DNA from: Clostridiales bacterium
Lineage (GTDB): Bacteria > Bacillota > Clostridia > Lachnospirales > WRAX01
Direction: 5' to 3'
Length of the DNA stretch: 42,691 nucleotides
Assembly: GCA_031277225.1 (NCBI GenBank)
Contig: JAITMQ010000094.1
Coordinates: 1-42,691 of the forward strand
Made by a program: the position numbers and the translations under genes. Below the pieces are notes generated by a model that worked only from the letters and a program-made list of their open reading frames with translations, was not told where the DNA came from and searched no databases. Shown one piece after another: positions 1 to 42,691 of the stretch. Every line of letters starts with the position of its first letter. The first letter of the stretch is position 1.

Positions 1-8
1 CCTCATTC

Positions 9-125
9 CGTCATCTTTTCGGCCAATTTGCCAAATCTTGCCTTTTGCGGAAATGGCGAATACGCAGGGGTATGCGCCATTTCCGCAAAAGTCAATCTTT
101 GACAAATTGACTCGAAAATCTGACG
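9..125. repeat. long imperfect inverted repeat downstream of rbfA; 17-bp perfect inner stem (42-58 / 75-91)
   Basis: CTTTTGCGGAAATGGCG / CGCCATTTCCGCAAAAG is perfect; outer arms CGTCA..TTTTCG..CAATTTG.. are repeated inverted at 92-125. Confidence 0.8.
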
Positions 126-147
126 AAAGCAGGTTAATAGAGGTCGC

Positions 148-492
148 CTATTGATTCACATTATCAAGGATTTCGCCAATTTTGAAGCCATGGTCTAAAG
201 AATCGTCTAAGATGAAGGTGAATTCGGGGGTTTGGCGCAAATTTATGGAATGGGCAATATTAGAGCGAATATGCCCCTTCGCCGATTCTATGGCCTCCAT
301 GCCCTTTTGCTTTGCCTCGTCGTCGCCCATAATGCTGACGAAAACTTTGCAAAACTTTAAATCCGGGGTGGTTTCAACGCGCAAAACGCTTGCCATTGCC
401 GTCATGCGCGGGTCTTTAATCCCATCCCTAAAAATTTTGTTAAGCTCGTTCATAATCTCGTCATTGATTCTAATCATACGACGTTTATCCAT
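148..492 (-). CDS. rbfA: ribosome-binding factor A
   Basis: ORF translation RINDEIMNELNKIFRDGIKDPRM...FVSIMGDDEAKQKGMEAI; located downstream of infB. Confidence 0.93.
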   Translation of the reverse strand: MDKRRMIRINDEIMNELNKIFRDGIKDPRMTAMASVLRVETTPDLKFCKVFVSIMGDDEAKQKGMEAIESAKGHIRSNIAHSINLRQTPEFTFILDDSLDHGFKIGEILDNVNQ

Positions 493-502
493 TTTTTACC
501 TC

Positions 503-3412
503 CTAAGTCGTTCTTTTAATTTCTTCCATCACAAAGGCCTCAACAACGTCGCCTTCCTTGATGTCGTTGAATTTGTGCAAAACCAGCCCACATTCATAAT
601 TCGTGAGAACTTCGCGGACATCGTCTTTAAAGCGGCGAAGCGTGTCCAAAGTGCCTTCATAGACAACGACATTATCCCTTAACACACGCACCTGCGCCGC
701 ACGGGTCAATTTGCCGTCGGTTACATATGCGCCGCCAATAGTGCCGATTCCCGAAGCTTTAAACAGCTGGCGAATAATAGCATGGCCAATGACCTTTTCT
801 TGATAAATGGGGTCAAGCATACCAATCATGGCGGCCTTAACGTCGTCAATTGCATTGTAAATTACGCGATAGAGGCGAATGTCGACCTGCTGTTCTTCGG
901 CCACATTTTTGGCCATGGGCTCCGGCCGCACATTAAAGCCGATTATAATCGCATTTGACGCAGAAGCAAGCATTACATCACTTTCCGTTATTGCGCCAAC
1001 GCCGCCCAAAATCGTGCGAATTCGCACTTCTTCATTCGACAGCTTTTCAAGGCTGGCCTTAACCGCCTCAACCGAACCGCCCACATCGGCCTTAATTATA
1101 AGATTAAGCTCCTTCATTTTGCCGGCCTGAATTTGGTTAAACAAATCGTCCAAAGACACTTTTTGCGGGGTTTCTTCCATAAGTTTAACGCGATTGCGCG
1201 CGATAATATTTTCGGCGACATAGCGCGCCTCCGTTCCCGAGCGCGCGGCGAAAAATAAATCACCAACGGCCGGAACAGAGCTTAAACCAAGGATTTCAAC
1301 AGGCATGGACGGCCCGGCCGCCACAACTTTCTGCCCCTTGTCATTTATCATGGCGCGAACGCGGCCATGCGACGTGCCCGCCACAATTGGCTGGCCAACA
1401 TTTAAAGTTCCCGACTTCACCAAAACAGTCGCCACGGGCCCGCGCCCCTTGTCAAGCTGGGCTTCAATAACCGTTCCGCGGGCGTTTTTATTGGGAGTGG
1501 CCTTATATTCCTTCATGTCGGTAACCAAAATAATCATTTCCAAAAGTGTATCAATTCCCGCCTGCGTTTTGGCGGAAACGGGCACACAAATTGTGTCTCC
1601 GCCAAAATCTTCGGCGACAAGGCCATGCTCGGTCAATTCCTGCATAACTTTATTGGGATTTGCATCGGGTTTGTCAATTTTGTTTATGGCAACGATAATT
1701 TCAACGCCGGCGGCGCGCGCATGGCTTATAGCCTCTACAGTCTGCGGCATAACGCCGTCATCCGCCGCCACAACAAGCACGGCAATGTCCGTAACCTGCG
1801 CGCCGCGCATACGCATGGCGGTAAAGGCTTCGTGGCCGGGCGTGTCAAGGAAAGTTATTGGCCTATCGTTGATGGAAACGGTATATGCGCCGATATGCTG
1901 GGTTATTCCGCCTGCCTCGCCCAGCACAACGTCGGTTTTGCGAACGGTGTCAAGAAGCGAGGTTTTGCCATGGTCTACATGTCCCATTACAACCACAACG
2001 GGCGGACGCTCTAAAAGCACGGCTTCGCCCTCAATTTCCTCGGCAAAAACCTCTTCCAAAATATCTATCTCTATTTTTTGTTCACATAAAATATTGTATT
2101 CAAGCGCAATTTCCTCGGCTTTCTCAAAGGAAATTTCTTGGTTAATGCTGATGGCCTCGCCTTTTTTGAAAAGGGACTTAACAAGCTCTGCCCCTTGCTT
2201 ATTCATAAGTTCGGCCAATTCCTTCAGCGTCAAAAGCGCAGGCACTTGAATAACACGCGGTTCATTAGACCGCTCGACAGCCTTAACCACCTGCGGCTTA
2301 TGCGCAAGTGCCTTTTCCCTGTCAGACGAGCGAGGGTCATGCCGCCTATCTCTTTTGCCCGCCTCAAGCTTTTGCCGACGACCCTGCTTATCGGGCACTT
2401 GCGGCTCATTTTTAGCGGGTTTTTGCTTGCCGAATGCGCCGGGCGTTCTGCCGCCGCCCACGGCGGGAATTTGACCGCGAAAGTTACCGCCGCCACCTCC
2501 CTGGCGGCCGTCTTTTTTGCCCCAATCGGGTCGTCCGCCGCCCTGCCTCTGCCCTTGGCCTTGCCCGCCCTGCCCCGAACGAAAATCGGGTCTTGGGCCT
2601 CTTTCGCCTTGTGGACGTGGCGGCCTGTCGCCTTGCGGACGTGGCGGTCTGTCGCCTCTTTCGCCCTGCGGACGTGGTGGCCTGTCGCCTCTGTCGCCTC
2701 TGGGCGGTCTGTCGCCTCTTTCGCCTCTTTCACCCTTGGGACGCGGCGGTCTGTCGCCTCTTTCACCCTTCGGGCGAGGCGGTCTGTCGCCTCTGTCGGG
2801 GCGCGGCAATGGCTTACCATCGGGCCCAAGCGGACGCTCTCTGCGCGGAAGCGGATTCCCGTCTGCATCAAGGCGCGGCGGGCGCGGTAAAGGCTTGCCG
2901 TCCGGCCCAAGCGGACGCTCACGGCGGGGCAATGGCTTGCCATCCGGCCCAAGCGGGCGTTCGCGTCGAGGAAGCGGATTTCCGTCTGCATCAAGGCGCG
3001 GCGGGCGCGGAAGTGGCTTGCCATCCGGCCCTAAAGGACGCTCCCTGCGCGGAAGCGGATTTCCGTCTGCATCAAGGCGCGGCGGGCGCGGAAGCGGCTT
3101 ACCGTCCGGCCCAAGCGGACGCTCGCGGCGCGGTAAAGGCTTGCCATCCGGCCCAAGCGGGCGTTTTTTGCGGGGTATGGGATTGCCGTCGGCATCGAGG
3201 CGCGGCGGCCTCTTGGGCCTTTTTTCCGCAACAACTTCCGCCTCCTCTTTGGGGCGGAAATGTTGTCTTATTTTGTCCTGCTCAACTGAACCCAATGAGG
3301 AGAAATTCCCGGGATTTTCAACCTCTATGTTCAATTGGGGTAAAGTTTTAATAATGTCCGAAGAGCTTACCCCCATCTCCTTGGCTATTTCATAAACGCG
3401 CTTTTTGGGCAT
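503..3412 (-). CDS. infB: translation initiation factor IF-2 with repetitive N-terminal region
   Basis: [20 protein letters not shown]1 motif, [15 protein letters not shown]-terminal [17 protein letters not shown]. Confidence 0.97.
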
Positions 3413-3741
3413 GAACCCACCCTTTCCTTATTCAAATTCTCTGCCAAATCGGCAATTTTCGCCGCGAACCCTGCGTCCACCACGCAAATGGTGGCTCTAT
3501 TAGACATTCCTATTTGCCCGCCCATAACCTCCTTTGTGAATAGGCTGTAAAATGGCACTTTATAGTGGGCGGCCTTGTTTGCAAATTTCTTTTTGGTGTT
3601 ATGGGAGGCATCCACAGCCACCAGCACAATTTGCGCCGCACCACTTTGTATGGCCTTTACACAGCCTTCTTCGCCCGTAACGATTTTGCCCGCCTTTCTA
3701 GCCAGCGAAATCATTGACAGCAATCGCTTATCATCCATCAC
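3385..3741 (-). CDS. ylxQ: L7Ae/YlxQ-family ribosomal-like protein
   Basis: [40 protein letters not shown]; nusA-infB operon context. Confidence 0.88.
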
Positions 3742-3742
3742 A

Positions 3743-4030
3743 TCACGTCATTCCCGCGAAAGCGGGAATCCCCTCATATACCTCCTGCGGCACTTTGCAC
3801 TTAAACGACCTGTCAAAACCCCGACTTTTAAGGGTTTTCGTCAGGCAGGTTTCGGATTTGCAAAGATATGCGCCGCGTCCGGGGGCTTTAAAACTCTCGT
3901 CAATCGCAAAATTTCCCTCCGGCGAGCGAACAACCCGCAACAATTCCGCCTTTTCCTTCATTTCCCTGCACGCAACACAGCGGCGCAAACGCGCGGTTTT
4001 GCCGCGTGGACTACCTTTGCTCTTGTTCAT
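3743..4030 (-). CDS. ylxR: YlxR (DUF448) RNA-binding-like protein
   Basis: RRCVACREMKEKAELLRVVRSPEG...GRGAYLCKSETCL; start chosen at ATG 4030 (GAGG upstream), overlapping the nusA end. Confidence 0.88.
   Translation of the reverse strand: MNKSKGSPRGKTARLRRCVACREMKEKAELLRVVRSPEGNFAIDESFKAPGRGAYLCKSETCLTKTLKSRGFDRSFKCKVPQEVYEGIPAFAGMT
3747..3773 (+). repeat. GTCATTCCCGCGAAAGCGGGAATCCCC palindromic repeat
   Basis: same motif as about ten other sites in this window. Confidence 0.9.
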
Positions 4031-5324
4031 TTGCTTCCTCTTCTTCATATTCGTCGTCATAATATTCGTCGTCGTAATATTCGTCGTCGTCATAATATTC
4101 ATCTTCATAGTATTCGTCGTCGTAATATTCATCATCTTCGTAATATTCATCTTCGCCGCTGTATTCATAAAATTCGGCAGCGGCCTCGGCATAATCGGCG
4201 ACATTTACAGGCGAATCTTCCGCCGCATTTTCGCCCAAAATATCCTCTTGCAATAGCGCGCTTTCCTCCAAGGCCTTGCTATAGGACTTGATGTCAATGC
4301 GATAGCCCGTCAATTTGGCGGCAAGGCGGGCGTTTTGCCCCTCGCGCCCAATGGCCAAGGACAACTGATTGTCAGGCACAACGATTTTGGCCATTTTATT
4401 CGCTTCTTCAAGCCGCACAGCCAGCACAACGGCGGGGCTTAAACTTGCGGCAATGAATTCCTTGGGGTCATTTGAATATGTGATAATGTCGATTTTTTCG
4501 CCATTTAACTCCGACACAACCATATTCACGCGCTGCCCATTTGTGCCAACGCAAGAGCCAACCGGGTCAACATTATCATTCGTAGAACTTACAGCAATTT
4601 TTGTGCGAAAGCCCGCCTCGCGCGCCACGGCCTTAATTAAAACCGTGCCGTCTGCAACTTCGGGCACTTCCTGCTCAAAAAGCCTCGCCACAAGCTCGGG
4701 ATGAGAGCGGGAAACGCTTATTATCGGGCCGCCGCGACTGCCGTCGCGCACGTCCAAAACAACAACTTTAAGCCGCTGATTAAAATAATATTCCTCGCCC
4801 GGAATTTGCTCTACAGGCAGCAAAACCAGCTCTGTCTTGCCCGAAGAAATATAGACATTGCGCCGCTCTATCCTTTCAACCACGCCGGTTAAAAGCTTAA
4901 GCTCTCTATCCGTAAATTCGCTGACAATTTTGCTTCTTTCCGCCTCGCGCAATTTTTGCACAACAACCTGCTTAGCCGTCTGTGCAGACACGCGCCCAAA
5001 TTCCTTAGGCGTAACAACCAATTCAACAATATCCCCTAAATCAAATTCTGCGCTAATTTCCTTAGCATCATCGAGCAATATCTCCAAAGCAGGATTTTCG
5101 ACCTCTTCCACCACGGTTTTTTGAGCCAAAACGCTTATAGCCCCCGTAATTCTATCAATGGCAACCCTTATATTTTCGTTTGTACCAAAATTCTTTTTAC
5201 ATGCAGATAATAGCGAGGATTCGATGGCCTCAAAAAGGGTTTCTTTGTCTATGCCTTTTTCTTTTTCAATAAGCTCGATAGTGGTAACCAATTCGCTGTT
5301 TGCGGGCATAATCACAACCTCCAT
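4011..5324 (-). CDS. nusA: transcription termination/antitermination factor NusA with acidic tyrosine-rich tail
   Basis: ELIEKEKGIDKETLFEAIESSLLSACKKNFG; DPVGSCVGTNGQRVNMVVSELNGEKIDII; AIGREGQNARLAAKLTGYRIDI. Confidence 0.96.
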   Translation of the reverse strand: MEVVIMPANSELVTTIELIEKEKGIDKETLFEAIESSLLSACKKNFGTNENIRVAIDRITGAISVLAQKTVVEEVENPALEILLDDAKEISAEFDLGDIVELVVTPKEFGRVSAQTAKQVVVQKLREAERSKIVSEFTDRELKLLTGVVERIERRNVYISSGKTELVLLPVEQIPGEEYYFNQRLKVVVLDVRDGSRGGPIISVSRSHPELVARLFEQEVPEVADGTVLIKAVAREAGFRTKIAVSSTNDNVDPVGSCVGTNGQRVNMVVSELNGEKIDIITYSNDPKEFIAASLSPAVVLAVRLEEANKMAKIVVPDNQLSLAIGREGQNARLAAKLTGYRIDIKSYSKALEESALLQEDILGENAAEDSPVNVADYAEAAAEFYEYSGEDEYYEDDEYYDDEYYEDEYYDDDEYYDDEYYDDEYEEEEANEQEQR

Positions 5325-5385
5325 ACAATATTAAAGAGCGGACTATAGCCCACTCTTCTCACACAATTATGATAAGAACATACAC

Positions 5386-5414
5386 ATTATAACACATCTT
5401 TAATTGAATTGCAA
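5386..5414 (-). promoter_or_regulatory. sigma70-type promoter for nusA operon (TTGCAA-N17-TATAAT)
   Basis: minus-strand TTGCAA (5414-5409), 17-nt spacer, TATAAT (5391-5386). Confidence 0.6.
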
Positions 5415-5681
5415 GCCTTTTTTTGAATTTTCCACAAAATTTTCAGCCCCGGCAGAACAAAACATATGCGACATAAACCTGCAATCTTTGCAAGCCGAAA
5501 ACGGCCAAGCCGCAACCGCTCCGCCGCCGCCCGGACAAACAAAATTTTTCTCAACAGGCAAAGCCTCAAAAACCCGAACCATAAGCCACATCTCACCTCT
5601 CGCCTCTAGTTTCTAATTTCTAGTTTCTATTCTTTCCAAGTTCTAGCGGGCATATACTTCTAGAAAAAAGTGAGGTAGGCC

Positions 5682-6548
5682 ATGTATTATCGACAATTTA
5701 TTACCCTGTCCGGCGACGGAAAAGGGCTTGGGCGTGTTGTTTTGGAGGCGCGGGACGATAGGGCGCGCGCCATGGTATATCTTCAGGATATTAAAGAGGG
5801 GTCTTATAGGCTTTTGTTGCTGTCCAAGGGCGATGGCGAGAATTTTGCCGTGGATTTGGGAACGGTGGTGGTTTGCGACAGGAATCGCTTTGAAGGCACT
5901 TTTGAGCTTAACCGCACAAATATTGCGAATTCGGGGCTGACTTTGGAATGTATTGACGGCGCGGCCGCAATTTTGCCCAAAATGCCCGGCGAATTTAAGC
6001 CCCGAAACGGTTTTGACATGATTCTGGCGGGTTTTTGCGGCGCGCCCTATTCTTGGCGGGCAAATCTAAGCTTTCCGCAACATTCCGTGGAGGCCGTTGT
6101 TGATGTTGTTGAAAAAGTGGCTGAAATCCCGAAAATTCAAGCAGCCGAAGCCGCTCCCCCCGTCATTCCCGCGAAAGCGGGAATCCCCCCCGAAAGCAAT
6201 GAACGCTTGGATAAGTATTTCAACCCTGCGAACATAGTCGACGTCTTCAACGACGAAGAACCACAGGCCGAATGGGTTACGGCCAGTCTGTTTGATTTAC
6301 ATAGTTTGGGGCTTTACAACTATTCGATTCAGAATAATCCCGCCATAATCACAAATGCCAGAAAGTTTCGCCATGTGCTGCTTGGGCGCACTAATAGCGG
6401 CGGGCAGCGGGGCTATGTGCTTGGTATTCCCGATATTTTGCCGAAAAAGGACATTCACGCCATGGAAAGCGCAATGGGAACTTTCAGACCCTGCCATCCG
6501 CAAGGCCCGTCCGAGGAAATGCATGGCTATTGGCTGATGCATTTGTAG
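5682..6548 (+). CDS. hypothetical protein with in-frame palindromic-repeat insertion
   Basis: 288-aa ORF with RBS AGTGAGGTAGGCC; includes VIPAKAGIP encoded by the repeat at 6162-6187. Confidence 0.75.
   Translation: MYYRQFITLSGDGKGLGRVVLEARDDRARAMVYLQDIKEGSYRLLLLSKGDGENFAVDLGTVVVCDRNRFEGTFELNRTNIANSGLTLECIDGAAAILPKMPGEFKPRNGFDMILAGFCGAPYSWRANLSFPQHSVEAVVDVVEKVAEIPKIQAAEAAPPVIPAKAGIPPESNERLDKYFNPANIVDVFNDEEPQAEWVTASLFDLHSLGLYNYSIQNNPAIITNARKFRHVLLGRTNSGGQRGYVLGIPDILPKKDIHAMESAMGTFRPCHPQGPSEEMHGYWLMHL
6162..6187 (+). repeat. GTCATTCCCGCGAAAGCGGGAATCCC palindromic repeat inside CDS
   Basis: direct match to other copies. Confidence 0.9.
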
Positions 6549-6776
6549 ACCGACGCCACAGGAAGTGCCGACTGAAGTCGGCTAAAGTAACGCTTGAAAG
6601 CCGACCCTTAGGGTCGGAATGTGGAATGTGGAATGTGGAATGTGGAATGAAAATCCCGTGAAGCCGATAATTTCACATTCCACATCTCACATTCCACATT
6701 CCGCCCGTAGGGCGGACAACAGGCCGACTTTCAGTCGGAATCTTTAGCCGGCTTCAGCCGGCATTTCCTGTCGGTT
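6549..6776. repeat. convergent intergenic region made of nested inverted repeats and (GTGGAAT)n heptamers
   Basis: GGAATGTGGAATGTGGAATGTGGAATG versus CACATTCCACATCTCACATTCCACATTCC; GCCGACTGAAGTCGGC; AGCCGGCTTCAGCCGGC. Confidence 0.8.
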
Positions 6777-8378
6777 CTAGCTTCCCTTCAAATCCCGTTT
6801 TGAGTATGCCACAACGCCCAAAACTCCCAAAATCACAGCCACGCCTGCAAGTCCGAGCATTGCGGCGATTCGCACTTCTTCCATGGGCAATTGCGGCACA
6901 TGGCCAAAAGGCGACAAATTCAGCACCACGCGGGGCAAATTCAGCATTTCGCCGAAAAAACCGGCGACGAAGACGAAGGCATAATAGCCCCAAACCGCCA
7001 CAACAGCCTTGGGCCAAAGTCCCACAAATGCCAGCGCAACGCCCATTAGAACCCATAGGGCCGGCATAAAAACCATCACGGCCTGCAGCAGATTCCAAAA
7101 TGACATGGGTTCGTCCAGCATGGGTATGCTCAATGCCCACATTCCAATCATTCCCAGCAGCGGCATAATCACCGAGGCGGCGAATGAAAGCAAGGCAAAG
7201 CCCGCAATATGCGACTTTCGAGAGATTGCCAGTCCAAGTAATCCTTCCGTTCGCCCCATTTTCTCCTCGGCGCGCAGTCTAAGGGCCAAATTTAAGACGG
7301 GCACGGCGGCAAAAAGCCCCAAAAATAGGTTCATCATGGAGGTGAACATTTCCGTCATTGTAAAATCGGGATGCGGCGGCATGAGCTGCTCAAACCATTC
7401 GGCATCCGTAACAAAAAGCTCCACATCGCCCATAATCAGCCCGAAAACCCCGCCAAAAATAAACATTCCGACGGCCCAGGCGATTATGGTGCCGCGTGAG
7501 AGCCGCCATGTCAGCCCGAAGAGCGAACGCAGGTTTTTGGGGGCTTCGGCGGGACCGGGGCGGTCGGGAATTATCCCCTGGCCTATGTCGCGGAAGGCGC
7601 AGAGGCGGAAGGCTATGGCGGTTATGATTAGTGCTGATAGTAGCACAATTAATATCGGCCATAAGTGGTTTTCCACGAAGGGTTCGGCGCGCAAAATTAG
7701 GCCTAAGGGCGAGATTCGTGCCAAAATCTCGCTGCTGGTATCGCCTATGGCGCGCAATAAATAAAACCCAACCAAGGCCAAAAACGCATAGGCCTTAACG
7801 CTTCGAGCCGAGGACGAAAGTTGCACGCAAAACGCCGTAATTCCGGCGAAAAGCAGGCCGCCGGCGAAAATCATTGCGGCGAAGGTAAAACTACCCGCCC
7901 ATGTGATGCTTTCGATGCCCAAAGAGCCGAGTGCGAGCGCAATCCCAATAGCGAGCGCGAGATTTACGAGAAATGCCGTAATCGTGGCGGAAAGCAGGTT
8001 TGACAGCCTTCCTACGGGAAGCGAGCGCAGGACTTCATAGCGCCCCAATTCCTCGTCCGTACGCGTATGGCGCACGACTAAAAATATATTCATAATTGCA
8101 ACGGCAATAATTGTAAAAAGTCCAAATTCGGTTGCAAACATTGCGCCCGCCGTGAAATTATCCGCCCCCTGCGTCATGCCCAAAATTGCGACCATTGCGG
8201 GATTCGCCATAATCTCGTACATGGCCGCCAATTCTTCCGGCGAATATTGTGAAACAATGAATCCGGGATAGGCCCAGGCGAGGGAAACTATGGCCGCAAG
8301 CCATATTAGGGCGATAACCCTCTCGCGACGCAAATTGAATCTTATTAGCTTGAATGTATTCTCGAAATATGCACTCAT
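6777..8378 (-). CDS. ABC transporter permease (ABC-2 / polyketide-antibiotic exporter type)
   Basis: 533-aa multi-TM ORF adjacent to an ABC ATPase. Confidence 0.85.
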   Translation of the reverse strand: MSAYFENTFKLIRFNLRRERVIALIWLAAIVSLAWAYPGFIVSQYSPEELAAMYEIMANPAMVAILGMTQGADNFTAGAMFATEFGLFTIIAVAIMNIFLVVRHTRTDEELGRYEVLRSLPVGRLSNLLSATITAFLVNLALAIGIALALGSLGIESITWAGSFTFAAMIFAGGLLFAGITAFCVQLSSSARSVKAYAFLALVGFYLLRAIGDTSSEILARISPLGLILRAEPFVENHLWPILIVLLSALIITAIAFRLCAFRDIGQGIIPDRPGPAEAPKNLRSLFGLTWRLSRGTIIAWAVGMFIFGGVFGLIMGDVELFVTDAEWFEQLMPPHPDFTMTEMFTSMMNLFLGLFAAVPVLNLALRLRAEEKMGRTEGLLGLAISRKSHIAGFALLSFAASVIMPLLGMIGMWALSIPMLDEPMSFWNLLQAVMVFMPALWVLMGVALAFVGLWPKAVVAVWGYYAFVFVAGFFGEMLNLPRVVLNLSPFGHVPQLPMEEVRIAAMLGLAGVAVILGVLGVVAYSKRDLKGS

Positions 8379-9280
8379 TCGACATCACCCGCCCCCTCAT
8401 TGGCATAATGCCCCATAAACAGCTCCTCAAGCGAAGGCGGCGCGCTTGCAAGCTTCACAATTCCAAAGCCGCCCAAATGTGCAATAATCTTGCCCATTTC
8501 GGCCGTATCCGCGCCAAATTTCAGCAGGTTGCCATTGGCTTCAATGTCATAGACCCCGCCAATTCGCTCCAGCCCTTCAACAGGCCGCTCTGTGGCCACT
8601 TTCATGGTATAACGCGTCAAATGCCGCAATTCCTCCAGCGTGCCCGTTTCAACAATTTGTCCGCCACGAATTATAGACACTCTGTCGCAAAGTCGCTCGA
8701 CTTCCGACATGATATGGCTGGACAAAAACACGCCCTTGCCCTTATTTTTCTGCTCCAGCACATATTCCTGAAAAACCTGCTCCATAAGCGGGTCAAGGCC
8801 GCTTGTCGGCTCGTCTAAAATATACAAGTCCACCTCGGAGGCAAAGGCCGCTATTAACGCCACTTTCTGGCGATTTCCCTTGGAATAAGTGCGGCATTTT
8901 TTTGTGGGGTCAAGGTCAAAATCGCGAATAAGTCGCTCGCGCCGCGCCTTGTCGTGGCTGCCGCGAAGCGACACAAAAAGGTCAATCACCTCGCCGCCCG
9001 TCAAATTCGGCCATAAATTGACATCGCCCGGCACATAGGCAATGCGGCGGTGAATTTCAACGGCATCCTTCCACGCGTCCATGCCGAAAATTTTCGCAGA
9101 GCCCACATTGGCCTGCAAAATGCCGAGCATTACGCGAATTGTCGTCGATTTTCCCGCGCCATTCGGCCCAATATAGGCCATAACCTCGCCCTCTGCCACC
9201 TTGAGATTAATATCCGAAAGTGCCGTAAAATTCCCGAATTTCTTTGTCAGATTTTGTAATTCCACGCTAAATTTTGACAT
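8375..9280 (-). CDS. ABC transporter ATP-binding protein
   Basis: Walker A GPNGAGKSTT, signature YSKGNRQK, Walker B DLYILDEPTSGLD. Confidence 0.95.
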   Translation of the reverse strand: MSKFSVELQNLTKKFGNFTALSDINLKVAEGEVMAYIGPNGAGKSTTIRVMLGILQANVGSAKIFGMDAWKDAVEIHRRIAYVPGDVNLWPNLTGGEVIDLFVSLRGSHDKARRERLIRDFDLDPTKKCRTYSKGNRQKVALIAAFASEVDLYILDEPTSGLDPLMEQVFQEYVLEQKNKGKGVFLSSHIMSEVERLCDRVSIIRGGQIVETGTLEELRHLTRYTMKVATERPVEGLERIGGVYDIEANGNLLKFGADTAEMGKIIAHLGGFGIVKLASAPPSLEELFMGHYANEGAGDVE

Positions 9281-9911
9281 AATTTTCTCCTTTCAATCCG
9301 CTTGTTAAAAGTTCGTGCAACTGCGTAATTTCGGCGTTTAATGCCTTTTCGCTCTCCGGGTCAAGCCCATCAACCATGCCCGTATAAAGATGCAGCCACC
9401 GCCTGTCAAAATGATTGGTTATGGCCGAAAAAAACTCCATAATCAGCTCCTCGTCAATATCCCGCCGAATCGTTCCCCTTTTTTTGCCATTTTGAACCAA
9501 TTGTCGAATATAGTCATATCCGACTTCATACATGGCATGTGTCAGCTCGGCGGGCAGGCTTGGTTCGCCGGCCGCAATCATCATAAAAGCGGAAATTTCC
9601 CGCTCTTCCTGCAAAGTTGCAAAGACGGCCTCCGCATCGCGAAATAGGTCAAAAATGTCCATATCGGCGATATTCATGCGCCCGTCAAGCTTTTTCATGA
9701 TAATTTCAAGCCCCCACGCGGCGCAATAATTGAATAGCTCGCCCTTATTTTCAAAATATTGGAAAATGCTGCCCTTCGCAATTCCCGCCCGCTTCGCAAT
9801 ATCCTCAACCCGCGCGCGCATAAAGCCGTTTTCGGTGAATTCGCCAATGGCCGCGCGTATGATAATCTCCTGCTTTTCGTCCCTAAGCCGCAGAAATGTT
9901 TGGCTGGGCAT
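9267..9911 (-). CDS. TetR/AcrR family transcriptional regulator
   Basis: IIRAAIGEFTENGFMRARVEDIAKRAGIAKGSIFQYFENKGELF HTH. Confidence 0.95.
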   Translation of the reverse strand: MPSQTFLRLRDEKQEIIIRAAIGEFTENGFMRARVEDIAKRAGIAKGSIFQYFENKGELFNYCAAWGLEIIMKKLDGRMNIADMDIFDLFRDAEAVFATLQEEREISAFMMIAAGEPSLPAELTHAMYEVGYDYIRQLVQNGKKRGTIRRDIDEELIMEFFSAITNHFDRRWLHLYTGMVDGLDPESEKALNAEITQLHELLTSGLKGENYVKI

Positions 9912-9931
9912 AAAACTCCTCCCTTCTGAAA

Positions 9932-9965
9932 TGACTGATAAGTCAATTATATGACCTTTCAGTCA
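9932..9965. promoter_or_regulatory. tandem TetR-type operator palindromes
   Basis: TGACTGATAAGTCA (9932-9945) and TGACCTTTCAGTCA (9952-9965), 20-bp centre spacing, directly upstream of the tetR gene. Confidence 0.75.
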
Positions 9966-9994
9966 TTTTGTCAAGAGGAAATTTAAAAAAATTT

Positions 9995-10023
9995 TTGACT
10001 TCCTGTTAAAAACATGATAAAAT
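9995..10023 (+). promoter_or_regulatory. promoter TTGACT-N17-TAAAAT upstream of lysC
   Basis: hexamers and 17-bp spacing read directly. Confidence 0.65.
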
Positions 10024-10044
10024 GAAGCGGATAGGGGTGAGAAG

Positions 10045-11253
10045 ATGATTATTGTTCAAAAATATGGCGGCACATCCTTGGCGGATTTTGAGCGCATGGA
10101 AAATGTTGCGCGGCGCATAATTGCCGCCAAAGAGGCCGGAAACCGCGTGGTTGTGGTGCTTTCGGCGCAGGGCAAGCATACGGACGAACTTGTTGCGCTG
10201 GCCGAAGCCGCCAATCCCCGCGGCTCGAAACGCGAGCGCGACCTTTTGCTGGCCACGGGCGAACAGGTTTCCGTAACCCTTATGGCCCTGGTTTTGCAAC
10301 GTTTGGGCCATGGCGCAATCTCCCTAAACGCGCGTCAAGCGGGGATATTCTCAACCTCGGACTTTGGTGCTGCGCGCATTAAAAAAATCGAAACAGAAAG
10401 AATTTTAGCCGAGCTTGAAATGGGCAATATTGTTATTATCACGGGCTTTCAAGGCGAGGCGCGCCATGGCGAACTTACAACACTTGGGCGCGGCGGCTCT
10501 GACACAACGGCCGTTGCCTTGGCGGCCGCGCTAAAAGCCCATGCCTGCGAGATTTATACGGATGTTGAGGGGGTTTATTCCGCCGACCCGCGCTTAGTTG
10601 CAAATGCGAAAAAACTGCCCGAAATCAGCTATGACGAGATGTTGGAGCTGGCCGCACTCGGCGCGCAGGTTCTGCAAAAACGCTCGGTTGGGCTGGCCAA
10701 AAAATACGGCGTGCGCCTTGCCGTGCGCTCTGCAATGAGCGATGCGGCGGGCACAATTGTGAAGGAGGGAAATGGCGTGGAGGGAAATTTTGTAAGCGGG
10801 GTTGTGAATCATGACGGAATTGTGCGCATAACCATTTCGGGCGTAAAAGACGCGCCGGGCGTGTGGTATAAGGTTTTTGACATCATGAATGACGGCGACA
10901 TCGCAATCGATTTTGTGCAGCAAAAAAAGCGCAGCGACGGCACTAAGGATATTTCCTTTACGCTGGATGCCGAGCGGCTGGACGATGCAAAGGCCATCCT
11001 TGCGGGCAATACGCATCGCCTAAATTTTACCGGCCTTGCGCATGACGACCATATTGCGAAGCTTTCCGTGGTTTCGACAGGAATGGCGACAAATCCGGGC
11101 GTGCCCTCGCTTATGTTCGAGGCGCTTTTTGACGCAGGAATCAATATCGACTCCATTTCCACCTCGGAAATCCGCGTCAGCGTGCTAATCGACAAAAAAG
11201 AAGCCGCCCGCGCCGCCGCAATCGTCCATGCGAAGTTTTTTAATGGGAGGTAA
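10045..11253 (+). CDS. lysC: aspartate kinase
   Basis: IIVQKYGGTSLADFERMENVA; ITGFQGEARHGELTTLGRGGSDTTAVALA; ACT domains. Confidence 0.96.
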   Translation: MIIVQKYGGTSLADFERMENVARRIIAAKEAGNRVVVVLSAQGKHTDELVALAEAANPRGSKRERDLLLATGEQVSVTLMALVLQRLGHGAISLNARQAGIFSTSDFGAARIKKIETERILAELEMGNIVIITGFQGEARHGELTTLGRGGSDTTAVALAAALKAHACEIYTDVEGVYSADPRLVANAKKLPEISYDEMLELAALGAQVLQKRSVGLAKKYGVRLAVRSAMSDAAGTIVKEGNGVEGNFVSGVVNHDGIVRITISGVKDAPGVWYKVFDIMNDGDIAIDFVQQKKRSDGTKDISFTLDAERLDDAKAILAGNTHRLNFTGLAHDDHIAKLSVVSTGMATNPGVPSLMFEALFDAGINIDSISTSEIRVSVLIDKKEAARAAAIVHAKFFNGR

Positions 11254-11277
11254 AACTACCGAAATTCGAGGTGATTT

Positions 11278-13479
11278 ATGAATTTTACAGCCGGATTGAC
11301 TGAAATTTTGCAGATTGTCGGGGCGGAATATGCCGACCCGCATCGGGTTTTGGGAATGCATGAAACCCACGGCCGCCTTTTTGTGCGCGCTTTTGTGCCC
11401 GACGCGGCGGCGGTTTGCGTAATTTGCCCGAATTCTGCCGAACGCTGGCCTTTAGAGCGCGTGCATGTTGACGGCTTCTTTGAAGGCGAAATTGTCGGGC
11501 GCGACGCCTGGTTTTTGTATGAATTAGAGCTGGATTTCGGCGGCGAAAATGTGCAGATTTTGCACGACCCCTATGCCTTCCCCCCCGTTTTGACAGAATA
11601 CGACATGCATTTATTCGCATCGGGAACGCATTACAAAATCGCCGATAAATTGGGCGCAAACCCCATGATTCTGGAGGGCGTGGAGGGCGTAAATTTCGCG
11701 GTTTGGGCACCAAATGCCGACCGCGTAAGCGTAATTGGCGACTTTAACAGCTATGACGGCCGCCGCCACGCCATGCGTCTGCGCCCCGAAAGCGGCATTT
11801 GGGAGCTTTTTATCCCCGCCATAAAGCAATATGACGCTTACAAATTCGAGATTAAGACCCGCGCGGGCGAATTGTTGCAAAAATCCGACCCATTCGAGAA
11901 ATATCACCAATTGCGGCCTTCTACGAATTCGCTGGTCTATAATTTGCGTGGTTTTGAATGGGAAGACGGCGACTGGCTTAAGCTGCGCGCCGAAAATCCG
12001 CCGATTGGCGGGCCTATAAACATCTACGAAGTGAATCTTGCCTCGTGGGTCAAAGGCCGCAATAGCGAATTTTCGACATATGTCGAGCTGGCCCACGAGC
12101 TGGTTAACTATATGCTGGAAATGGGATATACACATATAGAATTAATGCCCATCACCGAGCATCCCTATGACCCCAGCTGGGGCTATCAGGTTACCGGCTA
12201 TTATGCCGCAACCAGCCGCTTTGGCACGCCTCACGAATTCAAATATTTTGTAAATCATTGCCATAAAAATAATATAGGCGTAATTTTGGATTGGGTTCCC
12301 GCGCATTTCCCGAAGGATTCCCACGGTTTGGCAAAATTCGACGGTACGGCGCTTTTTGAGCATGAAGACCCCCGCCAGGCCGAACATCCCGATTGGGGCA
12401 CTCTAATGTTCAATTATGGCCGCAAAGAAGTCGCAAATTTCCTAATTGCCAATGCCCTCTTTTGGGTCGAAGAATACCATATTGACGGGCTTCGCGTGGA
12501 TGCCGTCGCCTCTATGCTTCACCTAAATTATTCCAAATATGGCGACGGGCTTTGGGTTCCGAACGAGCATGGCGGCAATATTAACTTAGAGGCGAGGGAA
12601 TTTCTTAAACATCTAAATTCGATTATGCGCGAAAAACACCCCCATGTGCTGATGATTGCCGAGGAATCCACGGCCTATCCGGGCGTAACCGCGCCCGTGG
12701 GTGATGATGGGCTGGGCTTTAGCCTGAAATGGAATATGGGCTGGATGAATGACTTCCTGAAGTATGTCGAAATGGACCCGATTTATCGCAGTAATCACCA
12801 CAATTTGATAAATTTCGCCATGATGTATCATTATAATGAAAATTTCGTGCTGCCGCTGTCGCATGACGAGGTGGTGCATGGCAAAAAATCCCTGCTGAAT
12901 AAAATGCCCGGCGACCTTTGGCAGAAATTCGCGAATTTGCGCGTTTCCTTGGGCTTTATGTATGCCCATCCGGGCAAAAAATTGCTGTTTATGGGCGGCG
13001 AATTCGGGCAATTTATCGAATGGGACGAAAAGCGTCCGCTGGATTGGTTTTTATTGGAATTTCCGCATCATAAAAATATGCAAAATTTTTCCAAGGATTT
13101 AAACCATCTCTATAGGCGCGAAATCGCCCTTTGGGGCGCAGATTTTGACCCCGCGGGCTTCGCTTGGATTGATGCCGACGATGCGGCGCGCTCCATAGCC
13201 TCTTTTGCGCGTTTTGCGGGCGGTGAAACGCTGATAATTGCCTGCAATTTCACCCCCGTGCCCTATGAAAATCACCGTTTGGGGTTGCATAATCCTGCAA
13301 TTTACCAAGAAATCCTAAATTCCGACAACGAACGCTATGGCGGCAGCGGCATCACCAATCCAAGCCCGCTTGCGCCCGAAAAAGCCCTAAGCAATGGACT
13401 CGAATATTCCATAGAGTTGCGACTGCCGCCCCTTGGAATCGTGATTTTGAAAGCCGCGGAGGGCGATTATGCACAATGA
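11278..13479 (+). CDS. glgB: 1,4-alpha-glucan branching enzyme
   Basis: NFAVWAPNADRVSVIGDFN; DGLRVDAVASMLHL; FVLPLSHDEVVHGKKSLL. Confidence 0.96.
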   Translation: MNFTAGLTEILQIVGAEYADPHRVLGMHETHGRLFVRAFVPDAAAVCVICPNSAERWPLERVHVDGFFEGEIVGRDAWFLYELELDFGGENVQILHDPYAFPPVLTEYDMHLFASGTHYKIADKLGANPMILEGVEGVNFAVWAPNADRVSVIGDFNSYDGRRHAMRLRPESGIWELFIPAIKQYDAYKFEIKTRAGELLQKSDPFEKYHQLRPSTNSLVYNLRGFEWEDGDWLKLRAENPPIGGPINIYEVNLASWVKGRNSEFSTYVELAHELVNYMLEMGYTHIELMPITEHPYDPSWGYQVTGYYAATSRFGTPHEFKYFVNHCHKNNIGVILDWVPAHFPKDSHGLAKFDGTALFEHEDPRQAEHPDWGTLMFNYGRKEVANFLIANALFWVEEYHIDGLRVDAVASMLHLNYSKYGDGLWVPNEHGGNINLEAREFLKHLNSIMREKHPHVLMIAEESTAYPGVTAPVGDDGLGFSLKWNMGWMNDFLKYVEMDPIYRSNHHNLINFAMMYHYNENFVLPLSHDEVVHGKKSLLNKMPGDLWQKFANLRVSLGFMYAHPGKKLLFMGGEFGQFIEWDEKRPLDWFLLEFPHHKNMQNFSKDLNHLYRREIALWGADFDPAGFAWIDADDAARSIASFARFAGGETLIIACNFTPVPYENHRLGLHNPAIYQEILNSDNERYGGSGITNPSPLAPEKALSNGLEYSIELRLPPLGIVILKAAEGDYAQ

Positions 13480-13876
13480 GCAAAAGCCCATATTTTGGGA
13501 TTCGGGCATAGACCATCCCATGACTAAGCGGCAATGGGCCGCCGCAATCCTCGCTGTAATAGGCAATGCGCTTTTGTTTTCCAATTTTGCTTGGATGGTA
13601 ATTTTTACCACAGTTACAATCCTTCTAACCCGCGCAACTACCAAAGCCATCAAGGAAATTGAGCTAAATATCTATGCCGACCGCATAACGGGCTATGGCT
13701 TCAAGTTTTGGGATTTTTTGCCAAGAGTTCATGGATTCGAGCTTAAGCCGCACGAAATAAACTCCATAAAACAGCACAAATGGGGCATAAACATCAACTC
13801 AACCGATGGCCGCTATCGCCTGCTGATTAACAAACCCGACTTTATGCATGAAAAAATTAGAGCCTGTATTCAATGA
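13469..13876 (+). CDS. small membrane protein of unknown function
   Basis: 135-aa ORF with one or two hydrophobic segments; overlaps the glgB end. Confidence 0.65.
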   Translation: MHNEQKPIFWDSGIDHPMTKRQWAAAILAVIGNALLFSNFAWMVIFTTVTILLTRATTKAIKEIELNIYADRITGYGFKFWDFLPRVHGFELKPHEINSIKQHKWGININSTDGRYRLLINKPDFMHEKIRACIQ

Positions 13877-13890
13877 ATACAGGCTTTTTA
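13861..13890 (+). terminator. intrinsic terminator overlapping the stop codon of the preceding CDS
   Basis: AGCCTGTATTC-AAT-GAATACAGGCT perfect 11-bp stem then TTTTA. Confidence 0.88.
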
Positions 13891-13894
13891 TTGA

Positions 13895-16072
13895 TTAGAA
13901 TATTGAATATGCCGCGATTATGCCTACGAAGACCATGGATACCGTGGCCACCATTTTAAACAGGGTGTTTAGCGACGGGCCCGTGGTGTCTTTAAAGGGG
14001 TCGCCGACGGTGTCGCCGATTACTGCGGCTTTATGGGCTTCAGAGCCCTTGCCGCCGTGATTTCCGGCCTCGATATATTTTTTGGCATTATCCCATGCGC
14101 CGCCGGAATTTGCCATAAATACGGCCATAACGAAGCCCACGACTGTAGAGCCGCCGATAAGCCCGATTACGCCTTCAACGCCGAAAATCAGGCCGGTTAT
14201 AATTGGCACAACCACGCCAAGCACGGTAGGGCCAACCATTTCACGAAGCGCGGACTTTGTGCAAAGGTCGACACAGGTTGCATAGTCGGGGTCGGCCTTG
14301 CCTTCCATAATGCCCGCAATTTCCCTAAATTGGCGGCGAACTTCAAGAACTATGCTTTGCGCCGCGCGCTTTACGGCGGACATTGTCATGGCCGAAAACA
14401 CGAATACAAGCATTGCGCCAATGAAAATTCCTATAAGCACGCTGGGATTTTGGATATTAAGGTTCAAATCGGCCATGGTGAATGGTTCTGCACCTGCGGG
14501 GCGAAGCGCGTCAATTTCGCGAACCGCCAGCTTGATAAAGGAAACGAGCAGGGCAAGCGACGTAAGCGCGGCAGAGCCGATGGCGAAGCCTTTACCCGTT
14601 GCGGCCGTGGTATTTCCGATGGAATCCAGAGTGTCGGTACGTTCGCGCACTTTCGGGTCCATGCCCGCCATTTCGGCGATTCCGCCCGCATTGTCGGCCA
14701 CGGGGCCATAGGCATCACAGGCGAGGGTTAGACCCAAGGTTGACAACATGCCAACGGCGGCCAGACCAATTCCGTAAAGGCCGGAATTAAAGCTCATAAC
14801 CGCATCGGCATCGCCGAAGACGAAGCCGAAAACGCCGCCTGCGGCCAGGAATGAGCCAACAACCGCCGCAATTATAATTAAAACGGGGGCAATTGTCGAT
14901 TTCATGCCAAGGGCAATGCCGCCGATTATAAATGTGGCAGAACCCGTTTCGGACGCTTTTGCAAGGTTTTTCGTGGGCTTATAATGCGCCGAGGTGAAAT
15001 ATTCCGTAAAATATGCGATTAGACAGCCCGCCACAAGACCCACCAATATGGCCAAATAAAGCCCAAACCAATTGTCCGCGCCCATAATCAAGAATGTTAC
15101 GGGCGCAAAGCCCACGGCGGCAATGGCGGCGGCACCATATGTGCCGAAGCGAAGCGTGTCTAAAAGTTGTTTTTTGGTTGCATTTTCTTTTGTGCGAATG
15201 AAGAATGTGCCCGCAAGTGAGGCAATTACGCCAACGACGGCAAGAGCCACGGGCAAGAACATGCTGGCGAAAACCATGTCATAGCCCAAATGCATAAATG
15301 CCGCATAGCCAAGCGCAATCGAGGCGTGCATGGACTTGATATAGCTTTCATAAAGGTCTGCACCCATGCCGGCCACGTCGCCCACATTGTCGCCCACATT
15401 GTCCGCAATAACGGCGGGATTGCGCGGGTCGTCTTCCGGAATTCCCGCCTCAACTTTACCCACAAGGTCAGCACCAACGTCGGCCGCCTTTGTGAAAATT
15501 CCGCCGCCAACACGGGCAAAAAGCGCGAATACGGCAACACCAACGCCAAACATTACCATATTGTCGGCAATTTCTGTCGGGCCAAGGTCAAAAACGAAGC
15601 GCAGAAGCAAAAACCATAGGGACACATCTAAAAGTGAAAGCCCCACAACGGTAAAGCTTAGCACCGTTCCGCTGGAAAATGCGACTCTTAAGCCCTTGTT
15701 CAGGCTTTGTTCGGCCGCATTGGCTGTGCGCGAATTGGCAAATGTTGCAATTTTCATGCCTATAAAGGCTGAAAGTTGCGTTAACAATCCACCAATTAAA
15801 AATGCAAAAGGCATAAAGACCGATATGTACCCGAAAACCGCCAAAATGGCCAAAAGCACAACCACAATCATATAGAAAATGATTACGACTTTAAATTGCC
15901 GTTTTAAATAGGCCTTTGCCCCCGAACGTATCGAGGCGGCGATTTTCTTCATCTTTTCCGTGCCTTCCGAGAACTTCATTACCTTCCTGCTTTGAATAAA
16001 GGCGAAAGCAAGGGCGATTAAAGCGCCCGCCACACCAATCACAAAAGCAATTTCCCAATTCATAATAAACAT
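13895..16072 (-). CDS. hppA: membrane-bound ion-translocating pyrophosphatase
   Basis: DVGADLVGKVEAGIPEDDPRNPAVIADNVGDNVGDVAGMGADLYESY. Confidence 0.97.
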   Translation of the reverse strand: MFIMNWEIAFVIGVAGALIALAFAFIQSRKVMKFSEGTEKMKKIAASIRSGAKAYLKRQFKVVIIFYMIVVVLLAILAVFGYISVFMPFAFLIGGLLTQLSAFIGMKIATFANSRTANAAEQSLNKGLRVAFSSGTVLSFTVVGLSLLDVSLWFLLLRFVFDLGPTEIADNMVMFGVGVAVFALFARVGGGIFTKAADVGADLVGKVEAGIPEDDPRNPAVIADNVGDNVGDVAGMGADLYESYIKSMHASIALGYAAFMHLGYDMVFASMFLPVALAVVGVIASLAGTFFIRTKENATKKQLLDTLRFGTYGAAAIAAVGFAPVTFLIMGADNWFGLYLAILVGLVAGCLIAYFTEYFTSAHYKPTKNLAKASETGSATFIIGGIALGMKSTIAPVLIIIAAVVGSFLAAGGVFGFVFGDADAVMSFNSGLYGIGLAAVGMLSTLGLTLACDAYGPVADNAGGIAEMAGMDPKVRERTDTLDSIGNTTAATGKGFAIGSAALTSLALLVSFIKLAVREIDALRPAGAEPFTMADLNLNIQNPSVLIGIFIGAMLVFVFSAMTMSAVKRAAQSIVLEVRRQFREIAGIMEGKADPDYATCVDLCTKSALREMVGPTVLGVVVPIITGLIFGVEGVIGLIGGSTVVGFVMAVFMANSGGAWDNAKKYIEAGNHGGKGSEAHKAAVIGDTVGDPFKDTTGPSLNTLFKMVATVSMVFVGIIAAYSIF

Positions 16073-16156
16073 TCCTCCATTTGGATTTGGATTTTATTCG
16101 ACAATTATAACATTTTCGGAACAAGATTGCAATAGAAATTTTTAAGCATTTTGAAT

Positions 16157-16185
16157 TTGACAAAAATTCGTATTTATGGTAAAAT
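16157..16185 (+). promoter_or_regulatory. promoter TTGACA-N17-TAAAAT for the HPt/GGDEF operon
   Basis: hexamers and 17-bp spacing read directly. Confidence 0.65.
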
Positions 16186-16218
16186 TGGATTTTAGGCTTA
16201 GAATCGGGGGGTGATGCC

Positions 16219-16722
16219 ATGGGCGGCGATGATTTCGTCGGAAAATTGCGCATAAAATTCGCTAAAGAGCAAGGCGATGTTTTTGTGCGTATTCAAAATG
16301 CCCTTAAAGCGGGCGACATTAAAGGGGCGTTTTTGCTGGTTCATACCCTTAAGGGGGCGGCCGGCCTAATTGGCGAACCCATGCTCGTAAAGGCCGCAAT
16401 TGCGGCGGAACATCCTCTTAGGCATGGCGAAATGCCGGGCTTAATTGTCATGGAAAATTTGCAATATACCCTTGATGATGTCGTTTCGGCAATTTATATT
16501 CCACAGCGGCAAGAGGTTACGGAATGGGACAAGGCCGCCGCAGCCGAACTTTTCGACGGTTTGCAAACCATGCTTGCGGAAAGCAGCGCCGAATGTTTTA
16601 TGATTTTGGACGACTTGGAAAAAATTCCCGAAACCGAAGAACTTGTGGCCTTAATCGAAAAATGCGATTTCGCCGCGGCCTTAGATGAACTTTTAGAGCT
16701 CCGAACAAAACTTGAGTTATAG
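16219..16722 (+). CDS. HPt (histidine phosphotransfer) domain protein
   Basis: AFLLVHTLKGAAGLIGEPMLVKAA phospho-acceptor motif. Confidence 0.8.
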   Translation: MGGDDFVGKLRIKFAKEQGDVFVRIQNALKAGDIKGAFLLVHTLKGAAGLIGEPMLVKAAIAAEHPLRHGEMPGLIVMENLQYTLDDVVSAIYIPQRQEVTEWDKAAAAELFDGLQTMLAESSAECFMILDDLEKIPETEELVALIEKCDFAAALDELLELRTKLEL

Positions 16723-17687
16723 TGGAGGAAGATATGATTCAAAACTTGAATCAGCAGGTGAAAAAATCGCGCATATTGGTTATTGACGACTCTCCTTTGG
16801 AATTGCGCGCGCTCAGCATGATACTTTCGGGTATTTATGACGTGAAATTGGCCAATAGCGGGCAAATCGGCCTGGATTTGGCGCAAAAATTTAAAACCGA
16901 CTTGATTTTATTGGACTTAAATATGCCCGGCATTTCGGGCTTTGAAGTGCTTACAAAATTGAAAAATGACGAGGATTTGGCTGATATTCCGGTCATTATC
17001 GTTACGGGAAGCGACGACAGCGCCGACGAAGTTAAGGGGCTGGAGCTTGGCGCGGCGGATTTTATCCGCAAACCCATTGTTGACGCCATTGTTAAGCTGC
17101 GCGTCGGGGTGCATTTGCAATTGCGCGCGCAACTTAAGCTTGTTGAAAGTTTCAGTCTTGTGGACGGACTTACGGGCATTGGCAACCGCCGCAATTTTGA
17201 CCAGACAATGCGGGCGGAATTTAGGCGTGCGGCGCGTTCGGGTCAGCCGCTGGGAATGCTTATGCTGGATATTGACCATTTTAAGCGGTTTAACGACAGA
17301 TTTGGGCATATTAACGGCGACGAATGTTTAAAGACCGTGGCCGCCGTTATGACAAAAACTGCCAATCGAGGCAGCGACTTTGTATTTCGTTGGGGCGGCG
17401 AGGAATTTATAGTTTTGCTGGGTGAAACGCCGATGGAGGGCGTGATTGCCGTGGCCGAGCGTCTGCGCCAAAATATCGAAGATACGGCGATTTATTGCGG
17501 CGAAGAGATTACCTTTGCGACCGTAAGCATTGGTGCGGGCGCAATTATTCCAAGCCCAATCGGCACAAATCCCAACGATTTTAAGGAAGTCGACTATACG
17601 CCCGAAATTAAAAAGTTTACGATTGCGGTGAATAAGGCCCTGCATAGGGCAAAAGGCGGCGGGCGGAATCGGGTGGAATTAGCCTAA
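16722..17687 (+). CDS. response regulator-GGDEF diguanylate cyclase
   Basis: REC: ILVIDDSPLELRAL, DLILLDLNMPG; GGDEF: FRWGGEEF with upstream RGSD I-site. Confidence 0.94.
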   Translation: MEEDMIQNLNQQVKKSRILVIDDSPLELRALSMILSGIYDVKLANSGQIGLDLAQKFKTDLILLDLNMPGISGFEVLTKLKNDEDLADIPVIIVTGSDDSADEVKGLELGAADFIRKPIVDAIVKLRVGVHLQLRAQLKLVESFSLVDGLTGIGNRRNFDQTMRAEFRRAARSGQPLGMLMLDIDHFKRFNDRFGHINGDECLKTVAAVMTKTANRGSDFVFRWGGEEFIVLLGETPMEGVIAVAERLRQNIEDTAIYCGEEITFATVSIGAGAIIPSPIGTNPNDFKEVDYTPEIKKFTIAVNKALHRAKGGGRNRVELA

Positions 17688-17849
17688 TATAATTTAAAGT
17701 TTCGCTCGCATTTGTTCATAATTTTCGGGCTAGCATTTGAAAAAGAGGGGGTTTATATCACTAGACGAAATAGACAAAGCCGAAAAACCGACGATAGCAG
17801 CCGAAAAATTTCCGATACCAAAAGCTTCTTAGGGTGCCGGAAAGGTTTT

Positions 17850-20800
17850 TCACATAAAAATTTTCTCCATGACCCCCTCCCGCCCAATCGCCCGAAGATT
17901 GCGATATGCGCCTTGGTCTTGCGCGTCGAATTTGCAAATGCTGTGAAAATCGCAAAAACCGCAGGGGGTTTGGTTTTTGTGTTTATAGGGCGAAATTGGG
18001 ATTTCGCCCGCCAGCATGGCGCGCCCCGCCTCTTTCGCCAAATTTTTAACATGGTCCATAAGTGCCGCAAAAGCCTCTGCGCTGATGATTGCGCCGCTTT
18101 TTTTAAAGCTGTCCGCGTCGTGTTGCATGGCCATAATCACGCTTTCGTCGTCCAGAACGAGGCCGCTCATTTTAAATGCGTCAAGTAGCTTTTTCTTATA
18201 GACTTCGGGTTCGTTAAGTTTATAATCAAAGTCTAACAATGGGTTTAGCAAATTGAAATAAAACGCCGCCGCAGGCAGGATTTTCAAGGCATCGCCCTCG
18301 CCGCGCGCCTGCGCCAATTTTTGAATAAACGCGCCCAAATAAATCAGCAATTGCATGTCCAGCCCATAATAGACCTCTTCCAACGAAAATTGCTTGCGCC
18401 CCGACTTATAATCGATAATTTTCACATAGTCCGCGCCCTCAAGGCGGCCAATATCCACGCGGTCAATGCGACCTTCCAGCAGCATTTTTGCATCGGCTGA
18501 CAGTTCAATTTCAATGGGCGGCAAAACCGTGTCCGCGCCCGAATCTGCGCCGCCAAAGGCAATTTCGTTATAAGCAAGCGCGAAGTCGCCGCCGGAGAGA
18601 TGGTTGGCCAGAGCCGCCGCCGAAGCCTGCGAAATTGCCCGCATTTTATGGGCAAAATGCGTATAGCGGCCGGAGGAATGAAGCTGATAATTGCCGGGCG
18701 CGCCAAAAACCTCGTCAACCGCGCCATTTATCAGGGTTGCGACCCTCTCCGTGTCCGCCGCGCCCTCGGGCCCCAAAACTTTAAGTACCTCTCCAAACTT
18801 CGACAAAATGTCATGGTAAATATTGCCCATGTCCACAGCCGCCACATCGTAAATTTTGCGCTTTTTGGCCGCCAAATTGTATTGGGCAAAATAGGCGAAA
18901 GGGCAGGAAATATAGCGTTGCAGACGTGAAACAGAGCTGCGGATATTCGGCCTGTAAAGCATACTTACAGAATTTTTTGAAAGCCCACTTTTAGTAGTTT
19001 CCTGCGTGAATTTAACCCCCGCATCCATGTCGGCGAGTTTTTGCGCAAAAATTTCATCCTGCTCGAAATAGTCATAAACCGCCGCAAATTCGGGCGAAAT
19101 TGGCGTTTCATAGGCGGCATGGCGACCCAAGGCCAGCGACAAATCGCCAAACATTCTTTGTCGCCCTGCAATTAGCGACAAAAAGCCATGCGCGCCCTCG
19201 CCAATGCGCGGAAAAAGCGCGCGAATCCGCTGAATCAGCCGCGAAGGATTCGCCCCGCGCCCCTCCAAATCCCCGGCGGGATAGGTTATGGCCAAAAATT
19301 CTCTTGGTTTAGAAATATTTTCGTATATTAAGAATTCTTCCTCGTAAATTTTGGCGGCGGAATCCTTCGCCAAAGCCAGCCCCGCGCCCGCCAAAGCCAG
19401 CCTGTCATCATCGGACAAAAGCCCGTCGCCATCGGGTCTTGCGGGCAGCGCGCCGTCCTTCGCGCCCAAAATAATCATGGCCTTAAGCTCGCCAAAGCGA
19501 GAGCGGCGCAAATCGCCCAAAACCAGCTGGTCGAGTGCCGGCGGTGCCAGGCCCAAATCGCCGAGGCCGGCCTCAAAAATCTTGGCAAATCCGCTTATAT
19601 TCTCGTTTTGCTCCGGCAAAATCTCCACCATTTTGCCCAAAGTGTGCATAATCGCGTCCCAAATCTGCTCATGTTCACGTTGAGTTTCATTGTCGCCGCG
19701 ACGCTGAGCATCATTCGCCCAATCCTCCAAAATGTCATTAACACTATTCATCGCTAAAAAATTATAAACCCAATGTGCAAAATCCCTCAGCGGATATTTG
19801 CGCCGAGGCGTGCAATTATCGGAAAGAGCGGCCATAATCGCCAAAACTTTTTGGCGGCACAAATTCAGCGATTCCAGCTCGGATTCGTCCCCCAAATGAA
19901 AATCCTCCTGCCAATCCTTGCCCCTAATATTGTAAGCCAAGGCATAATTTTCCAGCAGGTCAATCTCATCCCGAAAATTAAAGACGGGCAGCTTTAACAT
20001 GCGGAAAACCGCCTCATATGACCAATTTGTCGAGATAATTTGACAGGCGGAGAGAATCATTTCCGCAATCGGATGCCCCAAAATGCTGCGCCGCATATCC
20101 ACAAAAACGGGAATTCCGTCGCGGCTAAAAATCGCGGGCACAAATTTTTCATAGCGCGCCAAATCGGCGGCAATAAGCCCGATTTCGCTGTATTTATAGC
20201 CCCTTTCGCGGGTCAGCATGGTTACAATTCTTGCGGCTGTGTCTATTTCGTTGAATATACTCGAAGTTGAAAAAATCTGAATATTTTCGGGTCGTTCATG
20301 GTAAATATTGCCAATGTCGAAGCCAAGATAATTTTCGCATAAAAACGCAAGGTCGGCGGCCTCATCATGGCGGTAAGAATCCTTTAAAATCAAGGCTTCT
20401 TCCATCTTTGCGCCAAGTTCTGCGCCAATTTGCGCAAGGACCTGCATGGTCTGCACAACCTCGCTATAGATGTCGAATTTTGACATTGCGCCAAAATCGG
20501 CGGCGGCGCGCGGCGCAGGCAGGGCAATTTTCACCTGATTTGCCACGGAAACGAGGGCCGCAAGCACCTTTTTTTCCTGCGGCGTAAAGGATTTAAAGCC
20601 ATCAATCCAAATTTTGGCATCTTGTAAAAAGTCTGCCTGCTCAATCTTTTCGGCCAAAATGTCCAGCACCTCATCATTGGAAATAAATGACTCTTCCAAA
20701 AATTCCCTATAGGCCGCATAAATCAGCTGCAAATCGTGAAGTTTTAGGCCTAAACTGCTGTTTTTGGCGGAATCGGCCTGCGCCGCCAAATCCTCCGGCG

Positions 20801-21203
20801 CAATGCCATATTGGTAAAATTCGGTAATTGCTGTCGCCAAAGAATCCAAAAATCCCCGCGTTTCCTTCGCCGTCCGAAAATACTTCAATTCCTTGTCCAG
20901 CCGCGAAATTATCTTGCGCAATACCATATTTTTGCCGCAATTCTCCAAAATAACCTTGCCCATGCCGCCCGTTATGCTTAGAACAAAATAACACAATCGG
21001 TTAAACGAAAGCACCCGCGCGCGCGACAAAGCACCGCTTTCGCTTGCGGCCAAAAGTGCCTTTTCGCTTTGAAACGAAAATTGTTCGGGCACAATAAGTA
21101 TCAAATTCTCGGTAGACTGTTCGGCTTGACAGTCAACAATTTCTCTATGACAAAAAGTCGTCTTCCCCGTGCCGGGCTTGCCCAAAATAAATTGAATCCG
21201 CAT
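17850..21203 (-). CDS. addB: AddB-like ATP-dependent helicase/nuclease subunit
   Basis: IQFILGKPGTGKTTFCHREI; C-terminal CGFCDFHSICKFD Fe-S cysteines and KIIDYKSGRKQF nuclease motif. Confidence 0.88.
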   Translation of the reverse strand: MRIQFILGKPGTGKTTFCHREIVDCQAEQSTENLILIVPEQFSFQSEKALLAASESGALSRARVLSFNRLCYFVLSITGGMGKVILENCGKNMVLRKIISRLDKELKYFRTAKETRGFLDSLATAITEFYQYGIAPEDLAAQADSAKNSSLGLKLHDLQLIYAAYREFLEESFISNDEVLDILAEKIEQADFLQDAKIWIDGFKSFTPQEKKVLAALVSVANQVKIALPAPRAAADFGAMSKFDIYSEVVQTMQVLAQIGAELGAKMEEALILKDSYRHDEAADLAFLCENYLGFDIGNIYHERPENIQIFSTSSIFNEIDTAARIVTMLTRERGYKYSEIGLIAADLARYEKFVPAIFSRDGIPVFVDMRRSILGHPIAEMILSACQIISTNWSYEAVFRMLKLPVFNFRDEIDLLENYALAYNIRGKDWQEDFHLGDESELESLNLCRQKVLAIMAALSDNCTPRRKYPLRDFAHWVYNFLAMNSVNDILEDWANDAQRRGDNETQREHEQIWDAIMHTLGKMVEILPEQNENISGFAKIFEAGLGDLGLAPPALDQLVLGDLRRSRFGELKAMIILGAKDGALPARPDGDGLLSDDDRLALAGAGLALAKDSAAKIYEEEFLIYENISKPREFLAITYPAGDLEGRGANPSRLIQRIRALFPRIGEGAHGFLSLIAGRQRMFGDLSLALGRHAAYETPISPEFAAVYDYFEQDEIFAQKLADMDAGVKFTQETTKSGLSKNSVSMLYRPNIRSSVSRLQRYISCPFAYFAQYNLAAKKRKIYDVAAVDMGNIYHDILSKFGEVLKVLGPEGAADTERVATLINGAVDEVFGAPGNYQLHSSGRYTHFAHKMRAISQASAAALANHLSGGDFALAYNEIAFGGADSGADTVLPPIEIELSADAKMLLEGRIDRVDIGRLEGADYVKIIDYKSGRKQFSLEEVYYGLDMQLLIYLGAFIQKLAQARGEGDALKILPAAAFYFNLLNPLLDFDYKLNEPEVYKKKLLDAFKMSGLVLDDESVIMAMQHDADSFKKSGAIISAEAFAALMDHVKNLAKEAGRAMLAGEIPISPYKHKNQTPCGFCDFHSICKFDAQDQGAYRNLRAIGREGVMEKIFM

Positions 21204-21286
21204 AATTTCCCCCGAGCTAGTATAATTTTTCCATTGTCCTAATATCATTTAAATAAAGCCCTGTCCGGGCAATAAGGAGGCGCAAC

Positions 21287-21724
21287 ATGGCAAAGTCGAG
21301 ATTTGTCGTTTTACGAATGAAAGATATAATCCGAACAGGGATTTTTGTGCTTATTGGAATAATACTTTTAGTTGCATTAATTTGGGCAATTATGCCGCGC
21401 GGCGGCCCCGAAGCCGCCATAGGAGCGGATTTCGGCAATTTCATCCCCGGCACCTACACATCCTATATCATCCTGCACAACCGCCCCGTCGGCATTTCCG
21501 TTACGGTGGATGAGGACAGAATTTTGGACATTGTTTTGTCGGAAATGGACGAGGCCGTCGAGGTTTTTTATCCGCTAATTCGCCCGACGATGGTGAATTT
21601 GTCGGCGCAGGTCATAAGCACGCAAAGCACGGAAATTCAAGCCCCGCCGGAAACCTTGCATACCACGAGAATACTCTTAGACGCAATAAATCTTGCAATT
21701 TACCAGGCGCAAGTTGCTGATTAA
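21287..21724 (+). CDS. membrane-anchored hypothetical protein (FMN-binding-domain-like)
   Basis: N-terminal TM segment; GTYTSYIILHNRPVGISVTVDEDRILDIVLSEMDE. Confidence 0.55.
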   Translation: MAKSRFVVLRMKDIIRTGIFVLIGIILLVALIWAIMPRGGPEAAIGADFGNFIPGTYTSYIILHNRPVGISVTVDEDRILDIVLSEMDEAVEVFYPLIRPTMVNLSAQVISTQSTEIQAPPETLHTTRILLDAINLAIYQAQVAD

Positions 21725-21732
21725 GTTGCTGA

Positions 21733-22212
21733 TTAAACTTCAACTATTTGTATTGAAATTGTACCTCCCACAATTTCTGCCACGGCATAACTTTTCCCCA
21801 AATGCCCGCGAGGTTCGGTGATACTTCCGGGATTTAGGAAGGTTATGCCATTTTTTTGAAAATGCGCGGGCACATGGCTATGCCCGAAAAAACAGGCATT
21901 TGCGCCGATTTTCGCGGCATGGGCCACAATTCGGTAATAGCCGCCTTTAATCCCGTGGAGGTGGCCATGTGTTAAAAAAATTTTAATACCCGCAAGCTCA
22001 ATCAGAGCCTCTTCGGGCGCGGGCGACATAAAATCGCAATTTCCGGCAACCATGTGATATTTCAGATGCGGGTGTAATTGCTGCAATTTTAGGCAATCTC
22101 TCACATAATCGCCAAGGAAAATTATGCCGCCAAGCTCGTCCTTAAAATTTCCGACAATTTCCGACATGAGGCGAGTTTGGCCATGGCTATCGCTAAATAC
22201 CAAAATTTTCAT
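21733..22212 (-). CDS. YfcE-type metallophosphoesterase
   Basis: ILVFSDSHGQT, VAGNCDF, LTHGHLHG, GHSHVP. Confidence 0.93.
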   Translation of the reverse strand: MKILVFSDSHGQTRLMSEIVGNFKDELGGIIFLGDYVRDCLKLQQLHPHLKYHMVAGNCDFMSPAPEEALIELAGIKIFLTHGHLHGIKGGYYRIVAHAAKIGANACFFGHSHVPAHFQKNGITFLNPGSITEPRGHLGKSYAVAEIVGGTISIQIVEV

Positions 22213-22786
22213 GTAGATAATCCACCGCCTTTAGCAGCGCCTTTCCCCTGTGGCTAATTTTGTTTTTCTGCTCCATGCTCAATTGCGCCGCCGTTTTTCC
22301 AAATTCCGGCAGGTAGAAAATGGGGTCATAGCCAAAACCGCCGTCGCCGGCGGGTTTTTCGGCAATTTTGCCCTCCATTGTCGCGTGGAAAGTGCGCGTT
22401 CCCGCAGGCGTGGCCAATGCCATCACGCAGACAAAACGCGCGGAACGCCCAAGCGCGCCAATTTGCGCCAAAATCCACTCATGGCGCACCTTATAGGGCG
22501 TGTCCCGCCCCATAAAATTTGCCGAATCCACGCCCGGAAGGCCGCCCAGCGCGTCAATCACCAGCCCCGAATCGTCCGCCAAAACCAAGCAATCGTACGC
22601 CAAAAAGGACCGCACAAACTCGGCCTTTTTTATGACATTTTCCTCGAAACTCTCACCATCTTCGGCGGCTTCCAAGTCCAAATCAAATCCAATATCATCC
22701 AATGACAGAAGCTTAAAGCCGCCGGGCAAGATGGCGCGAATTTCCCTGATTTTATCGGCATTACGCGTAGCCACAACAATTTCCAT
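22193..22786 (-). CDS. rdgB: XTP/dITP diphosphatase (RdgB/HAM1)
   Basis: EIVVATRNADKIREI; LVLADDSGLVIDALGGLPGVDSA; GFGYDPIF. Confidence 0.95.
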   Translation of the reverse strand: MEIVVATRNADKIREIRAILPGGFKLLSLDDIGFDLDLEAAEDGESFEENVIKKAEFVRSFLAYDCLVLADDSGLVIDALGGLPGVDSANFMGRDTPYKVRHEWILAQIGALGRSARFVCVMALATPAGTRTFHATMEGKIAEKPAGDGGFGYDPIFYLPEFGKTAAQLSMEQKNKISHRGKALLKAVDYLHENFGI

Positions 22787-22809
22787 TATTAATTATTCCT
22801 TATTAATTA

Positions 22810-23379
22810 TTAATCTTCATCGATTGGGTCATTAGGGCAAATTAGGCCATAGGAATTGCCGCGCCGCTTATAGACCACATTCACCTCAAAGCTTTGACTG
22901 TGGCGGAAAACATAGAAAGAATGGCCCAGCATCTCCATTTCCATCACGGCCTCCTCCGGATCCATGGGCTTTAGCGGGAATTGCTTCATGCGCTCAATCA
23001 CGATTCTGTCGTCATCGGCGGCCTCTTCTTCGGGCCCTTTGTCCAAAATATCAAACATTCTAAATTCGTCTTTAAAGCTGGAATCGCGGCGCGAACGGTC
23101 TTTTACGCGCTGCTTATATTTCGTGCGCTGACGCTCAAGCACGTCCACAACGCCGTCAATCGCGCCATACATATCATCCGCCACAACTTCGGCGCGCAAA
23201 AGCCGCCTATTAAGCGGAATTGACACCTCGACCTTATTTTCCTGCTTAACCACCGAAAAAGTTACATAAACGTCAATATTTTCGGGGAATAGGCGAGCCA
23301 GCCGCCCGATTTTTTTCTCGGTATGTTCCTTTAAACGCTCGGAAACCGCGAGATTCTTGCCTGTAAATTGAAAATTCAT
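22810..23379 (-). CDS. hpf: ribosome hibernation promoting factor, long form
   Basis: MNFQFTGKNLAVSERLKEHTEKKIGRLARLFP; C-terminal PMDPEEAVMEMEMLGHSFYVFRHS. Confidence 0.93.
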   Translation of the reverse strand: MNFQFTGKNLAVSERLKEHTEKKIGRLARLFPENIDVYVTFSVVKQENKVEVSIPLNRRLLRAEVVADDMYGAIDGVVDVLERQRTKYKQRVKDRSRRDSSFKDEFRMFDILDKGPEEEAADDDRIVIERMKQFPLKPMDPEEAVMEMEMLGHSFYVFRHSQSFEVNVVYKRRGNSYGLICPNDPIDED

Positions 23380-24239
23380 AATCCCAACTCCTTCTCTTTT
23401 TCTATTATGCAAACTACCATTTTGACAAATAATTCCTTTACGGCGGGAATTTTGGCCAGCGGCGTTAAAAACCCGCGCAGAGGGGCTTCGTGATAATAAA
23501 TTGGCGTTAAATTCATGTCTTTCAGCATTTTGCGAAAACGCTTAACCTTCATTTTGTTAATATATGAAAAATAGTCATTATCATGCTCGTCTTTCGAAAT
23601 TCTAAAGGCTATGCGCGCCTCGCCGTCGGGAAGGTTCTCCGCAAGCTGTTTATAGGCGCGAATCAGCGTTTTGTCGCTAAAAAGCAAATGCACCCACGGC
23701 ATGGCCAAAACATCGCTTAAATGCGCGCCATAGGGATGGTAATATGGCGGAAAATTGATATAAACCCGCCCGCCGGGTGCTAAAACGCGCAAACATTCGG
23801 TCAGCACGGCCTGTGGCTCGTCCACATGCTCCATGGCATCATTCATAATTATGGTATCTATGGAATTATTTTCAAAAGGCATTTGCGCGCCATCGGCACA
23901 AATAAACTCGAATTTGTCGGCCGCACCAAGTTCTGCCGCCAATTCCTCCGCCTCGCGCCGATATTTCTCCAAAACCTCAATGCCATAAATTTTCTTGACC
24001 CCCAAACCCGCATAATACATGGTTTTTCCCGCCGCGCCACAACCTATGTCAACAACGGTTTTGCCGTCAAAAATCTGCTTCTCATCGGCAAATTCCAGGA
24101 AAAATTTTATAGTGTCGCCGCCCTTTTCATATTGCCAGCGGCTATAGGTCATTATGCCTTGATTATTAAGGTTAAAAGGATGCACAGGCAGGGGAAAAAG
24201 CCGATTTATCCCTTTGCACAAAGCCACTCTAAGGCTCAT
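23376..24239 (-). CDS. class I SAM-dependent methyltransferase
   Basis: TVVDIGCGAAGKTMYYAGLGVKKIYGIEV; DAMEHVDEP. Confidence 0.9.
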   Translation of the reverse strand: MSLRVALCKGINRLFPLPVHPFNLNNQGIMTYSRWQYEKGGDTIKFFLEFADEKQIFDGKTVVDIGCGAAGKTMYYAGLGVKKIYGIEVLEKYRREAEELAAELGAADKFEFICADGAQMPFENNSIDTIIMNDAMEHVDEPQAVLTECLRVLAPGGRVYINFPPYYHPYGAHLSDVLAMPWVHLLFSDKTLIRAYKQLAENLPDGEARIAFRISKDEHDNDYFSYINKMKVKRFRKMLKDMNLTPIYYHEAPLRGFLTPLAKIPAVKELFVKMVVCIIEKEKELGL

Positions 24240-24284
24240 ATTCTTCACCTCTATTGTAACGCAAAAATCCGCCGTTTGCAAGCA

Positions 24285-24770
24285 TTAATTTACGAGTTCC
24301 ACGCTGTAAACAATCCCCTGCACACGAATATAGCGCGTTTGCAGGAAAATATTTGAATTTGCGGTAATTTCATAGGTGCCCTCAATCAGGATGGCATCCG
24401 CCGTTGCGCGGCCATTTGCCTCAACCCGCACATAAATCACCACATGATTCGGATTATAGCTATAAACAATTGAACCGTCAGTCAATTCGACACTTGGATA
24501 ATGCGGCTCGACATGCGTGTCGACAAGGCGACCTATAAATTGATTCGTAAGCCCGTCATAAACCCGCAAACCCGGCACATAATAGGGCGTTGTAAAATTG
24601 CGCACGCCCTCAATTCGCACAACGAATTCAACCGGCGTATCACCCTGCCCAACCACGGTTTGGGGCGAAGTGAAGCGATAAATCGTGCCGGCGGCGACAA
24701 TTAGCACAACCAGAATTACAATTAAATCAACAATACTTATCTTACCAAATAATTTTCCGGATTTACCCAT
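24285..24770 (-). CDS. DUF4330-like membrane-anchored protein
   Basis: KISIVDLIVILVVLIVAAGTIYRF plus secreted beta-rich region. Confidence 0.65.
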   Translation of the reverse strand: MGKSGKLFGKISIVDLIVILVVLIVAAGTIYRFTSPQTVVGQGDTPVEFVVRIEGVRNFTTPYYVPGLRVYDGLTNQFIGRLVDTHVEPHYPSVELTDGSIVYSYNPNHVVIYVRVEANGRATADAILIEGTYEITANSNIFLQTRYIRVQGIVYSVELVN

Positions 24771-25270
24771 CCTCGCACCTCCTCGCCGCTATTTGCGTCC
24801 ACAATCCGCATATCAACCACAATTCCAATACCCGCAAAGCCCCTCATTCTAAGGAATTTGTCCATGCCAATCCGCACGGGCTGCCCCTGTGCCAAAATTT
24901 GGGAGTCTGTAACGCCGCCGCGCCCCCTAACCGTCAAGAAAATGTCGTAACGCTCGGGAAAAGTCGACTCGAAGATTTCGCCCGTTTCGGAATTATGCAG
25001 ATTTACAACGGCCGGCTCATAGCGCATAAACATAAGCTGCCCAAGGGCATAATTCCGCACAGAATCGCGCACTTCCGCCCCCAATGGCACCTGTTGCACA
25101 GCCTCAACCGTGCCCGCGCGCCCCTGCCGAAGTTCGACGACATAATAAATATAATAGCCTTCGCCAACGCGCGCCGTGGTGAAAAACCATATGCCGAAGG
25201 CAATTATGCCGAGCAGCAAAATCACTATGAATATGTCTATTATCGTGAACTTTTTACGCTTCTCGCTCAT
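24737..25270 (-). CDS. DUF4330-like membrane-anchored protein (possible paralogue)
   Basis: KKFTIIDIFIVILLLGIIAFGIWFF; adjacent and similar architecture. Confidence 0.6.
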   Translation of the reverse strand: MSEKRKKFTIIDIFIVILLLGIIAFGIWFFTTARVGEGYYIYYVVELRQGRAGTVEAVQQVPLGAEVRDSVRNYALGQLMFMRYEPAVVNLHNSETGEIFESTFPERYDIFLTVRGRGGVTDSQILAQGQPVRIGMDKFLRMRGFAGIGIVVDMRIVDANSGEEVRGWVNPENYLVR

Positions 25271-26816
25271 TTTTTTCAACCTCCAAACTCGTAATAATTG
25301 CCCCAACAGCCACAATTAGCCAGAAAAACGCCAAAACCCTAAAATTATACCATACATTATCCGTCAGCCCCTTTAGCAAGAAGCCCGCCATTCCCGCCGC
25401 AATCGCGGCCGCAAGGGTCTTAAGCGAGGGCCCGGCCCGCGCCGCCGTTTGAAACAGACCCTTAAAGAATCCGCCCATAATCAGCAAAAATAGTATGATG
25501 CCGGAAATTCCCCAATAAATCATGATTTGCAAATACAAATTATGGGAATGTTGCGTGAAAACGGCGGAGAATGCGTACATATTGTATATAAAATTAAAAT
25601 TCTCGACGCCCTGCCCAATCCCAATTGGCCAAAACACCCGCAACATATCAATTGCGCCCATCCAAATTGAAAGCCTATATGACGTAGAAGTGTCCGCCAA
25701 ATCGCCAATTGACAGGAATCTGTAGAGAATTTCGGGCGGAATTAAAAATGGGGCGGCGATTAGGGCGGCGATTCCGAAGAAAACCAGGCGGCGGTCGCGC
25801 ATGAGGGCGAAAATGGCGGCGGCAAAAATTAAACCAAGCCATGCGCCGCGCGAATGTGTCAAAACCATGCAAAGCCCCGCCACGCCAAAAATTCCCAGCG
25901 CGAAGAATTTATGGATATAATCTTTATAATAATAAATCATGGCGAAGGCCAGAATTGTAATTAAAATCAAATATCCGCCAAGGACATTGGGATTGTCCAG
26001 CGTGGAATAAATTCGCACGGTGGCCGTTCCGAAAATATCCTCGTCAAGCCAAGCCTGCGTCATCACAAAATTGCCCGTGGCGCGCTGCCAAATGCCGTAA
26101 AGCGCGACAAGTGCGCCCGATGTGGCGATTGTGGCGGCAAGCCCCATAAGTTTGGCCTTGGTGTTTATGGTATTTTTAACGACGAAGTAAAACAGCACAA
26201 AAAGTATATAGACCACGGCGACGGGGGCAGAACTGGCGATATTATAGGAAATTACGAGGCCATAGGCGATTAGGGCGGCGAAAACCAGCACGAAGACATC
26301 TATATAATTAAAGCTTATTTTCATTTCGGCGGTAACAAAAACTTTTATGAAGTAGATGACGGTGATTGCCGCCAACAGGCCTAAAATCAGCATTGTCGGC
26401 AGCAGGGGCATTAAAAATGCGGCGGCGAAAATGCCTATTTCTACGGAATTTACGCGCGCATCTGCGATATTTTTGTCGATATAGAAGAAGCCGAAGATTT
26501 TTCGAAAAAACAGGGAATTATTGTAAAGATAGCCGACGGCGCGCAGGATTGGGCGTGTAATTTTCGCAAAAGCCGCGCCTGCTCCCGTTAGGATTCGGCT
26601 TTCAAAGCCCTTTGCGGCGAAAATTCCGGGGCGGAAGCCTCGTTCCAGTACGCCCTCGCCTATAACCAGCCTATAGGCCAGACTTCCCCGCCAAATCCGC
26701 ACGAAAAAATCCCCGATTGCGATTATGCCGCGCCCGAAAAGGCTTGCCCTAAAAACAAGCGAAATCCAAGCTCCAAATCTTATGAATATTCCGTAAAAAA
26801 AGCTGCGCTCAACCAT
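25254..26816 (-). CDS. O-antigen ligase/polymerase family membrane protein
   Basis: multi-TM; LTHSRGAWLGLIFAAAIFAL and HSHNLYLQIMIYWG motifs. Confidence 0.88.
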   Translation of the reverse strand: MVERSFFYGIFIRFGAWISLVFRASLFGRGIIAIGDFFVRIWRGSLAYRLVIGEGVLERGFRPGIFAAKGFESRILTGAGAAFAKITRPILRAVGYLYNNSLFFRKIFGFFYIDKNIADARVNSVEIGIFAAAFLMPLLPTMLILGLLAAITVIYFIKVFVTAEMKISFNYIDVFVLVFAALIAYGLVISYNIASSAPVAVVYILFVLFYFVVKNTINTKAKLMGLAATIATSGALVALYGIWQRATGNFVMTQAWLDEDIFGTATVRIYSTLDNPNVLGGYLILITILAFAMIYYYKDYIHKFFALGIFGVAGLCMVLTHSRGAWLGLIFAAAIFALMRDRRLVFFGIAALIAAPFLIPPEILYRFLSIGDLADTSTSYRLSIWMGAIDMLRVFWPIGIGQGVENFNFIYNMYAFSAVFTQHSHNLYLQIMIYWGISGIILFLLIMGGFFKGLFQTAARAGPSLKTLAAAIAAGMAGFLLKGLTDNVWYNFRVLAFFWLIVAVGAIITSLEVEKNEREA

Positions 26817-26817
26817 A

Positions 26818-27942
26818 TCAACTCTCCATTAATTGCCGATAAACGTCTTCAACCCTGCTTGTCATAACGGAAGCCGTAAATCTTTCGTTGAAAATTTCCT
26901 TCGCCCGCTTGCTTAAATGCGCATATTCCGCGGGATTCTCCTTTAGCGAAAGTATTGCCTTGCACATGGCCACATAGTCCTTAACCTCGAATAAAATGCC
27001 GTTTACGCCGTCATTTATCACAAAGGGATTGCCGCCGACATCGGTCGCAACCGCCGGAATTCCGAGGCTTAGCCCCTCAAGCAGCGCAAGGCAGGTTGTT
27101 TCCGTGAAAGAGGCGTTAATTTGCACATGGCTTATGCTGAGCGGTTCTTCAACATTTTCGATAAAGCCCGCAAAAATCACATTTTCAAGCTCCATTTGCG
27201 CGGCCAGCAATTTTAGATGCGTTTCCTCGCTGCCCGTTCCCACAAAAAGGAATTTTATGGAAGGGTCTTCTTTTTGGAGCATTTGCGCCGCTTTAAGCAC
27301 ATATAAATGCCCCTTAACCTTCTCCAAGCGCGCAATCATGGTGCAAACAAAGTCATTTTCGCCAATGCCGAATTTAAAGCGATAGGCCATTTTTTCATGC
27401 TCGGCACATTCGCGCAGGCCGTCAATGGCATTGTAAATCATCACGGTTTTGCGCTGGCTTGTGCCCGTTTCCATAAGGGAAATTTTGGCGGCGGGGCTTG
27501 TGGCAATAATTCTGTCCGACAGGTAATTGTTCAGCGCGCCCGCCAAATGTTTATATGGAAATTTTTTCTTATAGGGATGCTGTGGCCCGTCGCCCTGCCG
27601 CGAATAGACCGAATGACGTGTATGCACAACCCGCGTTTTTGACATTTTCGCGGCAATTCGCGCCGAAAGCGAGGCATGGCTGTGAATAATATCGGGGTTT
27701 TCGGTCTTATAAAGCTCGCGAAGTTTGCCAATTGCGCCCAAAGCAAGGGATTTGTCGGCAATTCCTTCGAATTCTATGGTGCGTACGCCCAAATTTTGGA
27801 TTTCGGGCAAAAGCAACGAACCCTTGGGCAAAACCACGGAAATATCGAATTGTTCGCGATTATGATTGGCCAGAAAAATCAGCAATAATTTGCCCGCCCC
27901 GCCAATATTTGTATCAGAAATTATATGCAAAATCTTATACAC
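26818..27942 (-). CDS. glycosyltransferase family 4
   Basis: KILHIISDTNIGGAGKLLL; ALLEGLSLGIPAVATDVGG; GTG start with GGAGG upstream. Confidence 0.92.
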   Translation of the reverse strand: MYKILHIISDTNIGGAGKLLLIFLANHNREQFDISVVLPKGSLLLPEIQNLGVRTIEFEGIADKSLALGAIGKLRELYKTENPDIIHSHASLSARIAAKMSKTRVVHTRHSVYSRQGDGPQHPYKKKFPYKHLAGALNNYLSDRIIATSPAAKISLMETGTSQRKTVMIYNAIDGLRECAEHEKMAYRFKFGIGENDFVCTMIARLEKVKGHLYVLKAAQMLQKEDPSIKFLFVGTGSEETHLKLLAAQMELENVIFAGFIENVEEPLSISHVQINASFTETTCLALLEGLSLGIPAVATDVGGNPFVINDGVNGILFEVKDYVAMCKAILSLKENPAEYAHLSKRAKEIFNERFTASVMTSRVEDVYRQLMES

Positions 27943-28031
27943 AAAGTTTACCTCCAAATTTCGCAAAACTTGTCCCCCCTATTGTAACAAAATATGGTAT
28001 AATATACAAGAGAAACTTTTTGGAGGTCAGA

Positions 28032-29162
28032 ATGTATACGATTTTAAATAGCGAGGGAGCAGCCAAACGCGCACGCTTGCAGACAATCCACGGGACTATA
28101 GAAACCCCCGTCTTCATGAATGTAGCAACCTGCGCCGCCATCAAAGGCGCGGTTTCCGCCCTAGATTTGCGCGAAATTAAATGTCAAGTGGTTCTTGGAA
28201 ATACTTACCATTTACACCTGCGCCCCGGCGACGAGGTTGTGGCGGCCATGGGCGGCCTTGGCAAATTTATGAATTGGGGCGGGCCAACCCTTACGGATTC
28301 GGGCGGTTTTCAGGTTTTTTCGCTGGCGCGCCTGCGCAAAATCAAAGAAGAAGGCGTGGCCTTTAATTCGCATATCGACGGGCAGAAAATTTTTATGGGG
28401 CCCGAAGAATCCATGGCCATTCAAAGCAATTTGGGCGCAACAATTGCCATGGCCTTTGACGAATGTCCGCCTTCCGGGGTTGAGCGGGGTTATATGGAAG
28501 AATCTGTCAGCCGAACCACGCGCTGGCTGCTGCGTTGCATTGACGCGCTAAAGCGGCTTAATTCGCGCGAAGACACCATAAATCCGCAGCAAATGCTGTT
28601 CGGGATAAATCAGGGCGGCATATATCACGACATTCGCATTGAGCACGCAAAACGCCTTGCAGAGCTGGATTTGCCGGGCTATGCGCTGGGCGGGCTTGCC
28701 GTGGGCGAATCTCATCCCGAAATGTATGCTGTTTTGGAAGCCACCGTGCCGCATCTTCCGCGCAATCGCCCGACTTACCTTATGGGCGTGGGTACGCCCG
28801 AAAATCTTCTGGAGGCTGTTGCGCGCGGAGTTGACTTTTTTGATTGCGTAATGCCCTCGCGAAATGGCCGCCATGGTGGGGTTTTCACGAATTTTGGCAA
28901 GCTTAACCTCAATAATTTAAAGTATCAAAAAGACGACAGCCCCATTGACCCGTCCTGCCCCTGCCCAACTTGCAAAAACCACAGCCGCGCCTATTTGCGC
29001 CATTTGCTGAGGGCGAAGGAAACGCTGGCCTCGCGACTTTGTATACTGCACAATCTATACTTCTACAACAATCTAATGGCGGAAATCCGCAATTCCATCG
29101 AAACCAACAGCTTCGCCACTTTTAAAGCAAAAAAGCTCGCAGACTTAGTTTCGGAAAAATGA
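28032..29162 (+). CDS. tgt: queuine tRNA-ribosyltransferase
   Basis: LTDSGGFQVFSLA; GVDFFDCVMPSRNGRHG; CPCPTCKNHSRAYLRHL Zn motif; ATG 28032 preceded by TGGAGG. Confidence 0.97.
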   Translation: MYTILNSEGAAKRARLQTIHGTIETPVFMNVATCAAIKGAVSALDLREIKCQVVLGNTYHLHLRPGDEVVAAMGGLGKFMNWGGPTLTDSGGFQVFSLARLRKIKEEGVAFNSHIDGQKIFMGPEESMAIQSNLGATIAMAFDECPPSGVERGYMEESVSRTTRWLLRCIDALKRLNSREDTINPQQMLFGINQGGIYHDIRIEHAKRLAELDLPGYALGGLAVGESHPEMYAVLEATVPHLPRNRPTYLMGVGTPENLLEAVARGVDFFDCVMPSRNGRHGGVFTNFGKLNLNNLKYQKDDSPIDPSCPCPTCKNHSRAYLRHLLRAKETLASRLCILHNLYFYNNLMAEIRNSIETNSFATFKAKKLADLVSEK

Positions 29163-29660
29163 GTGATATAGCTCCATGGCCTCTTGGTAGTTTTGGGCGG
29201 GAGTGGCGAAAAATAGGCCGTCATTGTAAGACCATATGCGGTCGGGATGGATACGCATGGCGAAGCTGTCGAAGGAGTTGTCTATGCCGATTGCGCCGCG
29301 ATAATCGTGGGTGGGCACTGCGGGCGCAAGGGCGCGTATGACAACAATGGGTTGCACAAGATGTTCTGCCCCAAGAGGGACGCCAATATCGGCGTTCTCG
29401 GGAAGCAAGTACACGCCCTCAATTTCAATGCGGCCGCGAAAGCCGCCGCCTGTAAAGCCATGGTCGGCAAATCGTCTGTTTAAAGTGCCGTGAATCCGCA
29501 CCTGCCGCGCTTCGTATTCCTCACTCCCAAATCTTGCCAGCACGCCATGGGCGGAAATGTCAATTTCCTGCCGAAAAGTGATGTGCGCAAGCACAAGCAA
29601 AACCACGCCCAGCAGTAGCAGCAATCCCACCACCCGCCGCCCGGTAATCCTTTTTTTCAT
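29145..29660 (-). CDS. hypothetical single-TM protein
   Basis: RVVGLLLLLGVVLLVLAHI signal anchor; 171 aa. Confidence 0.65.
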   Translation of the reverse strand: MKKRITGRRVVGLLLLLGVVLLVLAHITFRQEIDISAHGVLARFGSEEYEARQVRIHGTLNRRFADHGFTGGGFRGRIEIEGVYLLPENADIGVPLGAEHLVQPIVVIRALAPAVPTHDYRGAIGIDNSFDSFAMRIHPDRIWSYNDGLFFATPAQNYQEAMELYHSFFRN

Positions 29661-29733
29661 AGCAAACCTCCATATGTAAGCTCATCGTATCATTATAACA
29701 CAAAATCTCCCTCATAGAAATAACAAATTTGCC

Positions 29734-29762
29734 TTGTACCTGCGCTTGATTTGTGGTATAAT
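29734..29762 (+). promoter_or_regulatory. promoter TTGTAC-N17-TATAAT for Rpn gene
   Basis: hexamers and 17-bp spacing read directly. Confidence 0.6.
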
Positions 29763-29777
29763 TTGAAATAAGGGGGG

Positions 29778-30644
29778 TTGAGGGGATTGGAAGGTGTTAA
29801 TCGGGAGATTAAGGACGGCGTGTTTAAGCTGCTTTTCGAAAAGCCCGAAAATGCGGCGGAATTGTATTACGCCCTAACGGGGGAGAAATGCCGCCCGGAG
29901 GATATTCAAATTATCACGCTGGAAACAACCATTTCGGGTAGGCTTAAGAATGATTTGGCTTTCGTTGTCGGCGACAGGGTTTTGGTGGTGGGCGAACATC
30001 AGTCCACTCCCAACGAAAATATGCCCATAAGAATTTTAATGTATGTTGGGCAATTATACGAGAAATGGTTTAAAATGAAGGGCGACGGCAAATTGTTGTA
30101 TGCAAAGAAATTGCACAAAATCCCAAAGCCCGAATTTGCTGTGTTTTACAATGGGGCGGCTAAAAGGCCGCAAAAGGAAGTTTTGCGCCTGTCGGATGCT
30201 TTCAATGCCCCGCAAAGCGATAATTTGGGGTTTTTGGAGCTTGAAGTGCCGGTTTATAATATAAATGCGGGCATGGGCGGCAGTCTTGTCAAGGACAGCG
30301 AAAAATTGCGGCAATATTCGGAATTTGTCGCTAAGTTGCAGGAATTTCAAAAAATCTATGATGATTTCGGCCGGGCCGTTAAAAATGCCGTGAATTATTG
30401 CATTGACAACAATATTCTGGCGGAGCTTTTAAGGGAGATTGGAGGGAAAATTGTGAGTATTTTGGCTATGGAATATGATGTTGAAATGGATAAGCGGGTT
30501 TATGCCGAGGAGCTTTTGGAGGATAGGCTTGCGGAGGTTGCAAAAAAGCTTTTGAGGCGCGGTGTCCCTTTCCAAGTCATCGCCGAAGAAATCGGTTTAA
30601 GTGAGGCCGCTGTGCGGCAACTAAAATATGAGCTGGGTAGATAG
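29778..30644 (+). CDS. Rpn family recombination-promoting nuclease / putative transposase (PD-(D/E)XK)
   Basis: REIKDGVFKLLFEKPENAAELYYALTG...LKNDLAFVVGDRVLVVGEHQSTPNENMPIRILMYVGQLYEKW. Confidence 0.88.
   Translation: MRGLEGVNREIKDGVFKLLFEKPENAAELYYALTGEKCRPEDIQIITLETTISGRLKNDLAFVVGDRVLVVGEHQSTPNENMPIRILMYVGQLYEKWFKMKGDGKLLYAKKLHKIPKPEFAVFYNGAAKRPQKEVLRLSDAFNAPQSDNLGFLELEVPVYNINAGMGGSLVKDSEKLRQYSEFVAKLQEFQKIYDDFGRAVKNAVNYCIDNNILAELLREIGGKIVSILAMEYDVEMDKRVYAEELLEDRLAEVAKKLLRRGVPFQVIAEEIGLSEAAVRQLKYELGR
30453..30644 (+). CDS. putative intragenic small protein (RpnS-like, in frame with the Rpn C-terminus)
   Basis: GGAGGGAAAATT-GTG internal start; same SD/start precedes the downstream duplicate. 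Confidence 0.55.
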   Translation: MSILAMEYDVEMDKRVYAEELLEDRLAEVAKKLLRRGVPFQVIAEEIGLSEAAVRQLKYELGR

Positions 30645-30667
30645 TTGGGGCTTAGGGAGGGAGAATT

Positions 30668-30850
30668 GTGAGTATTTTGGCCACGGAATACAATCAAGAG
30701 GCGCATGTTAGGGTGCGCTTGGAGGAGCTTGTAGAGGAAGTTGCGAAAAAAATGTTGTTAAAAGGCTATCCCATAGGCTCAATATCAGAGGTTGTGGGGC
30801 TGAGTGAGAGCGGAGTTTCATCGCTTCAAAGAGAGTTTAGTTACAGTTGA
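30668..30850 (+). CDS. free-standing duplicate of the Rpn C-terminal tail (RpnS-like)
   Basis: VSILATEYNQEAHVRVRLEELVEEVAKKMLLKGYPIGSISEVVGLSESGV aligns with Rpn tail VSILAMEYDVEMDKRVYAEELLEDRLAEVAKKLLRRGVPFQVIAEEIGLSEAAV; SD GGAGGGAGAATT-GTG. Confidence 0.75.
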   Translation: MSILATEYNQEAHVRVRLEELVEEVAKKMLLKGYPIGSISEVVGLSESGVSSLQREFSYS

Positions 30851-32667
30851 ACTTAAAATTAGGATGTGATTTTATTTTAATCAAGAGATTATCCAAAATG
30901 ACACGCGGTCATTTTTGGATGTTTGTTGTGGCGATGTTTTTTGCCGTCGGCTCGGCCGTCGGCAATTTCTCCCTGCCGCTCATTGTGCGCATTACAATTG
31001 ACAATGTAATTGACACACAGCCTTTGGGCAACAATTTCATGGTCATGTGGCTGGTCGATTTGCTTGGCGGCATTGACGGCTGGCGCGAAAATATTTGGCT
31101 TGCCGCCGCCGCCCATTTGATTATTGCGGTGTTTTTATCCCTCTGCATTTTCGGGCGGCAGCGTTTGATTGCCCTTTTTGGCGAAAACACGGCAAAACGC
31201 ATGAAGGATTCGCTTTATGACCATATTCAAAAACTGCCCTATAATTACCATGTCCACGCCAAAACCGGCGATTTGATTCAGCGTTGCACCTCTGACGTGG
31301 AGATGGTGCGGCGTTTTTTACAACAACAATCCGTCGAGATTGCTCGCGCGGTCTTTTTCACGTCCATTGCGCTGGCGATAATGCTGACAATAAATGTAAC
31401 TCTAACCCTCGTAACCATAGCCTTTTTGCCCATAATCTTCATTTTCTCCTATGTCTTTTTTAAAAGTGTACGCCGCGTCTTCAAACAGGCCGACGAAAAA
31501 GAAGGCGAATTAACCACCGTTTTGCAGGAAAGCCTCACGGGAATCCGCGTTGTGCGCGCCTTTGGCCGCGCCCGCTTCGAAGTGGACAAATTCACCGAAA
31601 AAAACACCGAATTCAAAGACCTGCAATTCAAGCAAATGAAATATCTGTCGTGGTATTGGTCCGCCTCGGACATGCTCTGCTTCGGCCAAATCACGCTGAC
31701 ATTCATCGTCGGGGTCTTCCTTACATACAACGGCACTCTACTGACGGGCGAACTTGTGCTGTTTAGCATGTATGCCGCCATGATGGTCTGGCCCATACGT
31801 CAGCTGGGGCGCGTTTTGTCGGATTTGGGGCGAACACAGGTTGCTTTAGGGCGCATTTACGAAGTTTTGGACGAAGCCGTTGAAACCGACACCGAAGGTG
31901 CTGCGCCCCACGATTTGCGCGGCGACATTGCCTTTAAAAACGTAGATTTTGACTATGGCGACCGCAATATCTTCAAGAATATTTCATTCGAAATTAAAAA
32001 AGGTGAAACCATAGCAATTTTGGGCGCGACGGGTTCCGGCAAATCCACACTCATGCATATTTTGTTGCGCCTTTATGACTATAAAAGCGGCTCTATCACC
32101 ATAAACGGCAAGGAATTGCGCAATATTTCCAAAGACCATCTGCGCCGCGTTGTCGGCATGGTTTTGCAAGAGCCCTTCCTCTATTCCAAGACGATTATGG
32201 GCAATTTGCAAATGGCCAAGGACGATGTGCGCGAGGCCGAAATTTTCGCCGCCACAAAGACGGCCAGCGCGCATGGCTTTATCGAGGAATTCGAGGAGGG
32301 CTATGACACCCTTGTCGGCGAGCGCGGCGTAACCCTTTCGGGCGGGCAAAAACAGCGCGTGGCCATCGCACGCACGTTGATTAAAAATAGCGAATTGCTG
32401 ATTTTTGACGACTCTTTGTCGGCTGTGGACACGGAAACGGACGCACAAATTCGCGCCGCCCTAAGCGAGCGCAGCACCGATGTTACAACCTTCATAATCT
32501 CGCAGCGCATCACAACCCTCATGGATGCCGACCGAATTTTCGTAATTGAAGGCGGGGCCGTTTCCGACATAGGCACACATGAAGAACTAACAGCCCGCGA
32601 CGGGCTCTATAAGCGCATTTGGGAAATTCAGTCCATGCTTGAGCAGGACTTTATGAAGGAAAATTAA
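30847..32667 (+). CDS. ABC exporter subunit (TMD-NBD) with non-canonical catalytic residue
   Basis: ILGATGSGKSTLM, VTLSGGQKQR, LLIFDDSLSAVD; start TTG 30847 or ATG 30898 is uncertain. Confidence 0.94.
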   Translation: MNLKLGCDFILIKRLSKMTRGHFWMFVVAMFFAVGSAVGNFSLPLIVRITIDNVIDTQPLGNNFMVMWLVDLLGGIDGWRENIWLAAAAHLIIAVFLSLCIFGRQRLIALFGENTAKRMKDSLYDHIQKLPYNYHVHAKTGDLIQRCTSDVEMVRRFLQQQSVEIARAVFFTSIALAIMLTINVTLTLVTIAFLPIIFIFSYVFFKSVRRVFKQADEKEGELTTVLQESLTGIRVVRAFGRARFEVDKFTEKNTEFKDLQFKQMKYLSWYWSASDMLCFGQITLTFIVGVFLTYNGTLLTGELVLFSMYAAMMVWPIRQLGRVLSDLGRTQVALGRIYEVLDEAVETDTEGAAPHDLRGDIAFKNVDFDYGDRNIFKNISFEIKKGETIAILGATGSGKSTLMHILLRLYDYKSGSITINGKELRNISKDHLRRVVGMVLQEPFLYSKTIMGNLQMAKDDVREAEIFAATKTASAHGFIEEFEEGYDTLVGERGVTLSGGQKQRVAIARTLIKNSELLIFDDSLSAVDTETDAQIRAALSERSTDVTTFIISQRITTLMDADRIFVIEGGAVSDIGTHEELTARDGLYKRIWEIQSMLEQDFMKEN

Positions 32668-32932
32668 TAATGAATAGTGAATAATGAATAATGAATAATT
32701 AAGGACAAAATTCGTCTGCGACGAATTTTTCGAAACCGACTCAAAGCTCAAGCCGGTGCGCGGTGCTACGCACTAGCTCAAGCCGTGAGCCAGACCGAAG
32801 GTCTGCGCACGGCAGAATGTTCGCCTGCGACGAATTTTCCGGAATCAATTCAAAGATTTTGCGCAGCAAAATCTTCCAAAATTATTAACTATTAATTATT
32901 AATTATTCATTAATAAACCGGAGGTTTATAAT
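32668..32932. repeat. composite repeat cassette between two ABC exporter genes
   Basis: (AATAATG)n and (TAATTAT)n flanks; hairpins AAAATTCGTC/GACGAATTTT and AAGATTTTGC-GCA-GCAAAATCTT; central unit shared with 38.7 and 39.0 kb. Confidence 0.8.
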
Positions 32933-34756
32933 ATGCAGCATTTTGAAGAACAGGATTATGACAAAAAGTTTGACATAGGCACATGGAAGAAGATTTTGCA
33001 ATTTTGTGCGAAATATAAGCGGGATTTTGTTTGGCTTTTTATTTCAAGTGCGGTTTTGGGCGTTTTGGCGGCCATAATCCCATTTATGACAGGCTATGCC
33101 ATCGACAATTTTGTGTATTATCGCACGGTAGAGGGCATTGGCGGCTTTATTGCGCTGTTTGTGGTGGTTATGATTGTGCAGTCGCTTACGGTTTTGGGCT
33201 TTATTTACATGGCCGGCCGCATTGAAACCTATGTCGCCGCCGACGTGCGCGAGGCGGGCTTTCATCAGCTTCAACGCCTGTCCTTTTCATATTTTGACAA
33301 TACGCCGACGGGCTGGATTATGGCGCGCCTAACCTCTGACACCTTTAGCATTGGCCATATCATAAGCTTTGGCATTGTCGACATAGTTTGGGGAATTTTT
33401 GTGCTGATTTCATACTATACTTTCATGTTCATCATAGACGCGCGCCTGGCCTTTTTAATGCTGTTAATTATGCCCGTTTTAATCATAGTTTCGGTCTTTT
33501 TCCAACGGCGCATCTTAAAGGCGCATCGCGAAAGCCGCAAAATCAACTCCAAAATTACCGCCGCCTATAACGAGGGCATTACGGGGGCAAAAACCACAAA
33601 AACCCTTATGCGCGAAAGGCGCAATTTCGACGAATTTTCGGATTTGACGGGCGGTATGCGAAGGGCTTCTGTGCGCGCCGCCACAATTTCCGGCATGTAT
33701 TTTCCCGTAATTTTGGCGATTACGGCCATTGGCGTGGCCGTGGTTTTGGGCGAGGGCGGCATGGGCGTAATTGCCGGAGTGCTCACTTTGGGCGTGTTTT
33801 TCGCCTTTATGCGCTATACAAATGATATGTTTGAGCCTATAAGCCAAATTGCGCAGGTTTGGGCGGAAATGCAGGGCGCGCAGGCCTCTATAGAGCGCAC
33901 AATTACGCTGCTTGAGGTCGTTCCCGATATTGAAGACCGCCCCGATGTAATCGAAAAATACGGCGATTTTGAAAATCCCAAGCCTGAAAATTGGAAGAAA
34001 ATTCATGGGCGGATAAGCTTTAAGGACGTTACATTCAAATACAAGACGGGCGAACAGGTGCTTGAACGCTTTAACTTGGAAGTTAGGCAGGGCGAGAAGA
34101 TTGCGCTTGTGGGTGAAACGGGCAGCGGAAAATCGACCATTGTCAATCTCATCTGCCGTTTCTACGAACCGGTTGAAGGGCAAATTTTGATTGACGGCAT
34201 GGATTATCGCGAACATCCGCAAATTTGGCTGCAGTCGAATTTGGGCTATGTTTTGCAGTCGCCGCATCTATTTTCCGGCTCAATTCGCGACAATATCCGC
34301 TATGGCAACCTTGAAGCCACGGAGGAACAAATTATCGAGGCCGCAAAAACCGTCGACGCCTGGAATTTCATACAAAATATGGAAGAGGGTATGGACACCG
34401 ATGTGGGCGAGGGCGGCAATCGCCTGTCCACAGGCGAAAAACAGCTGATTTCCTTTGCGCGCGCCATAATTAAAGACCCCGCAATTTTTGTGCTGGACGA
34501 GGCCACGTCCTCCATTGACACCGAAACCGAACAAAAAATCCAAAACGCCATATTAAAGATTCTGGAAGGGCGCACAAGCTTTATTGTCGCGCATAGACTG
34601 TCCACCATTCGCCATTGCGACCGCATTTTGGTTATAGACCAAGGCCGCATTATCGAAGAGGGCAATCACAAACAGCTGCTCGCCAAAAAAGGGCATTATT
34701 TTAACCTTTATACGAATCAATTTAAAAAAGAGGAGCAGAGTCGTCTGCTATCATAA
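32933..34756 (+). CDS. ABC exporter subunit (TMD-NBD), partner
   Basis: LVGETGSGKSTIVNL, NRLSTGEKQLISFARAI, IFVLDEATSSID. Confidence 0.95.
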   Translation: MQHFEEQDYDKKFDIGTWKKILQFCAKYKRDFVWLFISSAVLGVLAAIIPFMTGYAIDNFVYYRTVEGIGGFIALFVVVMIVQSLTVLGFIYMAGRIETYVAADVREAGFHQLQRLSFSYFDNTPTGWIMARLTSDTFSIGHIISFGIVDIVWGIFVLISYYTFMFIIDARLAFLMLLIMPVLIIVSVFFQRRILKAHRESRKINSKITAAYNEGITGAKTTKTLMRERRNFDEFSDLTGGMRRASVRAATISGMYFPVILAITAIGVAVVLGEGGMGVIAGVLTLGVFFAFMRYTNDMFEPISQIAQVWAEMQGAQASIERTITLLEVVPDIEDRPDVIEKYGDFENPKPENWKKIHGRISFKDVTFKYKTGEQVLERFNLEVRQGEKIALVGETGSGKSTIVNLICRFYEPVEGQILIDGMDYREHPQIWLQSNLGYVLQSPHLFSGSIRDNIRYGNLEATEEQIIEAAKTVDAWNFIQNMEEGMDTDVGEGGNRLSTGEKQLISFARAIIKDPAIFVLDEATSSIDTETEQKIQNAILKILEGRTSFIVAHRLSTIRHCDRILVIDQGRIIEEGNHKQLLAKKGHYFNLYTNQFKKEEQSRLLS

Positions 34757-34764
34757 AAATCCGC

Positions 34765-34793
34765 TTGCGATTTCTAAAAAGTTGTTGTATAAT
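34765..34793 (+). promoter_or_regulatory. promoter TTGCGA-N17-TATAAT for PilZ gene
   Basis: hexamers and 17-bp spacing read directly. Confidence 0.6.
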
Positions 34794-34840
34794 TAAATTA
34801 ATGAAAGACTGGCTAATAGAACAAAGGGGGAATTGAGCAT

Positions 34841-35536
34841 ATGTCCGGCAGTGCTGTTAGAATTAAAGAGGGTATGCGAATTTTAATCGAGGTGGACGCG
34901 CCCGATACCGACGAGGCCACGGGCGAAAACCACACCGTTTCGCTAAGTTCTATCGTTGAAGATGTTATCGACGACAGAGATTTTGTTATACAAATGCCCA
35001 TGTATAAAAATTACAATTATCCATTGCCGAGGGATAGACCCATCACGGTTTTCGTTTTCACCGACACGCGAATGTTTTCTTTGGCAATTCGTTATATGGA
35101 GCCTTTGCGGGCGGCGGGAATTGAATATGCCAAAGTGCGGCGGGTTAGCGAGCTTACGCCGAGTCAGCGCAGGGAGTGCTATCGCTTAGAATCGACCCTG
35201 CCTATTAATGTTGTGCGCGTGCCCAGGGACGAAAATGCCGACTTGGTTATAACAAAGTCCCAAATCATCAATTTAAGCGATGGTGGAATTTTGTTTACAA
35301 CCGACGATGATTTTGAACTTGGCGACGAAATTATTCTTACTATCGATTTAAATGAAGAGGAAGAAAATACTTGGGGCGAGGTTATAAGAACCGAGTCGAC
35401 ATGGGGCGTGGGCATTTATAAGCATAGAGTAACCGCCAAATTTAACCATAAAGACCCCAGGCAAAAAGAGCGTTTCTATCGCTATATCGTAGAGCAGCAA
35501 AGAGAAAAACTTCGCCAACAAATGAGGGACAGATAA
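34841..35536 (+). CDS. PilZ-domain (YcgR/YpfB-like) c-di-GMP binding protein
   Basis: QRRECYRLESTLPINVV (RxxxR) and IINLSDGGILF (D/NxSxxG). Confidence 0.85.
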   Translation: MSGSAVRIKEGMRILIEVDAPDTDEATGENHTVSLSSIVEDVIDDRDFVIQMPMYKNYNYPLPRDRPITVFVFTDTRMFSLAIRYMEPLRAAGIEYAKVRRVSELTPSQRRECYRLESTLPINVVRVPRDENADLVITKSQIINLSDGGILFTTDDDFELGDEIILTIDLNEEEENTWGEVIRTESTWGVGIYKHRVTAKFNHKDPRQKERFYRYIVEQQREKLRQQMRDR

Positions 35537-35561
35537 TCCCCGCAAATTTTTTAAAAAATGC

Positions 35562-35590
35562 TTGAATAATTTTGAAAGGCATGTTATAAT
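35562..35590 (+). promoter_or_regulatory. promoter of putative antitoxin RNA, module 1 (TTGAAT-N17-TATAAT)
   Basis: hexamers and 17-bp spacing read directly. Confidence 0.7.
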
Positions 35591-35596
35591 AATAAA

Positions 35597-35687
35597 AAGA
35601 GCAATCGCAAAGCGGTTGGCTCGGATAAGTTTATTGGTTACAAATTTATTGCGACCGCCTACCTTTGCCTAGGGGCGGTTGTTTTTT
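35597..35687 (+). ncRNA. putative type I antitoxin RNA, module 1, ending in terminator ACCGCC...GGCGGT-TGTTTTTTT
   Basis: promoter at 35562-35590; terminator 35651-35687 overlaps the 3' end of the convergent small ORF. Confidence 0.5.
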
Positions 35688-35781
35688 TGCAGGTACGGAG
35701 ATATGTTAGCAGATTGCTGACGGCCAAGGTTTCGCTAGCCATAGCAAAAAGCACTGCTAAGAAAAAGTCGTAAATTACCAT
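35659..35781 (-). CDS. putative type I toxin peptide (holin-like), module 1: MVIYDFFLAVLFAMASETLAVSNLLTYLRTCKKTTAPRQR
   Basis: 40-aa hydrophobic/basic-tailed ORF below the track cutoff; SD AAAGGAGG-TGATGCGC-ATG. Confidence 0.6.
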   Translation of the reverse strand: MVIYDFFLAVLFAMASETLAVSNLLTYLRTCKKTTAPRQR

Positions 35782-35851
35782 GCGCATCACCTCCTTTCAG
35801 AGGGACACCAACCGCCTTGCTTTGTATTGCCTCGATTGCTCTTTCAATCGA

Positions 35852-35880
35852 AGTATAACATATATTGCGACAATTTTCAA
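35852..35880 (-). promoter_or_regulatory. promoter of toxin mRNA, module 1 (TTGAAA-N17-TATACT)
   Basis: minus strand TTGAAA 35880-35875, TATACT 35857-35852. Confidence 0.7.
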
Positions 35881-35942
35881 GCTTTTTTTGCGGCTTTGGG
35901 TTCTTGCAATAAAAAGTGCCATGCAAAATTTTAAAAAAATGC

Positions 35943-35971
35943 TTGAATAATTTTGAAGGATGTGCTATAAT
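35943..35971 (+). promoter_or_regulatory. promoter of putative antitoxin RNA, module 2 (TTGAAT-N17-TATAAT)
   Basis: hexamers and 17-bp spacing read directly; near-identical to module 1. Confidence 0.7.
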
Positions 35972-35977
35972 AAAGTA

Positions 35978-36080
35978 TGGCGGTACTTGCGACCCTCGTC
36001 GGCGCGACTGCCGGCTCTCAATATGTTAAATCACAATAAAGAGCGCCTGGGTCTCCAAACTTACAGGCGCTTTTGCTTTT
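35978..36080 (+). ncRNA. putative type I antitoxin RNA, module 2, ending in terminator AGCGCCTG...CAGGCGCT-TTTGCTTTT
   Basis: promoter at 35943-35971; stem 36042-36049/36064-36071. Confidence 0.5.
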
Positions 36081-36168
36081 TGGCACGAATCTCCAACGTC
36101 TTTTTTATCAAGTCCCAACCCGTGTTGATAAGGCCAAGAACTATCAATCCAATAGTCAAAATCTCCAT
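36061..36168 (-). CDS. putative type I toxin peptide, module 2: MEILTIGLIVLGLINTGWDLIKKTLEIRAKKQKRL
   Basis: 35-aa TM peptide with basic tail; AGTAGG-TGATGCGC-ATGG context shared with module 1. Confidence 0.7.
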   Translation of the reverse strand: MEILTIGLIVLGLINTGWDLIKKTLEIRAKKQKRL

Positions 36169-36238
36169 GCGCATCACCTACTCTCTGAGAGCAGATTAGC
36201 AATCGCACCTGCGCGGGTCGCTTTCCCGCCACAGACCC

Positions 36239-36267
36239 ATTGTACCACAGAATTTTACAAAACGCAA
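36239..36267 (-). promoter_or_regulatory. possible promoter of toxin mRNA, module 2 (TTGCGT-N17-TACAAT)
   Basis: minus strand TTGCGT 36267-36262, TACAAT 36244-36239. Confidence 0.45.
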
Positions 36268-36387
36268 CATATATTGCGACAATTTTCAAGCAGTTTTCTT
36301 ACATTCTGATTAAATTTTGACTTCTCTCTTTCAATTTTATGCGAATTATGTTATAATGGTGTAAAATTTGACAGGAGAGGAATTTAT

Positions 36388-37770
36388 ATGAGAAAATTAG
36401 CAGTATTTTTGGTTTTTGTGGCATTTTTGGCCTTGCCAACAGCGGTCTTTGCGGCCGACGAACCCGCGCCGCTGCCGGTTTTAACGCCCATACAAGAGGT
36501 TCTGGAATGGAGCGAGGATGACTGGGGTCGCTGGCCTCGCGACATCCGCTTTGGCTTGGAAGACCCCGAGGGCAATATAATCGTTCCGCCAATTTTCCGC
36601 CAAGTTGAAACCGTTTGGGTAAATGGCCGCGAAATGTTTTTTGGCCCATATATCGTTGTTCAATTCTGCTTTGATTCCGAAAATTGGGGCGACAGACGCT
36701 GGGGCGTGGTTAATCGATATGGCGAATATGTCGTTTGGCCCGTTTTTACGCAAATGAACCCAATTGCGGGAACAGACCTGTTGCGGGTGCAATATGACGG
36801 CGCATGGGGCATAATTGACAGGCGCGGCAATATAATTCTGCCCATAATCTACCGCCAAATCGGCGAATTTACGGATGGCACAGCACCCATACAATATGAA
36901 AGAGAGTGGGGAATTGTCGATATTTCCGGCAATATAATCATTCCCTTTGAATATCAGGCGGCAACGGGCTTTGTTAACGGCTTCGCCGCCGTGCGCCATG
37001 ACAATGGTTGGGGTTTTATCGACAGGGACAATAATATAGTCGTTTCCCCGATTTATGACGCAGTTTCGCCCTTTAACGGCTATGGGCTGGCGCGGGTGCG
37101 GCTTGACGGCAAATACGGCTTTGTTGACTATTTGAACCGCGTGCATATTCCGCTAATTTACGACGCGCTGGACGAAGATTTTTTATATGGCCTTGCCCGC
37201 GCGGGTATGCGGACGGACGAGGATTCATGGGCGCGAAGCTATGGCTTTATCAATATTGGCGGCCATGTCGTTGTGCCCTTGGAATTTAGTTGGCATGAGG
37301 CCGAAATTCTAAGGAGTCTTATGCGGATTCCCGCCGCAAATTTGCCCGATTTGGTGGAAAAGCCGCATTGGTGGGACGATAATTTGCGCAGCACCCTGCC
37401 TCAACGCGTAGATTTGCAAATTTTTGACATTTTTTCGGGAATTACATATAATGTGCGAAGTTTTTCAAATGGCAATCATGCCGATGTTGAACCCGCAACC
37501 GCCGCCGATACCGAAGCTTTGTTCAGAGCCGCAGGCGGCGCGTCTTGGAATGGCCGCCCCGTCTGGGTTACCGTTGGCGACCGCACCTTCGCCGCCGCCA
37601 TACATTCCATGCCACATGCCCAAGACACAATTCCCGACAACAATATGGATGGCCATATTTGCCTGCATTTTTACGGAAGCACGCAACATGTCGACAATAG
37701 GGCCGTTCACGCCTATACGATTCTGGCGGCTTATGAGGCTTTTGGGCTTTTAAGCCGAGTTTTGCGCTAA
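36388..37770 (+). CDS. secreted WG-repeat protein with distinct His-containing C-terminal domain
   Basis: signal peptide MRKLAVFLVFVAFLALPTAVFA; repeats WGIIDRRGNIILPIIY, WGIVDISGNIIIPFEY, WGFIDRDNNIVVSPIY. Confidence 0.88.
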   Translation: MRKLAVFLVFVAFLALPTAVFAADEPAPLPVLTPIQEVLEWSEDDWGRWPRDIRFGLEDPEGNIIVPPIFRQVETVWVNGREMFFGPYIVVQFCFDSENWGDRRWGVVNRYGEYVVWPVFTQMNPIAGTDLLRVQYDGAWGIIDRRGNIILPIIYRQIGEFTDGTAPIQYEREWGIVDISGNIIIPFEYQAATGFVNGFAAVRHDNGWGFIDRDNNIVVSPIYDAVSPFNGYGLARVRLDGKYGFVDYLNRVHIPLIYDALDEDFLYGLARAGMRTDEDSWARSYGFINIGGHVVVPLEFSWHEAEILRSLMRIPAANLPDLVEKPHWWDDNLRSTLPQRVDLQIFDIFSGITYNVRSFSNGNHADVEPATAADTEALFRAAGGASWNGRPVWVTVGDRTFAAAIHSMPHAQDTIPDNNMDGHICLHFYGSTQHVDNRAVHAYTILAAYEAFGLLSRVLR

Positions 37771-37791
37771 AAAATATTTGACCATATTGAC

Positions 37792-37823
37792 AATACCCTC
37801 TTGACAAAGGGGGTATTTTGTTT
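37792..37823 (+). terminator. intrinsic terminator AATACCCTC-TTGACAAA-GGGGGTATT-TTGTTTT
   Basis: 9-bp stem (one T:G), T-rich tail; loop carries the -35 of the next promoter. Confidence 0.7.
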
Positions 37824-37829
37824 TATAAT
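37801..37829 (+). promoter_or_regulatory. perfect consensus promoter TTGACA-N17-TATAAT for veg
   Basis: TTGACA 37801-37806, TATAAT 37824-37829. Confidence 0.85.
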
Positions 37830-37917
37830 TATTACCAAGATGTTTCATTCTTGTTTTAAAATAATGGCAGGGGCAGAGAGGCACTGCCGAGCCTGAGCCG
37901 AAGAAGGGGTGTTGTTA

Positions 37918-38166
37918 GTGTATGTGCGCAACGATGTAACGCAAATTAGGAGGAATATTTCCGAGCATATTGGGTCAAAAGTCATGCTTGAAACCAATAA
38001 AGGCCGCCAAAAATCCATGGTAACTTCGGGAACAATCGAAAATACCTATCCCGCGATTTTCACAATACTGCTGGATGCCGCGCAAGGCGGTCCAAGCCGA
38101 ACCGTTTCCTACAGCTACACCGATGTTTTAACCAAAAATGTTGAGATTACGGTGTTTAACAATTGA
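37918..38166 (+). CDS. veg: Veg family protein
   Basis: DVTQIRRNISEHIGSKVMLETNKGRQKSMVTSGTIENTYPAIFTILLD...RTVSYSYTDVLTKNVEI. Confidence 0.88.
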   Translation: MYVRNDVTQIRRNISEHIGSKVMLETNKGRQKSMVTSGTIENTYPAIFTILLDAAQGGPSRTVSYSYTDVLTKNVEITVFNN

Positions 38167-38178
38167 ATAAAAAAATCA

Positions 38179-38207
38179 AGGTGGCCGGAAAACGGCCGCC
38201 TTTTTTT
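38179..38207 (+). terminator. intrinsic terminator after veg
   Basis: AGGTGGCCG-GAAAA-CGGCCGCCTTTTTTT. Confidence 0.85.
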
Positions 38208-38209
38208 GT

Positions 38210-39280
38210 CGGCCCTGTGGGGCGAATTATGAATTATGAATTATGAATTATTTTGTCGGCGAAGCTGTGCGGTCTGCGAAATTTTCGTGTTTTTCGTGCT
38301 TTTCGTGGTTGAAAGATTGAACCACGAAAAGCACGAAAGGCACGAAAATGTGCCTAAGTTTTTCGGCAACGCTCCCCGAATTCGACCGTCATTCCCGCGA
38401 AAGCGGGAATCTCCATCGGCGGGTGGTCGACCTTGTGGGTTGAATGATGAATTATGAATTACGAATTATGAATTATTTTGTCGGCGAAGCCGTGGGCAAC
38501 ATGCGTTGCGCTGCTGTCGCTCGTCATTCCCGCGAAAGCGGGAATCCCCTGCCGGCGGGTTGTCGGCCTTGTGGCCGAATTATGAATTACGAATTATGAA
38601 TTATTTTGTCGGCGAAGCTGTGGGCGCATTGCGCGCCCCGCATGGGCGGCCTGAAGGCCGCCTCCGGATTGTAGATAGTGCGCGGTGCTACGCACCGGCT
38701 TAAGCCGTAAGCCAGACCGAAGGTCTGCGCACGGCGGAATGTTGGCAATGCGGAATTTCGTGCTTTTCGTGGTTGAAAGATTGAACCACGAAAAGCACGA
38801 AAGGCACGAAAATGTGCTTAAGTTTTTTGGCAACGCTCCCCGAATTCGACCGTCATTCCCGCGAAAGCGGGAATCCCCTGCCGGGTGGTCGGCCTTGTGG
38901 GGCGAATTATGAATTATTTTGTCGGTGAAGCGATGGGCGCATTGTGCGCCCGCATGGGCGGCCTAAAGGCCGCCTTCGGGTTGTAGATAGGGCGCGGTGC
39001 TACGCATCGGCTCAAGCCGTAAGCCAGACCGAAGGTCTGCGCACGGCGGAATGTCGGCAATGTGGAATGTGGAATGTGGAATTATTTTGTCGGCGAAGCC
39101 GTGCGCAACATACGTTGCGCTGCTGTCGCTCGTCATTCCCGCGAAAGCGGGAATCCCCTGCCGAGTTGTCGGCCCTGTGGGGCGAATTACGAATTACGAA
39201 TTATGAATTATTTTGTCGGCGAAGCCGTGGGTGCATTGCGCGCCCGCATGTCAAACTGTTCTAGTATTGTGATTGGGCTG
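38210..39280. repeat. array of composite intergenic repeat cassettes (palindrome, heptamers, TTTCGTG inverted repeats)
   Basis: four GTCATTCCCGCGAAAGCGGGAATC copies at 38388, 38523, 38852 and 39132; (ATGAATT)n; TTTTGTCGGCGAAGC(T/C)GTG repeated. Confidence 0.88.
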
Positions 39281-39284
39281 AAAG

Positions 39285-39327
39285 CAAAAAAAGGGCGAAA
39301 AGTCAAAGAATCTTGACTTTTCGCCCT
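39285..39327 (-). terminator. intrinsic terminator for the minus-strand phage-like gene
   Basis: AGGGCGAAAAGTCAA-AGAATC-TTGACTTTTCGCCCT 15-bp stem; T7 tract on the minus strand. Confidence 0.88.
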
Positions 39328-39352
39328 CAAATTCCACATTCCGCCCTCAAGG

Positions 39353-41164
39353 TCAGTTAAGCACTATCGCTTTTGTTGTGCCGTTTAGTATGCCTTTGTT
39401 GTATTCCATTTCTTGGTAGAAGGCTCTGCAACGGACTCTTCTGCCATTTTTATCTATTTGGAACATATTATTGTCGCCCAGGTCGCGCGCGGGGTCTTGC
39501 CGCCAATTCGCCTTAACAAAAACCAAATTCCGCAGCAGATTAAATTTGCGCTCTAAAAACCAGTCCCGCACGGATTGAATATGCACGGCATTGGCTATAA
39601 ACATCGGCAAATCAACCACATATGGCTTTTCGACCTCATTGGTCTGCTTCCATGGCGCGGGATAAAATTCTTTTGTGGTGAGCATTGACACCCGCCAGCC
39701 GCGCACCTGCACGGAACAACGCCCATTGCCCATCAGCCGCGCCTCTAAATACATGGTGTGGCGGCGAATATTGCTTATTGAAAAGCCGTGCGTAACCGTT
39801 ACATTCGCATCCCCCCAAATCGGCGAATCATAAGGAATCACAATGTCCAAAGTTCCCGCAACGCTGAACTCTACATTGGCCAAAACCCCGTCGGTCAAGG
39901 AAATCAGGTGCTCGCTTAATGTGATTCCGTTATAATAATCGCTTTGGGTTGCTTCGGGCGGCGCAAAACTGTTTTCAAAGTCAATATCGCCCTTTAGCTC
40001 GCCTTGATGAATCGAAAATAAGTCTATGAAATGTATAGTGCCGTCGCGGGCCTCATGAATCATGCACGAACTAAGTTCCGCCAATTGCGCAAGGGCCGCC
40101 CTGTGGCTAATATTGCCCGTAAAGCCCGGAAAGCGCGGATAAGTATTCATAACATGCGGCACAACCACATTTATTCCCGCATCAAGTGCTATGCGCCGCG
40201 CCAAATCGCCCATATGTTCCAGCGGAAAACGGCTGTTCATAAAAATCGAGCTATCCAAAAATTTAGAGCGGCTATGCGCCACAAGCTCTACGCTTTCGTT
40301 GTTTACAGACCATTTGTCCAAAAAATATCCCGCATAATTTGTCCAAAACATGGGATTGCTTTGATTTGGAAAGCGGATTCCGTGGGCATATTCGATTTGG
40401 CAGCCCTGCTCTAAAAGCGGCAAAAGGCCACTTCCCGGGTTTAGCACATTAAAACGCCCCTTATTGGCAAGTTTAACCTGCATTTGATTATAGGGCAGGC
40501 CTCGCCCCTCGGGGTCGCCTTCATGAATGGTGTTAATATTCAAAATATCCTCATCATCAAAGACGGTTACGCGCCCGAAATGCACTTCGGCAACGCGTGC
40601 AAGGCGAAAGCCGCGGCTCATTGTTATTATCTGAATCTGCAGTCTTACTAAATTATTGAAATTATTGAGTGCTGCGCTTCCGTCGGGTGCAAGAGTTACT
40701 ATACCTCCGCCAACGCTTCCCCCCGATGCGTTAAAGCCTGTAATAGCAACCCTTCTGACATAGTTATCTGCATTGCGGTCGGAAACTATAGTAACCATGG
40801 ATACATCCCTGGGGGTTGGGAAGTGTATATTGAGAATCGGCCTGTTTGCGGCGGCGGCCCATTGTCCATTGCTATCACAGGCCAGCCTTGACACAAAACC
40901 CACCTCAAGCCGATTTGAACCGGCAACGGGTAGCATAAAACTGCCGTCAAGCCGCCAAAAATCGGGCTCTAATGTGGCAATTTTGCCGCTTGTGTGGCTT
41001 CTGCCGTTAAGCACCTGTGAAACCTGTGAGAATACCGCTTGATGGGCGGCTGTGGCGGTTACCGTTGCCCCCGACTTAATTCCCGCCCCGCCCGCAATAT
41101 AAGTAATCAAAGCCGAATTTTCCCTTAATGCTCTTCTATCGTTCAATGAATTCACAGCTGACAT
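39353..41164 (-). CDS. phage-like structural protein (tail/baseplate-type, provisional)
   Basis: ~600-aa ORF starting MSAVNSLNDRRALRENSALITYIAGGAG; paired with a small phage-like ORF; no definitive motif. Confidence 0.5.
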   Translation of the reverse strand: MSAVNSLNDRRALRENSALITYIAGGAGIKSGATVTATAAHQAVFSQVSQVLNGRSHTSGKIATLEPDFWRLDGSFMLPVAGSNRLEVGFVSRLACDSNGQWAAAANRPILNIHFPTPRDVSMVTIVSDRNADNYVRRVAITGFNASGGSVGGGIVTLAPDGSAALNNFNNLVRLQIQIITMSRGFRLARVAEVHFGRVTVFDDEDILNINTIHEGDPEGRGLPYNQMQVKLANKGRFNVLNPGSGLLPLLEQGCQIEYAHGIRFPNQSNPMFWTNYAGYFLDKWSVNNESVELVAHSRSKFLDSSIFMNSRFPLEHMGDLARRIALDAGINVVVPHVMNTYPRFPGFTGNISHRAALAQLAELSSCMIHEARDGTIHFIDLFSIHQGELKGDIDFENSFAPPEATQSDYYNGITLSEHLISLTDGVLANVEFSVAGTLDIVIPYDSPIWGDANVTVTHGFSISNIRRHTMYLEARLMGNGRCSVQVRGWRVSMLTTKEFYPAPWKQTNEVEKPYVVDLPMFIANAVHIQSVRDWFLERKFNLLRNLVFVKANWRQDPARDLGDNNMFQIDKNGRRVRCRAFYQEMEYNKGILNGTTKAIVLN

Positions 41165-41480
41165 CCCTCCACCACAGCCCGCCCGACACAAAGGCAATGC
41201 GCCCCGAGCCCGGACGGACATACATCATTGACCTGACCGTATTGTCTGTTCGCGGGTCAAAATATTCCAGTTCAACAAAAACGGGCGATGTGCCGCGAAC
41301 CAGGCGGCCGTAATCCTCGCCGCTCATCATTTTCCAGCCTGCGGTTACAACAGACTTAACCGCCACCAAATCCCCAACCAAATTGCCATTGGCGTTGCGC
41401 TCAAATTCGCCAATATTTTCAAAACCAACCGAATAACTGTCAGGGGCCAAAAACTCCGCCCCATTAATCCGAATCCTCAT
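41136..41480 (-). CDS. small phage-like protein (DUF6711-like, provisional)
   Basis: MRIRINGAEFLAPDSYSVGFENIGEFERNANGNLVGDLVAVKSVVTAGWKMMSGEDYGRL. Confidence 0.5.
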   Translation of the reverse strand: MRIRINGAEFLAPDSYSVGFENIGEFERNANGNLVGDLVAVKSVVTAGWKMMSGEDYGRLVRGTSPVFVELEYFDPRTDNTVRSMMYVRPGSGRIAFVSGGLWWRDVSCEFIER

Positions 41481-41511
41481 GACATCCCCCCTCTAAATCT
41501 ACAAATTTCTA

Positions 41512-41540
41512 TTGACATAGGTGCAGGCCTATGTTATAAT
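41512..41540 (+). promoter_or_regulatory. perfect consensus promoter TTGACA-N17-TATAAT with internal palindrome ACATAGG-N6-CCTATGT
   Basis: TTGACA 41512-41517, TATAAT 41535-41540; palindrome fills the spacer. Confidence 0.88.
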
Positions 41541-41546
41541 GGATGT

Positions 41547-41712
41547 ATAGGAAAACTTTTCTTGCTGTGAATACGCTAACCGTCGGCGTGGTAAATTGAC
41601 GGTTCGATTGAATACGCTCACCGCCAAGCGTGATAAATAGGCGGTTCGACTGAATACGCTTACCGTCGGCGTGATATAGGCGGTTTGAAGAAGCCCTTCG
41701 AGGGCTTTTTTT
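41547..41712 (+). ncRNA. structured RNA: three tandem H-type pseudoknot repeats plus terminator; type III antitoxin-like
   Basis: repeats at 41568-41608, 41609-41650 and 41651-41689 with TGAATACGCTnACCGYC...RGCGTG...GRCGGTTYGA; compensatory S2 change GUC/GAC to GCC/GGC. Confidence 0.7.
41691..41712 (+). terminator. intrinsic terminator AAGCCCT-TCG-AGGGCTT-TTTTT
   Basis: perfect 7-bp stem followed by T tract 41706-41712. Confidence 0.88.
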
Positions 41713-41752
41713 CCGGGTATATCGGCTTTTGACATCAATTTTGACGCGACTG

Positions 41753-41804
41753 ACGCTTCTGTTCACAGAAGCGTAACGCCGAGGTGAACCTCGGCGTGGT
41801 TTTT
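41753..41804 (+). other. twin 9-bp hairpins with mutually complementary loops, followed by T5
   Basis: ACGCTTCTG-TTCA-CAGAAGCGT and ACGCCGAGG-TGAA-CCTCGGCGT then GGTTTTT. Confidence 0.7.
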
Positions 41805-41809
41805 GCGGT

Positions 41810-42691
41810 CAAGCCTAATGTGGCGCAGGGCTATGCTCCGTCTATATGCCGAAGCCAGAGCGCAGCTCTGCGCACCCTCGCAGTATAAACATCGGATGTT
41901 GCCAATAGCAAGGGATTCCCGCTTTTGCGGGAATGACGGGAAGCAGTTCACAAGAATGTCATTCCGCGCTTGACCCCGCATTAAGTGCAGGGTAGGTGCG
42001 GAATCCCCCCGTTTGTTCATCCTTTGGATGAAATGATAAATGATGAATGAAAAGTCCGAAGCCTCAAGCTTTTGAACTTAATTCGTAATTCATAATTCAT
42101 AATTCCGCGCCGCAGGGTCGGACAAGTGGGGGATTCCCGCTTTTGCGGGAATGACGGCCCTCTAATTTCTAGTTTCTAGTCCCCTTCCTCGCCCTAACCT
42201 CACCCTAAACCACCCAACAGCCCTATATGGCGCAGAGCTGCATCATAAACAGCGGATGCTGCCAATAGCAAGGGATTCCCGCTTTCGCGGGAATGACGGG
42301 AAGCTACTTGCAAGAACGTCATTCCGCGCTTGACGCGGAATCCCCTACGGTTTGCGGATGTTGCCAATAGCAAGGGATTCCCGCTTTCGCGGGAATGACG
42401 GCCATCTGGCCTCTGGCATCTAATTTCTAGTTTCTAGTTTCTAGTTCCCCTCCTCACCCTAAACCACCCAACAGCCCTATGCGGCGCAGAGCTACGCTCT
42501 TGCTATATGCCGAAGCCAGAGCGTAGCTCTGCGCACCCCCCCGCAGTCTAAACAGCGGATGCTGCCAACAGCAGGGGATTCCCGCTTTCGCGGGAATGAC
42601 GGGAAGCAGTTCACAAGAACGTCATTCCGCACTTAGGTTCAGCCACGGCTGAAGCCTTGGATGAAATGATGAATAAAAAGCCCAAAACCAC
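41810..42691. repeat. composite repeat array, palindromes in opposite orientation to the 38-39 kb array
   Basis: GGGATTCCCGCTTT(T/C)GCGGGAATGAC at 41912, 42129, 42272, 42374 and 42573; GCGCAGAGCTACGCTC...GAGCGTAGCTCTGCGCACC; (TTTCTAG)n. Confidence 0.88.

Follow-up and report, generated by a model that had tools for sequence, protein, structure and literature searches.

The window analysed here is a stretch of 42,691 nucleotides, near the end of which lie three tandem repeats in front of a terminator. They raise two questions: whether they encode the antitoxin RNA of a type III toxin–antitoxin system and, if so, what has become of the toxin. The array is almost certainly a CptI-type (type III) antitoxin RNA. 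The best explanation, which is considered probable, is a stand-alone CptI-type antitoxin gene left behind after loss of its cognate CptN toxin gene.

Structure of the array and its flanking signals

The features of the locus are listed below (S, stem; L, loop).

39353–41221, minus strand: gene of a 622-aa phage protein (phrog_13879), a tail-module neighbour
41136–41480, minus strand: gene of a 114-aa phage protein (phrog_1194), divergent from the array; adjoins the tape measure gene in relatives
41512–41540, plus strand: predicted sigma-70 promoter, TTGACA-17-TATAAT with TG before the -10, 12/12 consensus
41568–41607, plus strand: antitoxin unit 1 (geometry scan, CM match); S1 41573–41577/41585–41589, L1 41578, S2 41579–41584/41598–41603, L3 GGUAAAUU, tail UCGA
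41608–41649, plus strand: antitoxin unit 2 (geometry scan, CM match); S1 41614–41618/41627–41631, L1 41619, S2 41620–41625/41640–41645, L2 41626, L3 GAUAAAUA, tail UCGA
41650–41688, plus strand: antitoxin unit 3 (geometry scan, CM match); S1 41656–41660/41668–41672, L1 41661, S2 41662–41667/41679–41684, L3 GAUAUA, tail UUGA
41687–41711, plus strand: predicted intrinsic terminator, a hairpin with a U-run, -13.3 kcal/mol, z -3.6
41713–41815, plus strand: 3' flank with two hairpins, 94% common to contig C62, which carries a second orphan array

The array consists of three tandem H-type pseudoknot units at 41568–41688 (+). All 33 of the 33 stem pairs are standard, and Watson-Crick pairs account for 10/11, 11/11 and 9/11 of them in units 1, 2 and 3. 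The original prediction described three repeats with crossing stems, and an independent geometry scan (S1 5 bp, L1 1 nt, S2 6 bp, L2 0–1, L3 6–10) returned exactly the same coordinates, with pseudoknots starting at 41573, 41614 and 41656. It also described a compensatory change in stem 2 between repeats 1 and 2, which is upheld among the window units. A single pseudoknot of this geometry is common by chance, there being 19 in the whole window versus approximately 11 per dinucleotide-shuffled window (both strands), and shape alone is therefore insufficient. What places the array beyond chance is that three pseudoknots lie in register within 120 nt, together with the compensatory change and the conservation and covariation seen elsewhere.

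The repeats, of about 40 nt (n=3), fall within the range of ~35–45 nt that defines type III membership. As the unit starts are 41 and 42 nt apart and the last unit is 39 nt, no single coding frame runs across the units. A minus-strand coding reading of the array was rejected because the unit lengths break frame, and the minus-strand ORFs were judged spurious.

A promoter before the array and a terminator after it are both predicted from the sequence. Transcription is expected to start near 41547. Sigma-70 sites with a 12/12 match were found in 1 in 60 shuffled windows, and the real window has three besides the array promoter. The terminator, which had been claimed earlier to follow the repeats, is borne out by the hairpin listed above; a consensus terminator scanner did not call it, the likely reason being that its stem extends into the T-run. 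The 5' leader hairpin is weak (z -0.9). A palindromic operator in the promoter spacer (ATAGG...CCTAT) was considered and dropped, as the copy of the array on C62 is without it.

The two hairpins of the 3' flank belong to a dispersed repeat (ACGCTTCTGTTCACAGAAGCGT / ACGCCGAGGTGAACCTCGGCGT), which is at 41746–41803 in the window and lies behind both orphan arrays. In the same genome (G000), it also occurs away from arrays, at C20:7361–7417 and C75:10347–10398. Dense dispersed intergenic repeats, for example GGGATTCCCGCTTTCGCGGGAATGACGG, occupy positions 41900–42691 and 38236–39264 of the window.

Homologous arrays and covariation of the stems

The window belongs to a MAG of 2.16 Mb in 177 contigs, which is 94.6% complete. 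Here, the array has one paralogue, a two-unit array without toxin at C62:611–715. The segment common to both begins ~20 bp ahead of the promoter and ends ~105 bp beyond the terminator. In C62, one unit has been removed in register, fusing units 2 and 3, and the array is down one further stem pair relative to complete pairing. Its promoter hexamers are identical, and its terminator stem is retained with a changed loop. Of the stem substitutions, 4/5 keep pairing; an argument for selection from these was set aside, as the numbers are too small.

Homologues also exist outside this genome. Three homologous units were found in G005, a member of the same family. A covariance model built from 14 units (R1) was used to search 392 genomes of the order and 392 of the class, and this yielded more arrays in G108, G150, G208, G583 and G728. 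Two more came from a scan of named genomes with the toxin: Roe453 (Oscillospiraceae) and UBA1036 (Ruminococcaceae; contig partly masked). The covariance model and genome search proposed with the original prediction uncovered homologous arrays, six of them toxin-linked and the others toxin-less. Matches to the model in G100 and G069 lie within coding sequence, seem to be due to chance and were discarded. G005, G108 and G150 are MAGs labelled Defluviitaleaceae, and the 'Emb/Lab' sample names suggest termite gut.

The crossing stems are conserved in these homologues. In 14 units (three from the window and 11 from four other arrays), 95.5% of stem cells are paired, versus 29–45% in slid controls, and 16 cells are changed on both sides versus 5.9 when shuffled. 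Further support came from 23 units, in which both stems covary: 238/253 cells are paired versus 218.5 ± 3.2 when the 3' arms are re-dealt among units (2000 trials, maximum 228). The first pair of S1 is seen as A-U, U-A and C-G, and each of the S2 pairs 2–6 takes at least two Watson-Crick forms. The loosely kept pairs, S2 outermost and S1 innermost, are next to loops. Across units, L1 consists of one nt and the long loop resembles GAUAAAUU. The tails of window units 1 and 2 are UCGA, while toxin-linked units have UUGA and UBA1036 has UAGA.

A CptN-type toxin lies downstream of homologous arrays

Repeats homologous to those of the window precede a CptN gene in five genomes. Array, terminator and toxin gene follow one another directly and in that order in G005, G150, Roe453 and G583, whereas in G108 the array is 1.1 kb upstream of the toxin, with a 315-aa ORF between them. 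The partly masked UBA1036 contig shows the same array-toxin association. The ORF in G108, where array and toxin gene occupy L052 844–2588 (C32), weakly resembles a nucleoside deoxyribosyltransferase, the match falling short of the Pfam cut-off.

One toxin subfamily is downstream of all linked arrays, its members sharing 58–75% identity with the one in G005. Against NCBIfam CptIN, the G005 toxin gives 1.5e-15 and 57 bits, which is below the 90-bit cut-off; in sequence it also matches the CptN of PDB 4RMO, at 4.7e-9. When its predicted fold (pLDDT 72.6) was searched, 4RMO ranked first at 9.4e-5 and was the only match below 0.001; the next, CcdB, was at 0.33. CptN (4RMO) is the only confident match of the relatives' toxin in PDB by sequence and fold, and the homologous toxins are assigned to CptN by NCBIfam, PDB and predicted fold. 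A Pfam search of the toxin gave no match. In addition, the Clostridioides phage pCD1602_4 (CP069348.1; L127 2340–2971) has a CptN-like gene that lacks annotation; its product shares 39% identity with the G005 toxin, and a different repeat array of its own precedes it.

The CptIN system of Eubacterium rectale (4RMO) provides the closest comparison. There, L1 of CptI is one base, the long loop is A-rich and cleavage occurs 3' of an A at the ...GGGUUGA end (PMC4627078, PMC5086642). Killing and rescue by this CptIN have been assayed in laboratory E. coli (PMC4627078). The window units likewise have, in their predicted fold, an L1 of 1 nt and an A-rich, GAUAAAUA-like long loop, and share the H-type pseudoknot and the unit end ...GGUU(Y)GA. 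The toxin-linked relatives have tandem repeats of ~40–45 nt upstream of a terminator and toxin, and this toxin is related in fold and sequence. The differences are that the window repeats are of other sequence and without toxin, and that the toxin of the relatives forms a divergent subfamily which scores under the NCBIfam CptIN cut-off. Membership of ToxIN was not indicated: the best ToxN (PF13958) match in the own genome had 11 bits and E 0.46, below cut-off.

The earlier reading of the locus as the CptI-like half of a toxin–antitoxin pair is therefore supported, as homologous arrays precede a terminator and CptN-type toxin genes. The toxin-linked homologues, the CptN match and the covarying crossing stems together place the window array in a divergent CptIN subfamily. 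Homology and structure were established by computation, as was the absence of the toxin considered below. A search of the locus against Rfam at the gathering score and at E 5 found nothing relevant, and blastn against phages gave two chance matches only. The absence of an Rfam family at gathering score would suit a regulatory RNA repurposed from an antitoxin, or repeats unrelated to toxin-antitoxin systems. Either is highly improbable, however, because arrays next to CptN genes have homologous repeats in the same orientation and a homologous terminator.

Absence of the toxin from the window array

In a complete cptIN locus, CptN is directly downstream of the array, and this is not the case in the window. 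The earlier statement that no plus-strand ORF of at least 60 aa follows the array holds to the contig end, and no toxin fragment was found behind it at E 10. The toxin subfamily of the window repeats had no match in the own-genome assembly by protein, family or profile search, so the description of the array as an orphan stands.

The own genome's sole CptN, on C172, scores 199 bits and is associated with a different repeat. This canonical cptIN (L006 1260–1890) has a promoter and a pseudoknot-capable repeat of ~1.2 copies, and lies upstream of a sequence that by eye looks tRNA-like. It resembles the other systems in having a promoter and pseudoknot-capable repeat upstream of CptN; it differs in the repeat itself and in its CptN, which is only 27–29% identical to the toxin subfamily of the window repeats. 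Given this identity and the specificity of CptI (PMC4627078), cross-neutralisation with the window RNA is not expected.

The cognate CptN could also sit in the unassembled part of the genome and act in trans, so that the array would not be an orphan. The MAG is fragmented and short of completeness, as given above, and the array and toxin of G108 are ~1.1 kb apart, both of which leave room for this idea. Against it, protein, family and profile searches found no subfamily match and all known copies are linked in cis, and it is judged very unlikely.

Loss of the toxin is the more natural reading, and a route to it is visible in G208. Relative to G150, this genome is 88% identical over the promoter, three units, terminator, ribosome-binding site and ~8 toxin codons. 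The alignment then jumps ~875 bp to the end of a downstream kinase-like gene, with a short common ATTC at the junction, and G208 is absent from the genomes with a CptIN match. The sequence thus shows how toxin deletion could give rise to orphan arrays. In G728, a lone array of one unit has a mismatched stem, and no toxin is nearby. In all, toxin-less arrays turned up in three genomes in the RNA-first search (G000, which has two, G208 and G728), versus six that are toxin-linked.

It is likely that the window array was orphaned by toxin loss. The proposal of a toxin-loss remnant has a parallel in the G208 deletion; the window array itself shows no toxin scar, and the loss is deduced from homology and from G208.

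A prophage remnant beside the array

The array promoter starts 32 bp from two phage genes, which in relatives come after the tape measure gene. These genes, encoding the 114-aa and 622-aa proteins, are all that is left of a tail module near the array. Homologues of the 622-aa protein are present in 9/15 other genomes of the family, in several cases as part of a fuller tail module. In G005, cptIN adjoins tail and head-connector genes, and the contig is a provirus that IMG/VR also lists as a viral genome. The two loci differ in their position within the module and need not stem from a single ancestral insertion. A decaying prophage with cptIN would lose the toxin before the antitoxin, and the context of the array fits this.

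The same context is compatible with a prophage-borne decoy, also raised in the original prediction, that would block the abortive infection of a host CptIN. An established case of a phage mimicking a type III antitoxin is phiTE, whose pseudo-ToxI acts against ToxIN (PMC3475682), and the proximity of tail-module genes to both the window promoter and the G005 cptIN points the same way. Both the pseudo-ToxI and the window array are type III antitoxin repeats without a toxin. In contrast, the former belongs to the ToxI family, is carried by a phage and has been shown to act through expansion, whereas the latter is CptI-type and chromosomal, with its own predicted promoter and terminator and a candidate function. 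Moreover, the only viral record with these repeats is the G005 provirus contig, which includes the toxin; no toxin-less viral copy was found, and the C62 array has no adjacent phage genes on the part of the contig read. A decoy is regarded as unlikely.

Proposed function and present state of the array

For a stand-alone antitoxin gene that has lost its toxin, we infer the following course of transcription, processing, binding and present function. The promoter would give rise to an RNA of ~165 nt with three ~40-nt units, each folding as an H-type pseudoknot in which loop 1 is one nt and loop 3 is A-rich. Ancestrally, the CptN RNase would have cut the precursor 3' of the A in each UUGA/UCGA tail, a site predicted by analogy with E. 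rectale CptI (PMC4627078), and the resulting pseudoknots would have held CptN inactive. With the toxin gone, the RNA would be left without a partner in its own genome. Should a cognate cptIN arrive on a prophage or other element, the RNA would bind its CptN and blunt addiction or abortive infection.

The evidence tilts slightly towards an array that continues to be expressed and can neutralise a cognate CptN. A more tentative proposal is that toxin-less CptI arrays may be a class of immunity RNA, kept to neutralise CptN from incoming cptIN elements, whether against addiction or against abortive infection. Cells or prophages would then retain the promoter-array-terminator cassette, which here is duplicated; this extension is equally tentative.

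Alternatively, the array may be a non-functional relic that outlived the toxin and is now drifting, which is a plausible reading somewhat short of an even chance. Its logic is that loss of the antitoxin is harmful before toxin loss and harmless after. Retained immunity and relic share a common origin and differ in present state. Decay is apparent in the mismatched single unit of G728, in the unit and pair lost from C62 and in the reduction of the adjoining prophage to two genes. On the other side are the complete pairing of the window array, its 12/12 promoter and strong terminator, which are consistent with selection but no proof of it, and the presence of the toxin-less segment twice, both times with perfect promoter hexamers and terminator stems. 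By a rough estimate, however, neutral drift would often leave such features intact too, and the two own-genome arrays differ at too few stem sites for purifying selection to be demonstrable.

If toxin-less arrays are expressed and protective, they would do at the RNA level what protein antitoxins do against addiction, and would account for the loss of cptIN or for resistance to it. Orphan type II antitoxins and anti-addiction modules are alike in being toxin-less antitoxins that could protect from an incoming toxin, but these are proteins whereas the window antitoxin is an RNA. Type III surveys, as outlined in PMC5086642, proceed from the toxin protein to the upstream repeats, and since they start from the toxin, toxin-less arrays would go unlisted. 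The RNA-first search brought up such arrays, one of them (G208) with its deletion junction visible. No report of orphan type III antitoxins was found in an unspecific literature search, which equated 'ToxIN' with 'toxin' and did not take in the 2012 classification paper.

A separate two-unit, pseudoknot-like array with an A/T-rich terminator was noticed in G328 (C2:727240–727350; L083 ~740–850) and G330 (C48; L084), neither of which is listed with a CptIN match. The stem 2 of its first unit pairs poorly. It lies between a serine recombinase and a two-gene operon, the second gene of which looks GNAT-like by eye, and it may be a further type III-like orphan antitoxin carried by a mobile element.
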